This document shows, one piece after another, positions 1 through 64,000 of a DNA stretch of 64,000 bases. The notes under the pieces are model-generated. The model had not been told where the DNA came from, did not search any database, and saw only the letters and a program-made list of their open reading frames with translations. The position numbers and the translations under genes are program-made. Numbering within the stretch: the first letter of the stretch is position 1; each line of letters starts with the position of its first letter. Location of the stretch: positions 62,001 through 126,000 of the forward strand of contig CAIRBK010000072.1 of assembly GCA_903876795.1 (NCBI GenBank). Reading direction: 5' to 3'. Source of the DNA: an uncultured Verrucomicrobiota bacterium. GTDB taxonomy: Bacteria; Verrucomicrobiota; Verrucomicrobiia; Opitutales; Opitutaceae.

Positions 1-523
1 CCCGCGCCGTCAACGCTCCGGGTGCTCCGAAGCCGACGGGTATGAGCAACTGCTCGCAGGCGTGGTGTCCGTGGCGCGTGGCCGCGATCACGCGCCCGGG
101 AAATCGACCAGACTCAAACGCCTCGCGAGCAAACGGGGTCCCGGTGTGCGCGATGATGGTATCGGCCGCATCCGGCGGCAGCGCCAGCAGTCGCGGCAAT
201 TCCTCCAGCAACCAGTGGGCGTAACGCGAGCCGAGGTTGACCGCCGCCACCGCCGTGACTCCGGCGAGCGGCCGGGGCTCGCGGATATACGCATACGTCT
301 GCAGCCAGTGGTGTCCGGGCGGACTGCCGAAATCGTTCGAGATATCCGCAGCGACGGCCGAGCCATCGGGGGCGAGCACGTTGCCGGCGCCATACACGCG
401 CCCGCCGGGCAGACGGACCCAATTGTGAACTGCGGCCTTTGCAGCGGGGAGTGAGCCGCCGAACCGGGCCAACATGGAGCCAAGCGACTCCATGTTGGCG
501 GGCGGCGTCAGGTAAACGGGCAT
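1..523 (-). CDS. GT61-family glycosyltransferase (DUF563), 5' part only
   Basis: The reading frame starts at an ATG at 523 and is still open at the window edge, giving the first 174 residues. Around residues 75-100 it reads VNLGSRYAHWLLEELPRL, close to the (Y/F)xHWLxExLPRL signature that opens the catalytic region of glycosyltransferase family 61, enzymes that usually add xylose or other sugars in surface polysaccharides. No signal peptide or membrane segment is visible, so a cytoplasmic enzyme is likely. The purine-rich stretch CGGAGG lies about 20 bases before the ATG, farther than an ideal ribosome site, so the start is not certain. The acceptor and donor cannot be told from this fragment. 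Its partner genes lie outside the window. Confidence 0.75.
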   Translation of the reverse strand, partial: MPVYLTPPANMESLGSMLARFGGSLPAAKAAVHNWVRLPGGRVYGAGNVLAPDGSAVAADISNDFGSPPGHHWLQTYAYIREPRPLAGVTAVAAVNLGSRYAHWLLEELPRLLALPPDAADTIIAHTGTPFAREAFESGRFPGRVIAATRHGHHACEQLLIPVGFGAPGALTAR

Positions 524-926
524 GCGGGTGTGTCGGTGAAAACCAGCCTCCGGTCGATCATTGTTTCCCCGCTGCGGTAGATATGGTGAGGCCCCTTTGC
601 GTGGACGGAATTCCGCAGCCGGAGGTGAGGCGGGCGGACGGCGGAAGGCCGGCGGGTTTTACGAGACGGGCCGATCCGACCGGGTTTTGTGCCTGCGGAA
701 TAAAATGTCTCCAGAACGAAATCGCTCCGCGATTTAGCCACGTTGGGAATCCGTAGCGGAACGGCGGAGCCGTTTCGTCCGATAGCCTTTATTCGCGCAA
801 CCATTGGTCTTCTTGCGACGTTCCGGTGTTTGCTTTTTTAAAGCCGCTCCGGACCAATCAATTGATCGGCGCATAGACTGCATGAAAAAGCGGATGGCGT
901 TTCGTGAGGAGGGGATGTCGTCCGGG
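524..926. other. Intergenic region holding one copy of a 97-bp repeat
   Basis: No convincing gene lies in these 403 bases. They separate the 5' end of the GT61 gene from the 3' end of the bat operon, so the region should contain a promoter reading left and the end of the bat transcript. A clear terminator is not visible: the only stem near the bat end is imperfect, followed on the minus strand by a run of A. Positions 708-804 belong to a repeat described separately. Confidence 0.6.
708..804 (+). repeat. 97-bp interspersed repeat, copy 1 of 2
   Basis: This segment is about 80% identical to 40942-41039. Shared blocks include GAAATCGCTCCGCGATT, CGTTGGGAATCCGTAG and GCGCAACCAT / ACGCAACCAT. The first block is itself an inverted repeat (AAATCGC-TCC-GCGATTT in this copy). 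A second small inverted repeat, AACGGC-GGA-GCCGTT, follows in this copy and is degenerate in the other. Both copies lie outside genes, and no open frame is conserved. Confidence 0.75.
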
Positions 927-3419
927 TCAGGGCGACCGCCAGAGGGGCACCAGCGTCTCGGCGCGGACCCAGCCGGTCTGCCCGTCGGGGAAAACCAAGC
1001 GGCGCCACCCGAGGAGGGGTTTGTCGGTCGTCGCCACCACGCCGAGGGCCAGGGGTGATGCCTTTTGCGGTGTATCCAAATCGGTCGGGATCGAGCGCAG
1101 CGTGGTGGGCGTCACGACCACGACGGCGCGGGCGTCGGCCAGGGGTCCGTAGGTTTTGAGGCTCACGGCCGCAGACCCGGCCAGCAGCACGGAGACCGCG
1201 AGGAGGCTGCGGACCCGCCAAGGGCGGGGCTGTTGATGATAGGCGCCGTAAATCCACAGGGTGGTGCCAACGGCGGCCAGCCAGGCCGAGAGGACCAAGG
1301 CGGCCTGCCAGCGGGTGGGGGACGCCAGGCGGGCGAGGGCGGCGGCCGGGGTTGCGGTCAGGAACGGTGCGAGCGCAACGGGCGTGACGCCGGCGGCTTT
1401 CCAAGTGTAGGCGAGGTGCCAGCGGACCGACTCATTTTGCGGTTGTTGCACGAAGGCGGAGAGGGCATGGCCGGCGGCTTCGCCGGGGCGGTTTTGCTGG
1501 GTCAACGCGAGGGCGAGGTTGTGGCGGGTGGTCCAGTCGGTGGGAGCGGTTTTGAGCGCGGCGGTCCAGGAGGAGGCGGCGGCGGTGAAATCGCCCCTGT
1601 CGTAGGCGCTGCGGGCGTCGGTTTCGGCGGCGACGGCGGGCGCGGCGGACGCCAGTGACGTCAACACGAGGAGCAACGGAAGCAGGTTGCGCGGAAGAAA
1701 AAGTTGGAAAGCGGAGAAGGCCGGGGCGGGGTGCGCGGCGAGGGCGCGGCGGGCGCGGTCCGGCCAATCGGCGGGCAGCGCGACGGTGCCGTAGAGGGCG
1801 CGGTCGGCGTCGGCCCAGAGGGCGGACCATTCGCCGGTGCCGAAATCGTCGCTGGTCGGCACGGCCACGGGGAGGCGCCAGAGGGTCGCGGTGTCGCGTT
1901 GCCAGCTACGGATGAGGCGGACTTCGGAAGGGTTGGCGGCGAGTTCTCGCAAGGTCTCGGCCAGTCGCTCGCGGGCTTCGCGCAGCGGCCGGTTGGGGTC
2001 GGTCATGCGGGCGCGGCGGAGGGCGAGCATGATCCAGATGCCCAGCGGGAGCAGCAGCGAGGCCAGCGAGGCGAACAGTAAAAGCGGTTGCGAGGTGGGA
2101 GAGATGGCGCCGCCGGCGGGTGGCAACGGGTCGCGGGGGATGGCGGCGGTCGGGGCCGTCGGGCTTAAGGGAGGAGGGGCTGGAGTAGCGGCGACGGTGG
2201 AAGGAGCGGGTGTGCCGGCGGGTGTCGCGGGGGCGGCCGGTTGCGAGGCGGCTGCGGCGACGGCGATGGTCGTCGGAGGGGTGGTCAGCGACTCGTAGGC
2301 ACCGGTGGCGGGGTTGAAGACCGAGAAGGTCACGGGGCCGAGCGTGTAACTCCCGGGCTTGGTGGGGATGAGCACGATGTCCTCGGTGAGGGAGGCGTCG
2401 AAGAGGGCGTCGTCCTTGTTGGCGCGTTTGGCCTGGGGCTGGACCACGCGGAAATCCTTCGAGACGGAGCGCGGGGGGAGTCCGCCGAGGTCGGGCCAGT
2501 TGCCGGTGCCCGCGAGGGTGAGGGTCCAGGTGACCGGTTCGCCCACGGCGGCGGAGGCGGGCACGATCTTGGAGTCGAGGGTGAACTTGCCGACGGCCCC
2601 GGAGAAGCCGGCGGGAGCGGGCGAGGGGAGCGGACGAACGGTCAGGCTGGCGGGCTGGCTGGTGACGGAGAACTGCTCGAGGTTTTGCCGCGTGAACAGG
2701 CCGAAGCCGGAGGATGCGCCCGTGGTGAGGTTGACCAGTTGGGTGGCCGGGTTGAGCGGGACGACGCCCGGCGACTTGGCGTAGGCGCGCGTCTTGTAGA
2801 CGATGGAGAGGCGCTGGTCGCCGTTGACCATGGCCTCGACGGGCTCGGGCTTGCCCCAGTTTTCCACGCTGAGCGGGGCGGGGTTCCACTCGAGGTCACT
2901 GCCTAGCTGGTAAAAATAGCGGCGGGTGACGTTGAGCGAGTAGGTGAGGGGGAACACCTCGCCGGCCCAGACCTGGGCGGAGGGGAGGGTGAAGCGCGAT
3001 TGGACGATGGAGTCGAGCGAGAGGCTCGTCTGGCCGACGGTGGCGTCAGCGACTTCGAAGGACGCGGAGGCGACCGGTTGGCGGCCCTTGTCGGTCTCGA
3101 CGGTGAAGGCGGGGATGCGGATCGTGCGACGCTCGGACGGGCGCACGCGGTAGGTGAGCGTGACGGTCTTGGCCGACGTGGCCTTGAAGTTGACCACGGT
3201 GTAGGAAGTGCTTTCGGAACGGCCGGGCTGGCCGGGGGCAAACTGGAGGCCCGGCACGGACGGCAACGAGACCGTGTCGGCGGGCTCGCATTGCTCGAAC
3301 ACGAGGCTCAGCTCGCTGAGTTGGTTAAACGCGAGGGTGCCGGAGCCGGGCTCCCAGCGCACGGTCTGGGCGTGGACGGCGGCGGCGAAGAAGGCGAGGA
3401 GAGGGAGGAGGAGTTTCAC
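927..3419 (-). CDS. batD: BatD/BatE fusion protein of the aerotolerance (Bat) operon
   Basis: Starting at the GTG at 3419 gives an 830-residue protein beginning with a clean signal peptide (MKLLLPLLAFFAAAVHA). The frame is open to another GTG at 3515 that overlaps the batB stop; that extra sequence is a short repeat and looks non-native. Roughly residues 20-390 match BatD, a large periplasmic protein with beta-sandwich repeats, followed by a Pro/Ala/Thr linker and a membrane segment (LLLFASLASLLLPLGIWIML). The C-terminal third adds a second hydrophobic segment, a TPR-like stretch (YDRGDFTAAASSWTAAL...NLALAL), two more membrane segments and an SH3-like tail (LGWRRLVFPDGQTGWVRAETL). TPR plus SH3 is the usual content of a separate BatE. 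It is last in the moxR-DUF58-batA-batB-batD operon. Bat systems are linked to oxygen and stress tolerance in Bacteroides and Leptospira; the mechanism is unknown. Confidence 0.85.
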   Translation of the reverse strand: MKLLLPLLAFFAAAVHAQTVRWEPGSGTLAFNQLSELSLVFEQCEPADTVSLPSVPGLQFAPGQPGRSESTSYTVVNFKATSAKTVTLTYRVRPSERRTIRIPAFTVETDKGRQPVASASFEVADATVGQTSLSLDSIVQSRFTLPSAQVWAGEVFPLTYSLNVTRRYFYQLGSDLEWNPAPLSVENWGKPEPVEAMVNGDQRLSIVYKTRAYAKSPGVVPLNPATQLVNLTTGASSGFGLFTRQNLEQFSVTSQPASLTVRPLPSPAPAGFSGAVGKFTLDSKIVPASAAVGEPVTWTLTLAGTGNWPDLGGLPPRSVSKDFRVVQPQAKRANKDDALFDASLTEDIVLIPTKPGSYTLGPVTFSVFNPATGAYESLTTPPTTIAVAAAASQPAAPATPAGTPAPSTVAATPAPPPLSPTAPTAAIPRDPLPPAGGAISPTSQPLLLFASLASLLLPLGIWIMLALRRARMTDPNRPLREARERLAETLRELAANPSEVRLIRSWQRDTATLWRLPVAVPTSDDFGTGEWSALWADADRALYGTVALPADWPDRARRALAAHPAPAFSAFQLFLPRNLLPLLLVLTSLASAAPAVAAETDARSAYDRGDFTAAASSWTAALKTAPTDWTTRHNLALALTQQNRPGEAAGHALSAFVQQPQNESVRWHLAYTWKAAGVTPVALAPFLTATPAAALARLASPTRWQAALVLSAWLAAVGTTLWIYGAYHQQPRPWRVRSLLAVSVLLAGSAAVSLKTYGPLADARAVVVVTPTTLRSIPTDLDTPQKASPLALGVVATTDKPLLGWRRLVFPDGQTGWVRAETLVPLWRSP

Positions 3420-3481
3420 CACGGAGGACACTGGGGGAATGATGCGGCGCGGCCCGGAGACCACGCCCGCGAAACACGCGG
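3417..3481 (-). repeat. Composite short repeat at the batD start
   Basis: On the minus strand a hairpin-forming CCGCGTGTTTCGCGG is followed about 45 bases later by TGTCCTCCGTGGTG, whose GTGs are the candidate batD starts. The first block recurs at 43514-43528 upstream of ppx, and the second at 7349-7365 at the DUF58 start. The frame upstream of the GTGs is therefore probably repeat sequence, not protein. Confidence 0.55.
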
Positions 3482-3511
3482 GATGCACGGAAGAAGCTGA
3501 GATTGGGGAGT

Positions 3512-5428
3512 TCACCAGTCTTTGCCCTTGGGGGCGGGTTTGTCAGAGGGCGGGCCTTGGAGGAGTTGAAAGAGGCGGGCGGGCGAGTCGCCCTGTTTGA
3601 CCTGGTCGAGCTTCTGAAGAGGGATGGCGAGGTTGGGGTCCTGGCGGGCGGGGTCTTTGGAGGCCTCGGTCGGCGTGCCGCCGACCTGCTGCATCTCTCC
3701 CGCAGGCGGGCGGGGGGCGTCCGCAGGCGAACCGTCGCCCGCCGGTTTTTCGGGACGCGGCGGCTTGGCGGGATCGTTCTTCATGTCGCCAAAGGCGGAT
3801 TGTCCGGGTGCATCGGTTTTTTTGTCGGTTCCCGAGTCGGGCGGCTTGGAATCGGAGGACTGGCCGCCGCCGGATTTCTGATCATCGGACTTGGAGGGAT
3901 CGGACTGGGATTTGTCGTCGGAGTCCTGCTTTGGCTGCTGGGAACCGTCTCCCTTTTGGCCGGGTTGGTTTTGCTTCGGGGATTGATCCTGTTTGTTCTG
4001 CTCCGGTTTTTTTTCATCGGGCTTGGAGGAGTCCGGTTTGGACTGGGGGGGATCTTTTTTGGGCAGAAGAGCTTCGAGTTGCTCGCGCAAGGCGGGCCAG
4101 TCGGCGGCCTTGGGATCGAGCGGGGCGCCGGCATCGACGGCGGCCAAGGCGTCGCGCACGGCGCCCTCGGGCACGGGTTGGGAGGAGGCGCGCGCGCGTT
4201 CGCCGAAAGTCACGGTGGCGCGGGCCAGATCGGCGTAGTCGCGGGCTCCGGCGGAGTCGGCGGCGGCCAGGCGGCCGACCACCTGGGTGACGGGCGCGGA
4301 CAACGCCGAGGGCTGCGCGGCGGGTTCCGCGGCGGAGGCGGGCGACGGAAGCAACGCGACCAGGAGAAGCAAGGCAGGCGCAACGGTCTTGGCGACGGAC
4401 GCGAGCGTAAGCGGGATGTCGCGGGGTTTGGGGCGCACCGGGAACTCGCGCCAGAAGCTGAGCAGGAGGCAGGCGAGGGCGGCGGCGAGCGGCCATTGGA
4501 AGCGCTCGGCGAGTCGCTGCCGGCTGGTCTCCTTGAATTCGCCGCGACGGCCCTGTTCGACGGTGGTTTGGACCAGTTGGGCGAGATCGACCCAGGCGCT
4601 GGCGTCGGAGTAGGCGCCGTCGGTGCGGTCGGCGAGTTCGCGCAGGGTGGCGCCGGTGAGGCGGGACAGCACGACCGCGCCGCGCTCGTCCTTCACGAAG
4701 CCGCCGGAGCCGTCGGGTATCATCGCGCCGGCGTCGGTGCCGACGCCGAGCCCGAGGACGCGGATGCCCTTGGCCTTGAGATCGCCGAGGTGTTTGCGCC
4801 AGGCGTCGTCCTGGGCTTCACCATCGCTGAGCACGATCAGGAAACGGTCGGACGCGCCGGAGGCGCCGAAGGCGGCGAGCGTGGTTTCAAGCAACGCGTC
4901 GTAGTTGGTGCCGCCCTCGGGCAGGTAGTCGGGATTCAGCACCGGTAGAAACTCGCGGAGAATCTCGTAGTCGGAGCTGAGCGGACTTTGCAGGAACGCC
5001 GTGCCGGAGAACACGATCAGGCCCACGCGCTCGCCTTTGAGACGTTCGAGCAGGCTGGTGATGAGCAGCCGCGCGCGCTCAAGCCGGTCGGGCTTCACGT
5101 CCGGCGTAAGCATGCTGCGGGAGAGATCGAGGGCGATGATGATCTCGCGGGCCTGGTCGAAGACCGGTTCCTCCAGGCGGCCCCATTGCGGGCGGGCGAG
5201 TGCGGCCGTCGCGGCGGCGAGACCGAGATAAAATAAAATGCGCATCCTCGGAGCGCCGCCGCCGGTGAACGCCGAACGACCCAGGACCAATGATGAATGC
5301 TTGGCCTCGGCACGGGTGATTTTCGGGTACGTGTCGGAGGCGACGGCGCGACGCCGAAGCAGGTCGCGCGCGAGCAACGCGAGCGGTATGAGCAACAGCC
5401 AGAAGGCGTGGGGCCAGTGGAAGTTCAT
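3512..5428 (-). CDS. batB: BatB VWA-domain protein with BatC-like C-terminal extension
   Basis: The ATG at 5428 overlaps the batA stop by 4 bases and begins MNFHWPHAFWLLLIPLALL, a membrane segment typical of BatB; the protein is 638 residues. A second helix (ILFYLGLAAATAALARP) precedes a von Willebrand A domain with an intact MIDAS motif (DLSRS) and LSDGEAQDD. A third membrane segment follows near residue 330. After another hydrophobic stretch ending PSPASAAEP comes a short helical region and then about 150 residues rich in Lys, Asp, Gln, Ser and Pro, probably disordered. Separate BatC proteins occupy this operon position in many Bacteroidota, so I read this as a BatB-BatC fusion, although the TPR part of BatC is reduced. 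The VWA domain should face the periplasm. Confidence 0.87.
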   Translation of the reverse strand: MNFHWPHAFWLLLIPLALLARDLLRRRAVASDTYPKITRAEAKHSSLVLGRSAFTGGGAPRMRILFYLGLAAATAALARPQWGRLEEPVFDQAREIIIALDLSRSMLTPDVKPDRLERARLLITSLLERLKGERVGLIVFSGTAFLQSPLSSDYEILREFLPVLNPDYLPEGGTNYDALLETTLAAFGASGASDRFLIVLSDGEAQDDAWRKHLGDLKAKGIRVLGLGVGTDAGAMIPDGSGGFVKDERGAVVLSRLTGATLRELADRTDGAYSDASAWVDLAQLVQTTVEQGRRGEFKETSRQRLAERFQWPLAAALACLLLSFWREFPVRPKPRDIPLTLASVAKTVAPALLLLVALLPSPASAAEPAAQPSALSAPVTQVVGRLAAADSAGARDYADLARATVTFGERARASSQPVPEGAVRDALAAVDAGAPLDPKAADWPALREQLEALLPKKDPPQSKPDSSKPDEKKPEQNKQDQSPKQNQPGQKGDGSQQPKQDSDDKSQSDPSKSDDQKSGGGQSSDSKPPDSGTDKKTDAPGQSAFGDMKNDPAKPPRPEKPAGDGSPADAPRPPAGEMQQVGGTPTEASKDPARQDPNLAIPLQKLDQVKQGDSPARLFQLLQGPPSDKPAPKGKDW

Positions 5429-6468
5429 GATGAAACCGCCCGACGGGAACCGGCGGGCGACGTGCGGAGGGTTAAGGCGGACGAGAACACCGCCGCGAGA
5501 AGCAGCGCGGCGAGGCCGGGCGCGGCGAACCATGCGAACAACTCGGTGGTGAGCAGGTAGCTCTTGGCCTGGAATTCGATTTTCCGCGCCTGATCGATGG
5601 CCTTGAACGCCGATTCGATGGCCTTCGCGTCGTCGGCCCGGTAGGCGTGACCGCCGGTGAGATTGGATATCTCGATGAGCGTGCTCTGGTCGAGGTCGGA
5701 GGCGACCCGGCGGTAGCCGATTTTGTTGCCCGCCTGGTCGAACACGGGGAACGGCACCAGTCCGTCGCGCCCCGCGCCGATGGTGTAGACGGGGATGCCG
5801 CGCCCCTTGGCGACGCCGGCGGCCTGCAGCGGCGTGAGCGCGCCGCGGTTGTTGGAGCCGTCGGTTAGGAGCACGGCAAACGCGCCCTGGCGGCGTCCGC
5901 CCTGTTCGCGCGCGGCCTGTTCGAGTCGGGTGAGCGCCAGGCCGAGCCCGTCGCCGATGGCGGTGCCGTCCTCGATCAAACCGATCTTGAGACGTTCGAT
6001 CTGGCGGGCCAGCCAGTCGTGGTCAAAGGTCAGCGGCGCGAGCGTGTAGGCGCGGCCGGAAAACACCACGACGCCGATGCGGTCGCCCGGGCGCTGGGTG
6101 ATGAAGGCCTGGATGACCGGCTTGATGGCCTGAAGGCGGTTGAGACGTTCGCCGTTTTTTTCGTAGTCCTCGGCGAGCATCGAGCCGGAGAGGTCGATGG
6201 CCAGCATGATGTCGTAGCCTTGGCTGCGGATCTCGCGTTTGTCCTCGACGCGCTGCGGACGGGCGAGGGCGAGAATCAACAGCACCAGTCCCAGCATGGT
6301 GAGGCCGGCGGGCCAGCGCGAGGGGCTGACGGTCGAGCGCCGGTGCCACGCCGCCGCGAACGGCACCAGCAGCACGGGCACGGGGCGTCGCCCGCGCAGC
6401 CACACCACCGCCGGGACGAGGAGGAGGGCGAGGAGCCAGAAGGGCGAGTGGAGGACGAGGTTGTTCAC
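5425..6468 (-). CDS. batA: BatA VWA-domain membrane protein
   Basis: This 347-residue protein starts at a GTG (6468) overlapping the DUF58 stop by 4 bases. Two N-terminal membrane helices (SPFWLLALLLVPAVVWL and LTMLGLVLLILALARPQ) are followed by the Bat-typical RSQGYDIMLAIDLSGSM, which carries the MIDAS DxSxS motif, and LLTDGSNNRG. A C-terminal helix (APGLAALLLAAVFSSAL) anchors the end. Length and layout match BatA/YeaN-like VWA proteins. It likely forms a membrane complex with BatB, assisted by the MoxR ATPase encoded upstream. Both VWA proteins keep their metal-binding residues, so both should be able to bind ligands. Confidence 0.9.
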   Translation of the reverse strand: MNNLVLHSPFWLLALLLVPAVVWLRGRRPVPVLLVPFAAAWHRRSTVSPSRWPAGLTMLGLVLLILALARPQRVEDKREIRSQGYDIMLAIDLSGSMLAEDYEKNGERLNRLQAIKPVIQAFITQRPGDRIGVVVFSGRAYTLAPLTFDHDWLARQIERLKIGLIEDGTAIGDGLGLALTRLEQAAREQGGRRQGAFAVLLTDGSNNRGALTPLQAAGVAKGRGIPVYTIGAGRDGLVPFPVFDQAGNKIGYRRVASDLDQSTLIEISNLTGGHAYRADDAKAIESAFKAIDQARKIEFQAKSYLLTTELFAWFAAPGLAALLLAAVFSSALTLRTSPAGSRRAVSS

Positions 6469-7352
6469 CGGCGGGCTTGGCGGGCTTGAAAAAACCGCAC
6501 GAGGGCGTCGAGGCGGTCCTCGTCGGCGCCGACGACGAGGCGGGTGAGTCTGTCGGGGAAGAGCGCGCGCCAGGCGGTCTCGCGCTCATCGCGCCAGCGG
6601 GCGTGGGCGGCGCGCTCGGCGGCGGAGTTTTCCAACGTGACCAGGCGGCCCGCGACCGGATCGTAGGCTGTCAACACGTCGCCGGCGGGCAAGGCGCGTT
6701 CCCAAGGGTCGTCCACGCGAAAGCCCATCGGCTGGTAACGACGGCGCACGACCGCCCAGCCGTCGGGCTCGGGACGAGGCGCGAAATCGCCCAGCCAGAC
6801 GAGCACGCTGTGTTTGGGCGCGGCGCGTGAGAGCAGGCGCCACGGGATGGCGGGGGAGGGGGCGCCGAGGGCGGGCGCGGGGGAGCCGAGGAGCGAAGCG
6901 GCGGCGTGCAGGATGGGGCCGCGGCCGCGCACCGGTTCGCGCAAGGTGTAGCCGTCGGGCTTCACATGAAGGAGGCCCACGCGGTCGCGGTTGACCGCGC
7001 CGAGCAGCATCACGAGGCCGGCGAGTTCGAGCAGGGCCTCGCGCTTGGACTGCGCGCCGGAACCGAACTGGAGGCCGGGCGTGTCCTCGAAGACGATCAT
7101 CACGGTGACTTCGCGCTCCTCGACGAACTTTTTGCGGTAGGGCTCGCCGAGGCGGGCGGTGACGTTCCAGTCGATGTCGCGGACGTCGTCGCCGAACGTG
7201 TATCGCACGACTTGGTCGAACTCCATGCCTCGACCGCGGAAGGCCGAGCGGTATTCGCCGCTGAGGACGTTTTCGACCGCGTGGCGCACGCGCCACTCCA
7301 GGCGGCGCAGTAGCGCGAGCGGTGAGGCGACGGAGTCGGGAGTGTTGACCAC
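6465..7352 (-). CDS. DUF58-domain protein of the MoxR/Bat operon
   Basis: The product is about 295 residues if it starts at the GTG at 7352, giving SPLALLRRLEWRVRHAVENVLSGEYRSAF-type DUF58 sequence. The diagnostic DUF58 block is FGDDVRDIDWNVTARLGEPYRKKF, followed by VTVMIVFEDTPG and GLVMLLGAVNRDRVGL, which resemble a degenerate VWA fold. DUF58 proteins nearly always sit between a MoxR ATPase and VWA proteins, as here, and are thought to be MoxR substrates or adaptors. The frame is open far upstream into moxR, but that part is antisense-like and arginine-rich, so I reject it. The start lies in a short repeat (CCTCCGTGG) also found at batD. No Shine-Dalgarno sequence is visible. Confidence 0.85.
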   Translation of the reverse strand: MVNTPDSVASPLALLRRLEWRVRHAVENVLSGEYRSAFRGRGMEFDQVVRYTFGDDVRDIDWNVTARLGEPYRKKFVEEREVTVMIVFEDTPGLQFGSGAQSKREALLELAGLVMLLGAVNRDRVGLLHVKPDGYTLREPVRGRGPILHAAASLLGSPAPALGAPSPAIPWRLLSRAAPKHSVLVWLGDFAPRPEPDGWAVVRRRYQPMGFRVDDPWERALPAGDVLTAYDPVAGRLVTLENSAAERAAHARWRDERETAWRALFPDRLTRLVVGADEDRLDALVRFFQARQARR

Positions 7353-7365
7353 GGAGGACACGGAT
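7349..7365 (-). repeat. Short GTG-rich repeat over the DUF58 start
   Basis: On the minus strand ATCCGTGTCCTCCGTGGT lies exactly over the proposed GTG start. CCGTG occurs twice at a 9-base interval. The same core, TGTCCTCCGTGGT, is found at the batD start. Confidence 0.5.
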
Positions 7366-7384
7366 GGCGCGCGGGCCGGGGCTT

Positions 7385-8359
7385 TCAGGTCGCGGGGACG
7401 GAAGTCTTCTTGATGACCTCGGCGATGAGATGGTCGGCGGTGATCTCCTCGGCCTCGGCCTCGTAGGTCAGGCCGACGCGGTGGCGGAGCACGTCGGGCG
7501 CGATTTCCTGCACGAGGCCCGGGCTCACATAGTCGAGACCGCGCAACCACGCCAGCGCCCGGGCCGCCTGGTAGAGCGCGAGGGAGGCGCGGGGAGACGC
7601 CCCGAAGCTCAGGTAGCGTTTCCCGCCGCCGGCAGGGGCCGCCAGGTCGCGGGTGGCGCGCACGAGCGCGAGGATGTAGCCCTGAAGGGCGGGGGAGAGA
7701 TGGACTTTGTCCACCTCGGCGCGCAGTTCGAGGAGTTCGTCGCCGTTGGCCACGGCGGAGAGCGCGGGCTGCTTGGTCACCTGGCCCCAGCGCTGCATCA
7801 TCGCGGCCTCCTCGTCGAGCGAAGGGTATGCGACGAGCAATTTGAACAGGAAGCGATCCGTCTGCGCCTCGGGCAACGGGTAGGTGCCCTCCTGTTCCAC
7901 GGGGTTTTGGGTGGCCATCACAAAGAAGGGCCGGGGCAGGGGATGCGTTTCGCCGCCGATGGTGACCTGCCGCTCCTGCATCGCCTCGAGCAGGGCGGAT
8001 TGGACCTTGGCGGGGGCGCGGTTGATTTCGTCGGCCAGCACGAGGTTTGCGAAAATGGGTCCGCGGTGCGGGGTGAAGGCTCCGTCCTTGGGCGAGAACA
8101 CCATGGTGCCGACCACGTCGCTGGGCAGGAGATCGGGGGTGAATTGTATGCGCTCGAATTGCACGCCGAGGGCGGTGCCGAGGGACTTGATGAGGAGCGT
8201 CTTGGCAAGGCCGGGCATGCCTTCGAGGAGGACGTGGCCGTTGGCCAGCAGGGCGACGAGCAGGCGCTCGACGACCGCGTCCTGGCCGATGACGGCCTTG
8301 CCGATTTCGTCGCGGAGTTTTTGAGACCAGGTGGGACCGGTTATCATTGGGTTGGGCAA
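7385..8359 (-). CDS. moxR: MoxR-family AAA+ ATPase
   Basis: The 324-residue product has a Walker A motif GMPGLAKT near residue 48, Walker B LVLADEINRAP, a sensor region (FFVMATQNPVEQEGTYPLPEAQTDRF) and the MoxR lid domain with GASPRASLAL. Length is normal for MoxR. These AAA+ proteins act as chaperones for VWA-domain partners, here most likely BatA and BatB. It is the first gene of the five-gene minus-strand operon, so its promoter should lie in 8360-8794. Two in-frame ATGs (8359 and 8347) are possible. The second keeps the conserved sequence better centred, but nothing decides between them. Confidence 0.93.
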   Translation of the reverse strand: MPNPMITGPTWSQKLRDEIGKAVIGQDAVVERLLVALLANGHVLLEGMPGLAKTLLIKSLGTALGVQFERIQFTPDLLPSDVVGTMVFSPKDGAFTPHRGPIFANLVLADEINRAPAKVQSALLEAMQERQVTIGGETHPLPRPFFVMATQNPVEQEGTYPLPEAQTDRFLFKLLVAYPSLDEEAAMMQRWGQVTKQPALSAVANGDELLELRAEVDKVHLSPALQGYILALVRATRDLAAPAGGGKRYLSFGASPRASLALYQAARALAWLRGLDYVSPGLVQEIAPDVLRHRVGLTYEAEAEEITADHLIAEVIKKTSVPAT

Positions 8360-8794
8360 AAGATGAGTAGCTTATAAACCACGACACAGGCTCCTGTCGC
8401 GCAACAAGGAGATTTTTTCTGCGAAGCAGGAAGACTGCACGGATGAATTGGAGGACTGGGACTCGCGTGTGCCGCAAAGGTTTCCCCGAGAAAACGGGGG
8501 CGACATCGATTTACCAACCCAAATTCCGAAGTGTTCCCGATGCCGCGCGGGTAAAAACCACCCGAAGCGCACCCCCGTTGTGCCATCGGCCTCCTGCAAG
8601 GCGTCCTCGGCGTCAAGGCGGAGCGGACGCGTTGAATCACCCCGAACAAACCCCATGACTTCAACCCGTGGATGCGGTCCCGCCTTTTCCCGACCGGCTT
8701 GGCCGGCTCGCTCGGGTGGCCCGGGGGAACTCCCGCCATCGCAGGCTTTCATTGTACGCGGCAACCGTGCATGTTGTCCCTTCTCTCGTAATCC
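8360..8794. other. Divergent intergenic region between the bat and exporter operons
   Basis: These 435 bases separate two divergent operons and must carry both promoters. I see no convincing gene, known RNA family or strong sigma-70 pair. A small stem CCCCG-AGAAAA-CGGGG lies near 8484-8499. Open frames crossing the region are arginine-rich shadows. No copy of the dispersed repeats is present. Confidence 0.5.
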
Positions 8795-9799
<1,005 letters not shown>

Positions 9800-9811
9800 C
9801 CGCCCGTTCCC

Positions 9812-10573
9812 ATGAAACACTTCACGACCATCCTCGGCCACGAGATCCGCATGTTGCTGGTCAGCTCCAGCACCTACATCGCCGCCGTGCTCTTCCTCGC
9901 GGTGATGGGATTCGTTTTCTCCGGCGTGCTGGAGAATTACAGCGCCTCCGCCCAGGAGACCTCGCCCGCCGCCGTGTTTTTCCAACTTTTCTGGCTGCCC
10001 GTGTTTTTCATGGTGCCGCTGCTCACCATGAAGTGCCTCGCCGAGGAACGCCGCCTGGGCACCCTGGAGACGCTGCTGACCGCCCCCGTGTCGACCACCG
10101 AGGTCGTGCTGGGCAAATACTTCGCCGCCTACTTTCTCTACGTCATGCTCTGGGCTTCGACCGGCGGGTTTTTCCACATCCTCCATTCGTTCGCCGGCGA
10201 CGCGCGGTTCCTTGATCTCGGGCCGCTGCTCGGCGGCTACCTCTTCATCGCGGTTTCCGGCCTGCTGTACGTCGCGCTCGGCGTGTTCGCCAGCTCGCTT
10301 TCGCGCAACCAGGCGGTGGCCGGCATCCTCGCGTTCACCCTGCTGTTCGCCGCGATCATCGGCGTGCGATTCGTGGGGACGCTGGAGGTGCTCAACCTGG
10401 AGACGATGCAGCCGCTGCGGGCCGCCGTCGATTACACGATGGTCTTCCGCCACCTGGAGGATTTCACGCGCGGCGTCGTGGATACGCGCCAGCTGCTCTT
10501 CTATGTGAGCGGCACCGTGCTCGCGCTCATATTCAGCATCCTCGGCGTCGAGGCCAAACTCATCCATAGCTGA
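9812..10573 (+). CDS. ABC-2 type permease, GldF-like
   Basis: The 253-residue product contains about six hydrophobic segments, including SSTYIAAVLFLAVMGFVFSG, FFQLFWLPVFFMVPLLTMK, LLGGYLFIAVSGLLYVALGVFASSL and AGILAFTLLFAAIIGVRF. The motif EERRLGTLETLLTAPVSTTEVVLGKYFAAY after the second helix is characteristic of ABC-2 permeases of the Gld/Nos type. It begins 12 bases after the ATPase gene and ends 2 bases before the GldG-like gene, which supports one operon. It should be the inner-membrane channel partner of the preceding ATPase. Confidence 0.9.
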   Translation: MKHFTTILGHEIRMLLVSSSTYIAAVLFLAVMGFVFSGVLENYSASAQETSPAAVFFQLFWLPVFFMVPLLTMKCLAEERRLGTLETLLTAPVSTTEVVLGKYFAAYFLYVMLWASTGGFFHILHSFAGDARFLDLGPLLGGYLFIAVSGLLYVALGVFASSLSRNQAVAGILAFTLLFAAIIGVRFVGTLEVLNLETMQPLRAAVDYTMVFRHLEDFTRGVVDTRQLLFYVSGTVLALIFSILGVEAKLIHS

Positions 10574-10575
10574 CC

Positions 10576-12045
10576 ATGGCCAAGTCCCCTTCTTTTCTCA
10601 AGGTCCGCTGGGTCCGCACCCTCAATCTTCTCGCCCAGGCCGTTCTGTTTGTCGCGTTCTTCGCCGGGCTCAACTACCTCGCGGTCCACTACGCCTGGCG
10701 CTTCGACCTCACCGAAAACCGCAGCCACTCGCTCTCCCCCGAGACTCTCGCCTACCTGAAAAATCTGTCCGAGCCCGTGCGCGTCGTCGTCACGCTCACC
10801 GAGGACAGCGACAACGAGCAGGTCGCCCAGGCCTACCGCGACGTGGGCGGACTCCTCCGTGAATACGGCTTCGCCACCGCCGGCAACCCCCGGGGCCGCG
10901 TCACTGCGGAGTTCCTCGATGTCTTCCAGCGCCGCCGCGACGCCGAAGCCCTCGGCATCGAGCAGCCCAACACCGTGCTGGTCCTCTGCGGAGACCGCCG
11001 CCGCGTCGTGGGGCTGGAGGAACTTTACCAGGTCGAGAACCAGCGTAAAAAGGCCTTCCTCGGTGAAAAGGCCCTTACGGCGGCCATTCTCGACGTCTCC
11101 AGCCCGGTTAAGAAAAAAATCTATTTCCTCACCGGCCACGGCGAGATGGAGCTGTCCGACGTGAGTCCCGAGCGCGGGCTTTCCTCCCTGAATGCCGAGC
11201 TCAATGCCCGCAACTTCGCGGTCGATTTCATCGACCTCGCCCAGGCCCGCAAGATACCCGACGACGCCGCGGTGATCGTGATCGCCGGCCCCCAGGGCCG
11301 TTTCGACGCCCTCGAGGAGGAGTTGCTGCGCCAATACCTCTCCAACCGCGCCGGCCGGGTGCTTGCGTTGATCGCCCCGGGTTATCCGGTCGGGCTGGAC
11401 GATCTTTTCTACGACTGGGGCGTGCTGGTGGACGACGTGCTCGTCTACGACACCGGAGCCACCGGGCAGAGCGAGACCGGAGACCTCATCCTGCCCGCCC
11501 TGGCCGAGCACCCGCTCACCGGTTCCCTTCTCAACTACAAGATCCCGCTGCGCTTCGGCCTCTCCCGCTCGGTGCGGCCCGATCCGGGACGCACCCTCGA
11601 CACCAACCTCGTCGTTACGCCGCTCGTGGCCACCACCGAGCAGGCCTGGGGCGAACGCAATTACCGCGACCGCTCCACCCCGGTTTTTGCCCCGGGAGTG
11701 GACCTGCCCGGCCGTGTGACCGTGGTGACGGCCTCCGAGCGCCGCACCGCCCGCAACAATCTTCCGTTCACGGTGCCCGGCGGGCGTCTCGTCACCTACG
11801 GCAGCGCCGACTGGATCGCCAACGGCCGCCTCGGCGTCATCGGCAACCTCTCCTTCTTCATGGCGGCCGTTAACTGGACGGCCGACCGCGACATCGACCT
11901 CAACGTTCCCGTCCGCCCCGTCTCCTCGTTCCAACTCGCCCTCAGCCAGGGGCAGCTCCAGCGGCTCCGTTTCTGCCTGCTCTTCGTCCTGCCCGGTCTC
12001 GCCGCGCTCGTCGGCCTGCTCGTTTACTGGAACCGCCGCAACTAA
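10576..12045 (+). CDS. GldG-like auxiliary protein of an ABC exporter
   Basis: The 489-residue protein has one N-terminal membrane helix (LNLLAQAVLFVAFFAGLNYLA), a large soluble region and a C-terminal helix (CLLFVLPGLAALVGLLVYW). FDLTENRSHSLSPETLAYLKNLSEPVRVVVTLTED is the typical opening of the ABC_transp_aux/GldG family, and IYFLTGHGEMEL matches the conserved GHGE region. Family members lie with GldA- and GldF-like genes, as here, and are thought to sit outside the membrane as part of the transporter. No enzymatic motif is seen. Confidence 0.88.
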   Translation: MAKSPSFLKVRWVRTLNLLAQAVLFVAFFAGLNYLAVHYAWRFDLTENRSHSLSPETLAYLKNLSEPVRVVVTLTEDSDNEQVAQAYRDVGGLLREYGFATAGNPRGRVTAEFLDVFQRRRDAEALGIEQPNTVLVLCGDRRRVVGLEELYQVENQRKKAFLGEKALTAAILDVSSPVKKKIYFLTGHGEMELSDVSPERGLSSLNAELNARNFAVDFIDLAQARKIPDDAAVIVIAGPQGRFDALEEELLRQYLSNRAGRVLALIAPGYPVGLDDLFYDWGVLVDDVLVYDTGATGQSETGDLILPALAEHPLTGSLLNYKIPLRFGLSRSVRPDPGRTLDTNLVVTPLVATTEQAWGERNYRDRSTPVFAPGVDLPGRVTVVTASERRTARNNLPFTVPGGRLVTYGSADWIANGRLGVIGNLSFFMAAVNWTADRDIDLNVPVRPVSSFQLALSQGQLQRLRFCLLFVLPGLAALVGLLVYWNRRN

Positions 12046-12066
12046 CCCTTTTCCGCAGCCTCCCTC

Positions 12067-14058
12067 ATGCGCACCAAAGTCACGCTTGTCCTGCTTCTCC
12101 TGAACGTCGCGCTCCTGGCCGTCATCATCTACGCCCGCCGCGAATGGCAGGCCGAACGCGAGATCGCCCGCCTCAGCAAACGCCTCCTGGCCAACGAAGC
12201 CATCCGTCTCAACTCGCTGGAAATTTCCGTCTCCGGCAACGACCGCAAGATCCGTCTCGAACGCGCTTCCGAAACCGCGCCCTGGGAGCTCAAGTCCCCC
12301 ATCAACTGGCCGGCCAACGATTTTGCCGTGCGCCGCATCATCCACGAGCTGGAGTTTCTGGAGTCCGAGACTTCCTTCCCGGTCGATGGCCTCGAAAAGA
12401 GCGGCCGGTCCCTGGCCGATTACGGCCTCGCCCCGGCCCGCCTCACCCTGGCCTTCACCCGCCCGGCCGCCAAGCCCGGCGCGCCCGACATCGTCACTCG
12501 CCTCGCCGTCGGCGACGTCACCAAGGTCGGCAACCGCCTCTACGTGCTCTCGCCCGACGGCCGCACCGTCCATGTCGTCGGTCGCAGCCTTGCCGAGAGC
12601 CTTGTCGTGAGCCTGGACGACCTGAGGACCGACACGCTTTTCACCATCCCCGTCTTTGAGGTGCGTTCCCTCGGCCTGCAAAACGCCGCGCCCGCCCCTC
12701 GCGTGCGCCTGCGTCGCGACGGCGCCCGCTGGTCCTTCGAGGCCCCCATCGTCACCCGCGCCGGCAAGGCCCCGGCCGAGGTCGCCGTCGCCGGCCTCAA
12801 TCGCCTGCGCACCCAGCGTTTTCTGGCCGACGCCTCCAGCGCCGACACCGGCCTCGACAAGCCCGACCTGCGCGTGACCATCGAGGGCAACGGCCGCCGC
12901 GAGACCCTCCTGATCGGCCGCCCTTTCCCCGCCGCACCCTCCGCGCCAAAAGAATCCGACAGCCCGTCCACCGCCTACTACGCCCGCATGGAGGACCGCC
13001 CCCAGGTCTTTGTCACCGCGATCCCGGACGGTCTCATCGACACCCTGCGCCGCGCGCAGGAAACCCTCCGCGACACCCGCGTGCTCGATTTCGACACCGC
13101 CTCCGTCACCGCGATCACCTTGATTGCGCCCGGTCAGGCCGAGCCTCTCAACCTGACCCGAGGCGACACCACCAACTGGCTGATCGTCCGTTCCGGTGCC
13201 GCCCCCGCCATCCCCGCCGACACCAAGCTCGTCGAGACCCTTCTGCAGCGACTCTCCCTCCTCACCGCCACCCCCCACGCTCCCGGCGAATCCGCCTTCT
13301 TGCGCGACGCCCCCTCCGCCGCCGAGGTCGAGAACTACGGCTTCAACCTCCCCCAGCGCGAGATCACCCTGTCGTTTGCCTCCGCTCCGGGCGGTCCTGC
13401 CGGCGGCGGCCCCGGCAAGATCACCCTGCAACTCGGCGTGGGCGGCGCCGAGGGCGGCACCGTGCAGGCCCGCGTCACCGGCCAGTCCTTCATTTACGCG
13501 GTCGCCCCCGACACCCTCAACGACCTGACGGTCGCCGCCTTGTTCTACCGCGAGAGGGTCCTGCGCACCCTCCCCGAGGGCGCGCAGATCACCGGCCTCT
13601 CCCTCGTCGCCAACGACGCGCCCGAAAAACCGCTGCTCTCCCTGCGCCGTCCCGACGGCCAGTCCTGGGCCGACGTCCTCGCCGCCGAGACGGCCCCGCG
13701 CCGCGCCGCGTTGACCGCGTTGCTCGCCGGCGTGGCCACGCTGCGCGCCAAGCAGTTCGTGAACGACGGCTTCACCGAGACCACCTTGGTGGACGGCAAG
13801 CCCGCCCCTTGGAAATACACGCTCGAGGCCACCCTCGTCCTGGGCGGCTCCGCAGGCGCGCCCCAGACCGGCGTCACCTCGTTGCAAATCGCCGAACGCT
13901 CCGGCGGCGGCGCCCAGCTCGCCGGCTCCCGTGAGTTTGGGGTCGTCTTTGCCCTGGAACAGCCGGTGCTCGACGCCCTCTGGACGCTCACCTACGGCGA
14001 ACGCGATCCCGGCCCGCCGGCGGTCGTCGCCCCGGACGCCACGCCCCCGGCCCCCTGA
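12067..14058 (+). CDS. DUF4340-domain protein
   Basis: The 663-residue product starts with a membrane anchor (VTLVLLLLNVALLAVIIYA). It then shows repeats of the DUF4340 type, seen as WELKSPINWPANDFAVRRIIHELEFLESETSF, DYGLAPARLTLAF and VGDVTKVGNRLYV, and a second unit with NYGFNLPQREITLSF. DUF4340 proteins regularly follow GldG-like genes, and this one begins 21 bases after it. It is likely a periplasmic part of the same export complex. The Ala/Pro-rich C-terminus (PPAVVAPDATPPAP) looks disordered. No catalytic residues can be assigned. Confidence 0.85.
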   Translation: MRTKVTLVLLLLNVALLAVIIYARREWQAEREIARLSKRLLANEAIRLNSLEISVSGNDRKIRLERASETAPWELKSPINWPANDFAVRRIIHELEFLESETSFPVDGLEKSGRSLADYGLAPARLTLAFTRPAAKPGAPDIVTRLAVGDVTKVGNRLYVLSPDGRTVHVVGRSLAESLVVSLDDLRTDTLFTIPVFEVRSLGLQNAAPAPRVRLRRDGARWSFEAPIVTRAGKAPAEVAVAGLNRLRTQRFLADASSADTGLDKPDLRVTIEGNGRRETLLIGRPFPAAPSAPKESDSPSTAYYARMEDRPQVFVTAIPDGLIDTLRRAQETLRDTRVLDFDTASVTAITLIAPGQAEPLNLTRGDTTNWLIVRSGAAPAIPADTKLVETLLQRLSLLTATPHAPGESAFLRDAPSAAEVENYGFNLPQREITLSFASAPGGPAGGGPGKITLQLGVGGAEGGTVQARVTGQSFIYAVAPDTLNDLTVAALFYRERVLRTLPEGAQITGLSLVANDAPEKPLLSLRRPDGQSWADVLAAETAPRRAALTALLAGVATLRAKQFVNDGFTETTLVDGKPAPWKYTLEATLVLGGSAGAPQTGVTSLQIAERSGGGAQLAGSREFGVVFALEQPVLDALWTLTYGERDPGPPAVVAPDATPPAP

Positions 14059-14069
14059 TCTCCCCGAGC

Positions 14070-16868
14070 ATGGTTCTGCGCAAGGCATGGAAAGTCAGCT
14101 GGTGGTGTACCCGCCAGGGCGCCCGACTGGTCCTCTGGACCGGTTGGTTCCTGCTCGTCGTGCTGCTGGCGTTTCAGGCGCATCTGCTGTCCACCCGCCA
14201 TGTGTCCGTCCCCGAGCCGCTGCGCCAGGCCATCACCGAGCGGCTCGCGGCCCGGGGGCTGCGGTTTGAGTTTGGCCGCGCGGTCATGGATTTTTCCGGC
14301 AACGTGATCGTCGAGCACGTCAGCCTGGGACCGTCGTCGCTGCCCGGGCCGCTGGCCACCGCCGCCTCCGTCTATGCCAAACTCGACCCTTGGGACCTCC
14401 TTTTCCGGCGTCTCGACATCCGGGAACTGCGCGTCAGCGGCTTCGACCTGCGGCTGCCGTCCGCGGACCCTTCTCCGGGTGCCTCCGGCGAGCTGGTCGC
14501 GGGCGGCATCGACCTGGCCGTCAGGCCCGCCGGCCGGGACCTGGAGGTGTCGCACTTCTCCGGATACGTCGGCCGGCTGCCCGTCGTGGTCGCCGGCCGG
14601 CTGCGCCTGACCGGTGCGTCCGGTGCCGGCACCCTTCAAGGGATCTCGCCCGAAAGGTTGACCGCCGTCTGGACCGACGTTGCCCGGCGTGTGCGCGGGC
14701 TCGACGCCTGGCTGGCCGCCGCCGACTCGCCCCGGCTGATAATCGGGCTGCAACCGGCCCCGCGCGGCGAGCCGGTCGCCTCGGTGGAGTTCCTCGCCGC
14801 TTCCGTCGATTTGTCCAAGCTCCCGGGCTCGCGCTCCGGCATCCTCACCGGCGTGCGCGCCGCCGCGACCGTGCGCCCGACCGATCCGCTCCCGCTGCCG
14901 CTCGAAATCACCGGAGCGGTGTCGTCGGCCCGGTTCGCCCCCGACTGGGAGGCGGGACCGCTCGCCTTCCGCCTGCGCGGCACGGCGGGCGGCGAAGCCC
15001 CTCCGGCGCTCGGTTCGCTGGACGCGCAACTGGATTCGCTGCGCTGGCGGGGGATCGAGGCCGGACCTGTCGCCCTCGAACTCGCTCCGGAAGGCGAGAC
15101 CGCTTTCAGGGCGGATCTATCGCTCGGCCTCGCCCGATCCCCCTGGCGGCTGCGGGGCACGGTCGATCCCTTCGCGGGACAGGCCGGCGTGACGCTCGAC
15201 GGTTTCGTGGGGGACGCCACCCTCGCGTTTGCCGGCGCGCAGATCGGTCGCGATCTCGCCACGCTGCTGGACCCGGCCCAGGCCGCGCCGTTGCACGCCG
15301 CCGCGCGCTTCGCTCCCGGCTGGAAACTCGTGAACGTCTCCGGCCGTTTGCACAGCGGCTTCGTGCTGGTCGGCGGCGTGCCCCTGCACGAGACCGGCAC
15401 CGAGTTTTTCTACGACGGCGAGCGGGTGCTCTGCGACAACCTCGTGCTTCGCCAGGGCGCCAGTCTCGCCCACGGCAGTTATGAGATGGATACGCGCACC
15501 ATGGACTTCCGCTTCCTGCTCACCGGCGGGCTGCGCCCGATGGGCATCTCCGGATGGTTTCACGAATGGTGGAGCAACTTTTTCCAGACCTTCGATTTCA
15601 GCCGCGCGGTGCCGGTCGCCGACGTCGATGTCGGGGGCCGCTGGGGCGACCCTGCGGCGACTCGGGTCTTTGTCGCCGCCGACGGCTTGGGCGCGGGCGT
15701 CAAGGGCGTGGAGTTCGACCGCGTGCGCGCCCGGCTCTTCCTGCGTCCGCAATGGTTCGACATTCGCCATTTCGAGGTCGGACGCGGGGACCACGCGGCC
15801 TCGGGCTGGCTTTCGCGTTCGCTCGACCTGGAGCGGAATACCTGGAGCCGCATGGATTTCTCGGTCGACTCCAGCCTGCCGCTGGCCATGATCGAGCGGC
15901 TTTTCCCGGAGGAATCGACCGAGTTGCTGGCACCCTATCGCTTCGACGCCCCGCCGCGACTCCGCCTGGCCGGACGGGTGGACAGCGCGGCCTCACCCGA
16001 AGGCAAAAACGAGCGCATCGACATCGGCCTGACCTCCGCCGGAGGCATGACGTTTCACGACTTCGCGTTGTCGGATCTCGTTTTTCAGGCGAGGCTCGTC
16101 GATGACCGCATCGAATTGCCGGTCCTGGCCTTCGGTTTCGCCGGCGGCCGCGCCCAGGGGCAGGCCACGTTGCAAGGTCCCGGCGACGCCCGTCGTCTCG
16201 GTTTCAACATCACCCTGGCCGGAGCCAACCTCGGCGCCGTCACCCAGGTCGCGGGACGTTTCCAGCCCGCCGCGCCCGTTGCCACCGCCGCGCCCTTGGC
16301 CGCCAAAGTCGCCGAGGCGGCCCGCCTTCGCCAGGAGCGGCTCGACCGGGGACGCGTCGATTTCAACCTCTCGGCCGAGGGCCTCTACGGGGATTTCCAC
16401 AGCTTCAAGGGCGGCGGTCGCGGGGTCGTGACCGGCACCGAACTGGGCCAGCTCAATCTCTTCGGCCCGCTTTCCGAGGCCTTGCGGGGCTCCATCATCA
16501 ACCTCGGCAGTTTTTCGCTCAGGGCGGTGGACGCACCTTTCGAGCTTGAGGGCGACCGCGTGCGCTTCGACGAACTCAGGGTGACCGGCCCCAGCGCGCT
16601 GCTCCAGGCTAAGGGCTACTATCACCTGAACGACGGTTCGCTGGATTTCTCGGCCAAGGTCTATCCCTTCGACGAAACCACCTCCATCCTCGGCAGTGCG
16701 GTGGGCCTCGTCCTCAATCCGTTGTCCCGCGTGTTCGAGGTCAGGCTCCAGGGCACGCTGGCCAATCCGTCCTGGATTTTTGCCTACGGCCCCAGCCGCC
16801 TGCTCAACAAGCTCGTCGGCTCCGAAAAATCCCCGCGGCCTTCCCCGTCCGAAGACTCGGCCCGTTGA
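14070..16868 (+). CDS. Large AsmA-like/DUF3971 envelope protein
   Basis: The 932-residue product begins with one membrane helix (LVLWTGWFLLVVLLAFQAHLL). Long beta-rich repetitive sequence follows. The C-terminal 170 residues resemble the AsmA_2 C-terminal region: GRGVVTGTELGQLNLFGPLSEAL, then LRVTGPSALLQAKGYYHLNDGSLDFSAKVYPF and LNPLSRVFEVRLQGTLANPSW. Proteins of the AsmA/TamB group bridge the periplasm and are linked to phospholipid transport to the outer membrane. It starts 11 bases after the DUF4340 gene, suggesting co-transcription with the exporter. A role in envelope lipid movement is inference from the family. Confidence 0.8.
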   Translation: MVLRKAWKVSWWCTRQGARLVLWTGWFLLVVLLAFQAHLLSTRHVSVPEPLRQAITERLAARGLRFEFGRAVMDFSGNVIVEHVSLGPSSLPGPLATAASVYAKLDPWDLLFRRLDIRELRVSGFDLRLPSADPSPGASGELVAGGIDLAVRPAGRDLEVSHFSGYVGRLPVVVAGRLRLTGASGAGTLQGISPERLTAVWTDVARRVRGLDAWLAAADSPRLIIGLQPAPRGEPVASVEFLAASVDLSKLPGSRSGILTGVRAAATVRPTDPLPLPLEITGAVSSARFAPDWEAGPLAFRLRGTAGGEAPPALGSLDAQLDSLRWRGIEAGPVALELAPEGETAFRADLSLGLARSPWRLRGTVDPFAGQAGVTLDGFVGDATLAFAGAQIGRDLATLLDPAQAAPLHAAARFAPGWKLVNVSGRLHSGFVLVGGVPLHETGTEFFYDGERVLCDNLVLRQGASLAHGSYEMDTRTMDFRFLLTGGLRPMGISGWFHEWWSNFFQTFDFSRAVPVADVDVGGRWGDPAATRVFVAADGLGAGVKGVEFDRVRARLFLRPQWFDIRHFEVGRGDHAASGWLSRSLDLERNTWSRMDFSVDSSLPLAMIERLFPEESTELLAPYRFDAPPRLRLAGRVDSAASPEGKNERIDIGLTSAGGMTFHDFALSDLVFQARLVDDRIELPVLAFGFAGGRAQGQATLQGPGDARRLGFNITLAGANLGAVTQVAGRFQPAAPVATAAPLAAKVAEAARLRQERLDRGRVDFNLSAEGLYGDFHSFKGGGRGVVTGTELGQLNLFGPLSEALRGSIINLGSFSLRAVDAPFELEGDRVRFDELRVTGPSALLQAKGYYHLNDGSLDFSAKVYPFDETTSILGSAVGLVLNPLSRVFEVRLQGTLANPSWIFAYGPSRLLNKLVGSEKSPRPSPSEDSAR

Positions 16869-16946
16869 ACCCGGCTGCCGGCCCGTGCGCCCGCCGGTAA
16901 ATGCAATTGCGCATGGCGTGCGAAAAAATCAAGTTGCCGGCATTCC

Positions 16947-19900
16947 ATGACGCCGTCGCCCACTAACACCGCCAGAGCATGGCTACGGCGCCTCGGGCTA
17001 ATGCTATCCGGCTGCGGTGCGGCCCTCGCCGCCGCAGCCATGCTGGCGGGGCAGGATGCGTTTGGGCTTGGTGGTCTGTTTGGCTACAAAACACTGCCCG
17101 GAGTGCTCGGCCTGGGAATGATCGGCGCGATCCTGATCGCGGTCGAGTTGGGCCATCGCCGCGCGGCCTGGCTGGGGCTCCTGCCGGCTTTGCTGGGATT
17201 GTTTTCTTTATGCGAGACCGTCGGCTGGACCGGGTGGAGTGCCGAGGCCGCCATCGGCGCGTGGATCACCGGGGATAAGGCCGGCCCCGTCGAGACCATG
17301 CCCGTCGCGGTCGCCGCCGCACTTTGCGTGCTCGGCTTCCTGCTGCCGTGGCTGGCCCGCTCCCGCCGCGAGGACTCCTGTTTGCCGTTCGTCTCCGTGG
17401 TCGCCTCGGTTTTGGGAGCCATCGGTATCGCCGCGCTGGTCGGCCACGCCTTGAGCATGCCGGGCTCCAGAAGCTGGAGTGCGATCGCCGGACTTCCCCC
17501 AGTCCTCGCCCTCGGTCTGCTCGGGCTCGGCGGCTCGTTGCTCGCCTTCGCCTTGGCGGGGCACGCCCGTCGCCACATCCCGGGCCCGGTCTGGCTGCCG
17601 TTGCCCGTCATCATAGGCTGCGGCACCTTGACCGTGGTTATCTGGGCCGGACTGCGCGAACGCGAGGATGTCTACCTGGGGGCCAACGCCCAGATCGCCA
17701 TCAATAACTTCGCCGGCAACATCAACCTCGAGTTCGAGCGCCAGACCGCGTCCCTCGAGCGCATGGCCCGGCGCTGGGATACCGGCGGCAATCTCGCCTC
17801 ATGGGAAGCGGATGCCTCCACCTGGATGGATGAAGCTCCGGGGGCCCATGCGCTCGCCCTTGTCGCCCGCGACGGTGCCACCGCCTGGTACTACCCCCGT
17901 GCCGGCAACGAAAACCTCATCGCTTTCCGGCAAACCGACGATCCCGTCCGCCGTGCCGCCATTTTGTCCGTCGGAAGATCCGGGGCTCCCGCCGCCACCG
18001 CCACTCTGGATATCCCCGGCCGCGGCCGCGGGTTCGTAATCTACGCGCCCGTTTATCGGGACGGCATTCGCTCCCATTTTTTGGCGGCCGAGTTCACCTA
18101 TCAGCGTTTCATGGATGTCATGGACCGACGGCTCAAGCTCGCGCCTTTCCACCGGTGCGCGGTTTACCTTGGCGATGACCGCGTCTACTCCTCCACCCAA
18201 CTCGGGCCGCCCTCGCGGGAGAGTTCGCGTGTGCTCGAATCGGTGTTCACCCTGCAAAACCGCCGTCTGCGCGTCGTCATGGAGCCCACCGAGGACTTCC
18301 TGGCAAACAACCGCCATTTCCTGCCTGAAATCTCGCTGGCCGCCGGTTTGGGCATCACCAGCCTGCTCGGCCTGAGCGTCCACTTCGCCCGCACCGCCCG
18401 GTCGGGACTGGGCGCCGTGGAAATCACCAATCGCCGCCTGCGCGACGAAAACGAGGAGCGCCGCCGCGTAGAGGCGATGCTCAAGGTCTCCGACGAACGT
18501 CTCCGCCTCGCGCTCGACGCCACCGTGATCGGCATCTTCGAGTGGGATTGCCAGGCGGGCACGATTCACTTCGACAACGGCTTGGGCAACCTGCTCGGCC
18601 TTCCCGATGCCCTGGGGCCTTCCACCCCTGAGGACTGGCAGGCCCTCATCCATCCCGACGACCTGCCCGGCTACACCCAGGTCATGCGCGAACAACTCGG
18701 CGGCGGGCTGCTCTTCACCGACCCCGAATACCGTGTGCGCACCGCCGGCGGTCAATGGCGGTGGATCTACATGCGCGCCAAGACGGTTTCCAAGGCCGCG
18801 ACCGGCACCCCCGCGCGCATTGTCGGCACCCTGCAGGACGTCACCTCCCGCCGCGAGGCTGAGCAGTCGCTGCTTTCCAGCCAGGCCGTCGCCCGCAAGC
18901 TCGCCTTCGTGGCCAGCCGCACCGACAACCTCGTGCTCATCATCACTGCGGCCGGCGCCATCGAGTGGATCAACGCCTCGTTCGAACGCGTCCTTGAATA
19001 CTCCATGCCCGAGGTCAACGGCCTTAAGCTCCACTCCTTCACCCGGGGCCCCGAGACCAGCGCGCACGCCGTGCGCCGCATCCAGGTCGCGCTCGCCCGC
19101 GGCGAAGGCATCTCGACCGACATCGTCGCCTACTCCAAATCCGGCCGCAAATACCATCTGGATCTCGAAATTCAGCCCGTGCGCGACGAACGCGGCGTTC
19201 TGGAAAACTTCATCGCCATCGGGGCCGACATCACCACCCGCGTGGAAACCGAGAAGGCCCTGCGCCGCGCCAAGACCGAGGCCGACGACGCCTCCAGGGC
19301 CAAGAGCGACTTCCTCGCCTCCATGTCGCACGAGATCCGCACGCCCATGAACGGCGTCATCGGCATGACCAGCCTTCTGCTCGAGGGTCTGCTCACTCCC
19401 GAGCAGCGCGACTCGGTCAACACCATCCGCAACAGCGGCGAGACCCTCCTCACCATCATCAACGACCTGCTCGATTTCTCCAAGGTCGAGTCGGGCAAGC
19501 TCGACATCGAACATCGTCCCTTCGATCTGGCCGCCTGCGTCGAGGAGACCTTGGATCTTTTCGCCGGCCAGGCTGCCGACCGCGGCATCGAGCTCACTCA
19601 TTTCATCGCCCCGGCTGTCCCTGCGGCCGTTTCCGGCGACGTCAATCGCCTGCGCCAGGTTTTCTCCAATCTCGTCAACAACGCCGTCAAGTTCACCCCT
19701 GCTGGCCGCGTTGACTTGCTTGTCGATATCGCGCCCGCCGACCCCGCCCGGCCCCCCTTGCTACCCGGTCGCATCCTCGTCTCAGTCACGGTGACCGACA
19801 CCGGCATCGGCATACCTCCCGATCGCCTCGACCGCCTCTTCAAGCCGTTCTCCCAGGTGGACTCCTCCACCAATCGCAAATACGGCGGCACCGGCCTCGG

Positions 19901-20846
19901 CCTGGTCATCTGCCAACGGCTTTGCTCGCTCATGGGCGGCGACATCGGGGTTCGCAGCCAGCCCGGCCGCGGCTCCACCTTCGCCTTCACCGTCCAGCTT
20001 GAACCCGCGTCCGGCGGCCCGTCCCGCTTCGTCCCGCCCGCCGAACTCGCCTGCGGGCCCGTGCTTTGCATCGACGACCATCCCGTCATGCTCGACCGCC
20101 TCGCGGCGTTCTTTGGCTCCTCCGGTCTCACCGTGCTGCGCGCCGCCTCCGCCGAGGCCGCACGCTTGCGGCTGGACCGTTGTGTGCCGTCCCTCGCCGT
20201 CCTCGATCTCGGCCTGCCCCCGACGCCCGATACCGAGTCTCTGCACGCGACTCTCTCCGCCTCCGGCATTCCCACGGTCGGGATCCTTGATCCGGGGACC
20301 TCCGCCGAGCCTGAGTGGGCATCCTCCCCGCGTTTCGCCGCCGTCTCCCGGCCGCTTCGCAACCAGTCCCTGGCCAGGGCGCTGTACGCCCTCTTCCCTT
20401 CGTTCGCGCCCGAGCCCGTGGTCGAGCCCGTCGGTCACGCGCTCGACCTCTCCCGCCTGATCCCCCTTCGCGTCCTCGTTGTGGAGGACAATGCCGTAAA
20501 CCAACGGGTCGCCCTGCGTTTCCTTGAGCGCCTCGGCTACCGGGCCGACGCCGTCACCAACGGCCGCGCCGCCATCGACCAGATTGCCAGCCACTCCTAC
20601 CAGCTCGTCTTTATGGACCTGCAAATGCCCGAAATGGACGGCTTCGAAGCCACTCGCGTCATCCGCCTCACGCTCCCTGCCCATCGCCAGCCCCGCATCA
20701 TCGCCCTTACCGCCAACGCCCTCCCGAGCGACCGCGACCACTGCCTGGCCGCCGGCATGGACGACTTTATAACGAAGCCCGTTAAACTCACCGACATCTC
20801 CGAAGCCATCCGCCGCAACTTTGCGCCCGCCCAACCCGGGGTCTGA
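16947..20846 (+). CDS. Hybrid sensor histidine kinase (membrane sensor, two PAS, HisKA, HATPase, two receivers)
   Basis: This 1299-residue protein starts with about seven or eight membrane helices (residues 10-235), then a CHASE-like sensing region (NFAGNINLEFERQTASLERMARRWD, about 245-455) closed by another helix. Two PAS domains follow (about 510-630 and 640-760). The HisKA H-box is SHEIRTPMNGVIGMTSLLLE, the ATPase N-box NLVNNAVKF, with DTGIGIP and GGTGLGL. The first receiver has IDD and VLDLGLPP but lacks the usual Thr/Ser and Lys (VSRPL in place of KP), so it may be inactive. The second has VVEDN, FMDLQMPEMDG, LTANA and ITKPV and looks functional. No response regulator is adjacent, so phosphate may go to a distant partner. 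The ligand is unknown. Confidence 0.9.
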   Translation: MTPSPTNTARAWLRRLGLMLSGCGAALAAAAMLAGQDAFGLGGLFGYKTLPGVLGLGMIGAILIAVELGHRRAAWLGLLPALLGLFSLCETVGWTGWSAEAAIGAWITGDKAGPVETMPVAVAAALCVLGFLLPWLARSRREDSCLPFVSVVASVLGAIGIAALVGHALSMPGSRSWSAIAGLPPVLALGLLGLGGSLLAFALAGHARRHIPGPVWLPLPVIIGCGTLTVVIWAGLREREDVYLGANAQIAINNFAGNINLEFERQTASLERMARRWDTGGNLASWEADASTWMDEAPGAHALALVARDGATAWYYPRAGNENLIAFRQTDDPVRRAAILSVGRSGAPAATATLDIPGRGRGFVIYAPVYRDGIRSHFLAAEFTYQRFMDVMDRRLKLAPFHRCAVYLGDDRVYSSTQLGPPSRESSRVLESVFTLQNRRLRVVMEPTEDFLANNRHFLPEISLAAGLGITSLLGLSVHFARTARSGLGAVEITNRRLRDENEERRRVEAMLKVSDERLRLALDATVIGIFEWDCQAGTIHFDNGLGNLLGLPDALGPSTPEDWQALIHPDDLPGYTQVMREQLGGGLLFTDPEYRVRTAGGQWRWIYMRAKTVSKAATGTPARIVGTLQDVTSRREAEQSLLSSQAVARKLAFVASRTDNLVLIITAAGAIEWINASFERVLEYSMPEVNGLKLHSFTRGPETSAHAVRRIQVALARGEGISTDIVAYSKSGRKYHLDLEIQPVRDERGVLENFIAIGADITTRVETEKALRRAKTEADDASRAKSDFLASMSHEIRTPMNGVIGMTSLLLEGLLTPEQRDSVNTIRNSGETLLTIINDLLDFSKVESGKLDIEHRPFDLAACVEETLDLFAGQAADRGIELTHFIAPAVPAAVSGDVNRLRQVFSNLVNNAVKFTPAGRVDLLVDIAPADPARPPLLPGRILVSVTVTDTGIGIPPDRLDRLFKPFSQVDSSTNRKYGGTGLGLVICQRLCSLMGGDIGVRSQPGRGSTFAFTVQLEPASGGPSRFVPPAELACGPVLCIDDHPVMLDRLAAFFGSSGLTVLRAASAEAARLRLDRCVPSLAVLDLGLPPTPDTESLHATLSASGIPTVGILDPGTSAEPEWASSPRFAAVSRPLRNQSLARALYALFPSFAPEPVVEPVGHALDLSRLIPLRVLVVEDNAVNQRVALRFLERLGYRADAVTNGRAAIDQIASHSYQLVFMDLQMPEMDGFEATRVIRLTLPAHRQPRIIALTANALPSDRDHCLAAGMDDFITKPVKLTDISEAIRRNFAPAQPGV

Positions 20847-20951
20847 CCCCCCCGGCATCATCGACCACCGCTTTCCGGTCCTTGGGTAAACCACCCACCC
20901 AGTTTGTGCTTCATTGGAGATGAGTCATAAGTCATTGGTCTCATCCTCCCA

Positions 20952-21383
20952 ATGTCCGATCTCACCGATCTCTACCAGTCGGTCATCCTCGACCACAACA
21001 AACGTCCCCGCAACCGCGGCCGCCCGCCGACCGCCAACCGCGTGGCCACCGGCGACAACCCCAGTTGCGGCGACAACTGCACCGTTTACCTGCACCTCGA
21101 CCCTGCCGGCCGCGTTGACGCCATCGGCTTCGACGGCTCCGGCTGCGCCATTTCCCAGGCCAGCACCTCCCTCATGACCACGCAGGTCAAGGGCAAGACC
21201 GCCTCCGAGGCCGAGGCGCTTTTCAACGAGTTCAAGCAGATCGTCACCAGCGGACACCCGCCCGAGGAGATGAGTGACCTCGCCGCCTTCGCCGGCGTCC
21301 ACGCCTTCCCCGCCCGCATCAAGTGCGCCACCCTCGGCTGGCACGCCGCCCTCGAAGCCTTTAAACAACCCGCGTCCGCCTGA
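20952..21383 (+). CDS. sufU: SufU-type Fe-S scaffold or sulfur-transfer protein
   Basis: The 143-residue product matches SufU/NifU-N. Conserved residues are Cys39 and Asp41 (NPSCGD), Cys65 (GSGCAIS) and Cys125 (RIKCATLGW). The insertion between the second and third cysteines that separates SufU from IscU is present. SufU takes persulfide sulfur from SufS and passes it to Fe-S cluster assembly. The sufS gene starts 11 bases later, confirming the pair. The usual sufBCD genes are not in this window. Confidence 0.93.
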   Translation: MSDLTDLYQSVILDHNKRPRNRGRPPTANRVATGDNPSCGDNCTVYLHLDPAGRVDAIGFDGSGCAISQASTSLMTTQVKGKTASEAEALFNEFKQIVTSGHPPEEMSDLAAFAGVHAFPARIKCATLGWHAALEAFKQPASA

Positions 21384-21394
21384 GCCCGCCCTCC

Positions 21395-22633
21395 ATGTCC
21401 GCCCTTCTTCCCGCCTCCCTCCGCGCCGACTTCCCCATCCTCCACCAAGACGTGGGCGGCAAGCCCCTGGTCTACCTCGACAACGGCGCCACCTCGCAGA
21501 AACCCCGCGCGGTCATTGACGCCCTCGTCCGCTATTACGAGCGCGACAACTCCAACGTCCACCGCGGTCTGCACGCCCTCTCCATGCGCGCGACCGACGG
21601 CTACGAGGCCGCCCGCACCCGTGTCGCCCGCTTCATCCACGCCGCCGACCCCGCCGAGATCATTTTCACCCGCGGCACCACCGAGGGCGTCAACGTCGTC
21701 GCCCGCAGCCTCGCCGCCCGCCTCAAACCCGGCGACGTCATCCTCACCACCGAGATCGAGCACCATTCCAACCTCGTCCCTTGGCAACAGGCCGCCAAGG
21801 CCAGCGGCGCCACGATCCGCTACGTCCCCGTCCTCGGCACCGACGCCGAACTCGGCCTCGACCTCGACGCCCTCGACCGGCTCCTCACGCCGCAGGTCAA
21901 GGTCTTCGCCTTCACCCATCTTTCCAACACCCTCGGCCTCATGCTCGACGCCGCCGCCCTCTGCGCCAGGGCCCGCGCCGTCGGCGCCGTCACCGTGATC
22001 GACGCCGCCCAATCCGTCGGACACGAGCCGATCGACGTGCAGGCCATCGGCTGCGATTTCCTGGTGTTCTCCGGTCACAAGATGTGCGGCCCCACCGGCA
22101 TCGGCGTGCTCTACGGCCGCCGCGCCCTCCTCGACACCCTCGCCCCCGCCGAGACCGGCGGCGGCATGGTGGTCTCCGTCACCTACGAGGGTGCCACCTG
22201 GAAACCCGCTCCCGAACGCTTCGAGGCCGGCACGCCCAACGTCGCCGACGCCATCGGCCTGGCCGCCGCCTGCGACTACCTCGACGCCATCGGCCGCCCC
22301 GCCATCAGCGCCCACGACCACGCGCTTGCCGCCAAGGCCCACGCCGCCCTGGCCGAGCTCCCCGGCATCCGCATCATCGGCCCCCGGCTCGGGCAACCCC
22401 GCGGCGGCCTGGTGAGCTTCGCCTTCGCCGACGCCCACGCCCACGACGTCGTGACCTTTGCCGACCAGGACGGCATCGCCCTGCGCGGCGGCCACCACTG
22501 CAACCAGCCGCTTATGCGCAAGCTCGGCATCACCTCCACGACCCGCGCCAGTTTTTACCTCTACAACAACGAGGAAGAGATCGACGCGCTCGTGAGGTCG
22601 ATGCACCGCATCCTGAAATTCTTCGCCGGCTGA
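21395..22633 (+). CDS. sufS: SufS-type cysteine desulfurase
   Basis: The 412-residue PLP enzyme contains Lys229 in FSGHKMCGPTGIGVLYG, the Schiff-base lysine, and Cys369 in LRGGHHCNQPLM, the persulfide-carrying cysteine. RGTTEGVN, TEIEHHSN and DAAQSVGHEPID are family marks of group II (SufS/CsdA) desulfurases. It converts cysteine to alanine and delivers sulfur to SufU, encoded just upstream. Length is normal. The gene ends 34 bases from the 3' end of the convergent lipid operon, with no obvious terminator between them. Confidence 0.94.
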   Translation: MSALLPASLRADFPILHQDVGGKPLVYLDNGATSQKPRAVIDALVRYYERDNSNVHRGLHALSMRATDGYEAARTRVARFIHAADPAEIIFTRGTTEGVNVVARSLAARLKPGDVILTTEIEHHSNLVPWQQAAKASGATIRYVPVLGTDAELGLDLDALDRLLTPQVKVFAFTHLSNTLGLMLDAAALCARARAVGAVTVIDAAQSVGHEPIDVQAIGCDFLVFSGHKMCGPTGIGVLYGRRALLDTLAPAETGGGMVVSVTYEGATWKPAPERFEAGTPNVADAIGLAAACDYLDAIGRPAISAHDHALAAKAHAALAELPGIRIIGPRLGQPRGGLVSFAFADAHAHDVVTFADQDGIALRGGHHCNQPLMRKLGITSTTRASFYLYNNEEEIDALVRSMHRILKFFAG

Positions 22634-22667
22634 TCGAAAACCAGCTGACAACCGCAGCCCTACGCGC

Positions 22668-24227
22668 TCATGCGCCGAGCAACCTCCGCAAAGCCGGGTA
22701 ATCGATTTTCGCATTGTGACGTTTGTCCACCGGCAGCGACACCATGAAGCGCATCTCATCAACGCGCGCCCAGGCCACCGCCGCGGCCACCTCCGCCGCC
22801 AGCCGCTCGTCACGATCCGCCTCCAGCACCAGCACCCGCCTTCCCGCCAGTGCCACCATCGCCGCGCGCCTCACCGCCGGAAACATCATGGCCGCACACT
22901 CCACGCCGAACGGATAAATCACCCCTTTCTCGTCCTCGATCCGCGCCGCGCAACGTCCCGCCAGCCACAGCCGCCCGTGTTCGTCCAGGAGCCCGGCGTC
23001 TCCCGTGCGGTGCCACACCTCGCCGTCCACGCGAAACTTCGTCTCCTCGTCGCCGATCCCTCCGAGATACCCCGGCAGCACATGATCGCCGGCCACCACG
23101 ATCTCGCCGATCTCGCCCGCCGGCAGACACTCCGCCGCATACGCCTCTGCGCTCAACGCCCCTCGCGCCCCGCCCCACCGATCACGCACCACGCGCAACC
23201 TCACCTCGTCCACCGGCACGCCCGCCGGCAAGCCGCGCCCGCAACGCATCGCCGCCGGATCGTCCGCCTCGATTTCATGCGCGCCCACATGCGCGATCGG
23301 CTCCGCCTCCGTCGAGCCGTAGACCGCGACCACCTCCGCATTCGGGGCCAGCGCCCGCAACGCCTCCAGCAACCTCGGAAACACCGGCGCCCCGCCCGTG
23401 TATAATTTTTTCAACCCGCCGAGCGCCGCGCCGCGCCTCCGCCCTTCTTCGATCAATCGCTCGAAAAACGCCGGCGACGCCGTGATGCGATTCACCCCGC
23501 GTCGCTTGATCTGCGACCACACCCGCGCCGCATCCACCGCGCCGGGCCTTCGCAGGTCCGCATCCGGAATCACCGTCGTCACTCCCGCCGCCAGATTCGC
23601 CAGCGTGAACACCGGCAACGTCGCCAGATCCACCTCTCCCGGCTCCAGCGCGATGCTCGGCGCCAGCGCCCGATACTGGGCCAGCAGGAATTCCTGCGTA
23701 CGCACAGCACCCTTCGGCACGCCCGTACTGCCGCTCGTAAACGTCACCAGCGCCGCATCGCCCGGCTGCGCATCGTTGGTGGTCGCTCGCTCCTTCGTCG
23801 CGCCCGCCAGCCACCGCGTCGTCCCCGGCAACCAGCCGCCCGTCGTCACCTTCAAGGGAATCGCCCGCAACCCCCGTGATCGCAGCCGCAGGAGATGGGC
23901 CTTCTGAATCGCCAGCAGCGCGGCCGGCGGCCACCGCCCGCAACACCGCTCCAAGTGCTCCTTGCCCGCCGACGGGTCGAGAAACAGCGCCACCGCCCCG
24001 ACTCGAAAGATCGCCAGCAACGCCACGTATAAGTCCGCCGACATCGGCACGAACACCAGCACCGCCTCCCCGCGTTTAAGCCCTCGTGCCCGCCACCATG
24101 CCGCCGCCTTCGCGACTTCGTCATCCAGCTGCGCGTACGTCAGCGTCCGTCCCGCCGCGTCGTCCAGCAGCGCCACCGCCCCCGGTTGCAGCCGCGCCCG
24201 CTCCGTCAGTTTATCCCCGATGGTCAT
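22668..24227 (-). CDS. AMP-forming acyl ligase, OleC/fatty-acid-ligase-like
   Basis: The 519-residue product is an ANL-superfamily adenylating enzyme. The nucleotide loop is VTFTSGSTGVPKGAV, the next core motif is VYGSTEAEPIAH, and WHRTGDAGLLDEHGRLWLAGR carries the ATP-binding Asp. The C-terminal Lys is in KRHNAKIDYPALRRL. The order LFLDPSAGKEHLERC, GEVDLATLPVFTLANLAAGVTTVIPD and ITASPAFFERLI resembles the fatty acid CoA ligase family that includes OleC, which closes beta-hydroxy acids to beta-lactones. No OleA, OleB or OleD gene is nearby, so a different acyl activation is equally possible. It is the last gene of the seven-gene operon, and its start overlaps the preceding stop by 4 bases. 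Confidence 0.85.
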   Translation of the reverse strand: MTIGDKLTERARLQPGAVALLDDAAGRTLTYAQLDDEVAKAAAWWRARGLKRGEAVLVFVPMSADLYVALLAIFRVGAVALFLDPSAGKEHLERCCGRWPPAALLAIQKAHLLRLRSRGLRAIPLKVTTGGWLPGTTRWLAGATKERATTNDAQPGDAALVTFTSGSTGVPKGAVRTQEFLLAQYRALAPSIALEPGEVDLATLPVFTLANLAAGVTTVIPDADLRRPGAVDAARVWSQIKRRGVNRITASPAFFERLIEEGRRRGAALGGLKKLYTGGAPVFPRLLEALRALAPNAEVVAVYGSTEAEPIAHVGAHEIEADDPAAMRCGRGLPAGVPVDEVRLRVVRDRWGGARGALSAEAYAAECLPAGEIGEIVVAGDHVLPGYLGGIGDEETKFRVDGEVWHRTGDAGLLDEHGRLWLAGRCAARIEDEKGVIYPFGVECAAMMFPAVRRAAMVALAGRRVLVLEADRDERLAAEVAAAVAWARVDEMRFMVSLPVDKRHNAKIDYPALRRLLGA

Positions 24228-25147
24228 TTCGCCACCCCTTCCGCCAGCCGCTTCGAGAACAGCGTGTATCGCCGGATAGTCCTGGCGTAATGCGCGCTCA
24301 GGTTCCGGGACTTGTTCGTCTCATGCATCAAGGCGTGGATCGCCCGCGTAAACCCCAGCCCACGCGCCGCCGCATGCACCTCCGCCAACAGCCATGCGCC
24401 CAGCCCCGCGTATTGCCGCCCCGGCAGTACCGCCAGCGTCTTCACGATCACCGTCCCGACCGTCTCGCCCCGGGCCGCCTGCGCGTAGTCCGGCACCGCA
24501 AACACGTATCCCGCCGCCAGCCGCGCCGCATCCTCCGCGAGCAGCACCAGCTCGGGCCTCACCTTCTCCCGCATCGCCCGATACTGCGCCAGAAACGCCT
24601 CCTTCGGCAGCGGCGTGTACAGGTGGTTCGACCGGAACGACTCCACCGAAACGTCATAAATCCGCTCCAGTTCCGCCTCGAACTCCTCGGGCCGCAACGC
24701 CCGCACGGTCACGCCCGCCGCCTTCATGCGCGCCGCCACGGCCTCCACGCGCGCATCCTTCGTCACCAGATCCTCCGTCGCCGACGAATAATACTCCGCC
24801 AGCGGACCAAACCCCGCCGCCCGCCACCACGCCGGCCACTCCGACGGATTGACCGGCTCCAGCAAAAACGGTGGCTCCCCGCCCGTCTCCGTCACCAGCC
24901 GGTAGCTGCGCCACGTGTTCCCGTTCATCGGTCCCACCGCCAGCGTGCAACCGCGCGCCTTCAACTCCGCGCACGCCCGCGCCAGCACTGCCGAAGCCTC
25001 CGACTCCGTGCCCGCCGAGAACCGCCCGATCACGCCGGGCCGCTCGCCTTCCATCGGCGGCGCCTGCGTCCACCACAACGACGCCTCCGCGCCGCCTTCA
25101 CGCAGGCGCAGATCCTCGTCCATTTCGCCCGTCGGTCCGTTGCTCAT
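24224..25147 (-). CDS. GNAT-like (YghO-type) acyltransferase
   Basis: The start overlaps the preceding gene's stop by 4 bases and gives 307 residues. The sequence has a double-GNAT look: GRFSAGTESEASAVLARACAELKARGC, then VGPMNGNTWRSYRLV and PSEWPAWWRAAGFGPLAEYYS, which resembles the YghO family. VIVKTLAVLPGRQYAGLGAWLLAEVH then looks like the acyl-CoA-binding loop. The last part (HALMHETNKSRNLSAHYARTIRRYTLFSK) is conserved in such proteins. It probably transfers an acyl group to an amine or hydroxyl, and in this operon the acceptor could be a lipid head group. That is inference. Open sequence upstream in the same frame lies over the kinase-like gene and is glycine-rich noise. Confidence 0.72.
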   Translation of the reverse strand: MSNGPTGEMDEDLRLREGGAEASLWWTQAPPMEGERPGVIGRFSAGTESEASAVLARACAELKARGCTLAVGPMNGNTWRSYRLVTETGGEPPFLLEPVNPSEWPAWWRAAGFGPLAEYYSSATEDLVTKDARVEAVAARMKAAGVTVRALRPEEFEAELERIYDVSVESFRSNHLYTPLPKEAFLAQYRAMREKVRPELVLLAEDAARLAAGYVFAVPDYAQAARGETVGTVIVKTLAVLPGRQYAGLGAWLLAEVHAAARGLGFTRAIHALMHETNKSRNLSAHYARTIRRYTLFSKRLAEGVAK

Positions 25148-26469
25148 AAAAAAATCAGGATCACGCCTCCCGCCGCCGAGGCGACGACCGCCGTCACCCC
25201 TTGTTTCCACCACCGCGCCGACGGATCGTCGGGCGCCTGCAGCTTCGGCTCGCACGCCGCAAAGCCCGCCGTCGCCGCCCCCACGCACAGCATTCCCGCC
25301 GCCAGCTCCACTTCCGATACCGTGCGTCCGCGATCCAGCAACGTGAACGCCGCGCCCTGCAACGCCATCGCCTGCGCGGTTCCCATTGCCCACCACGCAG
25401 TCCGCGACCATTCCAACCGTCCCTGCGAAAATCGCACCGTCGCGATCACCGCCTGGTGCGTAGCCACGCCGAGCGTAAACCACCACAGCCAAGGCTGCGT
25501 CCCCGGGGCATACGCCTCCGCTACCGCCCACACCAAGCCCGCCGAGCCCACGCATATCACCGCCACCAGATTATGCCGCGGCATCCCGCCCGCCCCCGCC
25601 GGCATCAACCGCACATAGCTCGCCAGCAGGACCGCCGGAGCGACCAACCACGGCCACCCGCCCACCGACCAGAAAAAATACAACGCCAGCGCCGCGCCCA
25701 GCCGTGCGCTGTCGTCCGCCACCGTGCCGCGCCGCCACACCCACGCCGCCGCCGTGATCGCGACCAGGACCGCCAGCCGCGTCATCAACGACTCCAACGA
25801 CAGCCCGAGATCGACCGCCAGCTGCGCAAACGCCGCCAGCGGCAGAAACACGTTGTCCAGCCCCCGCCAGGAGATCGCCTCCACCATCATCCCGAAGATT
25901 CCGATGATCGCGCCCAGCACTGCACTCGCTCGCCAATCATGACCGGTGCCCATCAGCGGCACGGCCACGCACGCCCACGCCGTCACGCCCACCGCCAGCG
26001 AACCCTCGATGCTCTTCCGCCCTTCCAGCGTCTCATACTTGATCCGCCCCCAGCGTTTCCCCACCAACGCCCCCGCCGCGTCCGCAAACGTCAGCAACGC
26101 CACCGGCACGCCGAACGCCAGCGCGTCGCCCCGCGCCAGCGTGAACACCACCGCCACGCCCGCCGGGAAATACATCTCCCCCAGCGACGGGCGCTTCACG
26201 TCGTGCAAAACCCCGCCGACCGCCCTCCTCAACACCGGCACCACCCGCAACGCCCCGAGCGCCGCTGCGGCCAGTCCCGCCAGCACCCACACCGGCCACG
26301 CGTCCTTGAACAGCAGCGGAAACGCCAGGCAGATGCTCCCCATGCCGACATGCACCGCCTTCCGCGCCGCCTCCGCTCCCAGCACGCCGCGCCCCTGCAC
26401 GGCCTTCACGACCGCCAGCAAGGCACCCAGCGCCCCGAGCACGAGGGCGATTCCCGCAAACGGGCTCAC
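25144..26469 (-). CDS. Phytol/dolichol-kinase-like membrane protein
   Basis: The GTG at 26469 overlaps the previous stop by 4 bases and gives a 441-residue, very hydrophobic protein. The N-terminal half carries marks of the polyprenol kinase/phosphatidate cytidylyltransferase-like family: EAARKAVHVGMGSICLAFPLL, KRPSLGEMYFPAGVAVVF and TFADAAGALVGKRWGRIKYETLEGRKSIEGSLA. In that family the conserved residues bind CTP and the alcohol (phytol, dolichol or farnesol). The second half (from about residue 230) adds five or six more membrane segments that I cannot place in a family. A role in phosphorylating an isoprenoid alcohol would fit the UbiA and HMG-CoA reductase genes upstream. Confidence 0.78.
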   Translation of the reverse strand: MSPFAGIALVLGALGALLAVVKAVQGRGVLGAEAARKAVHVGMGSICLAFPLLFKDAWPVWVLAGLAAAALGALRVVPVLRRAVGGVLHDVKRPSLGEMYFPAGVAVVFTLARGDALAFGVPVALLTFADAAGALVGKRWGRIKYETLEGRKSIEGSLAVGVTAWACVAVPLMGTGHDWRASAVLGAIIGIFGMMVEAISWRGLDNVFLPLAAFAQLAVDLGLSLESLMTRLAVLVAITAAAWVWRRGTVADDSARLGAALALYFFWSVGGWPWLVAPAVLLASYVRLMPAGAGGMPRHNLVAVICVGSAGLVWAVAEAYAPGTQPWLWWFTLGVATHQAVIATVRFSQGRLEWSRTAWWAMGTAQAMALQGAAFTLLDRGRTVSEVELAAGMLCVGAATAGFAACEPKLQAPDDPSARWWKQGVTAVVASAAGGVILIFL

Positions 26470-27608
26470 ATCACGTCCTCCACGACGAACGCGCTGTAGA
26501 AAAACGCCTTGTCCCGCGCGAACAGCGGTCCCGCCACGTCCTCCCGCGACCGCAGCCGCGCCGCCAGCGACTCCGGTCTCCGCCGGGACGCCAGCATGTT
26601 CCAATACGCCAGCCGCCCGCCAGGCGCGCTCGCCTCCGCCAGCGACGCCAGGATCGCCGCCGTGTTCTCCTCCGACATGTATTCGAAGATGTCCGACAGG
26701 TTAAACTTCATCACCCGCCTCGCCACGCCCGCCGCGCGCTCGCGCTCAAGAAACGCCTCCAGCGTCAGCTCGTGCCACTCCAGCCGATCCAACCGCGACC
26801 TGATTCGCTCAAAATTTTCCGCCCGCAGCGCCCACGGCAGTGACTCGCCGTGCGTGCCGGTCAATATCCAGTGCAGATACGGATTCTCCGCCGGATTCAA
26901 CACCACCAACGCGTGCCGCGTCCGCTCCAAAATCCTCTCCGCCACCGAGCCCTCCACGTATTTAAAAAACGCCGGATCACGCCCGAGCCGCCCCATCATG
27001 AACCGCGAGAAAAACACCTTGAAGAGCATCCGCCAGCGCCACGTGTTCCACCGCTCTTCGTAAAACCGCTCGCGCTCCTCCCGTGTTCCGCCGCGCAACA
27101 TAGCCTCGACCGTTCCCCTTCCATGCACCAGCGGCAGCGCCCGTGAGCGAAACAACCGGAAGTAATTCTCAAACTTCCCCGGCGCCCCGATCCCGCCCGC
27201 CACCGACTCCGGCCGCCCGTCCCAAAACGCCCGCGCCGCCGGCGACAACCGCCTGCGGCACCGCACATACGACGCCGCCCTCGCCTCCGCCGTGCCCGGA
27301 CGCGAGCCCATCAGCACGAGCAGCTCCGCGTGCGACAGTTCGCGATAAGCCGCCACCCTCAACTCCAGGCACGCCAGCTGCGACGGATTCAAGTCCAACG
27401 CCACCACCCGCTCCGCCCCCGCCCCGAGCAACGCCAGCGCATTGTCCCCTGCCGACGAGATCGAGATCACCGTGTCCGTGGGCCGCACGTCCAGCGCCTC
27501 CACCAGGATATCCGCATCCTCCCACACCTGCGCATAGCGAATCCGCGAAAAATCCGCCCGCGTCGCCGCCTCCGTGCCCGCCGACCGTTTTTCCGTGTTG
27601 GTATTCAT
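26466..27608 (-). CDS. DUF3419 (BtaA-like) 3-amino-3-carboxypropyl transferase
   Basis: The product is 380 residues. IRYAQVWEDADIL, VISISSAGDNALALLGAGAERVVALDLNPSQLACLELRVAA and MKFNLSDIFEYMSEE match DUF3419 proteins such as BtaA, which move the 3-amino-3-carboxypropyl group of S-adenosylmethionine onto diacylglycerol, the first step of betaine lipid synthesis. The SAM site is ISSAGDN plus the acidic end of VVALDLN. A BtaB methyltransferase, which would complete a betaine head group, is not in the operon or window, so the product may stay unmethylated or be acylated by the GNAT. A GTG lies directly before the ATG, so the start is uncertain by one codon. The gap to the preceding gene is a few bases. 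Confidence 0.85.
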   Translation of the reverse strand: MNTNTEKRSAGTEAATRADFSRIRYAQVWEDADILVEALDVRPTDTVISISSAGDNALALLGAGAERVVALDLNPSQLACLELRVAAYRELSHAELLVLMGSRPGTAEARAASYVRCRRRLSPAARAFWDGRPESVAGGIGAPGKFENYFRLFRSRALPLVHGRGTVEAMLRGGTREERERFYEERWNTWRWRMLFKVFFSRFMMGRLGRDPAFFKYVEGSVAERILERTRHALVVLNPAENPYLHWILTGTHGESLPWALRAENFERIRSRLDRLEWHELTLEAFLERERAAGVARRVMKFNLSDIFEYMSEENTAAILASLAEASAPGGRLAYWNMLASRRRPESLAARLRSREDVAGPLFARDKAFFYSAFVVEDVM

Positions 27609-27614
27609 CACCTT

Positions 27615-30212
27615 TTACCGGCCGTTGAGATTTTCCGTCGCCGCCACCTTGCGCACCACCCCCGTCGCCCCGTCCATCTCCAGCCACTCGCCCGTCTTCG
27701 CCCACGCCGTCACCCCGGCGATCGACACGATCGCCGGAATCCCCATCTCCCTCGCCACGATCGCCGAGTGCGAAAGCAGGCTCCCGTGCTCCACCAGCAG
27801 CCCCGCCGCCGCCGGAAACAGCATGATCCAGCCCGGATCAGTCCTGGGAGCCACCAATATCTCGCCCGACTCGATCACCGCGTTCCGCGGATCGGTGATC
27901 ACGCGCGCCCGCGCCCGCACCACGCCCGGACAACAGCCGATCCCCTTCAACGCATCCCCCGTCGGAGCCACCGCCGCATGCGTCGCCTTGAACGCGTTGC
28001 CCAGGTAAACCGCGCCGCGCGTCGCAAACCGGTCCGCCGGCCCCGCCTTTTCGCGAAACCCCGCGAACTCCCGCTTCCGCAACGCCGCCAGCCCCGCCAG
28101 ATCGGTCGTCGCCGCCGTGCCTTCCACAAACCCCAGCGCCTCCTCGACCGTCAGGTAAAACACGTCGCGCGGCTCCGCCAGCCTGCCGGCCGCGTGTAGC
28201 CGCTTGCCCAGCTCGACATAAATCCGCCGCACCCGGCCAAACAACCGCGTCCGTTCAAACCGCAGGTTCTCACGATCACGCACCCGCGCACGGCAATGTT
28301 TCAGCACCCAGCTAAAAACCATCCGCCTCGCTCCGCGCCCCGCCAATTCCTCGGCCATGCGCAACTCCGCCGCCGTCCGCAACTTCGCCTCCATTCCCGC
28401 ATCCTCCGGCCCCGCCGTGCCAAACCGCCGCGCAAACTGCCCAACCGACCGCAACAACGTCAGCGGCTCGTCGTGAAGCGTGAGGCTTTCCAGCTTCAAT
28501 TCCTCCAGGCAACGATCTCCGAACTTTTCGAGATACGCCTCGTAACCCGCGCGAAACACCGGCGCGGTTTCCAGCCACCGCCCGATCTGCGCCCTCGTTC
28601 CGTCGCACAAAACCGTCGCTGCCGCCGCATCGCCCGCCACCAGCGCCGCCAGCTCGCGCACGCGCCTGGCCGGCTCCGCGCTGACCATCCCGCCTTCGCC
28701 GCACAGCAGATCGTTCTGCAGCGTGCCGTCCGCGTCTCCGCACCACTTCGCCGTGAGCTTCCGCGTCACTCCGTAAAAAATCATCGCGAAGAAATCGTTC
28801 ACCAGCGGCGCGTCCCACCTGAGCAGCAACTGCCGCTCTAGATCGCGGAAATGCCCAGCCAGTTCATCCGGCCGCAGCGTCGCCAACGACGGCTCGCACG
28901 GACGCAGCGCGTGGTTAAGGCGCGCGTAAAACCGCGTGATCTGCCCCGGCAGCGTAAAGTGATTCTTCACCAGTCCCAGGCACGTCCTCGCCAACGCAAA
29001 GCCGTCCTTGACCTTCTCCCACCGTCCCGCCGGCACCAGCTTCGCCAGCTCCTCGTCGGGCAACCCTTCCTTCACTCCCATCATCTGCTCCATAAACCCG
29101 CGGTTCACCGAAAACCCCGGCAGCAGCGCCAGCAGCCGATACCAGCTGATCAGGTTGTAGTAGATCCGTCCTTCGACCAGCCCGAGCATACGAGGAAACA
29201 GATCCCGGTTCTCCTCAACTCTCGCCGCACCCACACCCATCATTAGCGCGAACTCCCGGTACACCGCCTCATAAATCCCGCGTGCAAACGAAAACGTGAG
29301 CGGCGTCGTCACGCCGCTGTAGCTCTCCGCGATGTTCGCGTTGTCCCACAGGTTCAACTCGCCGTCCGGATCGGCCAGCGCCGCCAGCGATGTGATCGGC
29401 CGCGACTGCAAAAGCCACAACTTCCCGCCCGCCCGCGCCCACTCGATATCCTGCGGACGCCCGAAGAATTTCTCCGTCGCCCGCACCAACGCCGCCACCT
29501 CCGCCGCCTCCGCGTCGCTCAACGTCGCCCGCCCCGACAGCGCCGCCTCCACCGGCTGCGACACCACGCCATCACCGGTCCCCGGTGCCGCTCGATGTGC
29601 GCTGTGTTTCTCCACGACGGCTCGCGATACCACGCGCCCGCCGCGATCCACCGTAAACATATCTGCATCGGCTCCGCCCGAGACCAGCGCCGACCCCAGC
29701 CCGAACACTGCGGACACCACCGCGTGCCCGCGTCGTCCGCTCACCGGATCCGCGCTGAACGCCACGCCCGCCGTCTCCGCGTCTATCATCCTCTGCACCA
29801 GCACCGCCGGCGGCGGCGGTTCTCCCGCCAGCCCGCGCTCTTTTCGGTAGGCCCGGATACGTTCGCCAAAACCCGACCGCCACACCGTCGCGATTTTTTC
29901 TGGAATCCGCTCCGGCGACACAAAAAGAAAACTGTCCAGCTGCCCTGCAAACGAGTGCTCCGCCCCGTCCTCTTCGAGCGCCGACGACCGCACCGCAAAG
30001 AACGCCGCGTCCGGAGCCATCTCGCGCACCGCCGAGGCGATCTCTGCGGCCAGGTCCACACTCACGCCTTCCTTCGCATAAGCCGCCGGTGTCACCACAA
30101 ACCACTCCGGAATCGGCACCTTCGCCGCACCCAACCGTGCCAACGCCCCCGCCTTGCCGCCCAGTGGAGCGCCTGGCTCAAACTCGTCGGAATGCCGGAT
30201 GATCCTGCTCAT
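27615..30212 (-). CDS. PEP-synthase-like phosphotransferase with rifampin-phosphotransferase architecture
   Basis: The 865-residue protein has an N-terminal ATP-grasp domain (LGGKAGALARLGAAKVPIPEWFVVTP, FAVRSSALEEDGAEHSFAGQ, AGVAFSADPVSG, DIEWARAGGKLWLLQSRPI; about 1-290). A long middle region (about 300-750) is followed by a C-terminal swivelling domain with GSLLSHSAIVAREMGIPAIV, where His815 is the phospho-carrier. The size and ATP-grasp/middle/His order are those of rifampin phosphotransferases (about 867 residues), not PPDK or PEP synthase, which end in a PEP/pyruvate TIM barrel that is absent here. I infer a dikinase-type enzyme that splits ATP and phosphorylates a small or lipid alcohol bound by the middle domain. 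It follows the UbiA stop by one base. Confidence 0.8.
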   Translation of the reverse strand: MSRIIRHSDEFEPGAPLGGKAGALARLGAAKVPIPEWFVVTPAAYAKEGVSVDLAAEIASAVREMAPDAAFFAVRSSALEEDGAEHSFAGQLDSFLFVSPERIPEKIATVWRSGFGERIRAYRKERGLAGEPPPPAVLVQRMIDAETAGVAFSADPVSGRRGHAVVSAVFGLGSALVSGGADADMFTVDRGGRVVSRAVVEKHSAHRAAPGTGDGVVSQPVEAALSGRATLSDAEAAEVAALVRATEKFFGRPQDIEWARAGGKLWLLQSRPITSLAALADPDGELNLWDNANIAESYSGVTTPLTFSFARGIYEAVYREFALMMGVGAARVEENRDLFPRMLGLVEGRIYYNLISWYRLLALLPGFSVNRGFMEQMMGVKEGLPDEELAKLVPAGRWEKVKDGFALARTCLGLVKNHFTLPGQITRFYARLNHALRPCEPSLATLRPDELAGHFRDLERQLLLRWDAPLVNDFFAMIFYGVTRKLTAKWCGDADGTLQNDLLCGEGGMVSAEPARRVRELAALVAGDAAAATVLCDGTRAQIGRWLETAPVFRAGYEAYLEKFGDRCLEELKLESLTLHDEPLTLLRSVGQFARRFGTAGPEDAGMEAKLRTAAELRMAEELAGRGARRMVFSWVLKHCRARVRDRENLRFERTRLFGRVRRIYVELGKRLHAAGRLAEPRDVFYLTVEEALGFVEGTAATTDLAGLAALRKREFAGFREKAGPADRFATRGAVYLGNAFKATHAAVAPTGDALKGIGCCPGVVRARARVITDPRNAVIESGEILVAPRTDPGWIMLFPAAAGLLVEHGSLLSHSAIVAREMGIPAIVSIAGVTAWAKTGEWLEMDGATGVVRKVAATENLNGR

Positions 30213-30213
30213 T

Positions 30214-31164
30214 TTAACTCCATTCCGAACAAGCCTTGGCCGCCAGCGGCACTACTCCGAGCATCAAATAAAGGGCCAAGGTCCATGCGCCCGAAACCAC
30301 CTCGATCAACTTGGCCAGCCTTCCGCTCTCCGTCCTGATAAACGCCGCGCCCAGGCCCGCCGCGATCAGCCCGACGACACTCAAGACCTGCACCACCGTC
30401 ATTTCAAAATTGATCCGGGTGGCCGCCATCCACGCACACCCCAGCGTCGCCGCTATCGCCGTAAGCCACGACGCCACCGCCAGCGAACGTCCCCACAAAA
30501 ACGAATACGTCTCCACGCCCTTCTCCTCCTGCTCCGGTGCACGAATCTTCCGTCCCAGCTCGATCACCACACCGTTGCAGAAACTGGCGGCGAGAAACCA
30601 GGACAGCCCCTTCGGCATCCCCGCTCCCGATGGCACCCAATCGCATCCCGTGGCAAACCAGTCCACCAGCGGCATGATTGCCATGTGGCTTAAAAGATAA
30701 ACCACCGGGCGCGCCTTCAGCCAATCCCGCGCAAAGAACTCTTTGCTCATCAGGCCGAAATACACCCACGTCACCGCGAGCAACCCCAGAAGCTGCTCAT
30801 GAAACCCGATGCCGTCCTCCGTCGTCCGTACACTTAGCCAGCCGCTGAACAACAACTGAACACCGGCAACGGCCACCCCGATGCGCCTCAACTCGCTCAA
30901 CTTGACCAGCCCTCGCGGAACCGCCCGATATGGTCGATGCAACGCATCCTCCTCCGCATCCTTGAACTCGTCCGCGATGCGCAGCAGCAGGAACGACCCG
31001 AGCGACACCAAAAACGCCACAATATACGATTCCCATCGTGGCAGTTCTCCCGCGCCACGCAGCAACGCCGAATAACTCACCGCCGAAGCGCTGAACGCCG
31101 CGATCAACGGTCCGTGAGCGATCAGCGGAAACCGCTCCTGCTGATAAATCCACCAACGGTTCAT
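30214..31164 (-). CDS. UbiA-family prenyltransferase-like membrane protein
   Basis: The 316-residue protein has about eight hydrophobic segments. The first polar motif, LLRIADEFKDAEEDALHRPYRAVPRGLV, is a variant of the UbiA NDxxDxxxD diphosphate-binding loop followed by the conserved RP.R...G. The second, IELGRKIRAPEQEEKGVETYS, replaces the usual DxxxD with ExxxK...PxEExxGVxTY, a pattern common in less-studied UbiA branches. It should join a prenyl chain to an acceptor in the membrane. The acceptor is unknown, and the changed second motif leaves room for a non-transferase role. The ATG overlaps the HMG-CoA reductase stop by 4 bases. Confidence 0.8.
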   Translation of the reverse strand: MNRWWIYQQERFPLIAHGPLIAAFSASAVSYSALLRGAGELPRWESYIVAFLVSLGSFLLLRIADEFKDAEEDALHRPYRAVPRGLVKLSELRRIGVAVAGVQLLFSGWLSVRTTEDGIGFHEQLLGLLAVTWVYFGLMSKEFFARDWLKARPVVYLLSHMAIMPLVDWFATGCDWVPSGAGMPKGLSWFLAASFCNGVVIELGRKIRAPEQEEKGVETYSFLWGRSLAVASWLTAIAATLGCAWMAATRINFEMTVVQVLSVVGLIAAGLGAAFIRTESGRLAKLIEVVSGAWTLALYLMLGVVPLAAKACSEWS

Positions 31165-32441
31165 GCGCCGGATTTTTTGCCGCGCGCCAGCCGCTCATGC
31201 GCCCTCGCAAATTGCCCCGCGCTCAGCGCCGCGATGATCGACAACTCCCCCGCCAAAGCCAGCGCCGCGCACACTTCTGCCAACGCCCGCGCATGCCCCG
31301 CCCCCGCCAGACCGAGTACGTTCAGGCACGCCTGCTGGCTCGGCAGTCTCGTGCCTCCCCCCACCGTGCCGACGATCAGATTCGGCAGTGTCACCGCAGC
31401 GTAGAGTTCCCCTTCTCCGCCCACTTCAAATCGCGTCACGCCCACCGCCGCCTCCGCCACGCAGGCCGCATCCTGGCCGCAGGCGATAAACAGCGCCGCC
31501 AACCCGTTCGCATAATGCCCCTGCACCCCGAGAGTGCCGCTCAACACGCCGCCTAGGGCGGACATGCGCCAGTAATCCGCCATTTTCTCCGGCGTCGTGT
31601 GAAGATGCCGTTCGACGAGCTTCCGCGACAACCGCACCTCCGCCGCCACCTTCTTCCCGCGCACCGACTGGAACGACTGCGCACTGGCCTTCTTGTCGCC
31701 CGACATATTCCCCTCAACGAAAAAATACCGGGGCTTTACCGGACAACTTTCCGCAATGAACGCGCCCACCGCCGCCGTTGCGAGCGTCACCATGTTCTGC
31801 CCCGCCGCGTCGCCCGTCGTATAGTCGAGCAACATATACACATGGTTCCCCTCGATGGTGAATCGCACGTCCTTGAGTTTCCCGAAGCGCGTGGTCGCCT
31901 CCGCCGCCGCCCGGATTTTCTCCGTGTTCACCACGCACCACTGCACGAAGTTGCCCGCCTCAAGCAGCGAGTGAAACGCATAGGCCGGCGCCCGCCCCAC
32001 ACCCTCGCTTAGGACCATCGTCGTGCAACCGCCCGCCAGTGTGATGACGCTCGCCCCGCGATGATAGCTCGCCACCAGCGCCGCCTCGGTCGTCGCCAGA
32101 GGCACATAATAGTCGCCTTGCGCCGTGATGCCGTTGACCCGCAGCGGACCGGCCAAACCGACGGGGATTTTAACCGTGCCGATGAAGTTCTCGATGTTGT
32201 GCGCAAACAACGCATGTCGCTCCAGCGACACCGCATCCGCCACCTCCGCCTTGGCACCTGCGGCGTCCGGCAGCAACGCCCACCTCTTGCCCACCACCCC
32301 CGGGTCCGTCAGCGACGCCCCCGGCACGCGTGGTTTTGACGGTTGATGCTTGGCCCCCAACCGCAGCGCGATCTCCTCGGGCGACAGGATCCCCGTGATG
32401 GATTCCAGATGATTACGGGCACCCTCATTCGTGGCCGGCAT
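31161..32441 (-). CDS. Class I 3-hydroxy-3-methylglutaryl-CoA reductase
   Basis: From the ATG at 32441 the product is 426 residues; a TTG 39 bases upstream is an alternative. HMG-CoA reductase signatures are clear: ENFIGTVKIPVGLAGPLRVNG, ATTEAALVASYHRG, DYTTGDAAGQNM, FFVEGNMSGDKKASAQS with the catalytic Lys, and GTVGGGTRLPSQ. The His of HERLAR near the C-terminus is the proton donor. The pattern is that of the NADPH-using class I enzymes of eukaryotes, archaea and some bacteria, without the membrane anchor. It reduces HMG-CoA to mevalonate. No other mevalonate-pathway gene is in the window. As first gene of a seven-gene operon it may supply a dedicated isoprenoid precursor. Confidence 0.92.
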   Translation of the reverse strand: MPATNEGARNHLESITGILSPEEIALRLGAKHQPSKPRVPGASLTDPGVVGKRWALLPDAAGAKAEVADAVSLERHALFAHNIENFIGTVKIPVGLAGPLRVNGITAQGDYYVPLATTEAALVASYHRGASVITLAGGCTTMVLSEGVGRAPAYAFHSLLEAGNFVQWCVVNTEKIRAAAEATTRFGKLKDVRFTIEGNHVYMLLDYTTGDAAGQNMVTLATAAVGAFIAESCPVKPRYFFVEGNMSGDKKASAQSFQSVRGKKVAAEVRLSRKLVERHLHTTPEKMADYWRMSALGGVLSGTLGVQGHYANGLAALFIACGQDAACVAEAAVGVTRFEVGGEGELYAAVTLPNLIVGTVGGGTRLPSQQACLNVLGLAGAGHARALAEVCAALALAGELSIIAALSAGQFARAHERLARGKKSGA

Positions 32442-32703
32442 ATTGATCTGCCAAAAAACGATTCCATGAGCCGGTTGCAAGCCTCCGCTTGGTCACATAC
32501 CCATGCATCAGCCGCGCGCGCCACAATACCCCTGCGACACCGAAGCAGAGATCGCCTCACCCGGTCAACGCGTGCGGCCGAAAGGCGGTGGCATTCAACC
32601 CCATGTCCGAATGCCGCCGGCGGCTATATGATATGGGAGCGAAGAAACCCCTCACCGGTTTCAACCCTCGCCATACATCATTCAACCAACGCCCCTCCTC
32701 CCC

Positions 32704-33237
32704 ATGCACTCGATTGATACCCTCCACGAACTACTCATCGACGAACTCCAAGACCTGTATTTCGCCGAGACGAGACTCACCAAGGCCCTGCCCAAATTCG
32801 CCAAGGCCGCCACCCATCCCGATCTCAAATCCTCCTTTGCCGTCCACCTGGAACAAACCCACGGACACCTGACACGGCTCGAAGACGCCCTCAAGACGCT
32901 CGGCACCGTCGCCAAGGGTAAAACCTGCCATGCCATGCTCGGCCTGATCGAAGAAGGCGAAGACGCCATCGCACTCAAGGGCCCGGCGCCCGTGCGCGAC
33001 GCCGCCCTGATCGGGGCCAGCCAGCGGGTGGAACATTACGAGATCGCCGGCTACGGCACGGCCCGGGCCTTTGCCGAATGCCTCGGTGAACACCACGTGG
33101 TGGAGCTGCTCAAGGCGACCCTCGACGAAGAAGCCGCAGCCGACAAAAAGCTCACCCAGCTTTCCCGCCCCGTAAACGCCGACGCCCTCGCGGTGGACAC
33201 CGGCATCCACGCCGGCTCGACATCGAAAGAGGCCTGA
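32704..33237 (+). CDS. DUF892 (YciE/YciF-like) ferritin-fold stress protein
   Basis: The 177-residue protein has the DUF892 pattern: LHELLIDELQDLYFAETRLTKALPKFAKAA, LKSSFAVHLEQTHGHLTRLEDAL, and VEHYEIAGYGTARAFAECLG. The E...E..H residues of the four-helix bundle that can bind a di-iron centre are present. YciE and YciF relatives are induced by osmotic or envelope stress; their function is unknown. It is a single gene ended by a strong terminator. Its promoter should lie in 32481-32703, shared with the divergent lipid operon. Confidence 0.88.
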   Translation: MHSIDTLHELLIDELQDLYFAETRLTKALPKFAKAATHPDLKSSFAVHLEQTHGHLTRLEDALKTLGTVAKGKTCHAMLGLIEEGEDAIALKGPAPVRDAALIGASQRVEHYEIAGYGTARAFAECLGEHHVVELLKATLDEEAAADKKLTQLSRPVNADALAVDTGIHAGSTSKEA

Positions 33238-33266
33238 CCACACCCGCCCGCAACGGTGCCCCCCCG

Positions 33267-33300
33267 AGCCCGTCGCCCCACCCGGCGACGGGCTTTTGTT
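33267..33300 (+). terminator. Rho-independent terminator of the DUF892 gene
   Basis: A perfect 10-bp stem (GCCCGTCGCC pairing with GGCGACGGGC, loop of six bases) is followed by TTTTGTTT. It lies about 30 bases after the DUF892 stop. Confidence 0.85.
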
Positions 33301-33369
33301 TCCGCCATTAACGACATTTCCTAAGGCTCGACGCGCCTGCGCTTAGCATTCTATGCATTGAGGTTATTC

Positions 33370-35529
33370 ATGGACCTCATCGCCGAAGGCCTCGCCAAGA
33401 AACTCATCCGCTTTGAGGACGACAAAAAATACGTCGTTTATCTCGATCAGGCCAAACGCCGCCGCTACGACGCCCCCGAGGAAAAGGTCCAGGTCGAGAC
33501 CTACCTGAAACTCGTCCTCCGCTACAAATACCCTGCCGAGCGCATCCGCTGCTACGTCCCCGTCCAAATGGGTGCCGATAAACGCGAGGCCGACCTCATC
33601 GTTTACGCCGACGACAAGCGCCTGTCCCCGCTCATCGTCGTCGAGTGCAAAGCCGCCGACATCTCCGAACTCGAATTCCTCCGCGCCCGCGACCAAGCCT
33701 CCAGCTACGCCGTCGCCGAGGGCGCCCGCTACCTCTGGACGACCACCGGCCTCAAGGACGCCTACCACGAAATCCCCAAAGGCAAACCCAAGGGCCTCGT
33801 TTCCATCCCCGACATCCCCCAGTGCGGTGTCACCAAGCTCGCCTCCCACAAATTTGCCAAGGGCGGCGGCAAGTCCCCCGAGGGCCAGCAACTCTTCGAC
33901 CTCGTCACCGTCACCGAGGACGAGCTTACCCGCCGCTTCAAACTCGCCCACCAAGCCCTCTGGGGCGGCGGCGAACTCAACCCCTCCGAAGCCTTCGACG
34001 AACTCGACAAACTCATCTTCTGCAAAATCTGGGACGAGCGTAAGGCCCGCAAAAAAGGCGAGGCCTACGATTTCCAGATCATCACCGTCTCCACCCCCGA
34101 GGCCGAGGTCTCCGAGGAGGCCAAGAAAAAAGCCGACGAACAGACTTCCCTCGATCTCCTCAACCGCATCCGCGCCCTCTACGCCGAGGGCCGCAAAAAA
34201 GACCCCGAGGTCTTCAAAGACGAGATTCGCCTCTCCGCCTCCAAGACCCGCACCGTCGTCAGCTACCTGGAGAGCATCAACCTCTCCGCCACCGATCTCG
34301 ACAGCAAGGGCCGCGCCTTCGAGACCTTCCTCGGCTCCTTCTTCCGCGGCGACTTCGGCCAATACTTCACGCCCCGCCCCATCGTGAAATTCATCGTGGA
34401 CGTGCTCCCCATCACCCACGAAACCCGCGTCCTTGACACCTCCTGCGGCAGCGGCGGCTTCCTCCTCCACGCCCTCGACAAGGTCCGTCACCAGGCCGAC
34501 GACTTCCACGCCGACGACCCCGTCAAGCACTACAAGCACTGGCACGACTTCGCCCAGTTCCAGCTCTTCGGCATCGAGATCAACGAGCAGATCGCCCGCA
34601 CCGCCAAGATGAACATGATCATCCACGACGACGGCCACACCAACGTCGTCGCCGCCGACGGCCTGCTCCCGCCCGCCGACATCGTCAAAAAAACCGGCAA
34701 CCCCGGCTTCACCGAAAACGCCTTCGACATCATCCTCACCAACCCGCCCTTCGGCTCCACCGTCCGCCAGACCGAACAGGCCTACTTTAAAAACTACCGC
34801 CTCACCAAGCGCCTTGCCAACTGGCTCGACCCCAAGACCAAGGACGCCGACCGCCCCGCCCAGGACACCGAGGTGCTCTTCCTCGAACAGTGCCACACCT
34901 ACCTGCGCGCCGGCGGCTACCTGGCCATCGTCATCCCCGACGGCATCCTCACCAACTCCTCCCTCGACTACGTCCGCGACAAACTGGAGGAACTCTACCG
35001 CATCGTCGCCGTCGTCTCCCTCCCGCAGACCGCCTTCCAAGTCACCGACGCGGGCGTGAAAAGCTCCGTCCTCTTCCTCAAAAAATGGCACACCGCCGAG
35101 GGTGAAAAAATCGCCACCACCAAACGCCGCCTCCGCGACACCCTCGTGCAGCAGCAGAAACTCGCCGCCACCCTCGACGCCCTCGAAGCCGAGAAAAAGA
35201 AAACCCTCAAAAACCTCGTCGGCTTCACCCCGCCCGACGGCCTCCTCCTTGATGACCCCGCCCTCAAGGACTCGCCCGCCTACCAAATGTGGGCCAAGAG
35301 CGTCAGCGAAGCCCACTCCTCCAAGGTCGATGCCCTCCGCGAACAACTCTCCGAAGCCTACGAGACACAAAAACGCGAGGCATTGAACGACTACCCCGTC
35401 TTCATGGCCATCGCCGAGGAAATCGGCTACGATGCCACCGGCCGCGAAACCAAGACCAATGAGCTCGAGCCCATCGCCAAGGAGCTCGCCCGGTTCATCC
35501 AAGACATCGAGGCGGAGGACGCCGCTTGA
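33370..35529 (+). CDS. Nuclease-methyltransferase fusion subunit of a BcgI-like restriction-modification system
   Basis: The ATG at 33370 has GAGG six bases upstream and gives 719 residues. The N-terminal 160 residues resemble the HsdR_N nuclease fold: Asp75 in READLIVY and the pair Glu92-x-Lys94 in VVECKAAD form a PD-(D/E)xK site. From about residue 310 comes an adenine-N6 methyltransferase with YFTPRPIVKFIVD, SAM motif LDTSCGSGGF near residue 356 and catalytic NPPF at 458-461. A helical tail (about 570-719) likely contacts the specificity subunit. There is no helicase part and no separate hsdR. Nuclease plus methylase in one chain beside a two-domain specificity gene is the layout of type IIB enzymes such as BcgI. 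An incomplete type I system is the alternative. Confidence 0.85.
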   Translation: MDLIAEGLAKKLIRFEDDKKYVVYLDQAKRRRYDAPEEKVQVETYLKLVLRYKYPAERIRCYVPVQMGADKREADLIVYADDKRLSPLIVVECKAADISELEFLRARDQASSYAVAEGARYLWTTTGLKDAYHEIPKGKPKGLVSIPDIPQCGVTKLASHKFAKGGGKSPEGQQLFDLVTVTEDELTRRFKLAHQALWGGGELNPSEAFDELDKLIFCKIWDERKARKKGEAYDFQIITVSTPEAEVSEEAKKKADEQTSLDLLNRIRALYAEGRKKDPEVFKDEIRLSASKTRTVVSYLESINLSATDLDSKGRAFETFLGSFFRGDFGQYFTPRPIVKFIVDVLPITHETRVLDTSCGSGGFLLHALDKVRHQADDFHADDPVKHYKHWHDFAQFQLFGIEINEQIARTAKMNMIIHDDGHTNVVAADGLLPPADIVKKTGNPGFTENAFDIILTNPPFGSTVRQTEQAYFKNYRLTKRLANWLDPKTKDADRPAQDTEVLFLEQCHTYLRAGGYLAIVIPDGILTNSSLDYVRDKLEELYRIVAVVSLPQTAFQVTDAGVKSSVLFLKKWHTAEGEKIATTKRRLRDTLVQQQKLAATLDALEAEKKKTLKNLVGFTPPDGLLLDDPALKDSPAYQMWAKSVSEAHSSKVDALREQLSEAYETQKREALNDYPVFMAIAEEIGYDATGRETKTNELEPIAKELARFIQDIEAEDAA

Positions 35530-36941
35530 GCTTCAAACTCAGCAAGGCCGTTAATCCGGATCGTGTATTCATCACGCGGCGGCCCGACATGGCTAGTCGT
35601 TTGGATCCCTTTTTCTATATTCCCTCAGTTGTTGCCTTGGAAAAGCGAGTACGAGCCGCCGGAGCAAAGCCGTTGAGAACCTTCGTGCGAAGTATTGCTG
35701 GTGGAGCCACACCATCGAAGACCGATGGTGGCCAATACTACACGGATGAAAAACAGGGCGTGCCTTTCGTTCGTGTTCAAAATCTCAACACGACAAGCGA
35801 TCTTTCTTTGGACGACTGTATTTTCATCACCCGAAAAACTCATGATGAAATGCTCGCGCGGAGTCAGGTTGTCGGCGGCGACCTGCTTATCAAAATCACC
35901 GGAGTAGGCCGGATGGCGGTCGCATCGGTTGCGCCCAATGGTTTCGAGGGAAACATCAATCAACATATTGTCGTCTGCAAAACCGGTGATCGTAAGGTCA
36001 GCGAAGCGTTGGCCGCCTATCTTAATCTGGATTTTGTTGAACGCCTCGCCTTCCGACGGGCAACAGGAGGCACCCGACCGGCACTCGACTATCCTGCGCT
36101 TCTTTCCATCCCGGTAATTTTAGATCAACGCGTTCCAGAGCTAAGCCGTATAGCGACTGGTGAATATCTGCGCATGGAAGCAATCGCCCGCCAACTCCTC
36201 GCCAGCATCGACGACCTGCTGCTGACCGAACTCGGCATCCAGCTCCCGCCCGAACCGCCCGCCACCCTCGCGAACCGGGTTTTCCCCCGCCCGTTTTCCG
36301 AACTGACGGGTCGTCGTTTCGACCCTTCATCACACTTACGAAACCTTGATCTCACGGGCGGCAAGTTCCCCGCTTTGCCGCTCACGAAGGTCGCCCAGCT
36401 CAACCCCCGAACCGATTTCTCCCAACTCGAATCCTCGCCCATCTCGTTCGTGCCCATGGAAGCGGTCTCGGACGACCTCGGCGAAGCCGACCGCTCCGCC
36501 ACCCGCCCGGCCAACGCCGCCAAAAGCTACACTCCATTTCAAGAAGGCGACGTGATCTCCGCCAAAATCACCCCCTGCATGGAAAACGGCAAAGCCGCCG
36601 TGCTGCGCGGACTGGTTGGTGGTTATGGCTACGGCTCCACCGAGTATCACGTCTTCCGTCCCGACCCCACGCGTCTGAACGCCGAATATCTCCACGCGCT
36701 GCTGCGACTCCAAACCTTGCGCCGCCACGCCCGCCTTTTCTTCACCGGCTCTGCGGGCCACCAACGCGTCTCAGAGGAGTTTTTCTATCGCCTGCAAATC
36801 CCTGTGCCTCAGTTGAAAAACCAGGAGCGCATCGTCGAAAAGATTGCCGCCCGGCGCGACGAAGCCAAGCGCCTGCGCGCCGCCGCCGCCGCCCAACTCG
36901 CCGCCGCCAAGCTGGAGATCGAGGCGATGATCCTCGGCTAA
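35526..36941 (+). CDS. DNA specificity subunit (HsdS/BcgIB-like)
   Basis: The TTG start overlaps the methylase stop by 4 bases; 471 residues. It contains two target-recognition domains. The first is about residues 20-215, and the second about 240-440, ending in FYRLQIPVPQLKNQERIVEKIAARRDEAKRLRAAA, the usual coiled-coil spacer. An analogous spacer follows the first domain (EYLRMEAIARQLLASIDDLLL). DNA for the first recognition domain (about 35560-36170) is visibly richer in A/T and uses different codons from the second half and from the methylase gene. This suggests the domain was exchanged by recombination. The recognised sequence should be bipartite and cannot be predicted here. Confidence 0.88.
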   Translation: MSFKLSKAVNPDRVFITRRPDMASRLDPFFYIPSVVALEKRVRAAGAKPLRTFVRSIAGGATPSKTDGGQYYTDEKQGVPFVRVQNLNTTSDLSLDDCIFITRKTHDEMLARSQVVGGDLLIKITGVGRMAVASVAPNGFEGNINQHIVVCKTGDRKVSEALAAYLNLDFVERLAFRRATGGTRPALDYPALLSIPVILDQRVPELSRIATGEYLRMEAIARQLLASIDDLLLTELGIQLPPEPPATLANRVFPRPFSELTGRRFDPSSHLRNLDLTGGKFPALPLTKVAQLNPRTDFSQLESSPISFVPMEAVSDDLGEADRSATRPANAAKSYTPFQEGDVISAKITPCMENGKAAVLRGLVGGYGYGSTEYHVFRPDPTRLNAEYLHALLRLQTLRRHARLFFTGSAGHQRVSEEFFYRLQIPVPQLKNQERIVEKIAARRDEAKRLRAAAAAQLAAAKLEIEAMILG

Positions 36942-37086
36942 AGTTTTAAATTGCATGGTATTTCCAAGATTTACTCGTACGATCAACCCTGCCCATTCTC
37001 CCAAAAATGACTTGCACGGCCGCAATAATCCGTAAGTTCTCCTCTATCCAATTTCTACCGTTACGCCCGTAGGCGGGCAAAATTCA

Positions 37087-37116
37087 AACCCGTGTTCCCG
37101 CAATGGAACACGGGTT
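37087..37116 (+). promoter_or_regulatory. Perfect 12-bp hairpin just before the NYN gene
   Basis: AACCCGTGTTCC pairs perfectly with GGAACACGGGTT across a six-base loop. CACTTTTT then leads straight into the ATG at 37125. It has terminator shape but sits 8 bases before a start codon and leaves no room for a normal ribosome site. Confidence 0.65.
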
Positions 37117-37124
37117 CACTTTTT

Positions 37125-37844
37125 ATGAAAAAGAAGGTCGCGATCCTCGTAGACGCCGAGTGGTTCCGGAAAATGCTCAAAGGGGCATTTGCTCCCCGGC
37201 CAGTTCCTTCATCATCAGCCCCGGTGACGCCGCCTGCGCCCTCGGCACCGACGGCTCCCGCCACTCCCGTCGTCGCCATCACCGCCGACCTTTTTTACCG
37301 CAACGCCTGCGCCGCCCTCGATCCGCAGGAGGAGGACTTGTTTCGTTTCTTCTGCTACGACTGCGAACCCTTCGACAAGCAGCAGCGCAATCCTGTCGAT
37401 CAGAGCTGGGTGAAGTTCGGCAAGGGCAACCCGGTTTACGAGGACCGCATGAAGTTTTTCCGTGAGATCGGCGCCCTGCCCTACGTCGCCCTCCGGCGTG
37501 GCGTGGTGAAGGGCCGCGGATGGGAAATCAAAGAGTCGTTCACCAGCCAGTTACTGTCGGCTCCCCACGGCACGGTCACGCTGGCGGCCGGTGACATCCG
37601 CTACGGCATGGAACAGAAGGGCGTCGATATGCGCATCGGCATGGACTTCGCCACTCTCAGCCTGAAACGGCTGGTTGATCGCATCATCTTGATCAGCGGC
37701 GACACCGACATGGTCCCGGCCATCAAGCTCGCCCGCCGGGAGGGCATCCAAGTGTGCATGGTGCAAGTCGGCACTCATGGCCGCCTCGCCCCCACGCTCA
37801 TCGAAGACGCCGATCTCGTTCGCACCATCACGCCGGTGCCTTAA
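37125..37844 (+). CDS. NYN-domain (LabA/PIN-like) putative ribonuclease
   Basis: The product is 239 residues from the ATG at 37125. It begins MKKKVAILVDAEWFRKML, the first acidic residue of an NYN/PIN fold. A Pro/Ala/Ser linker follows, then KGWEIKES-like sequence (GRGWEIKESFTSQL) and KGVDMRIGMDFATLSLKRLVDRIILISGDTDMVPAIKLARREGIQVCMV. In this family the Asp residues of VDAE, KGVDMRIGMD and SGDTD bind the metal for RNA cleavage. Its place beside restriction-modification and vapBC genes suggests a defence or regulatory role, but that is inference. The frame is open to a GTG inside the hairpin upstream, which would add 11 residues; I prefer the ATG. Confidence 0.82.
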   Translation: MKKKVAILVDAEWFRKMLKGAFAPRPVPSSSAPVTPPAPSAPTAPATPVVAITADLFYRNACAALDPQEEDLFRFFCYDCEPFDKQQRNPVDQSWVKFGKGNPVYEDRMKFFREIGALPYVALRRGVVKGRGWEIKESFTSQLLSAPHGTVTLAAGDIRYGMEQKGVDMRIGMDFATLSLKRLVDRIILISGDTDMVPAIKLARREGIQVCMVQVGTHGRLAPTLIEDADLVRTITPVP

Positions 37845-37959
37845 ATGCCACCTAAGCCCAAGACGGTTTCACCGCCTGGCCCGACTTCCTTCGCATAACC
37901 ACCACCGCCCCGGAGCAAAAGCCGGCCCGTTTCCTCCCCGCCCTTGATGCCCACTCCCT

Positions 37960-38196
37960 GTGGATACTCCGTATGCACAAAAGCACGGCCATCCCTTCAC
38001 CTCCAAGGTCTTCAAGTCGGGCAACTCGACCGCCTGCCGCCTGCCCCGCTCCATCAAACTCAAGGCCAAAGCCTACATCATCGAGCACCACGGCGGCAGC
38101 CTCCGCCTGATCGCACCCGCCGCCGAAGCCAAACGGCTCAAGGCTCTGCGCGCCCTGTGGGGTTCCGCGCCGGATTTCCCCGGTCATACCCCGTGA
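37960..38196 (+). CDS. vapB: VapB-type (AbrB-fold) antitoxin
   Basis: The 78-residue product from a GTG start contains SKVFKSGNSTACRLPRSIKLKAKAYIIEHHGGSLRLI, the swapped-hairpin AbrB/MazE DNA-binding pattern of VapB antitoxins (KVFKSGNSxAxRLP). The C-terminal part (WGSAPDFPGHTP) corresponds to the toxin-neutralising arm. The N-terminal leader (MDTPYAQKHGHPF) is longer than usual. The vapC start overlaps its stop by 4 bases, the normal arrangement. The antitoxin looks intact although the toxin is not. Confidence 0.8.
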   Translation: MDTPYAQKHGHPFTSKVFKSGNSTACRLPRSIKLKAKAYIIEHHGGSLRLIAPAAEAKRLKALRALWGSAPDFPGHTP

Positions 38197-38414
38197 TCCA
38201 CCTGCCGGACACCAATGTCTGGTCATGTTGCCTGCGTCATCGCAACGAAGACTTGCTTCGGCGTTCCCGCGTCGAGGCGTGGCTCCCCGAGTGCCGCCTG
38301 TCCGCAATCGCCCTGATGGAGCTCGAATACGGCGGCGTCTTCGTCATCCGCCACCTCAGCAAGTTCTCCCGCATTCCCGGTCTCGACTGCGAGGATTGGC
38401 AGTCCGCCCGCTGA
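38193..38414 (+). pseudogene. vapC: VapC toxin with internal in-frame deletion
   Basis: The frame encodes 73 residues where VapC normally has about 130. It starts like VapC (HLPDTNVWSCCLRHRNEDLL), keeping the first acidic residue, and continues to [11 protein letters not shown] with the second. It then jumps to [21 protein letters not shown], which matches the extreme C-terminus of VapC (typically TxNxxEFSRVPGLxxENW). About 55-60 residues are missing without a frame shift, including the region holding the third catalytic acid (usually in NDxxIAAHA). The product should be inactive as a ribonuclease. It might still bind VapB. Confidence 0.75.
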
Positions 38415-38535
38415 TCCCGCAGTGTCGCCGCTTCTTTCGGTCGTGCCGGGCCGGAGCATTGCGCCTGCGGGACCGGCGGCTTTCGCCCTTGCGGGGGAGG
38501 GGGGCGGCTGCGATGCCTTTACGTCCATCCCGTCC

Positions 38536-39657
38536 ATGATCATCGACTCCCGTTATCACCTGCTGGCCCAGGGCCTCACCGGATTTTCCTGCGAACTCAA
38601 GAAGGGCGAACGCGTCCTCATCGACGCCTTCGACGTGCCCGAGGCCATGGTCATCGCGCTCATCCGCGCCGTCCGCGCGCTCGGCGCCCATCCCTACGTC
38701 AACCTCCACAAGGCCCGCGTCACCCGCGAGCTCATGCTCGGCGCCGAGGAGGCCCAATACGCCCCCCACGCCGAGGTCGAGTTCGCCCGGATGCAGAAGA
38801 TGGACGCCTACATCGCGCTTCGCGGCTCCGACAACATCTTCGAAAACTCCGACGTCCCCTCCGCCAAGGTCCAGCTCGTCTCCAAGCTCATGAAGCCGGT
38901 GCTCGACCACCGCGTGAACAAGACCAAGTGGGTCTTGCTCCGCTGGCCCACCTCGGCCATGGCCCAGCAGGCCGGCCTGAGCACCGAGGCGTTCGAGGAT
39001 TTTTATTTCAAGGTCTGCACGCTCGACTACGCCCGTCTCATCCCCGGCATGAACGCCCTCAAGGCCCTCATGGACAAGACCGACCAGGTCCACATCAAGG
39101 GCCCCGGCACCGACCTGAGTTTCTCGATCAAGGGCATCGGCTCCCAGACCTGCGGCGGCCGGCGCAACATCCCCGACGGCGAGGTGTATTCCTGCCCGGT
39201 GAAGGACAGCGTCGAGGGCGTCATCAGCTACAACGCCCCAACCGTCTATCTCGGCACTTCGTTCGACAACATCCGGCTCGTTTTCAAGAAGGGCAAAATC
39301 GTCGAGGCCACCGCCAACAACACGAAGCGCCTCAACGAAATCCTCGATAGCGACCCGGGCGCGCGCTACATAGGGGAATTCGCCATCGGCTTCAATCCGC
39401 ACATCCTCGAACCCATGCGCGACATCCTCTTCGACGAGAAGATCGCCGGCTCCTTCCACTTCACGCCGGGCCAGGCCTACGAGGGCGCGGGCAACGGCAA
39501 CAAGAGCCAGGTGCACTGGGACTTGGTGAGCATCCAGCGTCCCGAGTGGGGCGGCGGCGAGATCTGGTTCGACGGCAAACTCATCCGCAAGGACGGGCTC
39601 TTCGTGCCCAAGTCCCTGCACAAGCTGAACCCCGAGCACCTGCTCGGCGCCAAGTAA
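38536..39657 (+). CDS. M29-family aminopeptidase
   Basis: The ATG at 38536 gives 373 residues; upstream open sequence (from 38422) is Gly/Ala-rich and unlike the family. The thermophilic aminopeptidase (M29) pattern is clear: [24 protein letters not shown] with the first glutamate ligand, [11 protein letters not shown] with the second, then [27 protein letters not shown] with the His, Tyr and His ligands. It probably removes N-terminal residues from peptides in the cytoplasm as a two-metal dimer. It is followed after 27 bases by the pseudouridine synthase gene, so the two may share a transcript. Confidence 0.88.
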
Positions 39658-39684
39658 GCGGATACGTACCACCGCCGCCGCCCC

Positions 39685-40677
39685 ATGGAAACCATCCGCC
39701 ACACCGTGCCGCCCGGCTCCGCCCGAGCCCGTGCCGACAAGGTGCTGGCGGCGGCGTTCCCCGAGCACAGTCGGGTGGCGTTTCAGCGGGCGATGGACGT
39801 CGGCCTGGTCACGCGCAACGGCAAGGTCATCGACCGCAGCGCCGAGTTGGTCGGCGGCGACGAGCTGGCCTTTGCGTTCCCCGAGCTTAAGCCGGCCGAG
39901 CTAAAGGCGGTCGATATTCCCCTCGACGTCATCCACGAGGACAAACACCTGCTCGCGATCAACAAGGCCGCCGGCATGGTCGTGCACCCCGGCGCCGGCA
40001 CCGGCGAGGACACGCTGGTCCATGCGCTGCTCTCCCACTGCGAGGGCGAGCTGAGCGGCATCGGCGGTGTCGAGCGCCCCGGCATCGTGCATCGCCTCGA
40101 CCGCGAGACCTCCGGCGTCATGCTCGTCGCCAAGACCGACGCTGCCCACCGCGGCATCTCGGAGCAATTCGCCGCCCGCACCTCGCACAAGCAATACCTG
40201 GCGCTGGTGGACGGCGTGCCGTCGCTCCTGAGCGGCAGCCTGCGCAAGCCCATCGGTCGCAACCCCACGCAGCGCCACAAAATGGCCCTGGTCGAGGGCC
40301 CGGGCGGACGCGAGGCGCACACCGATTGGGAGCGAGTGGAGGCATTTGGCGGCAACCTGTGCTCGTTGATGCGCTGCACCATCCACACCGGGCGCACGCA
40401 CCAGATTCGCGTACACATGAAAGCCCTCGGCCACATCCTGCTGGGCGACGTGGTTTACGGCTGGAAACCTAGCCCGCGCCTGCCGAGCCAGCCCGCGCGC
40501 ATGATGCTCCATGCCGAGCACCTGGTGGTGAAACACCCGGTTACCGGCAAGGTGCTCGATCTGCGCGCGCCGCTGCCGAAGGATTTCGAGGCGATGCTGA
40601 AGTCGCTGCGAAAGCTGGAAAAACCCGCCGCCACCGGAGTCAAACGCGGGTTGCGCAGCCCTAAGGGACCGAAGTGA
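39685..40677 (+). CDS. RluD-like pseudouridine synthase
   Basis: The 330-residue product has an N-terminal S4 RNA-binding domain (ADKVLAAAFPEHSRVAFQRAMDVGLVTRNGK). The RsuA/RluA catalytic domain follows, with GIVHRLDRETSGVMLVAKT, whose Asp is the catalytic residue, and CTIHTGRTHQIRVHMKALGHILLGD. This S4 plus RluA layout is that of RluD, which modifies helix 69 of 23S rRNA. RluC has the same layout and cannot be excluded from sequence alone. The C-terminal tail is basic. A GC-rich hairpin follows the stop. Confidence 0.9.
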   Translation: METIRHTVPPGSARARADKVLAAAFPEHSRVAFQRAMDVGLVTRNGKVIDRSAELVGGDELAFAFPELKPAELKAVDIPLDVIHEDKHLLAINKAAGMVVHPGAGTGEDTLVHALLSHCEGELSGIGGVERPGIVHRLDRETSGVMLVAKTDAAHRGISEQFAARTSHKQYLALVDGVPSLLSGSLRKPIGRNPTQRHKMALVEGPGGREAHTDWERVEAFGGNLCSLMRCTIHTGRTHQIRVHMKALGHILLGDVVYGWKPSPRLPSQPARMMLHAEHLVVKHPVTGKVLDLRAPLPKDFEAMLKSLRKLEKPAATGVKRGLRSPKGPK

Positions 40678-40683
40678 TCGGGA

Positions 40684-40707
40684 GCCTGCCCGATCTGGCG
40701 GGCAGGC
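40684..40707 (+). terminator. Hairpin after the pseudouridine synthase gene
   Basis: A 9-bp perfect stem, GCCTGCCCG with CGGGCAGGC, has a six-base loop and starts a few bases after the stop. There is no T-run after it, so it may slow but not by itself end transcription. Confidence 0.45.
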
Positions 40708-40766
40708 CTCACAACGCTCCGACGTATCCGACTTATACCAATGGCCGGATGCTTTTGGACCTGGGT

Positions 40767-40930
40767 GTGTTTTTTAAAGAACTCAGGTCGTCGAAATCCG
40801 CGAGTGAGAGGAGAAACAGGCAGGGCCGACGTTGCCCTCGACGGCACGACCACCCGGGTCGCCTCCGTCTCGGCCGCCTTGGCCGAGCCCGCTTCTCCGC
40901 TCACGCCGACCCGATTTCTTTCAGAAACAC
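40767..40930 (+). repeat. MITE-like element, copy A
   Basis: One of four copies (see 42314, 43780, 48358). The ends are inverted repeats: GGGTGTGTTT...AAAG at the left and TTTCAGAAACACACCC at the right. Conserved interior blocks are AAAGAACTCAGG, AGGGCCGACGTTGCCCTC, GACGGCACGAC and GCCGACCCGATT. An internal hairpin CTCGGCC-GCCTT-GGCCGAG is intact in this copy. It has no coding capacity. TGGAC occurs just outside both ends here, a possible but unconfirmed target duplication. Confidence 0.8.
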
Positions 40931-40941
40931 ACCCTGGACGA

Positions 40942-41039
40942 TCTCCAGACCGAAATCGCTCCGCGATTCCGCTACGTTGGGAATCCGTAGGGGAAAAGCG
41001 GAGACGTTTCGACCGTACAGTCTTAATTCACGCAACCAT
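40942..41039 (+). repeat. 97-bp interspersed repeat, copy 2 of 2
   Basis: This is the second copy of the element at 708-804, starting 11 bases after the right end of MITE-like copy A. It keeps GAAATCGCTCCGCGATT, CTACGTTGGGAATCCGTAG and CGCAACCAT. The remaining bases between it and the DUF4082 gene show nothing further. Confidence 0.75.
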
Positions 41040-41096
41040 GCGTATAAAGACGCCCTTGGCCTGGACCGGGTGACGTGGATAGCTGGTCAAATTTGA

Positions 41097-42137
41097 TTAA
41101 TCGATCGGGGTGTAGGCGGGTTCGACCCAGTAGCGGCTATTCTGAAAGGACTGGGTGGGCATGCCTTCTCCGAGGAAACCATAACGATAAACGCCGGCGC
41201 CGACCGGATAGGTAAGGGGACCGACGACTTTGGGCGCGGCATAGAATTCCGGGCTGAAGGCGTAGCGACCACCCGCGTGAAAATAGGACACGGTATAGGT
41301 ACGGCCGGCATCGACAGGGATGTTTTGGGCAAACGTCAGGTTGGCCCAGCCGGGGAGGGTGGCAGGCAGGCCGTTGCCAGCCAAGGCGGTGGCGAGCACC
41401 CTGCCGGTGTCATCGTAGAGGTAGGCGTAAAACACGCCGTCGCCTTGGTCTTGGCGATAAAAACGCACGCCGTTGATTGTGCCGGCCTTGCCCACGACGA
41501 ACTTGGTGCCCACTTCAACCCGGTTTAAGTCGGAGAAGGCGGTGATGGCGGGGGTGTCGGGGGTAAAGCTCACGTCCACCCAGTAGTTGGTGGCAAGATA
41601 CGTGTCGGTTGGGAAACCGCCGCCGGGACTGTACTTGTAAACGGTGGTGGCGCCGCCGTCGGGGAGGTCGCCTTCGGGGGGGGCGGCGAGGAAGGGGGTA
41701 TAACGACCGGATTCAAGGAAGTAGAGGTTGTCGTAGGCATAGGCACCGGCTTCGGCGTAGTAGGCGGCGACGTAGGTCTTGCCGGCTTCGACGACAATGG
41801 GGGTGCTGAAGGCAATGGACGCCCAACCGGGGAGCGCGGCGGGGAGACCCTCGAAGGTGTTGGCTTGCCCGAGGATGGCGCCGTTGGTGTCGTAGAGGCG
41901 GACGCGGAAGGAGCCTGTGCCTTGGGTGCCGCGATAGAAGCGGATGGCGGTGATCTTGCCGTTTTCCTTGGGGTAGAAACGGACGCCAAGTTCGACGGGG
42001 AGGGCGTCGTTGGCGACGACGACCTTCGGCGAGACGGACAAGGGGAAGAGCGTTTGGCCAGTCTGGGCCTGGGAAGAAAGAGCCAGGGAACCGGCGAGCG
42101 CGGCGAGCAGGAGCGGGAAACGTAGTGATTTTCTCAT
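41097..42137 (-). CDS. Secreted protein with two DUF4082 domains
   Basis: The 346-residue product starts with a signal peptide (MRKSLRFPLLLAALAGSLALSSQAQ). Two DUF4082 modules follow: the first with LGVRFYPKENGKITAIRFYRGTQGTGSFRVRLYD and the second with GTKFVVGKAGTINGVRFYRQDQGDGVFYAYLYD, each ending in (Y/S)RYWV-like sequence. DUF4082 is a beta-sandwich often found in large secreted or cell-wall proteins, perhaps binding carbohydrate. No other domain is present, which is unusually simple. The leader upstream (about 150 bases) is A/T-rich, with a run of T and TATAAA, and probably holds its promoter. Confidence 0.88.
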   Translation of the reverse strand: MRKSLRFPLLLAALAGSLALSSQAQTGQTLFPLSVSPKVVVANDALPVELGVRFYPKENGKITAIRFYRGTQGTGSFRVRLYDTNGAILGQANTFEGLPAALPGWASIAFSTPIVVEAGKTYVAAYYAEAGAYAYDNLYFLESGRYTPFLAAPPEGDLPDGGATTVYKYSPGGGFPTDTYLATNYWVDVSFTPDTPAITAFSDLNRVEVGTKFVVGKAGTINGVRFYRQDQGDGVFYAYLYDDTGRVLATALAGNGLPATLPGWANLTFAQNIPVDAGRTYTVSYFHAGGRYAFSPEFYAAPKVVGPLTYPVGAGVYRYGFLGEGMPTQSFQNSRYWVEPAYTPID

Positions 42138-42313
42138 GATGCGTGCTGATATGATGGTTTATTTGCGGTTTTGTTTTTTTAGAACGTGCGCAGAGAAAGA
42201 GGCCCATCGACCTCCTCGCAAGTATGGCAGGGAGTCACATATCCTTTATACGGATTATTGACGTTAATTGTTAGCCAAGCGTAAAAGCGGCGATGAAGGC
42301 GGCAACCTGGGTA

Positions 42314-42477
42314 GTGTTTCTGAAAGAACTCAGGTCATCGAACTCTGCGAGTGAGAGCATAAGCAGGCAGGGCCGACGTTGCCCTCGACGGCACGACCCG
42401 CCGGGTCGCCTCCGTCCCGGCTGCCTTGACCGAGCTCGCTTCTCGTCTCACGCCGACCCGATTTATCTCAGAAACAC
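42314..42477 (+). repeat. MITE-like element, copy B
   Basis: This copy is 164 bases, the same length as copy A, and roughly 85-90% identical by eye. It begins GTGTTTCTGAAAGAACTCAGG-type sequence and ends TCTCAGAAACAC. The central hairpin is degenerate here. It lies between the divergently placed upstream part of the DUF4082 gene and the 3' end of ppx, where no gene is found. Confidence 0.82.
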
Positions 42478-42505
42478 ACCCAAAGGCAAAAACGGGGGCG
42501 GGTTG

Positions 42506-43459
42506 TCATGTGGATACATCAGCCAGCGACTGAGCGGCCAGGCCCCAGCGCAGGTTGTAGAGCGAGTGATGGAAACGGTCGAACATCCCGAACTCGGCCA
42601 GCGTCACCACGGTGACGAGCGCCGCCGGGAACACGTCGGCTCGGGCCGCCGGCATGCCGGGGATTTTTTTGCGTTCCTCGAGCGTTAGCGAACCGACTTC
42701 GTCGAGCAGGTCGTTCAAAGTAGACAGTGAAACGAGGGAGGGCGTGTTCTCCAGATTAACGCCGTGCAGGGCACCCTTGATGAGGCGCACGCCGGTGAGC
42801 GTGCCGCCGGTGAACACGGCCTCGGCCTCCGGGAGGTTGAAACGGAAGCCAGCCGCCTTGATCGTATCGCGCACATGCAAGGCCAGCGCCGTGCATTCGC
42901 CGGCGGTGAGCGGAGCCCGCGGGTCGGCGATGAATTTTTCGGTCATCCGCACGCACCCGAGGCGCAGACTAAGCGCCTGCTCGATGCGGCGGTCGCGGAA
43001 GGCAAGGCACTCCAGGCTGCCGCCGCCGAGGTCGAAGACATAGAAGTTGCCCAAGTGGGCTAGGGCGGGGTCGCAGGTGAGCCCCCGGCCGATGAGATTG
43101 GCCTCTTCGTCGCCGGAGAGGATGCGGATGGCGTGGCCTGTGGTGGCGCGCACCCGTTCGCGGAACTCGTCGCCGTTGAGGGCGTCGCGCACCGCGCTGG
43201 TGGCGACGAGCACGGTGGAGGTCGGCGAGAACGGGGTCGCGAGGGCGAGCAGCTCTACGATGGCGGCGAGTCCGCGGGTCATGGCTTCCTCGGTGAGACG
43301 TGGTTCGGCCCGGCTGATGCCGGCGCTGATGCGCGCGTCGATGGTGTGGGTCGTGAGCGCCTTGATCGCGCCGCCGGCGTGACGGGTGGCGACAAGGATC
43401 TTGATCGAATTGGAGCCAATATCGATGACGGCGACGACGGGAACGGGCGACGAAGACAT
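42506..43459 (-). CDS. Ppx/GppA-family exopolyphosphatase or pppGpp phosphatase
   Basis: The ATG at 43459 gives a 317-residue protein. It has the ASKHA ATPase-fold marks of Ppx/GppA: VAVIDIGSNSIKILV, SAVRDALNGDEF, ILSGDEEANLIGRG and FYVFDLGGGSLECLAF. The protein is the short, single-lobe-pair form without the C-terminal HD domain, like Ppx1 of actinobacteria. Substrates can be polyphosphate or pppGpp and sequence does not decide. Upstream frame sequence (FRVFREP) is translated short repeat and is not part of the gene. Confidence 0.87.
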   Translation of the reverse strand: MSSSPVPVVAVIDIGSNSIKILVATRHAGGAIKALTTHTIDARISAGISRAEPRLTEEAMTRGLAAIVELLALATPFSPTSTVLVATSAVRDALNGDEFRERVRATTGHAIRILSGDEEANLIGRGLTCDPALAHLGNFYVFDLGGGSLECLAFRDRRIEQALSLRLGCVRMTEKFIADPRAPLTAGECTALALHVRDTIKAAGFRFNLPEAEAVFTGGTLTGVRLIKGALHGVNLENTPSLVSLSTLNDLLDEVGSLTLEERKKIPGMPAARADVFPAALVTVVTLAEFGMFDRFHHSLYNLRWGLAAQSLADVST

Positions 43460-43465
43460 GATGGG

Positions 43466-43528
43466 CTCACGAAATACACGAAACACACGAAAAGGAAGAA
43501 CGGGATTGGCGGGCCGCGAAACACGCGG
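43466..43528 (-). repeat. Short repeats upstream of ppx
   Basis: Read on the minus strand, CCGCGTGTTTCGCGG (a small hairpin, identical to one at 3467-3481) is followed by three imperfect 9-base units of the type TTTCGTGTG just before the ppx start. The remainder of 43529-43779 shows no gene or further repeat. Confidence 0.6.
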
Positions 43529-43779
43529 AGGGCAGGATTCGTAGGAGCGGCCTGCGGCGGAAACTGACGAGGCGGTGCCGAGCCATCCTCTGTAAGCAGG
43601 CTCCTACCTCGGGCGGGCACGCCCCCTTTATGAAATCGTCCTTCCCCGGGCGTTTGGTTTGGGACATCGAACCGCGCGTCCGGGAATGGACGTGGCTACG
43701 CCGGGGCCGTTCCTTGGTGAGCATTCGTGTTCTTCGCGGTTTAAACCTCGGGTTCCTCGGGACGGTTTCCCTCAACGGT

Positions 43780-43945
43780 GTGTTTCAGAAAAAAACCGGG
43801 CCGGCGTGGGAGGCGAAGCGGGCTCGGCCAAGGCGATCGAGACGCAGGCGACCCGGCGGGTCGTGCCGTCGAGGGCAACGCCGGCCCAGCCTGTTTATCC
43901 TCTCACCCGTAGAGTTCGACGACTTGAGTTCTTTCAGAAAAACAC
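43780..43945 (-). repeat. MITE-like element, copy C (inverted)
   Basis: This copy, 166 bases long, is in reverse orientation relative to the other three. Its reverse complement begins GTGTTTTTCTGAAAGAACTC and ends TTTTTCTGAAACAC. The blocks GACGGCACGACCCGCCGGGT and CTTGGCCGAGCCCGCTTC are preserved. It lies upstream of no start codon; both flanking genes point left. Confidence 0.8.
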
Positions 43946-43971
43946 CCCGGGATCCGTGTATCCGGCGGGTG

Positions 43972-44694
43972 TTACAGCACGAAATCCGCAGGGGCTATCA
44001 GAACGACGAATTCGCCCTTGATGCTGCCTTTGAGGAGTCGATCCCGGACGTCGGAAGCGCGGCCGACGAGGAAGGTTTCGTGAAGTTTGGTCACTTCTTT
44101 GGCGATGCAGACGACGCGGTCGGCGCCGAGCGTGGCGACGATTTCCCCGGCAAATTTGTCGATGCGGTGGCAGCTTTCGTAAAGTGCGAGGGTGAACTCG
44201 AAGTCGCGGTACTTTTCAAGAAACGCGGTGCGGGCGGAGGTCTTGGCGACGAGGAAACCGGCGAAGAGAAAACCGTTGGTGGGGAGTCCGCTGGCGCTGA
44301 GCACGGCGGCCACGGCGCAGGCCCCGGGCACGGGGACGACGGGCAGGCCGAGACGACGGCAGGCACGCACGAGCCGGAAGCCGGGGTCGCTGATGGCCGG
44401 AGTGCCGGCATCGGAGACGACAGCGATGGACTTTCCGGCGGCGATCAGGCCGGCGAGTTTTTCGGCGATCTCGGTCTCGTTGTGGTCGTGGTAGGCGACC
44501 AGGTCGCGGTGCAGGCCGAGGCGGGTGAGGAGGCTGCCGGTCGTGCGGGTATCCTCGCAGGCGACGAGGTCCACGGCGCCGAGGATGGCGCGGGCGCGGT
44601 CGGTCAGGTCGGCGAGGTTGCCGATGGGGGTGGACACGACATAGAGGTGGCCGGGCTGCGGCGTAAGCGAGGCGTTGGGCGCGGTGTCGGCCAT
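43972..44694 (-). CDS. rsmI: 16S rRNA (cytidine-1402-2'-O)-methyltransferase
   Basis: From the ATG at 44694 the product is 240 residues; a GTG at 44712 would add six. RsmI signatures are present: LYVVSTPIGNLADLTDRA near the start, CEDTRTTGSLL, SDAGTPAISDPGFRLV and VPGACAVAAVLSASGLPTNGFLFAGFL. It methylates the ribose of C1402 in the ribosomal decoding centre with SAM. The fold is that of tetrapyrrole methylases. The upstream gene is separated by a strong terminator, so RsmI needs its own promoter or readthrough. Confidence 0.93.
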   Translation of the reverse strand: MADTAPNASLTPQPGHLYVVSTPIGNLADLTDRARAILGAVDLVACEDTRTTGSLLTRLGLHRDLVAYHDHNETEIAEKLAGLIAAGKSIAVVSDAGTPAISDPGFRLVRACRRLGLPVVPVPGACAVAAVLSASGLPTNGFLFAGFLVAKTSARTAFLEKYRDFEFTLALYESCHRIDKFAGEIVATLGADRVVCIAKEVTKLHETFLVGRASDVRDRLLKGSIKGEFVVLIAPADFVL

Positions 44695-44713
44695 TACGCG
44701 GTCAACAGGCACA

Positions 44714-44744
44714 AAAAAATCCGGCCTGGGCGAGGCCGGATTTC
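44714..44744 (-). terminator. Terminator after the small lipoprotein gene
   Basis: A perfect 11-bp stem (AAATCCGGCCT with AGGCCGGATTT, five-base loop) is followed on the minus strand by a run of seven T. Positioned 18 bases after the lipoprotein stop, it should end that transcript. A-runs on both sides could make it work in both directions. Confidence 0.85.
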
Positions 44745-44762
44745 AAAAAACGGGCGCGGGGC

Positions 44763-44939
44763 TCAGCGATAGCCCGTGCCGCCCGCTCCACCCATGCCGG
44801 GAATGCCGCCTTCCCAACTGGCGGGCCGGCTCCAGGGGATGGTGCTGTCGGCCTCGGTCTTGCTGGTGCAGCCGGTGAAGAGCAGGGAAAGGCCGGTTAC
44901 GGCCAGAAAGCAGAGGAGCGTTTTTTTGGCTGGAATCAT
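44763..44939 (-). CDS. Small lipoprotein, unknown function
   Basis: The 58-residue product starts MIPAKKTLLCFLAVTGLSLLFTGC, a lipoprotein signal with lipobox LFTGC. Only about 34 residues follow the modified cysteine, ending in a Gly-rich tail (GGIPGMGGAGGTGYR). It begins directly after the stop of the coiled-coil gene, so the two are translated together. I do not recognise the family. It may be an accessory to the coiled-coil protein. Confidence 0.75.
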   Translation of the reverse strand: MIPAKKTLLCFLAVTGLSLLFTGCTSKTEADSTIPWSRPASWEGGIPGMGGAGGTGYR

Positions 44940-44940
44940 A

Positions 44941-45720
44941 TTATTGAGTGATGGTGGCGACATCGCCCTTGAGCAGGCCGCCACGCAGCGAACCGGTGAC
45001 CACTTGGGCGATCGCATAGCTGTCTTGCACGCTGCTCACGACGGTCTCGGCCACGGTTTTGCCGTCGCGGCTGATGGTCAGTTTTTGGCCGGATACCACG
45101 TTTTTGGCCGATCCGCCGTTGATGACGACGAAGCCGTTTTTTTCGCCGATGCTGACGACTTCAAAGCTGGCACCGGCGTCCGCGCCGGCAGAATTGGAGG
45201 CACCCGTCACTGCTTCGGAAGGGCCCCCGCGAACCGCGGTGGAGGAGGGGCGGCCGGCCGCGAGTTCGTTGATGCGGGCCTGAAGGGTGGCGATGGTCGC
45301 CTTGTAACCATCGACCTCTTCGGGGGAGGCGGCGCTGGCGGCGAGCTTCGATTGAGCGAGCTCGCGTTTGAGCTGGCTGATTTCACGGTTGAGGGTCTGC
45401 TCGGCGTCGTTTTTGGCGGTAAGTTGGTTGCGCAGTTGCTGAACGTCGCGCCCGAGTTGGGTGTTGCGGCCCTCGGCGGCGCTGACCTTCGATTTGGCGT
45501 CGCCCAGATCGGCGTCCAGCTCGGCCAGGCGTTTCTGGAGTACCTCTCCCTGGGCACCGGCCTCGGCGAGCTTGGTCTGCAGCTCGGTGGAGCGAGATTC
45601 GGCCTGGTTGATCTTTAGCTGAAGTTGATCACGCGTGGAGCCGATCTGCATGTAAAAATAGCCAGAGGCGGCGGAGCCCAAAAGGGCGATCACACAGAGG
45701 ATGAGGGTAATGGATTTCAT
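44941..45720 (-). CDS. Membrane-anchored coiled-coil protein
   Basis: The ATG at 45720 gives 259 residues. A single N-terminal membrane segment (ITLILCVIALLGSAASGYFYM) is followed by about 110 residues of heptad-rich coiled coil (DQLQLKINQAESRSTELQTKL through LAQSKLAAS). A variable linker leads to a small beta-rich C-terminal domain (FEVVSIGEKNGFVVINGGSAKNVVSGQKLTISRDGK). The last part resembles domains in other envelope proteins of Verrucomicrobiota that follow coiled coils. The function is unknown. A periplasmic spacer or scaffold role is a guess. Confidence 0.75.
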   Translation of the reverse strand: MKSITLILCVIALLGSAASGYFYMQIGSTRDQLQLKINQAESRSTELQTKLAEAGAQGEVLQKRLAELDADLGDAKSKVSAAEGRNTQLGRDVQQLRNQLTAKNDAEQTLNREISQLKRELAQSKLAASAASPEEVDGYKATIATLQARINELAAGRPSSTAVRGGPSEAVTGASNSAGADAGASFEVVSIGEKNGFVVINGGSAKNVVSGQKLTISRDGKTVAETVVSSVQDSYAIAQVVTGSLRGGLLKGDVATITQ

Positions 45721-45794
45721 AGGGTATTGTGAGGTAGCTTCATCAGCCGGGACCTCGTTGAAAAGGGAAAAGTTTCCACAATGTGACCAAAGAT

Positions 45795-45826
45795 AACACC
45801 CCGCCGGATACGTGCGGCGGGGTGTT
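45795..45826 (-). terminator. Terminator after pgi
   Basis: A perfect 12-bp stem, AACACCCCGCCG with CGGCGGGGTGTT, with an eight-base loop, lies 13 bases after the pgi stop. On the minus strand it is followed by TATCTTTGG, a weak T-tract. Confidence 0.75.
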
Positions 45827-45838
45827 GGCGACAGGGGA

Positions 45839-47410
45839 TCAGGCTGAATAAACGGACTCGAACCAGGGGGATTGGGCGATTTTGCGGACCGCGCCGTTGG
45901 CGGCGAGATGTTCGAGGATCTTGAACACCAGTTCGGCTTTCTCCGGCGCGCTGAGGGCGGCGGCGAGAGCCTCCGCGGTGAAGGATTGGCCGGCGGAGGC
46001 CTTGAGTTTGTCGGTGATCTGGAGCTTGAGCGCGATGACACCGCCGGCCGCCTTTTTGCCGGCCTCGACGCCGGGCTGGTGGTAGGCGTTGATGCCAACG
46101 AGGGAGGCGTAGAAGCCGACCACGCGCTCGTAGAGGGCGATGAGGATGCCGAGTGAGCGGGGGGAGACGTCGGCCAGCGTGATGCTGATCGAGTGGCGGT
46201 CCTTTTCGCTGAGGGCGTCGCGGGTGCCCAGGTAGAAGCCCTGGAGGAAATCGCCGGTGGTGACGCCGGGATCGACGTCGAAGGAGGCGCCTTCGCGGTC
46301 CTTGAGGACCTCGATGAAGGTGACGAAGAAGTTGTTCACGCCCTCGCGGAGCTGCTGCACGTAGGCGTGCTGGTCGGTGGAGCCCTTGTTGCCGTAAACG
46401 GCGATGCCCTGGTTGACGACGTTGCCCTTGAGGTCGAACTCCTTGCCGAGGGATTCCATGACGAGCTGCTGGAGGTAGCGGGAGAAGAGGAGCAGGCGGT
46501 CCTTGTAGGGGAGCACGACCATGTCCTTGGCGCCTTTGCCGTCGGTGGCGTAAAACCACATGATGGCGAGGAGCGCGGCGGGGTTCTCGGAGGTCTTGGT
46601 GGAGCGGGTGACTGCGTCGGCGGCGGCGGCGCCGTCGAGGATGGCCTGGATGTCGATGCCCTGGAGTGCGGCCGGCAGGAGGCCCACGGCGGAGAGTTCG
46701 CTGGTGCGGCCGCCGACCCAGTCCCACATGGGAAAACGGGCGAGCCATTTCTGGGCGATGGCGGTCTGGTCGAGTTTGGAGCCGGCGCCGGTCACGGCGA
46801 CGAAGTGTTTGGTGAAATCGAGCCCGGCGGCCTTGAAGGCGGCGGCGGCTTCGAGCTGGCCGTTGCGGGTCTCGGCGGTGCCGCCGGATTTGGAGATGAC
46901 GACGGCGAGGGTCTCGGGGAGCTTGCCGGCGAGGCTGCCGAGCACGTAGTCGATGCCGTCGGGGTCGGTGTTGTCGAAGAAGGAGACCGCCATTTTGTCG
47001 GCGGCGGGGCGGCCGAGGGCGTGGTTGACGAATTGCGGACCGAGGGCGGAGCCGCCGATGCCGATCACCAGGAGCTGGGTGAACTTCTTGCCGGTTGAGC
47101 CCAGAATTTTGCCGGCGTGCACCTCGGCGGCGAAGGCCTTGATGGCGGCCAGGGTGCCGGTGATTTCTTTGGTCAGCTCGGCGGTCGGGGCGAGTTGCGG
47201 GGAACGCAGCCAGTAGTGGCCGACCATGCGGTTTTCGTCGGGATTGGCGATGGCGCCTTTTTCCAAGGCGGCCATGTCGGCGTAGGCCTGCTGGATGGCG
47301 GCCTCCTTGGAAGCGAGGAAGGCATCCGGGAAGGGGATGCGGCTGATGTCGAGCGCGAGACCGAGCTCGGCGTTCTGGTAGTAATGGGTTTTGAAGCGGG
47401 TCCAGGTCAT
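45839..47410 (-). CDS. pgi: Glucose-6-phosphate isomerase
   Basis: The ATG at 47410 gives 523 residues. [20 protein letters not shown] is the phosphate-binding region, [14 protein letters not shown] the sugar isomerase motif, and the middle part ([21 protein letters not shown]) fits the SIS fold. It interconverts glucose- and fructose-6-phosphate. The sequence is closest to the long bacterial form seen in cyanobacteria, chlamydiae and Verrucomicrobiota, by the [31 protein letters not shown] segment, which carries the catalytic His region. Confidence 0.93.
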
Positions 47411-47603
47411 GGGATTAAGATGCAGGGACGAACCGTGGGGACTGTCGGCGCGACACGCGAGCATCCGCTTTGCGTGTGAGCGGGATATTTTCCGGGGCGG
47501 GCCCAGAGCCGAACCGAGTTCCCGGCGCTGTGACCGTCTTGTTGGGGCCGAAACACCACATGCGCGGGTAGCCCGAAACGACGGGTGTTGCCGACCAGAT
47601 CCG

Positions 47604-48248
47604 TCAGGCGCGATGGCCTACGAGGGACGGGACCGTCATCGGCGGCACGGCTGCGACGGCGGGCTTGTTGGCTCCGACCCAGGGCTTGCCGGCGGGCAGC
47701 AGTTCCCGGCCGCAGAGTTCATTGAGAAGGATGCGGGCCATCATATACCAAGCGCAGAGCGCGCAGCCGATGAGCACATAGGCGGCGACGGTGTTCAGCG
47801 AGGGAAAGCCGAAGTGGCCCAAGTCGAGCAAGACGAAACCGGCCAGCAGCAAGGTGAACGTGAGCGCCATCGCGCCGTGGATGCGCAGCGCGCCCACCCA
47901 GAGAATCGCGGTGAAGAGCGTCCACGCCACGAGAAACCAGCCCGTGTCCGTGGTGCTGGACTTAAAGAGATCGAAGTGGCCGGCGACCATCATGAGGCAG
48001 AGCGAAATCCAGAACGCGCCGTAGGAGGTGAAGGCGCAATAGCCGAAGTTATTTCCGGTCTTCATTTCCTGGAAGCCGGCGATCATCTGCGCGAGACCGC
48101 CGAACACCAGGCCCAGCCAGACGACCGGGCCGGTGCCCACCCAGCCCAGATTGTGAAACTGGAGCACCAAGGTGGTGAGACCGAAGGCGGCGAGGCCGAC
48201 CACGGCGGGATTGCAGGACTTGGGGGAGGAGGCGGGGGAGTTTGCCAT
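47604..48248 (-). CDS. Acetate/succinate transporter of the GPR1/FUN34/YaaH family
   Basis: The 214-residue protein has six hydrophobic segments. Near the N-terminus it carries the family signature [23 protein letters not shown] and later [30 protein letters not shown]. These proteins are hexameric channels or symporters for acetate and related acids in the inner membrane. Length and helix number are normal. It stands alone; a MITE-like element lies about 110 bases upstream of its start. Confidence 0.9.
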
Positions 48249-48357
48249 AAAACAATGTGGGTTTCGCCGTCGAGCAGAGAGGAAATCGTCACCGGGAGGC
48301 GAGCGCTCCGAGCTCGCGCGCGCGGAAAGCCGCGATGCTTCTATCCCTCATAAGGGT

Positions 48358-48520
48358 GTGTTTCTTAAAGAACTGAGGCCGTCGTACTCTGCGGGTGAGA
48401 GGATAAGCAGGCTGGGCCGGCGTTGACCCCGACGGCACGAACCGCCGGGTCGCCCCCTCTTGATCGATTTGGCCGTGCCCGTTTCTCCGCTCGCGCCGAC
48501 CCGATATATCTCAGAAACAC
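48358..48520 (+). repeat. MITE-like element, copy D
   Basis: This copy is 163 bases and the most diverged. It begins GGGTGTGTTTCTTAAAGAAC and ends ATATCTCAGAAACAC. Conserved blocks include GACGGCACGAACCGCCGGGT and CGCCGACCCGATATATCTC. The central hairpin is lost. It occupies the gap between the 3' end of mutS and the start of the acetate transporter gene, so it lies in the transporter's upstream region. Confidence 0.8.
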
Positions 48521-48573
48521 TCGCTGGCGAATGTTGCCGCGGGCGACGTCGGGGTATGAGAACTGGCCCTTCG

Positions 48574-51150
48574 TTATAGCAGGCTCAGCTGGCTGTCGTC
48601 GGCTTCGGCAACGGTGATTTTTTTCCTGGGCTTGGCCTTGGGCGCCTGGGCTACGGAGGCGGGCAGCTCCACGCTGGTGTCGTCGGATTCGAGTTTGGCC
48701 AGGATGACCTTGGCGCGGTCGATCACGGTGATGGGCAGGCCGGCGAGGCGGGCGACCTGGATGCCGTAGCTGCGGTCGGCCGCGCCGGGGATCACGCGGC
48801 GGACGAAGACAATCTCGTCGTTCCACTCCTTCACGTCCACGGAGAAGTTGCGCAGGCGGCCGAGGTGTTTTTCGAGCTGGGTCAGCTCCTGGTAATGCGT
48901 GGCGAACAGCGTGCGCGGGCCGCGCTCGGAGTCGCGGTGCAGGTGCTCGACCACGGCCCAGGCGATGGAGAGGCCGTCGTAGGTCGAGGTGCCGCGGCCG
49001 ATCTCGTCGAGGATGATGAGGGAGCGCTCGGTGGCGTTGTTGAGGATGTTGGCGGTCTCGTTCATCTCGACCATGAAGGTCGAGTTGCCGCGCGCGAGGT
49101 CGTCGCTGGCGCCGACGCGGGAGAAGATGCGGTCCACGAGGCCGACGCGGCAGGACTTGGCGGGTGTCCAGCAGCCGATCTGGGCGAGGAGGGTGATGAG
49201 CGCGACCTGGCGGATGTAGGTCGATTTGCCGGCCATGTTGGGTCCGGTGATGAGGGCGAGCTGCGACTCGGAGCAGACGAGGAGGGTGTCGTTGGGGACG
49301 AAGGCGGTCGTGCCGCGACCGGCGGCGCCAGCCGGGTCCTTGAGCATCTGCTCCACGACGGGATGGCGGCCCTCGGTTATTTCGAGCACGTCGCCGTCGT
49401 CGAGGACGGGTTGGCAGTAGTCCCACTCGCGGGCGAGCACGGCCCAGCCGGCGAGCACATCGAGTTCGGCGAGGGTGTCGGCGGTGCGGGCGAGCGCGAG
49501 CGAGTCGTCAAGGACGGCGGCGACCAGCGAGGCGAACAGCGATTGCTCGCGGGCGAGGGCGTTTTCCTCGGCGTGGAAGATTTCCTTTTCCTTCGCGCGC
49601 AGGTCTTCGGTGACGTAGCGCTCGCCGTTCACGGTGGTCTGGCGGCGAATGTAATCGGCCGGGACCAGGTGGAGGTTGGCCTTGGTGATCTCGATGTAGT
49701 AGCCGAAATTGTTGGTGAATTTGATCTTCAGGCTGCGGATGCCGGTGCGCTCTTGCTCGGCGCGTTCGAGGTCGGAGAGCCAAGTCTTGTTGTCGGACGT
49801 GAGGGCGCGCAGCCGGTCGAGCCCGGCGTCGTGCCCGGCGCGGATGTAGTTGCCGTCTGCCAGGTCGGCGGGGAGTTCGTCGGCCAGGGCGGATTGCAGG
49901 AGTTGCAGGAGGGCGGGCAACTCCTCGATTTGAGATTTGAGATTTGAAATTTCAGATTCGGGTCCGAAGGCACCGAGGGTTTCGCGGATCGCGGGCAGTT
50001 GGGAGAGGGTGTCGCGGATGCCGCCGAGCTCGCGCGGGTTGCGCAGGCGGTTTTGGAGGCGGCCGAGGATGCGCGGGATGTCGCGCACGTTGCCCAGCCA
50101 TTCGCGGAGTTCTCCGAGGAGCCTGGGGTCGCCCAGCAAATCGCCGACGAGCGCGGAGCGGCGGCGGATCTCGGTGAGGTCGAGCGTGGGGGCGGCCAGC
50201 CAGCGTTCGAGGAGGCGCGCGCCGGCGGCGGTGCCGGTGCGGTTGATGGCGGCAAGCAGCGAGCCGTCGCGGGTGCCGCGCGCAGACTGAAAAATCTCCA
50301 GGTTGCGCAGCGTGGCGGGATCGAGCAGGAGGGTGCGGGCGCTGCGGTATTCCTGGAGCGAACGGAGGTTCTCGGGCTTGGCGCAGAGGTTTTCCGTGGC
50401 GTAGTGAACAAGAGCGCCGGCGGGGCCGAGGGCGGGGTGGTCGTGGGCGAGGCCGAAGCCCTGGAGATTGAGCACGCCCAGGGTCGTGGTGACGGTGCGC
50501 ATGCCCTCGGCCGTCTCGAAGTGGTAACCGGGCAGGTCGGTGCAGAGGCGAGGCGCGCAAAACGCGCGGAGCGCGTGGACGGCGGCCTGGTCGTGCGGGG
50601 CGGTTTTCCAACGTTCCAACTCGCCCTCGATGACGATCAACTCGGCGGGGTCGAGCGCGGTGAGAACGGGGAGGAGATTTTCGGGGCGGCCGTCGGTGGC
50701 GACGCGGAATTCACCGGTGGAGAGATCGAGCCAGGCCGCGTGGAGACCGGCCTTGTCGAGCGAGAGGGCGCAGAGGTAGTGGTTGCGCTGGGCGTCGAGC
50801 TGGTTGGCGGCAAGGGTGGTGCCCGGCGAGAGGATGCGGGTGACGGCGCGCTTGACGAGTTTGCCCGGCTTGGCGGGTTCGGCTTGGTCGCAGATGGCGA
50901 TCTTTTTGCCGGCGGCGAGCAGCTTGGATATATAGTTGTCGGCCGCGTGGTGGGGGATGCCCGCCATGGGGGTGTCGCCGCGCTTGGTCAGGGTGAGTCC
51001 GCAGAGTTTAGAGGCGACGGCGGCGTCGTCGAAAAACATCTCGTAGAAATCGCCCAGCCGGAAGAGCAGGAGCGTGTCGCGGGGCAGGCCGCGTTTCACC
51101 TCGAAGTATTGCTGCATCATCGGGGTGAGTTTCTCGGGAGCGGAAGACAT
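48574..51150 (-). CDS. mutS: DNA mismatch repair protein MutS
   Basis: The 858-residue product has the mismatch-reading Phe-x-Glu motif at residues 35-37 (GDFYEMF), connector and clamp domains, and the ATPase with TGPNMAGKSTYIRQ near residue 635. DDLARGNSTFMVEMNETANIL and LILDEIGRGTSTYDGLSIAWAV (Walker B and signature) follow. The length is that of MutS1. The C-terminal tail (PKAKPRKKITVAEADDSQLSLL) ends in a QLSLL-type beta-clamp-like motif. No mutL gene is adjacent. Confidence 0.95.
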   Translation of the reverse strand: MSSAPEKLTPMMQQYFEVKRGLPRDTLLLFRLGDFYEMFFDDAAVASKLCGLTLTKRGDTPMAGIPHHAADNYISKLLAAGKKIAICDQAEPAKPGKLVKRAVTRILSPGTTLAANQLDAQRNHYLCALSLDKAGLHAAWLDLSTGEFRVATDGRPENLLPVLTALDPAELIVIEGELERWKTAPHDQAAVHALRAFCAPRLCTDLPGYHFETAEGMRTVTTTLGVLNLQGFGLAHDHPALGPAGALVHYATENLCAKPENLRSLQEYRSARTLLLDPATLRNLEIFQSARGTRDGSLLAAINRTGTAAGARLLERWLAAPTLDLTEIRRRSALVGDLLGDPRLLGELREWLGNVRDIPRILGRLQNRLRNPRELGGIRDTLSQLPAIRETLGAFGPESEISNLKSQIEELPALLQLLQSALADELPADLADGNYIRAGHDAGLDRLRALTSDNKTWLSDLERAEQERTGIRSLKIKFTNNFGYYIEITKANLHLVPADYIRRQTTVNGERYVTEDLRAKEKEIFHAEENALAREQSLFASLVAAVLDDSLALARTADTLAELDVLAGWAVLAREWDYCQPVLDDGDVLEITEGRHPVVEQMLKDPAGAAGRGTTAFVPNDTLLVCSESQLALITGPNMAGKSTYIRQVALITLLAQIGCWTPAKSCRVGLVDRIFSRVGASDDLARGNSTFMVEMNETANILNNATERSLIILDEIGRGTSTYDGLSIAWAVVEHLHRDSERGPRTLFATHYQELTQLEKHLGRLRNFSVDVKEWNDEIVFVRRVIPGAADRSYGIQVARLAGLPITVIDRAKVILAKLESDDTSVELPASVAQAPKAKPRKKITVAEADDSQLSLL

Positions 51151-51255
51151 GGCTGGCGATGGGAACTGGGAACGGGGCGGGAGGCACGAAAAAATTGCAC
51201 GCCGCGCAGGCGCCCGGCGGCTTGCCAGACGGCGGCTTTGGTGTGACTGGAAGGT

Positions 51256-52821
51256 ATGTACGCTTTTTTTTCCGGGAACGTCTTCGGATGGGGTGCGCTC
51301 GTCTGCGCGGCGGGCCTTTTTTCCGGCTGTGCGACTGCGGTCCGCGAAGCGCCGCCCGGCCCAGCAGGGACTGCGGAGACGTTCTCATCGCTGTGGGGAA
51401 GGGCGGGCGAGCAATGGGTGCCCGGCGGGAGATTGCCGGACTTTTCCCATGCGGGTTATCACGGAGGCGAACGAGCGATACCCGATTACCCGGCCACGAC
51501 CAACGTGGCGGCGTTCGGTGCGCGCGGCGACGACGAGGCGGACGATACGGCGGCGTTTCGGGCCGCGCTGGCCGCGACCCCCTCGGGCGCCATCTTGGTG
51601 CCCCCGGGACGCTACATCCTCACCGATGTGTTGCGGATCACCAGGCCGGGCATGGTGTTGCGCGGGGCGGGGACGGAACTCACCACGCTGTATTTCCCCC
51701 GCACGCTGGAGTCGGTCGCGCCTAGCCCCGGAGCGACCACCGAGGGGAAGCCGGTCTCCAACTTCTCGCGGGCGGGCGGCTTTGTGCGGTTGGAAGGGCG
51801 ACTGGTCTCGGCTTCGCTTGCGCACATCGTCGAACCGGCCAACCGGGGCGACCGGATGCTCGTGGTCGACAAGCCCGGTGCGCTGGCCGCAGGCCAAACG
51901 GTGCAGGTGTGGATGACGGACACGCCTGACAACACGCTGGCGCGGCACCTGTATTCCGAGGATGCCGGCGACGTCTCGGCGCTCAAAGGATCGACCCGCG
52001 CGTCGTTGGTCACGCGCATCATCCGCATCGAGGGGAAACGGGTTGAGTTGGAACGACCGCTGCGGTTCGACGTGAAGGCTGACTGGCGGCCCGTGCTGCG
52101 GACATTCCGCCCGACGGTGCAGGATGCGGGCGTGGAAGACCTGACCTTTGAGTTTCCCGCCACGCCTTACGGAGGCCCTTTAACCGAGCAGGGGCAGAAA
52201 CCGCTGGCGTTTGTCGATGTGGCGAATTGCTGGGCGCGACGCCTCCGTTTCGTAAACGCCGACGGCGGCCCGATGGTGGGCGGAGTGTTCAACACAGTGG
52301 CCGACGTCGTCTGGACTTCCGCTCGCGAGCCCGACGAGGACGGCCATCACGGGCACCACGGCATCTATTTGGGCGGGCTCGGAGACCACCTGCTGAAGGA
52401 TTTCGACGTGCGCACGCGGTTTGTCCACGACATCACGGTGAGCCAGGCGGCCGGTGTGGTCGTGGCCGGCGGCCGGGGTGAGGACCTGTGTCTGGATTTG
52501 CACAAACGCGCGCCCTACGAGGTGTTGTTCACCGATCTGGACATGGGGGCCGGCACACGCCCGTGGCGCAGCGGGGGCGGGGCGGCACTGGGGAAAAACG
52601 GCGGCGCGAGGACGACGTTTTGGAACCTGCGCTCGGCCGGACCGCTGCCGCCGCCTCCCGTGGACTACGTCCCGGGGTCGGCTAATTTCGTGGGCGTGGA
52701 CTTCGGGCGGCCCGACGCCGTCGCCGCCGGAGGTCTTTGGCACGAGCCCATGCCCGGTGCCGATCTCAAGCCGGCCAACCTCCACGAGGCGCAGCAAGAA
52801 CGGCGATTGGGCCAACTTTGA
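51256..52821 (+). CDS. Beta-helix (pectate-lyase-superfamily) lipoprotein
   Basis: The 521-residue product begins with a lipoprotein signal ending GLFSGC. TTNVAAFGARGDDEADDTAAFRAALAA and GAILVPPGRYILTDVLRI are the opening of the Pectate_lyase_3 right-handed beta-helix fold used by polysaccharide lyases and glycosidases. Further along, GMVLRGAGTELTTL, VEDLTFEF and HHGHHGIYLGGLGDHLLKDFDVRTRFVHDITV are helix rungs. The His-rich segment could be at the active site. The substrate is probably a plant or algal polysaccharide, but the exact lyase or hydrolase family cannot be named. It starts 105 bases from divergent mutS. Confidence 0.75.
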   Translation: MYAFFSGNVFGWGALVCAAGLFSGCATAVREAPPGPAGTAETFSSLWGRAGEQWVPGGRLPDFSHAGYHGGERAIPDYPATTNVAAFGARGDDEADDTAAFRAALAATPSGAILVPPGRYILTDVLRITRPGMVLRGAGTELTTLYFPRTLESVAPSPGATTEGKPVSNFSRAGGFVRLEGRLVSASLAHIVEPANRGDRMLVVDKPGALAAGQTVQVWMTDTPDNTLARHLYSEDAGDVSALKGSTRASLVTRIIRIEGKRVELERPLRFDVKADWRPVLRTFRPTVQDAGVEDLTFEFPATPYGGPLTEQGQKPLAFVDVANCWARRLRFVNADGGPMVGGVFNTVADVVWTSAREPDEDGHHGHHGIYLGGLGDHLLKDFDVRTRFVHDITVSQAAGVVVAGGRGEDLCLDLHKRAPYEVLFTDLDMGAGTRPWRSGGGAALGKNGGARTTFWNLRSAGPLPPPPVDYVPGSANFVGVDFGRPDAVAAGGLWHEPMPGADLKPANLHEAQQERRLGQL

Positions 52822-52870
52822 GACTGCGGACGGCATTGCCTCCGGGAGCGGAGCCGGTTTGGGTGCGGGC

Positions 52871-53644
52871 GTGATCACTCTTTTCCATCGCGATCTTGGA
52901 GGCGCGGGCCAGCCGCCGCTGGTGGTGTTGCACGGGTTGCTCGGCTCGTCGCGCAACTGGCTCACGACCGGCGGGGACCTCGCGGCGCGTCACCATGTGC
53001 TCGCGCCCGACCTGCGCAACCACGGCAAGTCGCCCCACGCCGCGCCGATGGACTACGAGACGATGACCTCCGACGTGCTGGCCTGGCTGGACGCGCAGGG
53101 ACTCGGCAAGGTTTCCCTCATGGGGCACAGCATGGGGGGAAAGGTCGCGATGAAGCTGGCCTGCCGCCACCCGGGGAGGGTGGAGCGCCTCATGGTGGTG
53201 GACATCGCGCCGAAGGACTATCTCTCGCACGCGCACCGGGCGGAGTTCGCGGCGATGAACGAGCTGCGGCTGGAGACGTTGCAATCGCGCGGAGAGGCCG
53301 AGCTGCGTTTCGAGGCGCGGGTGGGGGACTGGGCGATGCGGAAGTTTCTGACGACGAATCTCGAACGCGCCGAAGACGGACGTTGGCGCTGGCAGGTCAA
53401 CCTCCCTGTCATCACGGCGGCGCTGCCGGAGCTGGAGGCCAACCCGTTGGCGGAGGGGGACCGTTTTCATGGGCCGGTGTTGTTCGTGGCCGGCGGCAAG
53501 TCGCGTTATGTGCGCGATGAGGACGCGTCGGTGATCGGCACGCATTTCCCGCAGGCGACGGTGCGGGTGATCACGGAATCAGGACACAATCCCCACATGG
53601 AAACCCGCGCCGAATTCGTGGCGGCGGTGTTGGCGGACAACTGA
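52871..53644 (+). CDS. Alpha/beta hydrolase (YbfF-like esterase)
   Basis: The GTG at 52871 gives 257 residues; a TTG 12 bases earlier is also possible, with GGAGCGGAG upstream. The fold is clear: PPLVVLHGLLGSSRNW with the oxyanion HG, DLRNHGKSPH, the nucleophile elbow GHSMGGKVAM, and ESGHNPHMETR with the catalytic His. The DLRNHGxSxH pattern is that of the YbfF/ABHD11 group of carboxylesterases. It follows the beta-helix gene by 49 bases and may share its transcript. The physiological substrate is unknown. Confidence 0.86.
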   Translation: MITLFHRDLGGAGQPPLVVLHGLLGSSRNWLTTGGDLAARHHVLAPDLRNHGKSPHAAPMDYETMTSDVLAWLDAQGLGKVSLMGHSMGGKVAMKLACRHPGRVERLMVVDIAPKDYLSHAHRAEFAAMNELRLETLQSRGEAELRFEARVGDWAMRKFLTTNLERAEDGRWRWQVNLPVITAALPELEANPLAEGDRFHGPVLFVAGGKSRYVRDEDASVIGTHFPQATVRVITESGHNPHMETRAEFVAAVLADN

Positions 53645-53738
53645 CGCCCGCCGGGTCGGCTGCGGATGCCGGAACGACGCGCTCCCCGGCGAAACGAGCC
53701 TCAACCGGGTCTTCGTGCTGGCCGTCAACGAGTCGGTT

Positions 53739-54233
53739 TCAGGACAGGGCGCCCTCGTGAACCAAGAGCCGGCGCTTGATGTCCTCCCCGAAGGCGAAGC
53801 CCGTGAGCGAGCCGTCGGCGCCGATCACGCGGTGGCAAGGGACGAACAGGCAAATGGGATTGGTGGCGTTGGCTCGGCCGACGGCGCGCGCGGCCCCGGG
53901 CTTGCCCAGGTCGGCGGCGAGTTGTCCGTAGCTGCGCGTCTGGCCGTGGGGAATCGCGGAGAGGGCTGCCCATACGCGTCGCTGAAACACCGTGCCGTCG
54001 GCGGCCAACGTGACGGCAAACTCGCGGCGCTCCCCCGCGAAATACGCATCCACCTGGTTTTGGATCGGACGGACCAACGAGGCAGTGTCACCTATTAGGT
54101 GACACTTTTCCGGGAGTCGGGAGCGCAGGGTTGCGGGGTCTCCGAAGGCGGTGGCGACGACGGCGCCGTCGGGGTTGACGGCGACGGAAAACGGGCCGCA
54201 GGGCGTGGTGAACGTGGCAGTGTGAAGAATCAT
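53739..54233 (-). CDS. ogt: Methylated-DNA-[protein]-cysteine S-methyltransferase
   Basis: The ATG at 54233 overlaps the ada-alkA stop by 4 bases; 164 residues. The active-site motif is PCHRV with acceptor Cys133, preceded by the helix-turn-helix RSYGQLAADLGKPGAARAVGRANATNP containing the arginine finger. It transfers alkyl groups from O6-alkylguanine to itself. The enzyme complements the upstream protein, which lacks this domain. Within its N-terminal region a near-perfect palindrome encodes residues about 43-50 (see 54084-54106). Confidence 0.92.
   Translation of the reverse strand: MILHTATFTTPCGPFSVAVNPDGAVVATAFGDPATLRSRLPEKCHLIGDTASLVRPIQNQVDAYFAGERREFAVTLAADGTVFQRRVWAALSAIPHGQTRSYGQLAADLGKPGAARAVGRANATNPICLFVPCHRVIGADGSLTGFAFGEDIKRRLLVHEGALS
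54084..54106. repeat. Palindrome inside the ogt coding region
   Basis: AGTGTCACCT pairs with AGGTGACACT across three bases (ATT). It sits in the poorly conserved linker between the N-terminal and catalytic domains of Ogt, in frame, encoding KCHLIGDT. Confidence 0.7.
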
Positions 54234-55660
54234 GCGGGCGCGGGTTGGTGGATCTGCCAGAGGTGCGCGGTGGCGAGGCTGCGATAGGGGGAAAACACCG
54301 ACATGAGGCGTTTGGTGGATTCGACGTCGGGACGTTCGTCGAGCGTGAAGAGGGTTTGGAGTCCGCTGGTCACGCCTGTGTCGCCGAGCGGAACACAATC
54401 GGCGAAACCGAGCGAGCGCATCATGAGGTAGTTGACCGACCACGGGCCGAGACCGCGGATGGCGAGCAAGGTGCGTTCGGCCCGTGTCGCGCTCATCGTG
54501 CGCAGGGCGTCGAGATTAAGACGCCCATCGGCGACGAGACGCGCGGTGTCGATGACGTAGCCTGCCTTGGAGCGGGAGAATTGGAGGGGTTTGAGGTCGT
54601 CGTAATCGAGCCGGGCGATGTCGCCCGGTGAAGGCGGGGCGTGGAGGTTTTCGGCGAAGGGGCGACTGGTGCGTTCGACAAGACGGCGGCGGAGCTGAAA
54701 CGCGAAGGGCAGGTTGATCTGCTGCCCGATGATGGCCCAGAGGAGCCCATCGAAAACCGACGGAGTTTGCGCGAGGCGAAGTTCGGGACGGCCGGCGACG
54801 AGGCGGGCCAAGCCGAGTTTGCGGGCATGCCGTGCGAAGGCGGCGGCCTCTTGATCGAGTCCGATCAAGGCGGTGACGAGCGCGTGCGCATCGGCGGCGT
54901 GCGGGGAGCTCGTTTCCACGGTGATGCGCGTGGTTGACAGGTTCAGCCGCAGCAGCGAGGGCGTTTGGTTTGGGCCTAGGCGGACGACCGTGACGTAGGT
55001 GTCGCCGTCGAGGCGGTCGGTGAGACTTTGCGTGTCGCGGGACAGCGCGCGCTTGAGGTAGGCGAGCGGGTAGCCCTCCGGCAGGGCGATTTCGAAGGAT
55101 CGGGCGGTGCGGAGATCGCGACAGGCGGCTGGCGTGAGGCCGTTGAGAGAACGAAAATGGTCGTGAAAGGTGGAAAGCGATTCGAAGCCGACGGCGAAGG
55201 CGATGTCGGCCGGCGGAGCGCCGGTGGTGAGCAGCCTGTGTTTCGCGGCATCGACGCGGGCGCGCAGCAGGACGTCGGCGGGGGTGGCGTGGTAGTGTTG
55301 GCGGAAGAGCTCGAAAAGACGCGTGGGGCCGAAACCGGAGCGTTTGACGATGGCGCGGGCGCCGGGGAAGGCGGCGGGGCTTTGGCGGATTTCCGCCACG
55401 AGTTGCTCGATGCTTTCAAGGACCGGATCGGCGCCGCGGGCGAAGTCGTCGGGGTGGCATTTTTTGCAGGCGCGGAGCCCGGTGGAGCGAGCGGCTTCGG
55501 CGGTGGGGAAGAACCGGGTGTTTTCGGGCTTCGGCTTGCGGGCCTTGCAGGAGGGCAGGCAGTAGATGCCCGTGGTGGTGACGCCGACGAAGAACCGGCC
55601 GTTGTCACTCGCATCGCCGGCGAGGAAGCGGGCGTAGAGTCGGGCCGGGTTGAGTCGCAT
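54230..55660 (-). CDS. Ada-type regulator fused to AlkA 3-methyladenine DNA glycosylase
   Basis: The ATG at 55660 gives 476 residues. Residues 1-75 form the Ada metal-binding domain with Cys34, Cys38, Cys65 and Cys68, spaced as in E. coli Ada; Cys34 would accept methyl groups from phosphotriesters. An AraC-type helix-turn-helix follows (RLFELFRQHYHATPADVLL... IAFAVGFESLSTFHDHF). The C-terminal half is AlkA: an N-terminal beta domain, then HhH-GPD with IRGLGPWSVNYLMMRSLGFADCVPLGDTG holding the catalytic Asp. So sensor, regulator and glycosylase are in one chain, and the O6-alkylguanine function is supplied by ogt next door. It probably activates its own operon after alkylation. Confidence 0.92.
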   Translation of the reverse strand: MRLNPARLYARFLAGDASDNGRFFVGVTTTGIYCLPSCKARKPKPENTRFFPTAEAARSTGLRACKKCHPDDFARGADPVLESIEQLVAEIRQSPAAFPGARAIVKRSGFGPTRLFELFRQHYHATPADVLLRARVDAAKHRLLTTGAPPADIAFAVGFESLSTFHDHFRSLNGLTPAACRDLRTARSFEIALPEGYPLAYLKRALSRDTQSLTDRLDGDTYVTVVRLGPNQTPSLLRLNLSTTRITVETSSPHAADAHALVTALIGLDQEAAAFARHARKLGLARLVAGRPELRLAQTPSVFDGLLWAIIGQQINLPFAFQLRRRLVERTSRPFAENLHAPPSPGDIARLDYDDLKPLQFSRSKAGYVIDTARLVADGRLNLDALRTMSATRAERTLLAIRGLGPWSVNYLMMRSLGFADCVPLGDTGVTSGLQTLFTLDERPDVESTKRLMSVFSPYRSLATAHLWQIHQPAPA

Positions 55661-55741
55661 GGGGTCAACGTAGCATGCGGCGGGTGCCGCGTCGTCCTGA
55701 TTCTTCCGGTGCAATTCGGGAAAACGCGTGGCGCGGGACGA

Positions 55742-57085
55742 TTACATGCCCGGAAAACCGCCGCGACCCTTCATGGCTTCCATCTGGCGCATCATCTTTT
55801 TGGCGCCGCCGCCTTTCAGCATCTTCATCATCTTCTGCATCTGCTGGAATTGCTTCAGGAGCTGGTTGACTTCGAGAACCTTCACCCCGGCGCCGTTGGC
55901 GATGCGCAGGCGGCGGTTGCCGTTGAGGATGTCGGGCTTGCGGCGTTCCTGGATCGTCATCGACTGGATAATGGCCTCGGTGCGCTTCATCTGTTTCTCG
56001 GCGTCGTCGGGGATTTCCACGCCGCTCATGCCGGGCATCATGCCCATGATGCTCTGCATGGAGCCGAGTTTTTTGATCTGCTGCATCTGCGCGAGGAAGT
56101 CTTCGAGGTTGAAGTCGGCCTTGCGGAGTTTTTCCGCCATCTTCTCGGCCTCCTTCTGGTCGATGGACTCCTGGGCTTTTTCGACGAGGGAGACGACGTC
56201 GCCCATGCCGAGGATGCGGGAGGCGAGACGGTCGGGATAAAACGTGTCGAAGTCGGCGGTCTTTTCGCCGGTGCCCACGAATTTGATGGGCACGCCGGTG
56301 ATCGACTTGATCGAAAGCGCGGCACCGCCGCGGGCGTCGCCGTCGAGCTTGGTGAGGATGAGGCCGGTGAGACCGAGCGCCTCGTGGAAGGCCTTGGCGA
56401 CGTTGACGGCCTCCTGGCCGAGCGCGCCGTCGGCCACGAGGAGGATCTCGTCGGGCTTGATGCGCTCGCGGACTTTTTTGACCTCCTCGATCAGGTCGGT
56501 GTCGATCTGGAGGCGTCCGGCGGTGTCGAAGAAAATCGCGTCGGCGCCGGCGGACTGGGCGGCGGATAGGCCGGCGGCGGCGATGGCGGGGACGTCTTTG
56601 GAAGCGCGGTCGCCGTAGAAGCCGAGGTCCTCCTGTTTCGCGAGGATTTCGAGCTGGTCGATGGCGGCGGGGCGATAGACGTCGCAACCGACGACAAAAG
56701 GACGGCAGCCGCGTTTTTTGAGGAGCTTGCCGAGTTTGGCGGTCGAGGTGGTTTTGCCAGAGCCGTGGAGGCCGACCATGAGGACCTTGAGCGGGCGGGT
56801 GGTGGACAGTTCGGTGGTGCCTTCGCCGAGCAGGCGCACGAGCTCGTCGTGGATGATTTTGACGATCTGCTGGCCGGGGGTGACCGACTTGATGACGTCC
56901 TGGCCGAGGCATTGGGCCTGGACGCGCTCGATGAACTCGCGGGCGACCTTGAAGTGCACGTCGGCCGAGAGCAGGGCGGTGCGCACCTCCTTGAGGGCGT
57001 CGGCCATGTTGTCTTCGGTGAGTTTGCCGACGCCGCGGAGGTTGCGGAGGGCGGAGGAGAGTTTGTCGGTGAGGGATTCGAACAT
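55742..57085 (-). CDS. ffh: Signal recognition particle protein Ffh
   Basis: The ATG at 57085 gives 447 residues: [31 protein letters not shown] is the typical SRP54 N domain. The G domain has [38 protein letters not shown] and the closing IKFVGTGEK. The C-terminal M domain is methionine-rich ([31 protein letters not shown]) and binds signal peptides and the 4.5S RNA. The start corresponds to the usual Ffh N-terminus. It is one of the clearest housekeeping genes here. Confidence 0.96.
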
Positions 57086-57205
57086 GATTAGCGGGCACCG
57101 TGGCCGACTGCGGACGCGCTGGCAAGCCGGGGGCGGGCTATGCGCGGGCGCCACCCGGCACCACCGGATGCAGCCGAGGTCACCTCAGCGGCGATGCGCC
57201 GGTGG

Positions 57206-58297
57206 TTATGCGAGGACCGAGACGGCCTTGATCTGGATGTGAACGCCCATGCCGGGTCGCAACGCGAGGTGGTCGTGAGAGTAGCGGGTGATGCGTGCGG
57301 TGAAGGCGGTGCCGCCAACGTCGAGACCGACGCGCACATGGCCGGTGTCGGCAAGGAGGTTTATGGCGGTGATCCGGGCGGGCAGGATGTTGAGGATGCT
57401 GGTATCCGACGGCGGTTTTAGAGTAAGGCTGACGTCGCGGGCGAGGACCTGGACGCGCAGGGATCGGCCCAGCGGGGCGGGTTCGTGGATGAGGCGGAGA
57501 TCGCCGCCGGTGAAGCGCAAAGTGAGCAGGCGATGGGCCGGATCGCATGCAAGGACGTTGCCCTCAATGACGGTGCCAAAGTCGTCGGTGGCGAAGCCGG
57601 GCAAGTCGAGACGGGAAAGGGTGGCGGCGAGCGGCCCGTCGATGACGACGCGGCCGGCATCCAGCAAGACGAGGTGGTCGGCGAGGCGAGTGACCTCGTC
57701 CGGGGAATGGGTCACATAAAGCACGGGAATTTCCAGCGAAGCGTGGAGGCGGTCGAGGTAGGGGAGAATCTCGCGTTTGCGGGTATGGTCGAGGGAGGCG
57801 AGCGGTTCATCCATGAGCAGCAGGCGCGGACCGGCCAGGAGGGCGCGACCTATGGCGACACGCTGGCGCTCGCCGCCGGAGAGGGTGGGGGGACGGCGGT
57901 TGAGCAATGGGCGCAGTCCGAGAAGTTCGATCACAGCGGAGTGATCGGCTTGGGATGAAGGTGTCACCGGGCGGCGGCGTTTTTGGCCGTAGGCGAGGTT
58001 TTGCGCGACGGAGAGGTGGGGGAACAAGGCGGCGTCTTGGAAGACATAGCCGAGGGCACGGCGATGGACGGGGACAAAGAGCCGGCGGGCGTCGTCCTGC
58101 CAGACTTCGCCGTTGACCTCGCTGTAGCCGCCGGGTGCGCGTTCAAGGCCGGCGAGGAGTCGCAGCAAGGTGGTTTTCCCGGAGCCGGAGGGACCGAACA
58201 AGGCGGTGACGCCGCGACCGGGCAAGGTGAGATCGACGTCGAGGGTGAAGCCGGGCACCGGGCGACGGAAACGAACGTGGATGGCGGGCGGGCTCAT
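57206..58297 (-). CDS. modC: Molybdate ABC transporter ATP-binding protein ModC
   Basis: The 363-residue product has Walker A GPSGSGKTT, Q-loop in YVFQDAALFPHLSV, signature LSGGERQRVAIGRALL and Walker B LLLMDEPLASLD. The C-terminal part contains a TOBE/Mop domain (TSILNILPARITAINLLADTGHVRVGLDVGGTAFTARITRYS), which binds molybdate and identifies ModC among related ATPases. Its start overlaps the modB stop by 4 bases. Together with ModA and ModB it imports molybdate for the molybdenum cofactor. Confidence 0.93.
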   Translation of the reverse strand: MSPPAIHVRFRRPVPGFTLDVDLTLPGRGVTALFGPSGSGKTTLLRLLAGLERAPGGYSEVNGEVWQDDARRLFVPVHRRALGYVFQDAALFPHLSVAQNLAYGQKRRRPVTPSSQADHSAVIELLGLRPLLNRRPPTLSGGERQRVAIGRALLAGPRLLLMDEPLASLDHTRKREILPYLDRLHASLEIPVLYVTHSPDEVTRLADHLVLLDAGRVVIDGPLAATLSRLDLPGFATDDFGTVIEGNVLACDPAHRLLTLRFTGGDLRLIHEPAPLGRSLRVQVLARDVSLTLKPPSDTSILNILPARITAINLLADTGHVRVGLDVGGTAFTARITRYSHDHLALRPGMGVHIQIKAVSVLA

Positions 58298-58962
58298 GCG
58301 GATGTGCGCCTAGGCAGGAGGCGCTCACTGATCCAGAGGGCGGCAAAGGCCAATGCGATGGAGATCGTAAGAAGACCGGCGGCCTGGGCATCCCGGCCGA
58401 GTTGGACATGGTGATAGATGCCGAGGGCAAGGGTGATGGTTTTCCCGGGGATAAGCCCGGCGATCATGATGGTGGCTCCGAATTCGCCCAAGGCACGGGC
58501 GAAAGCGAGCACGCCACCGGCGACGAGGCCGCGAAGGGCGAGAGGCAAGGTGACGCTGAAAAAGGAATCCCACGGGCCGGCACCGAGCGTGCGTGCGGCC
58601 TGTTCGAGACGAGGATCGACCTCTTCAAAAGCGACGCGGGCGGTGCGCACAAAAAGAGGGAATGACATCACGGCGGCGGCGAGGACCGCGGCCCTCCAGG
58701 TAAAGATGATGTCGATGCCGAGGGTGTGTTCAAAGAAGTGTCCCAGCGGGCCGTGGCGACCGAATAGCTTGAGAAGAATGAGACCGGTGGCGACGGGAGG
58801 GAGGACCAGAGGCAAGGCCACCAAGGTTTCCACGACCGCCTTGCCGGGCCAGCTACGGCGGGCGAGCAACCAAGCCAGGGCGACCCCCGCAGGCACGATT
58901 AGCGCGGTGCCAAGGAGGGCAACGCCCAGGGTGAACAAGGTGACGTGAAGAAGGTCGGCCAT
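58294..58962 (-). CDS. modB: Molybdate ABC transporter permease ModB
   Basis: From the ATG at 58962 the product is 222 residues (MADLLHVTLFTLGVALLGTALIVPAG). A TTG at 59037 overlapping the modA stop would add 25 residues, which would be unusual for ModB. Five hydrophobic segments and the EAA loop (ARTLGAGPWDSFFSVTLPLALRGLVAGGVLAFARALGEFGATIMIAG) are those of ModB. The ALGEFGATIM ending is typical for molybdate permeases. No strong ribosome site marks either start. Confidence 0.9.
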   Translation of the reverse strand: MADLLHVTLFTLGVALLGTALIVPAGVALAWLLARRSWPGKAVVETLVALPLVLPPVATGLILLKLFGRHGPLGHFFEHTLGIDIIFTWRAAVLAAAVMSFPLFVRTARVAFEEVDPRLEQAARTLGAGPWDSFFSVTLPLALRGLVAGGVLAFARALGEFGATIMIAGLIPGKTITLALGIYHHVQLGRDAQAAGLLTISIALAFAALWISERLLPRRTSA

Positions 58963-59033
58963 GAGACAACGCGCCATCAAGGGAGCGGCGAAAGCATTGC
59001 TGCCGCCGCGAAGGACGAGCGCGAGGTTGAACG

Positions 59034-59783
59034 TCAAGGAGCTGGCAGAAATCCATGTTTGGCAAAGACCGCCTGCGCCTCGGCAGTGGCCAACCAGTTG
59101 ACGAACGTCGTGGAGGCCCCGGGCGACTTGCTGTCTTTGACCACGGCGGCGGGGTAGGTGATCGAGGGGCCTTCGGCGAGCGGAACCGACACGGCGATTT
59201 TGATCTTTTTGGACCCGAGGGCGTCGGTCTTGTAAACGATGCCGGCGTCGGCGTTGCCCGCCTCGACGGCGGCGAGCACGGCGCGGACGTTGTCCAGGAA
59301 AACTGCCTTGGGTTGGACGGTTTCCCAGAGTTTTAATGTGTCGAGATGTACCTTGGCGTAGGTGCCGGCGGGGACGGTGGCGGGATTGCCTAGGGCGATG
59401 TGCTTGACCGCAGGCCTTGCGAGGTCGGCGAGCGTGGTGAGCGAGGTGTCATCGGCGTGGACAACGAGTACGAGGGTGTTGGCCAGCAGGGTGCGGCGCG
59501 TGCCGGGCAGGAGCATGTCCGCGTTGGCGAGCTGATCGAGGCGAAGCTCGTCGGCGGAAACGATCACGTCGGCCGGGGCGCCTTCCTTGATTTGGCGGGC
59601 GAGGGTGCCGGAGGCGCCGAAGTTGAAGCGCAACGTGTCGCCGGTGGCGGCGGTGTAGGCCGGTGCGAGCGTCTGGAGTGCATCGGACAGGCTGGCGGCG
59701 GCGAAGATGGTAAGCTCGACGGCGCGGGCTGAGAGGCCGAGGAGCGCAAGGCTGAGGGCTAAGAGCGGGCGTAAGGATTTCAT
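59034..59783 (-). CDS. modA: Molybdate-binding periplasmic protein ModA
   Basis: The 249-residue protein starts with a signal peptide (MKSLRPLLALSLALLGLSARA). ELTIFAAASLSDALQTLAPAY and FNFGASGTLARQI supply the serines that bind the oxyanion; VIVSADELRLDQL and LGNPATVPAGTYAK follow, with AGIVYKTDAL near the end. This is the ModA pattern. It is first in modABC. The 236-base gap to the divergent regulator gene contains its promoter; I do not see a ModE site or a molybdenum-cofactor riboswitch there. Confidence 0.93.
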   Translation of the reverse strand: MKSLRPLLALSLALLGLSARAVELTIFAAASLSDALQTLAPAYTAATGDTLRFNFGASGTLARQIKEGAPADVIVSADELRLDQLANADMLLPGTRRTLLANTLVLVVHADDTSLTTLADLARPAVKHIALGNPATVPAGTYAKVHLDTLKLWETVQPKAVFLDNVRAVLAAVEAGNADAGIVYKTDALGSKKIKIAVSVPLAEGPSITYPAAVVKDSKSPGASTTFVNWLATAEAQAVFAKHGFLPAP

Positions 59784-60019
59784 TGTTAAGGAATGCGTCA
59801 GCAGGGACTTTTTATGGTCACCGGGGCGCGGATTTGGCGGCGGTGCTCTCCTGGCATTGACGGCAATAGTTCATGGCTGGGGTTGGGGAGCAGCACCAGT
59901 GCCAAGCGGGACTGCGGGTGCGCGCCGGCAAGTGCCGAGCAGACTGTGGCCGGATATGGTCAATCCGGGCGGAAAAAAGAAGTGGCGTTGAGGCGTGGCG
60001 CGTTGTGGACTCCGGTCTC

Positions 60020-60508
60020 ATGAACCCTGTTCTCAAGCTGTTACTGGAAGGTGGCCGGCTCACGACTCCGCAGATGGCGCAAGTCGCCGGTCTTTCCGTC
60101 GCCGAAGTCGAACAGCATCTGGAGCAGCTGAAAAAAGATAAAATCTTCCTCGGCTGGCGTCCGGTGCTCGATCTCTCCCGCGAGGCCGCCGCCGGAGCCG
60201 CCGTGCGCGCCGTGATCGAGGTGAAGCTCAGCCCCGAAAAAGGCGGCGGTTTCAACCGCCTGGCCGAGCGACTGGCGAAATTCGACGAGGTCGAGTCCTG
60301 CCACCTGATGTCGGGCGGCTACGATCTGCTGGTCTTCGTAAACGCTCCCACGCTGCAGCGGGCGGCCGCCTTCGTTTCGGAAAAACTGTCCACCTTGGGG
60401 GGCGTGCTCTCGACCAGCACCCACTTCCTTTTGCGCACCTACAAGGAGGGCGGCTTCCTGCTGGACAGCGGCGAGGGTTCCCGCGACCGACTCAACGTCA
60501 GCCCCTGA
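60020..60508 (+). CDS. Lrp/AsnC-family transcriptional regulator
   Basis: The ATG at 60020 gives 162 residues. An N-terminal helix-turn-helix (GGRLTTPQMAQVAGLSVAEVEQHLEQLKKDKIFLGWRPVLD) is followed by the RAM ligand-binding domain (VRAVIEVKLSPEKGGGFNRLAERLAKFDEVESCHLMSGGYDLLVFV). The aminotransferase gene begins 14 bases later, so it may respond to an amino acid made or used by that enzyme. Upstream frame sequence (from 59873) is cysteine- and arginine-rich and not part of the protein. Confidence 0.87.
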   Translation: MNPVLKLLLEGGRLTTPQMAQVAGLSVAEVEQHLEQLKKDKIFLGWRPVLDLSREAAAGAAVRAVIEVKLSPEKGGGFNRLAERLAKFDEVESCHLMSGGYDLLVFVNAPTLQRAAAFVSEKLSTLGGVLSTSTHFLLRTYKEGGFLLDSGEGSRDRLNVSP

Positions 60509-60521
60509 GCCGAGCACCCCG

Positions 60522-61703
60522 ATGAGCACCACCGGCAACCGCTGGGTTGCGCGCCACGTGGCGACGCTGCCCAAGAGCGGCATTCGTGATTTCTTCGAAC
60601 TCGTGGCCAAGATGAAAGGCCAGGACGTGATATCCCTGGGCGTGGGCGAGCCCGATTTCGTGACGCCCTGGCACGTTCGCAAGGCCGCCATCACCGCCCT
60701 CGAGGAAGGCAAGACCTACTACACCTCCAACCTCGGCATGCCCGAGCTGCGCCGCGCGGTTTCCACCTATGTGACCGAACACTTCGGCGTCACCTACCGG
60801 CCCGAGGACCAGATCATCATCACGGTGGGTGTTTCCGAGGCGCTCGACCTCGCGTTCCGGGCCTTTTGCAACCCCGGCGACAAGGTGATGTTTCACCAGC
60901 CCTGCTATGTCTCCTACCACCCGAGCATCACGCTCGTGCACGGCGAGGGCGTGGCGGTGCCGACGTATGCGAAGGACAACTTTGCGCTGACCGCCGAGGC
61001 CCTGAGAGCGGCCTGGGTGCCGGGCTGCCGTATCCTGATGCTCAACCTCCCGTGCAACCCCACGGGCGGCACCTGCGACCGCGCGCAACTGGAGGCCATC
61101 GCCGATTTTTGCCGCGAGAAAGACCTGCTGGTGCTGAGCGACGAGATTTATTCCGAGCTCACCTTCGAGGGCGCGCACACCAGCATCGCCAGCCTGCCCG
61201 GCATGCAGGAGCGCACGATCTTCCTGCACGGTTTCTCCAAAGCCTTCGCCATGACCGGCTGGCGCATCGGCTACGCCTGCGGTCCGGCCGAGCTGATCGA
61301 TGCGATGATGAAGGTCCACCAATACGCCATGATGTGCGCTTCGATCATCGCGCAGGAGGCCGCGCTAGAAGCCATCAACCACGGTTGGGACGACGTGTGC
61401 GAGATGCGCGACCAGTATCACCGTCGGCGCGACTTGGTGGTGCGGCGCTTCAACGAGATCGGCCTGACGTGTCATTCGCCGCGCGGCAGTTTCTACGCGT
61501 TCCCGAGCACCGAGGCTCTCGGCATGACCGAGAAGGAGTTCGCCGTCGGCCTGCTCAAGGAGCAGAAGGTCGCGGTCGTCCCCGGCATCGCTTTCGGGTC
61601 CAATGGCGCCGGGCATGTGCGCGCCTGTTTCGCCACCGGCTACGAGCAACTGGTCGTCGCCTGCGACCGCATCGAAACGTTTGTCCAAGGCGTGAAGCGA
61701 TAA
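60522..61703 (+). CDS. Class I/II aminotransferase
   Basis: The 393-residue PLP enzyme contains NLPCNPTGGTCDRAQLEAI, VLSDEIYSELTFEG and FLHGFSKAFAMTGWRIGYACG with the PLP-binding lysine (SKAFAMTGWR). The N-terminal part (SGIRDFFELVAKMKGQDVISLGVGEPDFVTPWHV) resembles aspartate/aromatic aminotransferases of subgroup I-gamma (PatA-like). The amino acid substrate is not fixed by sequence. It is coupled to an Lrp-like gene upstream. Confidence 0.9.
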   Translation: MSTTGNRWVARHVATLPKSGIRDFFELVAKMKGQDVISLGVGEPDFVTPWHVRKAAITALEEGKTYYTSNLGMPELRRAVSTYVTEHFGVTYRPEDQIIITVGVSEALDLAFRAFCNPGDKVMFHQPCYVSYHPSITLVHGEGVAVPTYAKDNFALTAEALRAAWVPGCRILMLNLPCNPTGGTCDRAQLEAIADFCREKDLLVLSDEIYSELTFEGAHTSIASLPGMQERTIFLHGFSKAFAMTGWRIGYACGPAELIDAMMKVHQYAMMCASIIAQEAALEAINHGWDDVCEMRDQYHRRRDLVVRRFNEIGLTCHSPRGSFYAFPSTEALGMTEKEFAVGLLKEQKVAVVPGIAFGSNGAGHVRACFATGYEQLVVACDRIETFVQGVKR

Positions 61704-61744
61704 CCTCTCGTTCGCGGGACAGCGCAGTTGAATCCCATACCCGT

Positions 61745-62521
61745 ATGAAGCGTTGCCTCTGCGTCGCCGTTTTTTTGCTCGGTTGGACCGGACTGCTCCG
61801 ATCCGAGGATTTTGACGGCACGATGATTTGGTCGGCTCGGATCGAGTTGACCGACCCGGAGGCTCGCGAGCAGCTCGCGATGGTTGAGGCGGCGCTTAAA
61901 AGCCCCGAACTGCTCGCCATGCTTCTGGACAACCCCCAGGTGCGCGGGGTGCTGGAGCAAAAGCTGGGGCCGATCAATCCCGCTGCGGGCGCCACCCGTG
62001 TGCTGCCGACCGGATTCACGGTGCAAATAAAGGGCCCGCGCGCCTTGGTGAGGACCGAGGGCGGTCTGGTTTCGCGCGAGGTGCTTGCACTGGCCGACAA
62101 AAACGCCGCCTACGCCCTTGATCGCCGGGCCAAGACCTATCAACGACTCGCCGGCCAGACTCGCCGCCCATCGGTCAAGGCCAAGGTCACTCGCACCCCG
62201 GACACCGCCACGTTGTTGGGTTATGCCTGTCACCGCTACCTCGTTGAGACTGAAGAGGGCGGCTCCAAAGCGAGGTTTTCCGTATGGACGACCACCGCGA
62301 TCAAGGCGGACAACACTGGGGCATTCAAGGGGCTGCAATGGGCCGACGCGGGCGGATTCGACTTTCTTGCCCAAGTCGAGGGCTTGCCGCTCAAGATCGA
62401 GGCCGCCACGCCGGAGGCGAAGATCGCCCTTCTCGCCACGCGCATCACGCCGGGAGCGCCGCCCGACGCGGTGTTAACCCTCCCGGCGGGCTTCAAGGAA
62501 ACGCGTTCCTCCGGCCGTTGA
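61745..62521 (+). CDS. Secreted DUF4412-like protein
   Basis: The ATG at 61745 gives 258 residues, starting with a signal peptide (MKRCLCVAVFLLGWTGLLRS). The body reads like DUF4412 and outer-membrane-lipoprotein-sorting folds: FDGTMIWSARIEL near the start, FTVQIKGPRALVRTEGGLVSREVLALADKNAAYALDRRAKTY, and a C-terminal VLTLPAGFKETRSS. DUF4412 proteins are secreted beta-rich proteins of unknown function. A longer frame upstream overlaps the aminotransferase gene and is discarded. Confidence 0.75.
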   Translation: MKRCLCVAVFLLGWTGLLRSEDFDGTMIWSARIELTDPEAREQLAMVEAALKSPELLAMLLDNPQVRGVLEQKLGPINPAAGATRVLPTGFTVQIKGPRALVRTEGGLVSREVLALADKNAAYALDRRAKTYQRLAGQTRRPSVKAKVTRTPDTATLLGYACHRYLVETEEGGSKARFSVWTTTAIKADNTGAFKGLQWADAGGFDFLAQVEGLPLKIEAATPEAKIALLATRITPGAPPDAVLTLPAGFKETRSSGR

Positions 62522-62576
62522 TTTATAGGCTGGGCTCGCGACGTGCGGAGCTGTATCGCTCTCCGATTATCACTTT

Positions 62577-64000
62577 ATGAACCGCACCGTCGTCATCGTC
62601 GGCCGACCCAATGTCGGCAAGAGCCGCCTGTTTAACCGGCTCGCGCGGAAGCGCATCTCCATCGTCCATGACCAGCCCGGTGTCACCCGCGACGTGGTGT
62701 CCGCCGAGATCGAGGACGGCCAGTTCACCCTCCTCGACACCGGCGGGCTCGGTTTCAAAGACGACGACCAGACGCTCGCCGCGCTCACCAAGGCCTCCGA
62801 ACTCCAGGTTGAATTCGCCATCGATACCGCGCAATTGATCCTCTTTGTGATCGACGGTCTCGAAGGCCTGACCGCGCTCGACATCAACATCGCGCGCATG
62901 CTCCGCAAATCGAAGAAGGACGTCCTGCTGGTGGTCAACAAGGCCGACTTCGACGACGACAAGGTGGACCTCGCCGAGGCCTACCGCCTGGGCCTGGGCG
63001 AACCGCTGCGAGTCTCCGCAGAACACGGACGCGGCGAGAGCTACCTGCGCGAGGAGATACTCAAGCGCATCGGCTCCGCCCCGGAGAACATCGAAGCGGC
63101 TGGGAAGACCGCCGCCGATCCGCTCTGCGTGTGCTTCATCGGCCGCCCCAACGTCGGAAAATCGTCGTTGAGCAACCGCCTGCTCAACAGCGACCGTCTT
63201 ATCGTGAGCAACGTCCCCGGCACCACCCGCGACGCCATCTCGCTGCCGTTCGAGTTCAAGGGGCGCAACGGCAGGATGTATCCGTTTCGCCTGATCGACA
63301 CCGCCGGCATCAAAACGCAGACCAAGCTCGCCTCGCCCGTCGAGTATTTCTCCCGCCTGCGGTCGCTCGACGCCATCAAGGAGACCGACGTGGTTTTCCT
63401 CGTGCTCGACGCGATCGACGGCGTCACCCACCAGGACAAGGCCATCGCCGGCGAGGCCATCAAGGAGCGCAAGCCCATCGTCATCGTGGTCAACAAGTGG
63501 GACGTCGTGCGCGACGCCTTCAAAGAGGGCGAGGACCCCAACTGCGCGCCCGAGGCCGCCATCCACGGCTTCGACAGCGAGCGCGACTACCGCAAGAAAT
63601 ACGAGCGCGCGATCTTCGACAGCCTGTTCTTCACGCCCGGCGCGCCGGTGATCTTCGCCTCCGCCATGACCGGCTACGAGGTGGATCGCATGTTGAACGC
63701 CGCCGTGAAACTGAACCGCGTGCTCGATACGCGCATCCCCACCGCGAAGCTCAACAAGACGATCGCCTACCTCACGGAACGCACGCCGCCGCCCGCCGTC
63801 GGCGGCAAACGTTTCCGGGCCTACTACGCCCTGCAGACCGGCAACCGCCCTTTCCGCATCAAGATTTTCTGCAACCGCGAGGAAAAGCTCACCGAGCAGT
63901 ATCGTCGTTACCTGGAGGCCGGTCTGGTCGAGGCCTTTGAGCTGAATGGTTGCCCGATCTACTTCGAACTCGTTGGCAAGGAGAAGCACGAGCCCGGCAC
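62577..64000 (+). CDS. der: Ribosome biogenesis GTPase Der (cut by window end)
   Basis: 474 codons are present and the frame is open at the edge; Der is usually 440-490 residues, so little is missing. Two tandem GTPase domains are seen: the first with GRPNVGKSRLFNRL, DTGGLGF and NKAD, the second with GRPNVGKSSLSNRLL, PGTTRDAI, DTAGIK and NKWD. A KH-like C-terminal domain follows (AYLTERTPPPAVGGKRFRAYYALQTGNRPFRIKIFCN). Der helps assemble the 50S subunit. The serine and spacing in both P-loops are normal. Confidence 0.95.
   Translation, partial: MNRTVVIVGRPNVGKSRLFNRLARKRISIVHDQPGVTRDVVSAEIEDGQFTLLDTGGLGFKDDDQTLAALTKASELQVEFAIDTAQLILFVIDGLEGLTALDINIARMLRKSKKDVLLVVNKADFDDDKVDLAEAYRLGLGEPLRVSAEHGRGESYLREEILKRIGSAPENIEAAGKTAADPLCVCFIGRPNVGKSSLSNRLLNSDRLIVSNVPGTTRDAISLPFEFKGRNGRMYPFRLIDTAGIKTQTKLASPVEYFSRLRSLDAIKETDVVFLVLDAIDGVTHQDKAIAGEAIKERKPIVIVVNKWDVVRDAFKEGEDPNCAPEAAIHGFDSERDYRKKYERAIFDSLFFTPGAPVIFASAMTGYEVDRMLNAAVKLNRVLDTRIPTAKLNKTIAYLTERTPPPAVGGKRFRAYYALQTGNRPFRIKIFCNREEKLTEQYRRYLEAGLVEAFELNGCPIYFELVGKEKHEPG

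Follow-up and report, generated by a model that had tools for sequence, protein, structure and literature searches.

The archetype of the Type IIB restriction-modification enzymes is BcgI (CGA N6 TGC), described as an RM fusion, with an N-terminal PD-(D/E)xK domain and a gamma-class methylase in one chain, accompanied by a separate specificity (S) subunit and lacking a motor. Few enzymes of this type have been characterized (28 in REBASE, 16 of them with a sequence, by the count in PMC11997821), and according to the literature they serve in 2b-RAD genotyping. BsaXI (PDB 8w0p, 8w2p and 8w2q) also has its RM and S subunits as two genes. The BsaXI paper (PMC11997821) reports that the enzyme cuts both sides of its site, that cleavage needs its paddle, and that alanine mutants of the REase residues E73, D90, E105 and K107 lose cleavage. 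It adds that the REase domain in the DNA-free entry was positioned from an AlphaFold model, that the REase domain of BcgI fails to superpose on the models of other Type IIB enzymes, and that knob-bearing, paddle-less homologues of less than 800 residues occur among proteins more than 50% identical to BsaXI.

The 64-kb stretch of DNA analysed here (the window) carries two adjacent genes (Table 1) that we read, with a probability of about 0.83, as a Type IIB restriction-modification system, of the RM + S kind, encoded by two genes. The first-pass annotation had called the pair BcgI-like; the class stands, and the label is refined to BsaXI as the nearest solved relative. Membership of the BcgI/BsaXI class is well supported by the anatomy, that is, by the domains, motifs, conserved residues and gene order and by the fold match of the predicted models to BsaXI. 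BcgI itself is likened by its published descriptions, which share with the pair its gene make-up: a fused nuclease-methylase chain, a separate S and no motor. The pair joins a known enzyme class as a new member and is not new in kind. Points against this reading are the low identity to BsaXI, the register of D90 (which lowers our confidence slightly), the absent paddle, the loose superposition and the ranking of the S matches.

Table 1. Features of the RM/S locus and of the DGxHR genes found at related loci.
Feature	Position	Strand	Remarks
RM subunit	33370..35529	+	719 aa from ATG
HSDR_N_2 domain of RM	33475..33819	+	Pfam; residues 36-150 in ATG numbering, 40-154 in TTG frame
RM codons Asp75 to Lys94 (D75, E92, K94)	33592..33651	+	alignments
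RM NPPF methylase motif	34741..34752	+	residues 458-461; alignments
S (specificity) subunit	35526..36941	+	471 aa, TTG start
S TRD1	residues about 30-200		predicted model
S CR1 helix	residues 202-236		predicted model
S TRD2	residues about 283-428		predicted model
S CR2 helix	residues 430-470		predicted model
NYN-domain gene	37092-37844		150 bp downstream of S; Pfam
DGxHR gene	L126:9175-10704		related locus
DGxHR gene	L058:10584-12089		related locus
DGxHR genes			L053, L065, L066, L073, L075, L092, L096, L097, L109, L110, L115, L119, L124, L132, L134

The RM chain leads from an N-terminal PD-(D/E)xK nuclease domain through a helical connector to a gamma-class N6-adenine methylase, so that nuclease and methylase motifs are fused in one chain as in Type IIB enzymes; the chain also has a helical, knob-like insert (about 573-677) and a single C-terminal helix. 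Pfam recognizes HSDR_N_2 (E 7.5e-15) and N6_Mtase (E 9.6e-37). The nuclease residues and the methylase motif in the same chain had already been named from the letters alone, correctly in the ATG numbering, and both are invariant in a 45-sequence alignment. A second possible start is the in-frame TTG at 33358. Among the best-scoring 80 of 431 genome homologues, the first match falls at TTG-frame residue 5 or later in 62 (at residue 5 itself in 41), and for this reason the downstream ATG is favoured. A chance or pseudogene origin was rejected, since neither frame is interrupted, the D/E/K triad is conserved and third-position G+C is 0.86 in RM (0.65, and less telling, in S).

By sequence profile, Foldseek and VIA-align alike, BsaXI is the nearest solved structure to RM. 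A profile built from 45 homologues aligns with RM.BsaXI from profile position 9 to 698 (HMMER, E 4.6e-56). For the predicted RM structure (mean pLDDT 85.9, pTM 0.74), three BsaXI entries take the top three places in Foldseek (E 4.6e-28 to 3.7e-26). VIA-align, whose lists are Foldseek matches re-ranked and nothing beyond, gives them Z scores of 29.1, 29.0 and 28.0 (for 8w0p_A, 29.0 over 634 residues at rmsd 7.7), and the next matches, 2okc_A and 5ybb_A (Z 23.8), leave out the nuclease domain, starting beyond it at residues 184 and 180. Identity is low (22% by Foldseek, 25-27% by VIA-align), and the Foldseek superposition of the whole chain is loose (TM 0.51-0.56 on the query, rmsd 13-18), as would be expected of mobile domains. 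In the HMMER alignment, read by eye, E105 and K107 of BsaXI align on E92 and K94 of the window, while D90 lies two residues off D75, the D-to-E spacing being 15 in BsaXI and 17 here. BsaXI E73 falls on Tyr62; its part might be taken by E37 of the window RM, a residue kept in 80 of 82 sequences (the best 80 of 431 relatives, the viral locus L053 and the window), with gaps in the other two.

The two RM chains share the nuclease, the helical connector, the methylase and a helical insert at the knob position, but differ in size (719 residues against 916 in BsaXI) and in how they end. In the place of the knob the window model has helices 575-595, 598-614 and 636-671, between strands 565-572 and 678-681, and the stretches flanking this insert align in a profile alignment to those around the BsaXI knob. 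The predicted insert corresponds to the knob of the BsaXI subgroup, lying, if the strands are numbered correctly on the model, between methylase strands 7 and 8. At its C-terminus BsaXI has a long antiparallel two-helix paddle, which is absent from the window model; the latter ends after one helix of about 20 residues (699-718). With no paddle but an intact N-terminal triad, the chain probably cuts by its nuclease domains alone, which fits hypothesis 2 or 3 as set out in the BsaXI paper (PMC11997821). A relative that lacks the paddle lends itself to testing how these enzymes break four strands at each site.

The start of S overlaps the stop of RM by 4 bp (TTGA), as first noted. Its model (mean pLDDT 88.9) has two target-recognition domains (TRDs) and two long helices in the order TRD1-CR1-TRD2-CR2, in agreement with the two domains proposed earlier and with the two TRDs and two CR helices of the BsaXI S. 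A separate S with two opposed TRDs, as predicted by the model, is a further feature of Type IIB. Pfam matches Methylase_S in the second half only (E 6.1e-07), and a BLAST search of one half of S against the other gave no significant repeat, so that the evidence for two TRDs comes from the model, the HMMs and exchanges of TRDs among relatives. The TRD1 of the window recurs at the second TRD position of the S at L120 (48% identity over 11-197), and at L094 a TRD1 of the window type is present without TRD2; these contexts suggest a modular specificity. Structural matches of the S model (VIA-align Z) are led by PacII (23.4) and the Type I S 1yf2 (20.4), followed by EcoR124 (17.2), EcoKI (17.0) and BsaXI (16.9). 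A sequence search with S found two Type I S chains alone at E below 0.01, and did not find the BsaXI S at E up to 1. Since PacII and a Type I S rank above BsaXI, S does not single out BsaXI. An enzyme resembling Type IIG, cutting on one side of its site only, would have the same domain order, and cleavage geometry cannot be read from sequence; the two modelled TRDs and the two-sided cutting of BsaXI, the nearest solved relative, nevertheless make such an enzyme highly improbable here.

Relatives were collected by scanning genome_contigs (84,980 species) with the patterns IFCKIWD and AKMNMII, both outside the nuclease domain. Of 431 confirmed relatives the best-scoring 80 were studied, together with the viral contig L053 (81 loci; 82 sequences with the window), so that conservation is measured among close relatives. 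Their record titles name Pseudomonadota, Bacteroidota, cyanobacteria, Acidobacteria, Clostridia and others, and the best segment of each is 52-65% identical to RM. In these 82 sequences NPPF is kept throughout and the D/E/K triad in all but one (L076, which has a gap there); the loss of nuclease residues in close homologues that the first-pass annotation had named as evidence against its reading was therefore not seen. At 73 of the 81 loci RM is followed on its own strand by an ORF of the S cluster (ORF starts in this count are mechanical), within 100 bp of RM at 53 and 100-2000 bp away at 20, in several of which a gene intervenes; the exact 4-bp overlap occurs at 21 of the 53 close loci. Of the other eight loci, five encode chains of 964-1206 aa, two (L108 and L053) lie at contig ends, and at L091 no S-cluster ORF was found. 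One of the long chains, L061 (1171 aa), joins RM to S and contains two Methylase_S stretches, the arrangement seen in single-chain Type IIB enzymes of the AloI/CjeI kind, whereas the window genes are separate; the other four may, by their length, be RM-S fusions too. In the plasmid collection 1579 records match, 2 of them over at least 80% of the query, with a best identity of 52%, and two scans of viral_contigs each returned one locus, L053. With its 80 close genome relatives (the best 80 of 431) and modular S, the family is a source of new specificities.

Some of these loci show additional genes. At four of the 81 (L082, L088, L105 and L128) a gene of about 150 aa stands between RM and S. 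The one scanned, at L088, is an IS200-type transposase, and S can therefore be parted from RM by insertion. One neighbour cluster recurs at seven of the 81 loci (L074, L079, L091, L094, L107, L111 and L112); both members scanned (L074 and L079) are RhuM, which is also found in the Type I-like island of the window genome.

The absence of an hsdR gene, as first reported, is correct for the locus, where the neighbours are a DUF892 gene upstream and an NYN gene downstream, but not for the genome (3.57 Mb, 103 contigs, 98% complete). Contig C83 encodes an HsdR of 1018 aa (about 122221-125277) with HSDR_N, SWI2/SNF2 and EcoR124_C domains. The RM chain could thus be the HsdM of a Type I system whose HsdR is encoded elsewhere, a pairing that the first-pass annotation had itself named as counting against its proposal. 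In PADLOC the chain scores best against a model with the label Type I methyltransferase (E 1.1e-181), and the M core and S fold are like those of Type I systems (EcoKI, EcoR124) and PacII; unlike in these, the nuclease of the window is fused to M. Moreover, in the draft genome no S domain but that of the window exceeds the Pfam cut-off, which leaves some doubt about the S partner of the C83 HsdR. However, an hsdM N-terminal stretch lies about 8 kb downstream of this HsdR near the end of C83 (133359-133943, stopping before the contig end), and an hsdM C-terminal stretch is on contig C58; the simplest reading is that the HsdR belongs with these pieces and not with the window pair. Only one of the 81 related loci (the best 80 of 431 and L053) matches the C83 HsdR, at 24.8% identity over a stretch whose end is some 4.6 kb upstream of RM, in a search with one HsdR query and flanks of unequal length. 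Nor does a Type I M subunit need an invariant PD-(D/E)xK site of its own. A Type I assignment is accordingly very unlikely, and a Type IIB pair remains the preferred reading. Pfam found no ATP-dependent translocase in RM, S or three neighbours, and own-genome searches gave no other HSDR_N or HSDR_N_2 match within the window.

The HsdR gene lies in a Type I-like island (L007:5222-17271, G000:C83), where it is followed in order by genes for an SMC/AAA protein, a Schlafen-AlbA protein, RhuM and a DUF1016 nuclease and then by the hsdM piece. The window genome has a second HSDR_N_2-methylase ORF (L008:4008-7145, G000:C80:16007-19144), in which the nuclease domain is N-terminally truncated (the profile starts at 48 of 110). 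An efflux-pump-like gene (by eye) is its neighbour, and downstream comes a 436-aa ORF that is S-like by eye and has no Pfam match. A third ORF (L009:3-1736, G000:C78, minus strand), with weak HSDR_N/HSDR_N_2 and N6_Mtase matches, runs off the contig start.

Both proteins also have significant matches to MADS components. In the NCBIfam scan, which within the window covered the RM, S and NYN proteins only, the MAD2 model scores 282.6 bits on RM (and matches each of the 45 aligned homologues at E up to 0.001) and the MAD5 model scores 41.1 bits on S. These scores could point to a MADS-related, methylation-centred defence complex whose N-terminal domain works for other partners, yet they are far under the curated cut-offs of 720 and 400 bits and the nuclease triad is kept, so there is very little to be said for that explanation over a Type IIB enzyme.

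For the Type IIB pair, a mode of action can be proposed from the anatomy of the pair and the Type IIB literature (PMC11997821, PMC9159934, PMC4081073, PMC3874165). We infer by analogy that RM and S form a complex that both methylates and cleaves. Two RM subunits would dock on one S (2RM:1S), which would read both halves of a bipartite DNA site, one with each TRD. The NPPF domain would complete hemimethylated sites by AdoMet-dependent, protective m6A formation at one adenine per strand. At unmethylated sites the N-terminal PD-(D/E)xK domains would cleave at short, fixed distances, most likely on either side of the site and probably after two enzyme-bound sites have met, and no ATP-driven motor would be used.

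G+C over 34001-38000 is 0.60, the lowest among the 2-kb bins of the window (others 0.63-0.71). The family scan gave no close copy of RM in 12 other genomes of the same genus (best E 6.7e-26), and the top match among the 251 other genomes of the family shows 34% identity across residues 29-576. The low local G+C and the lack of a close copy in same-genus genomes suggest that the pair was gained horizontally. To its right, an M29 peptidase is found in 11 of the 12 same-genus genomes. In stretches of 4-11 kb taken from upstream of M29 in nine of these 11 (some cut by contig ends), M29 alone of ten window proteins was matched; the left flank is therefore not syntenic and no insertion boundary can be drawn. 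The NYN gene was set aside as a third component, having no homologue at the 81 related loci at E 1e-6.

At 17 of the 81 related loci (the best 80 of 431 and L053), an adjoining gene encodes a DndB-like protein with a DGxHR motif, which is present in all 17. The gene is placed either between RM and S or directly behind S (at L053, directly behind RM), and its product is mostly 476-525 aa long; at L053 and L124 it runs off the contig, and at L109 it is a short ORF. All four proteins scanned match a DGQHR-domain HMM, below its cut-off, and three of the four weakly match TIR 'Effector' close to the C-terminus. No literature joining DGQHR with a TIR domain and restriction-modification was found, nor did a literature search on HSDR_N_2 find any. 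As a thread to follow, this gene beside RM and S is perhaps more novel than the pair. A tentative extension, which we think possible though doubtful, is that the window RM and its relatives (the best 80 of 431, 53-65% identity) form a separate, uncharacterized Type IIB subfamily with a knob, no paddle and a single C-terminal helix. In it both double-strand breaks would be the work of the nuclease domains alone, and roughly one locus in five would have recruited a DGxHR (DndB-like) protein, in some cases with a TIR-like end, as a second layer of defence.

L053 is a viral contig of 7.8 kb with terminase- and portal-like ORFs (labelled by eye), on which a full-length RM homologue, 54% identical, is followed by the DGxHR gene at the contig end. 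On a plasmid of Leisingera thetidis (NZ_CP109788.1, L054:6106-8349), where no ORF of more than 149 aa, and hence no S gene, precedes the next annotated gene, a single ORF without a nuclease domain starts as the first half of an RM-like methylase, continues as a DGxHR protein and is, to judge from its sequence, an in-frame fusion or deletion product.
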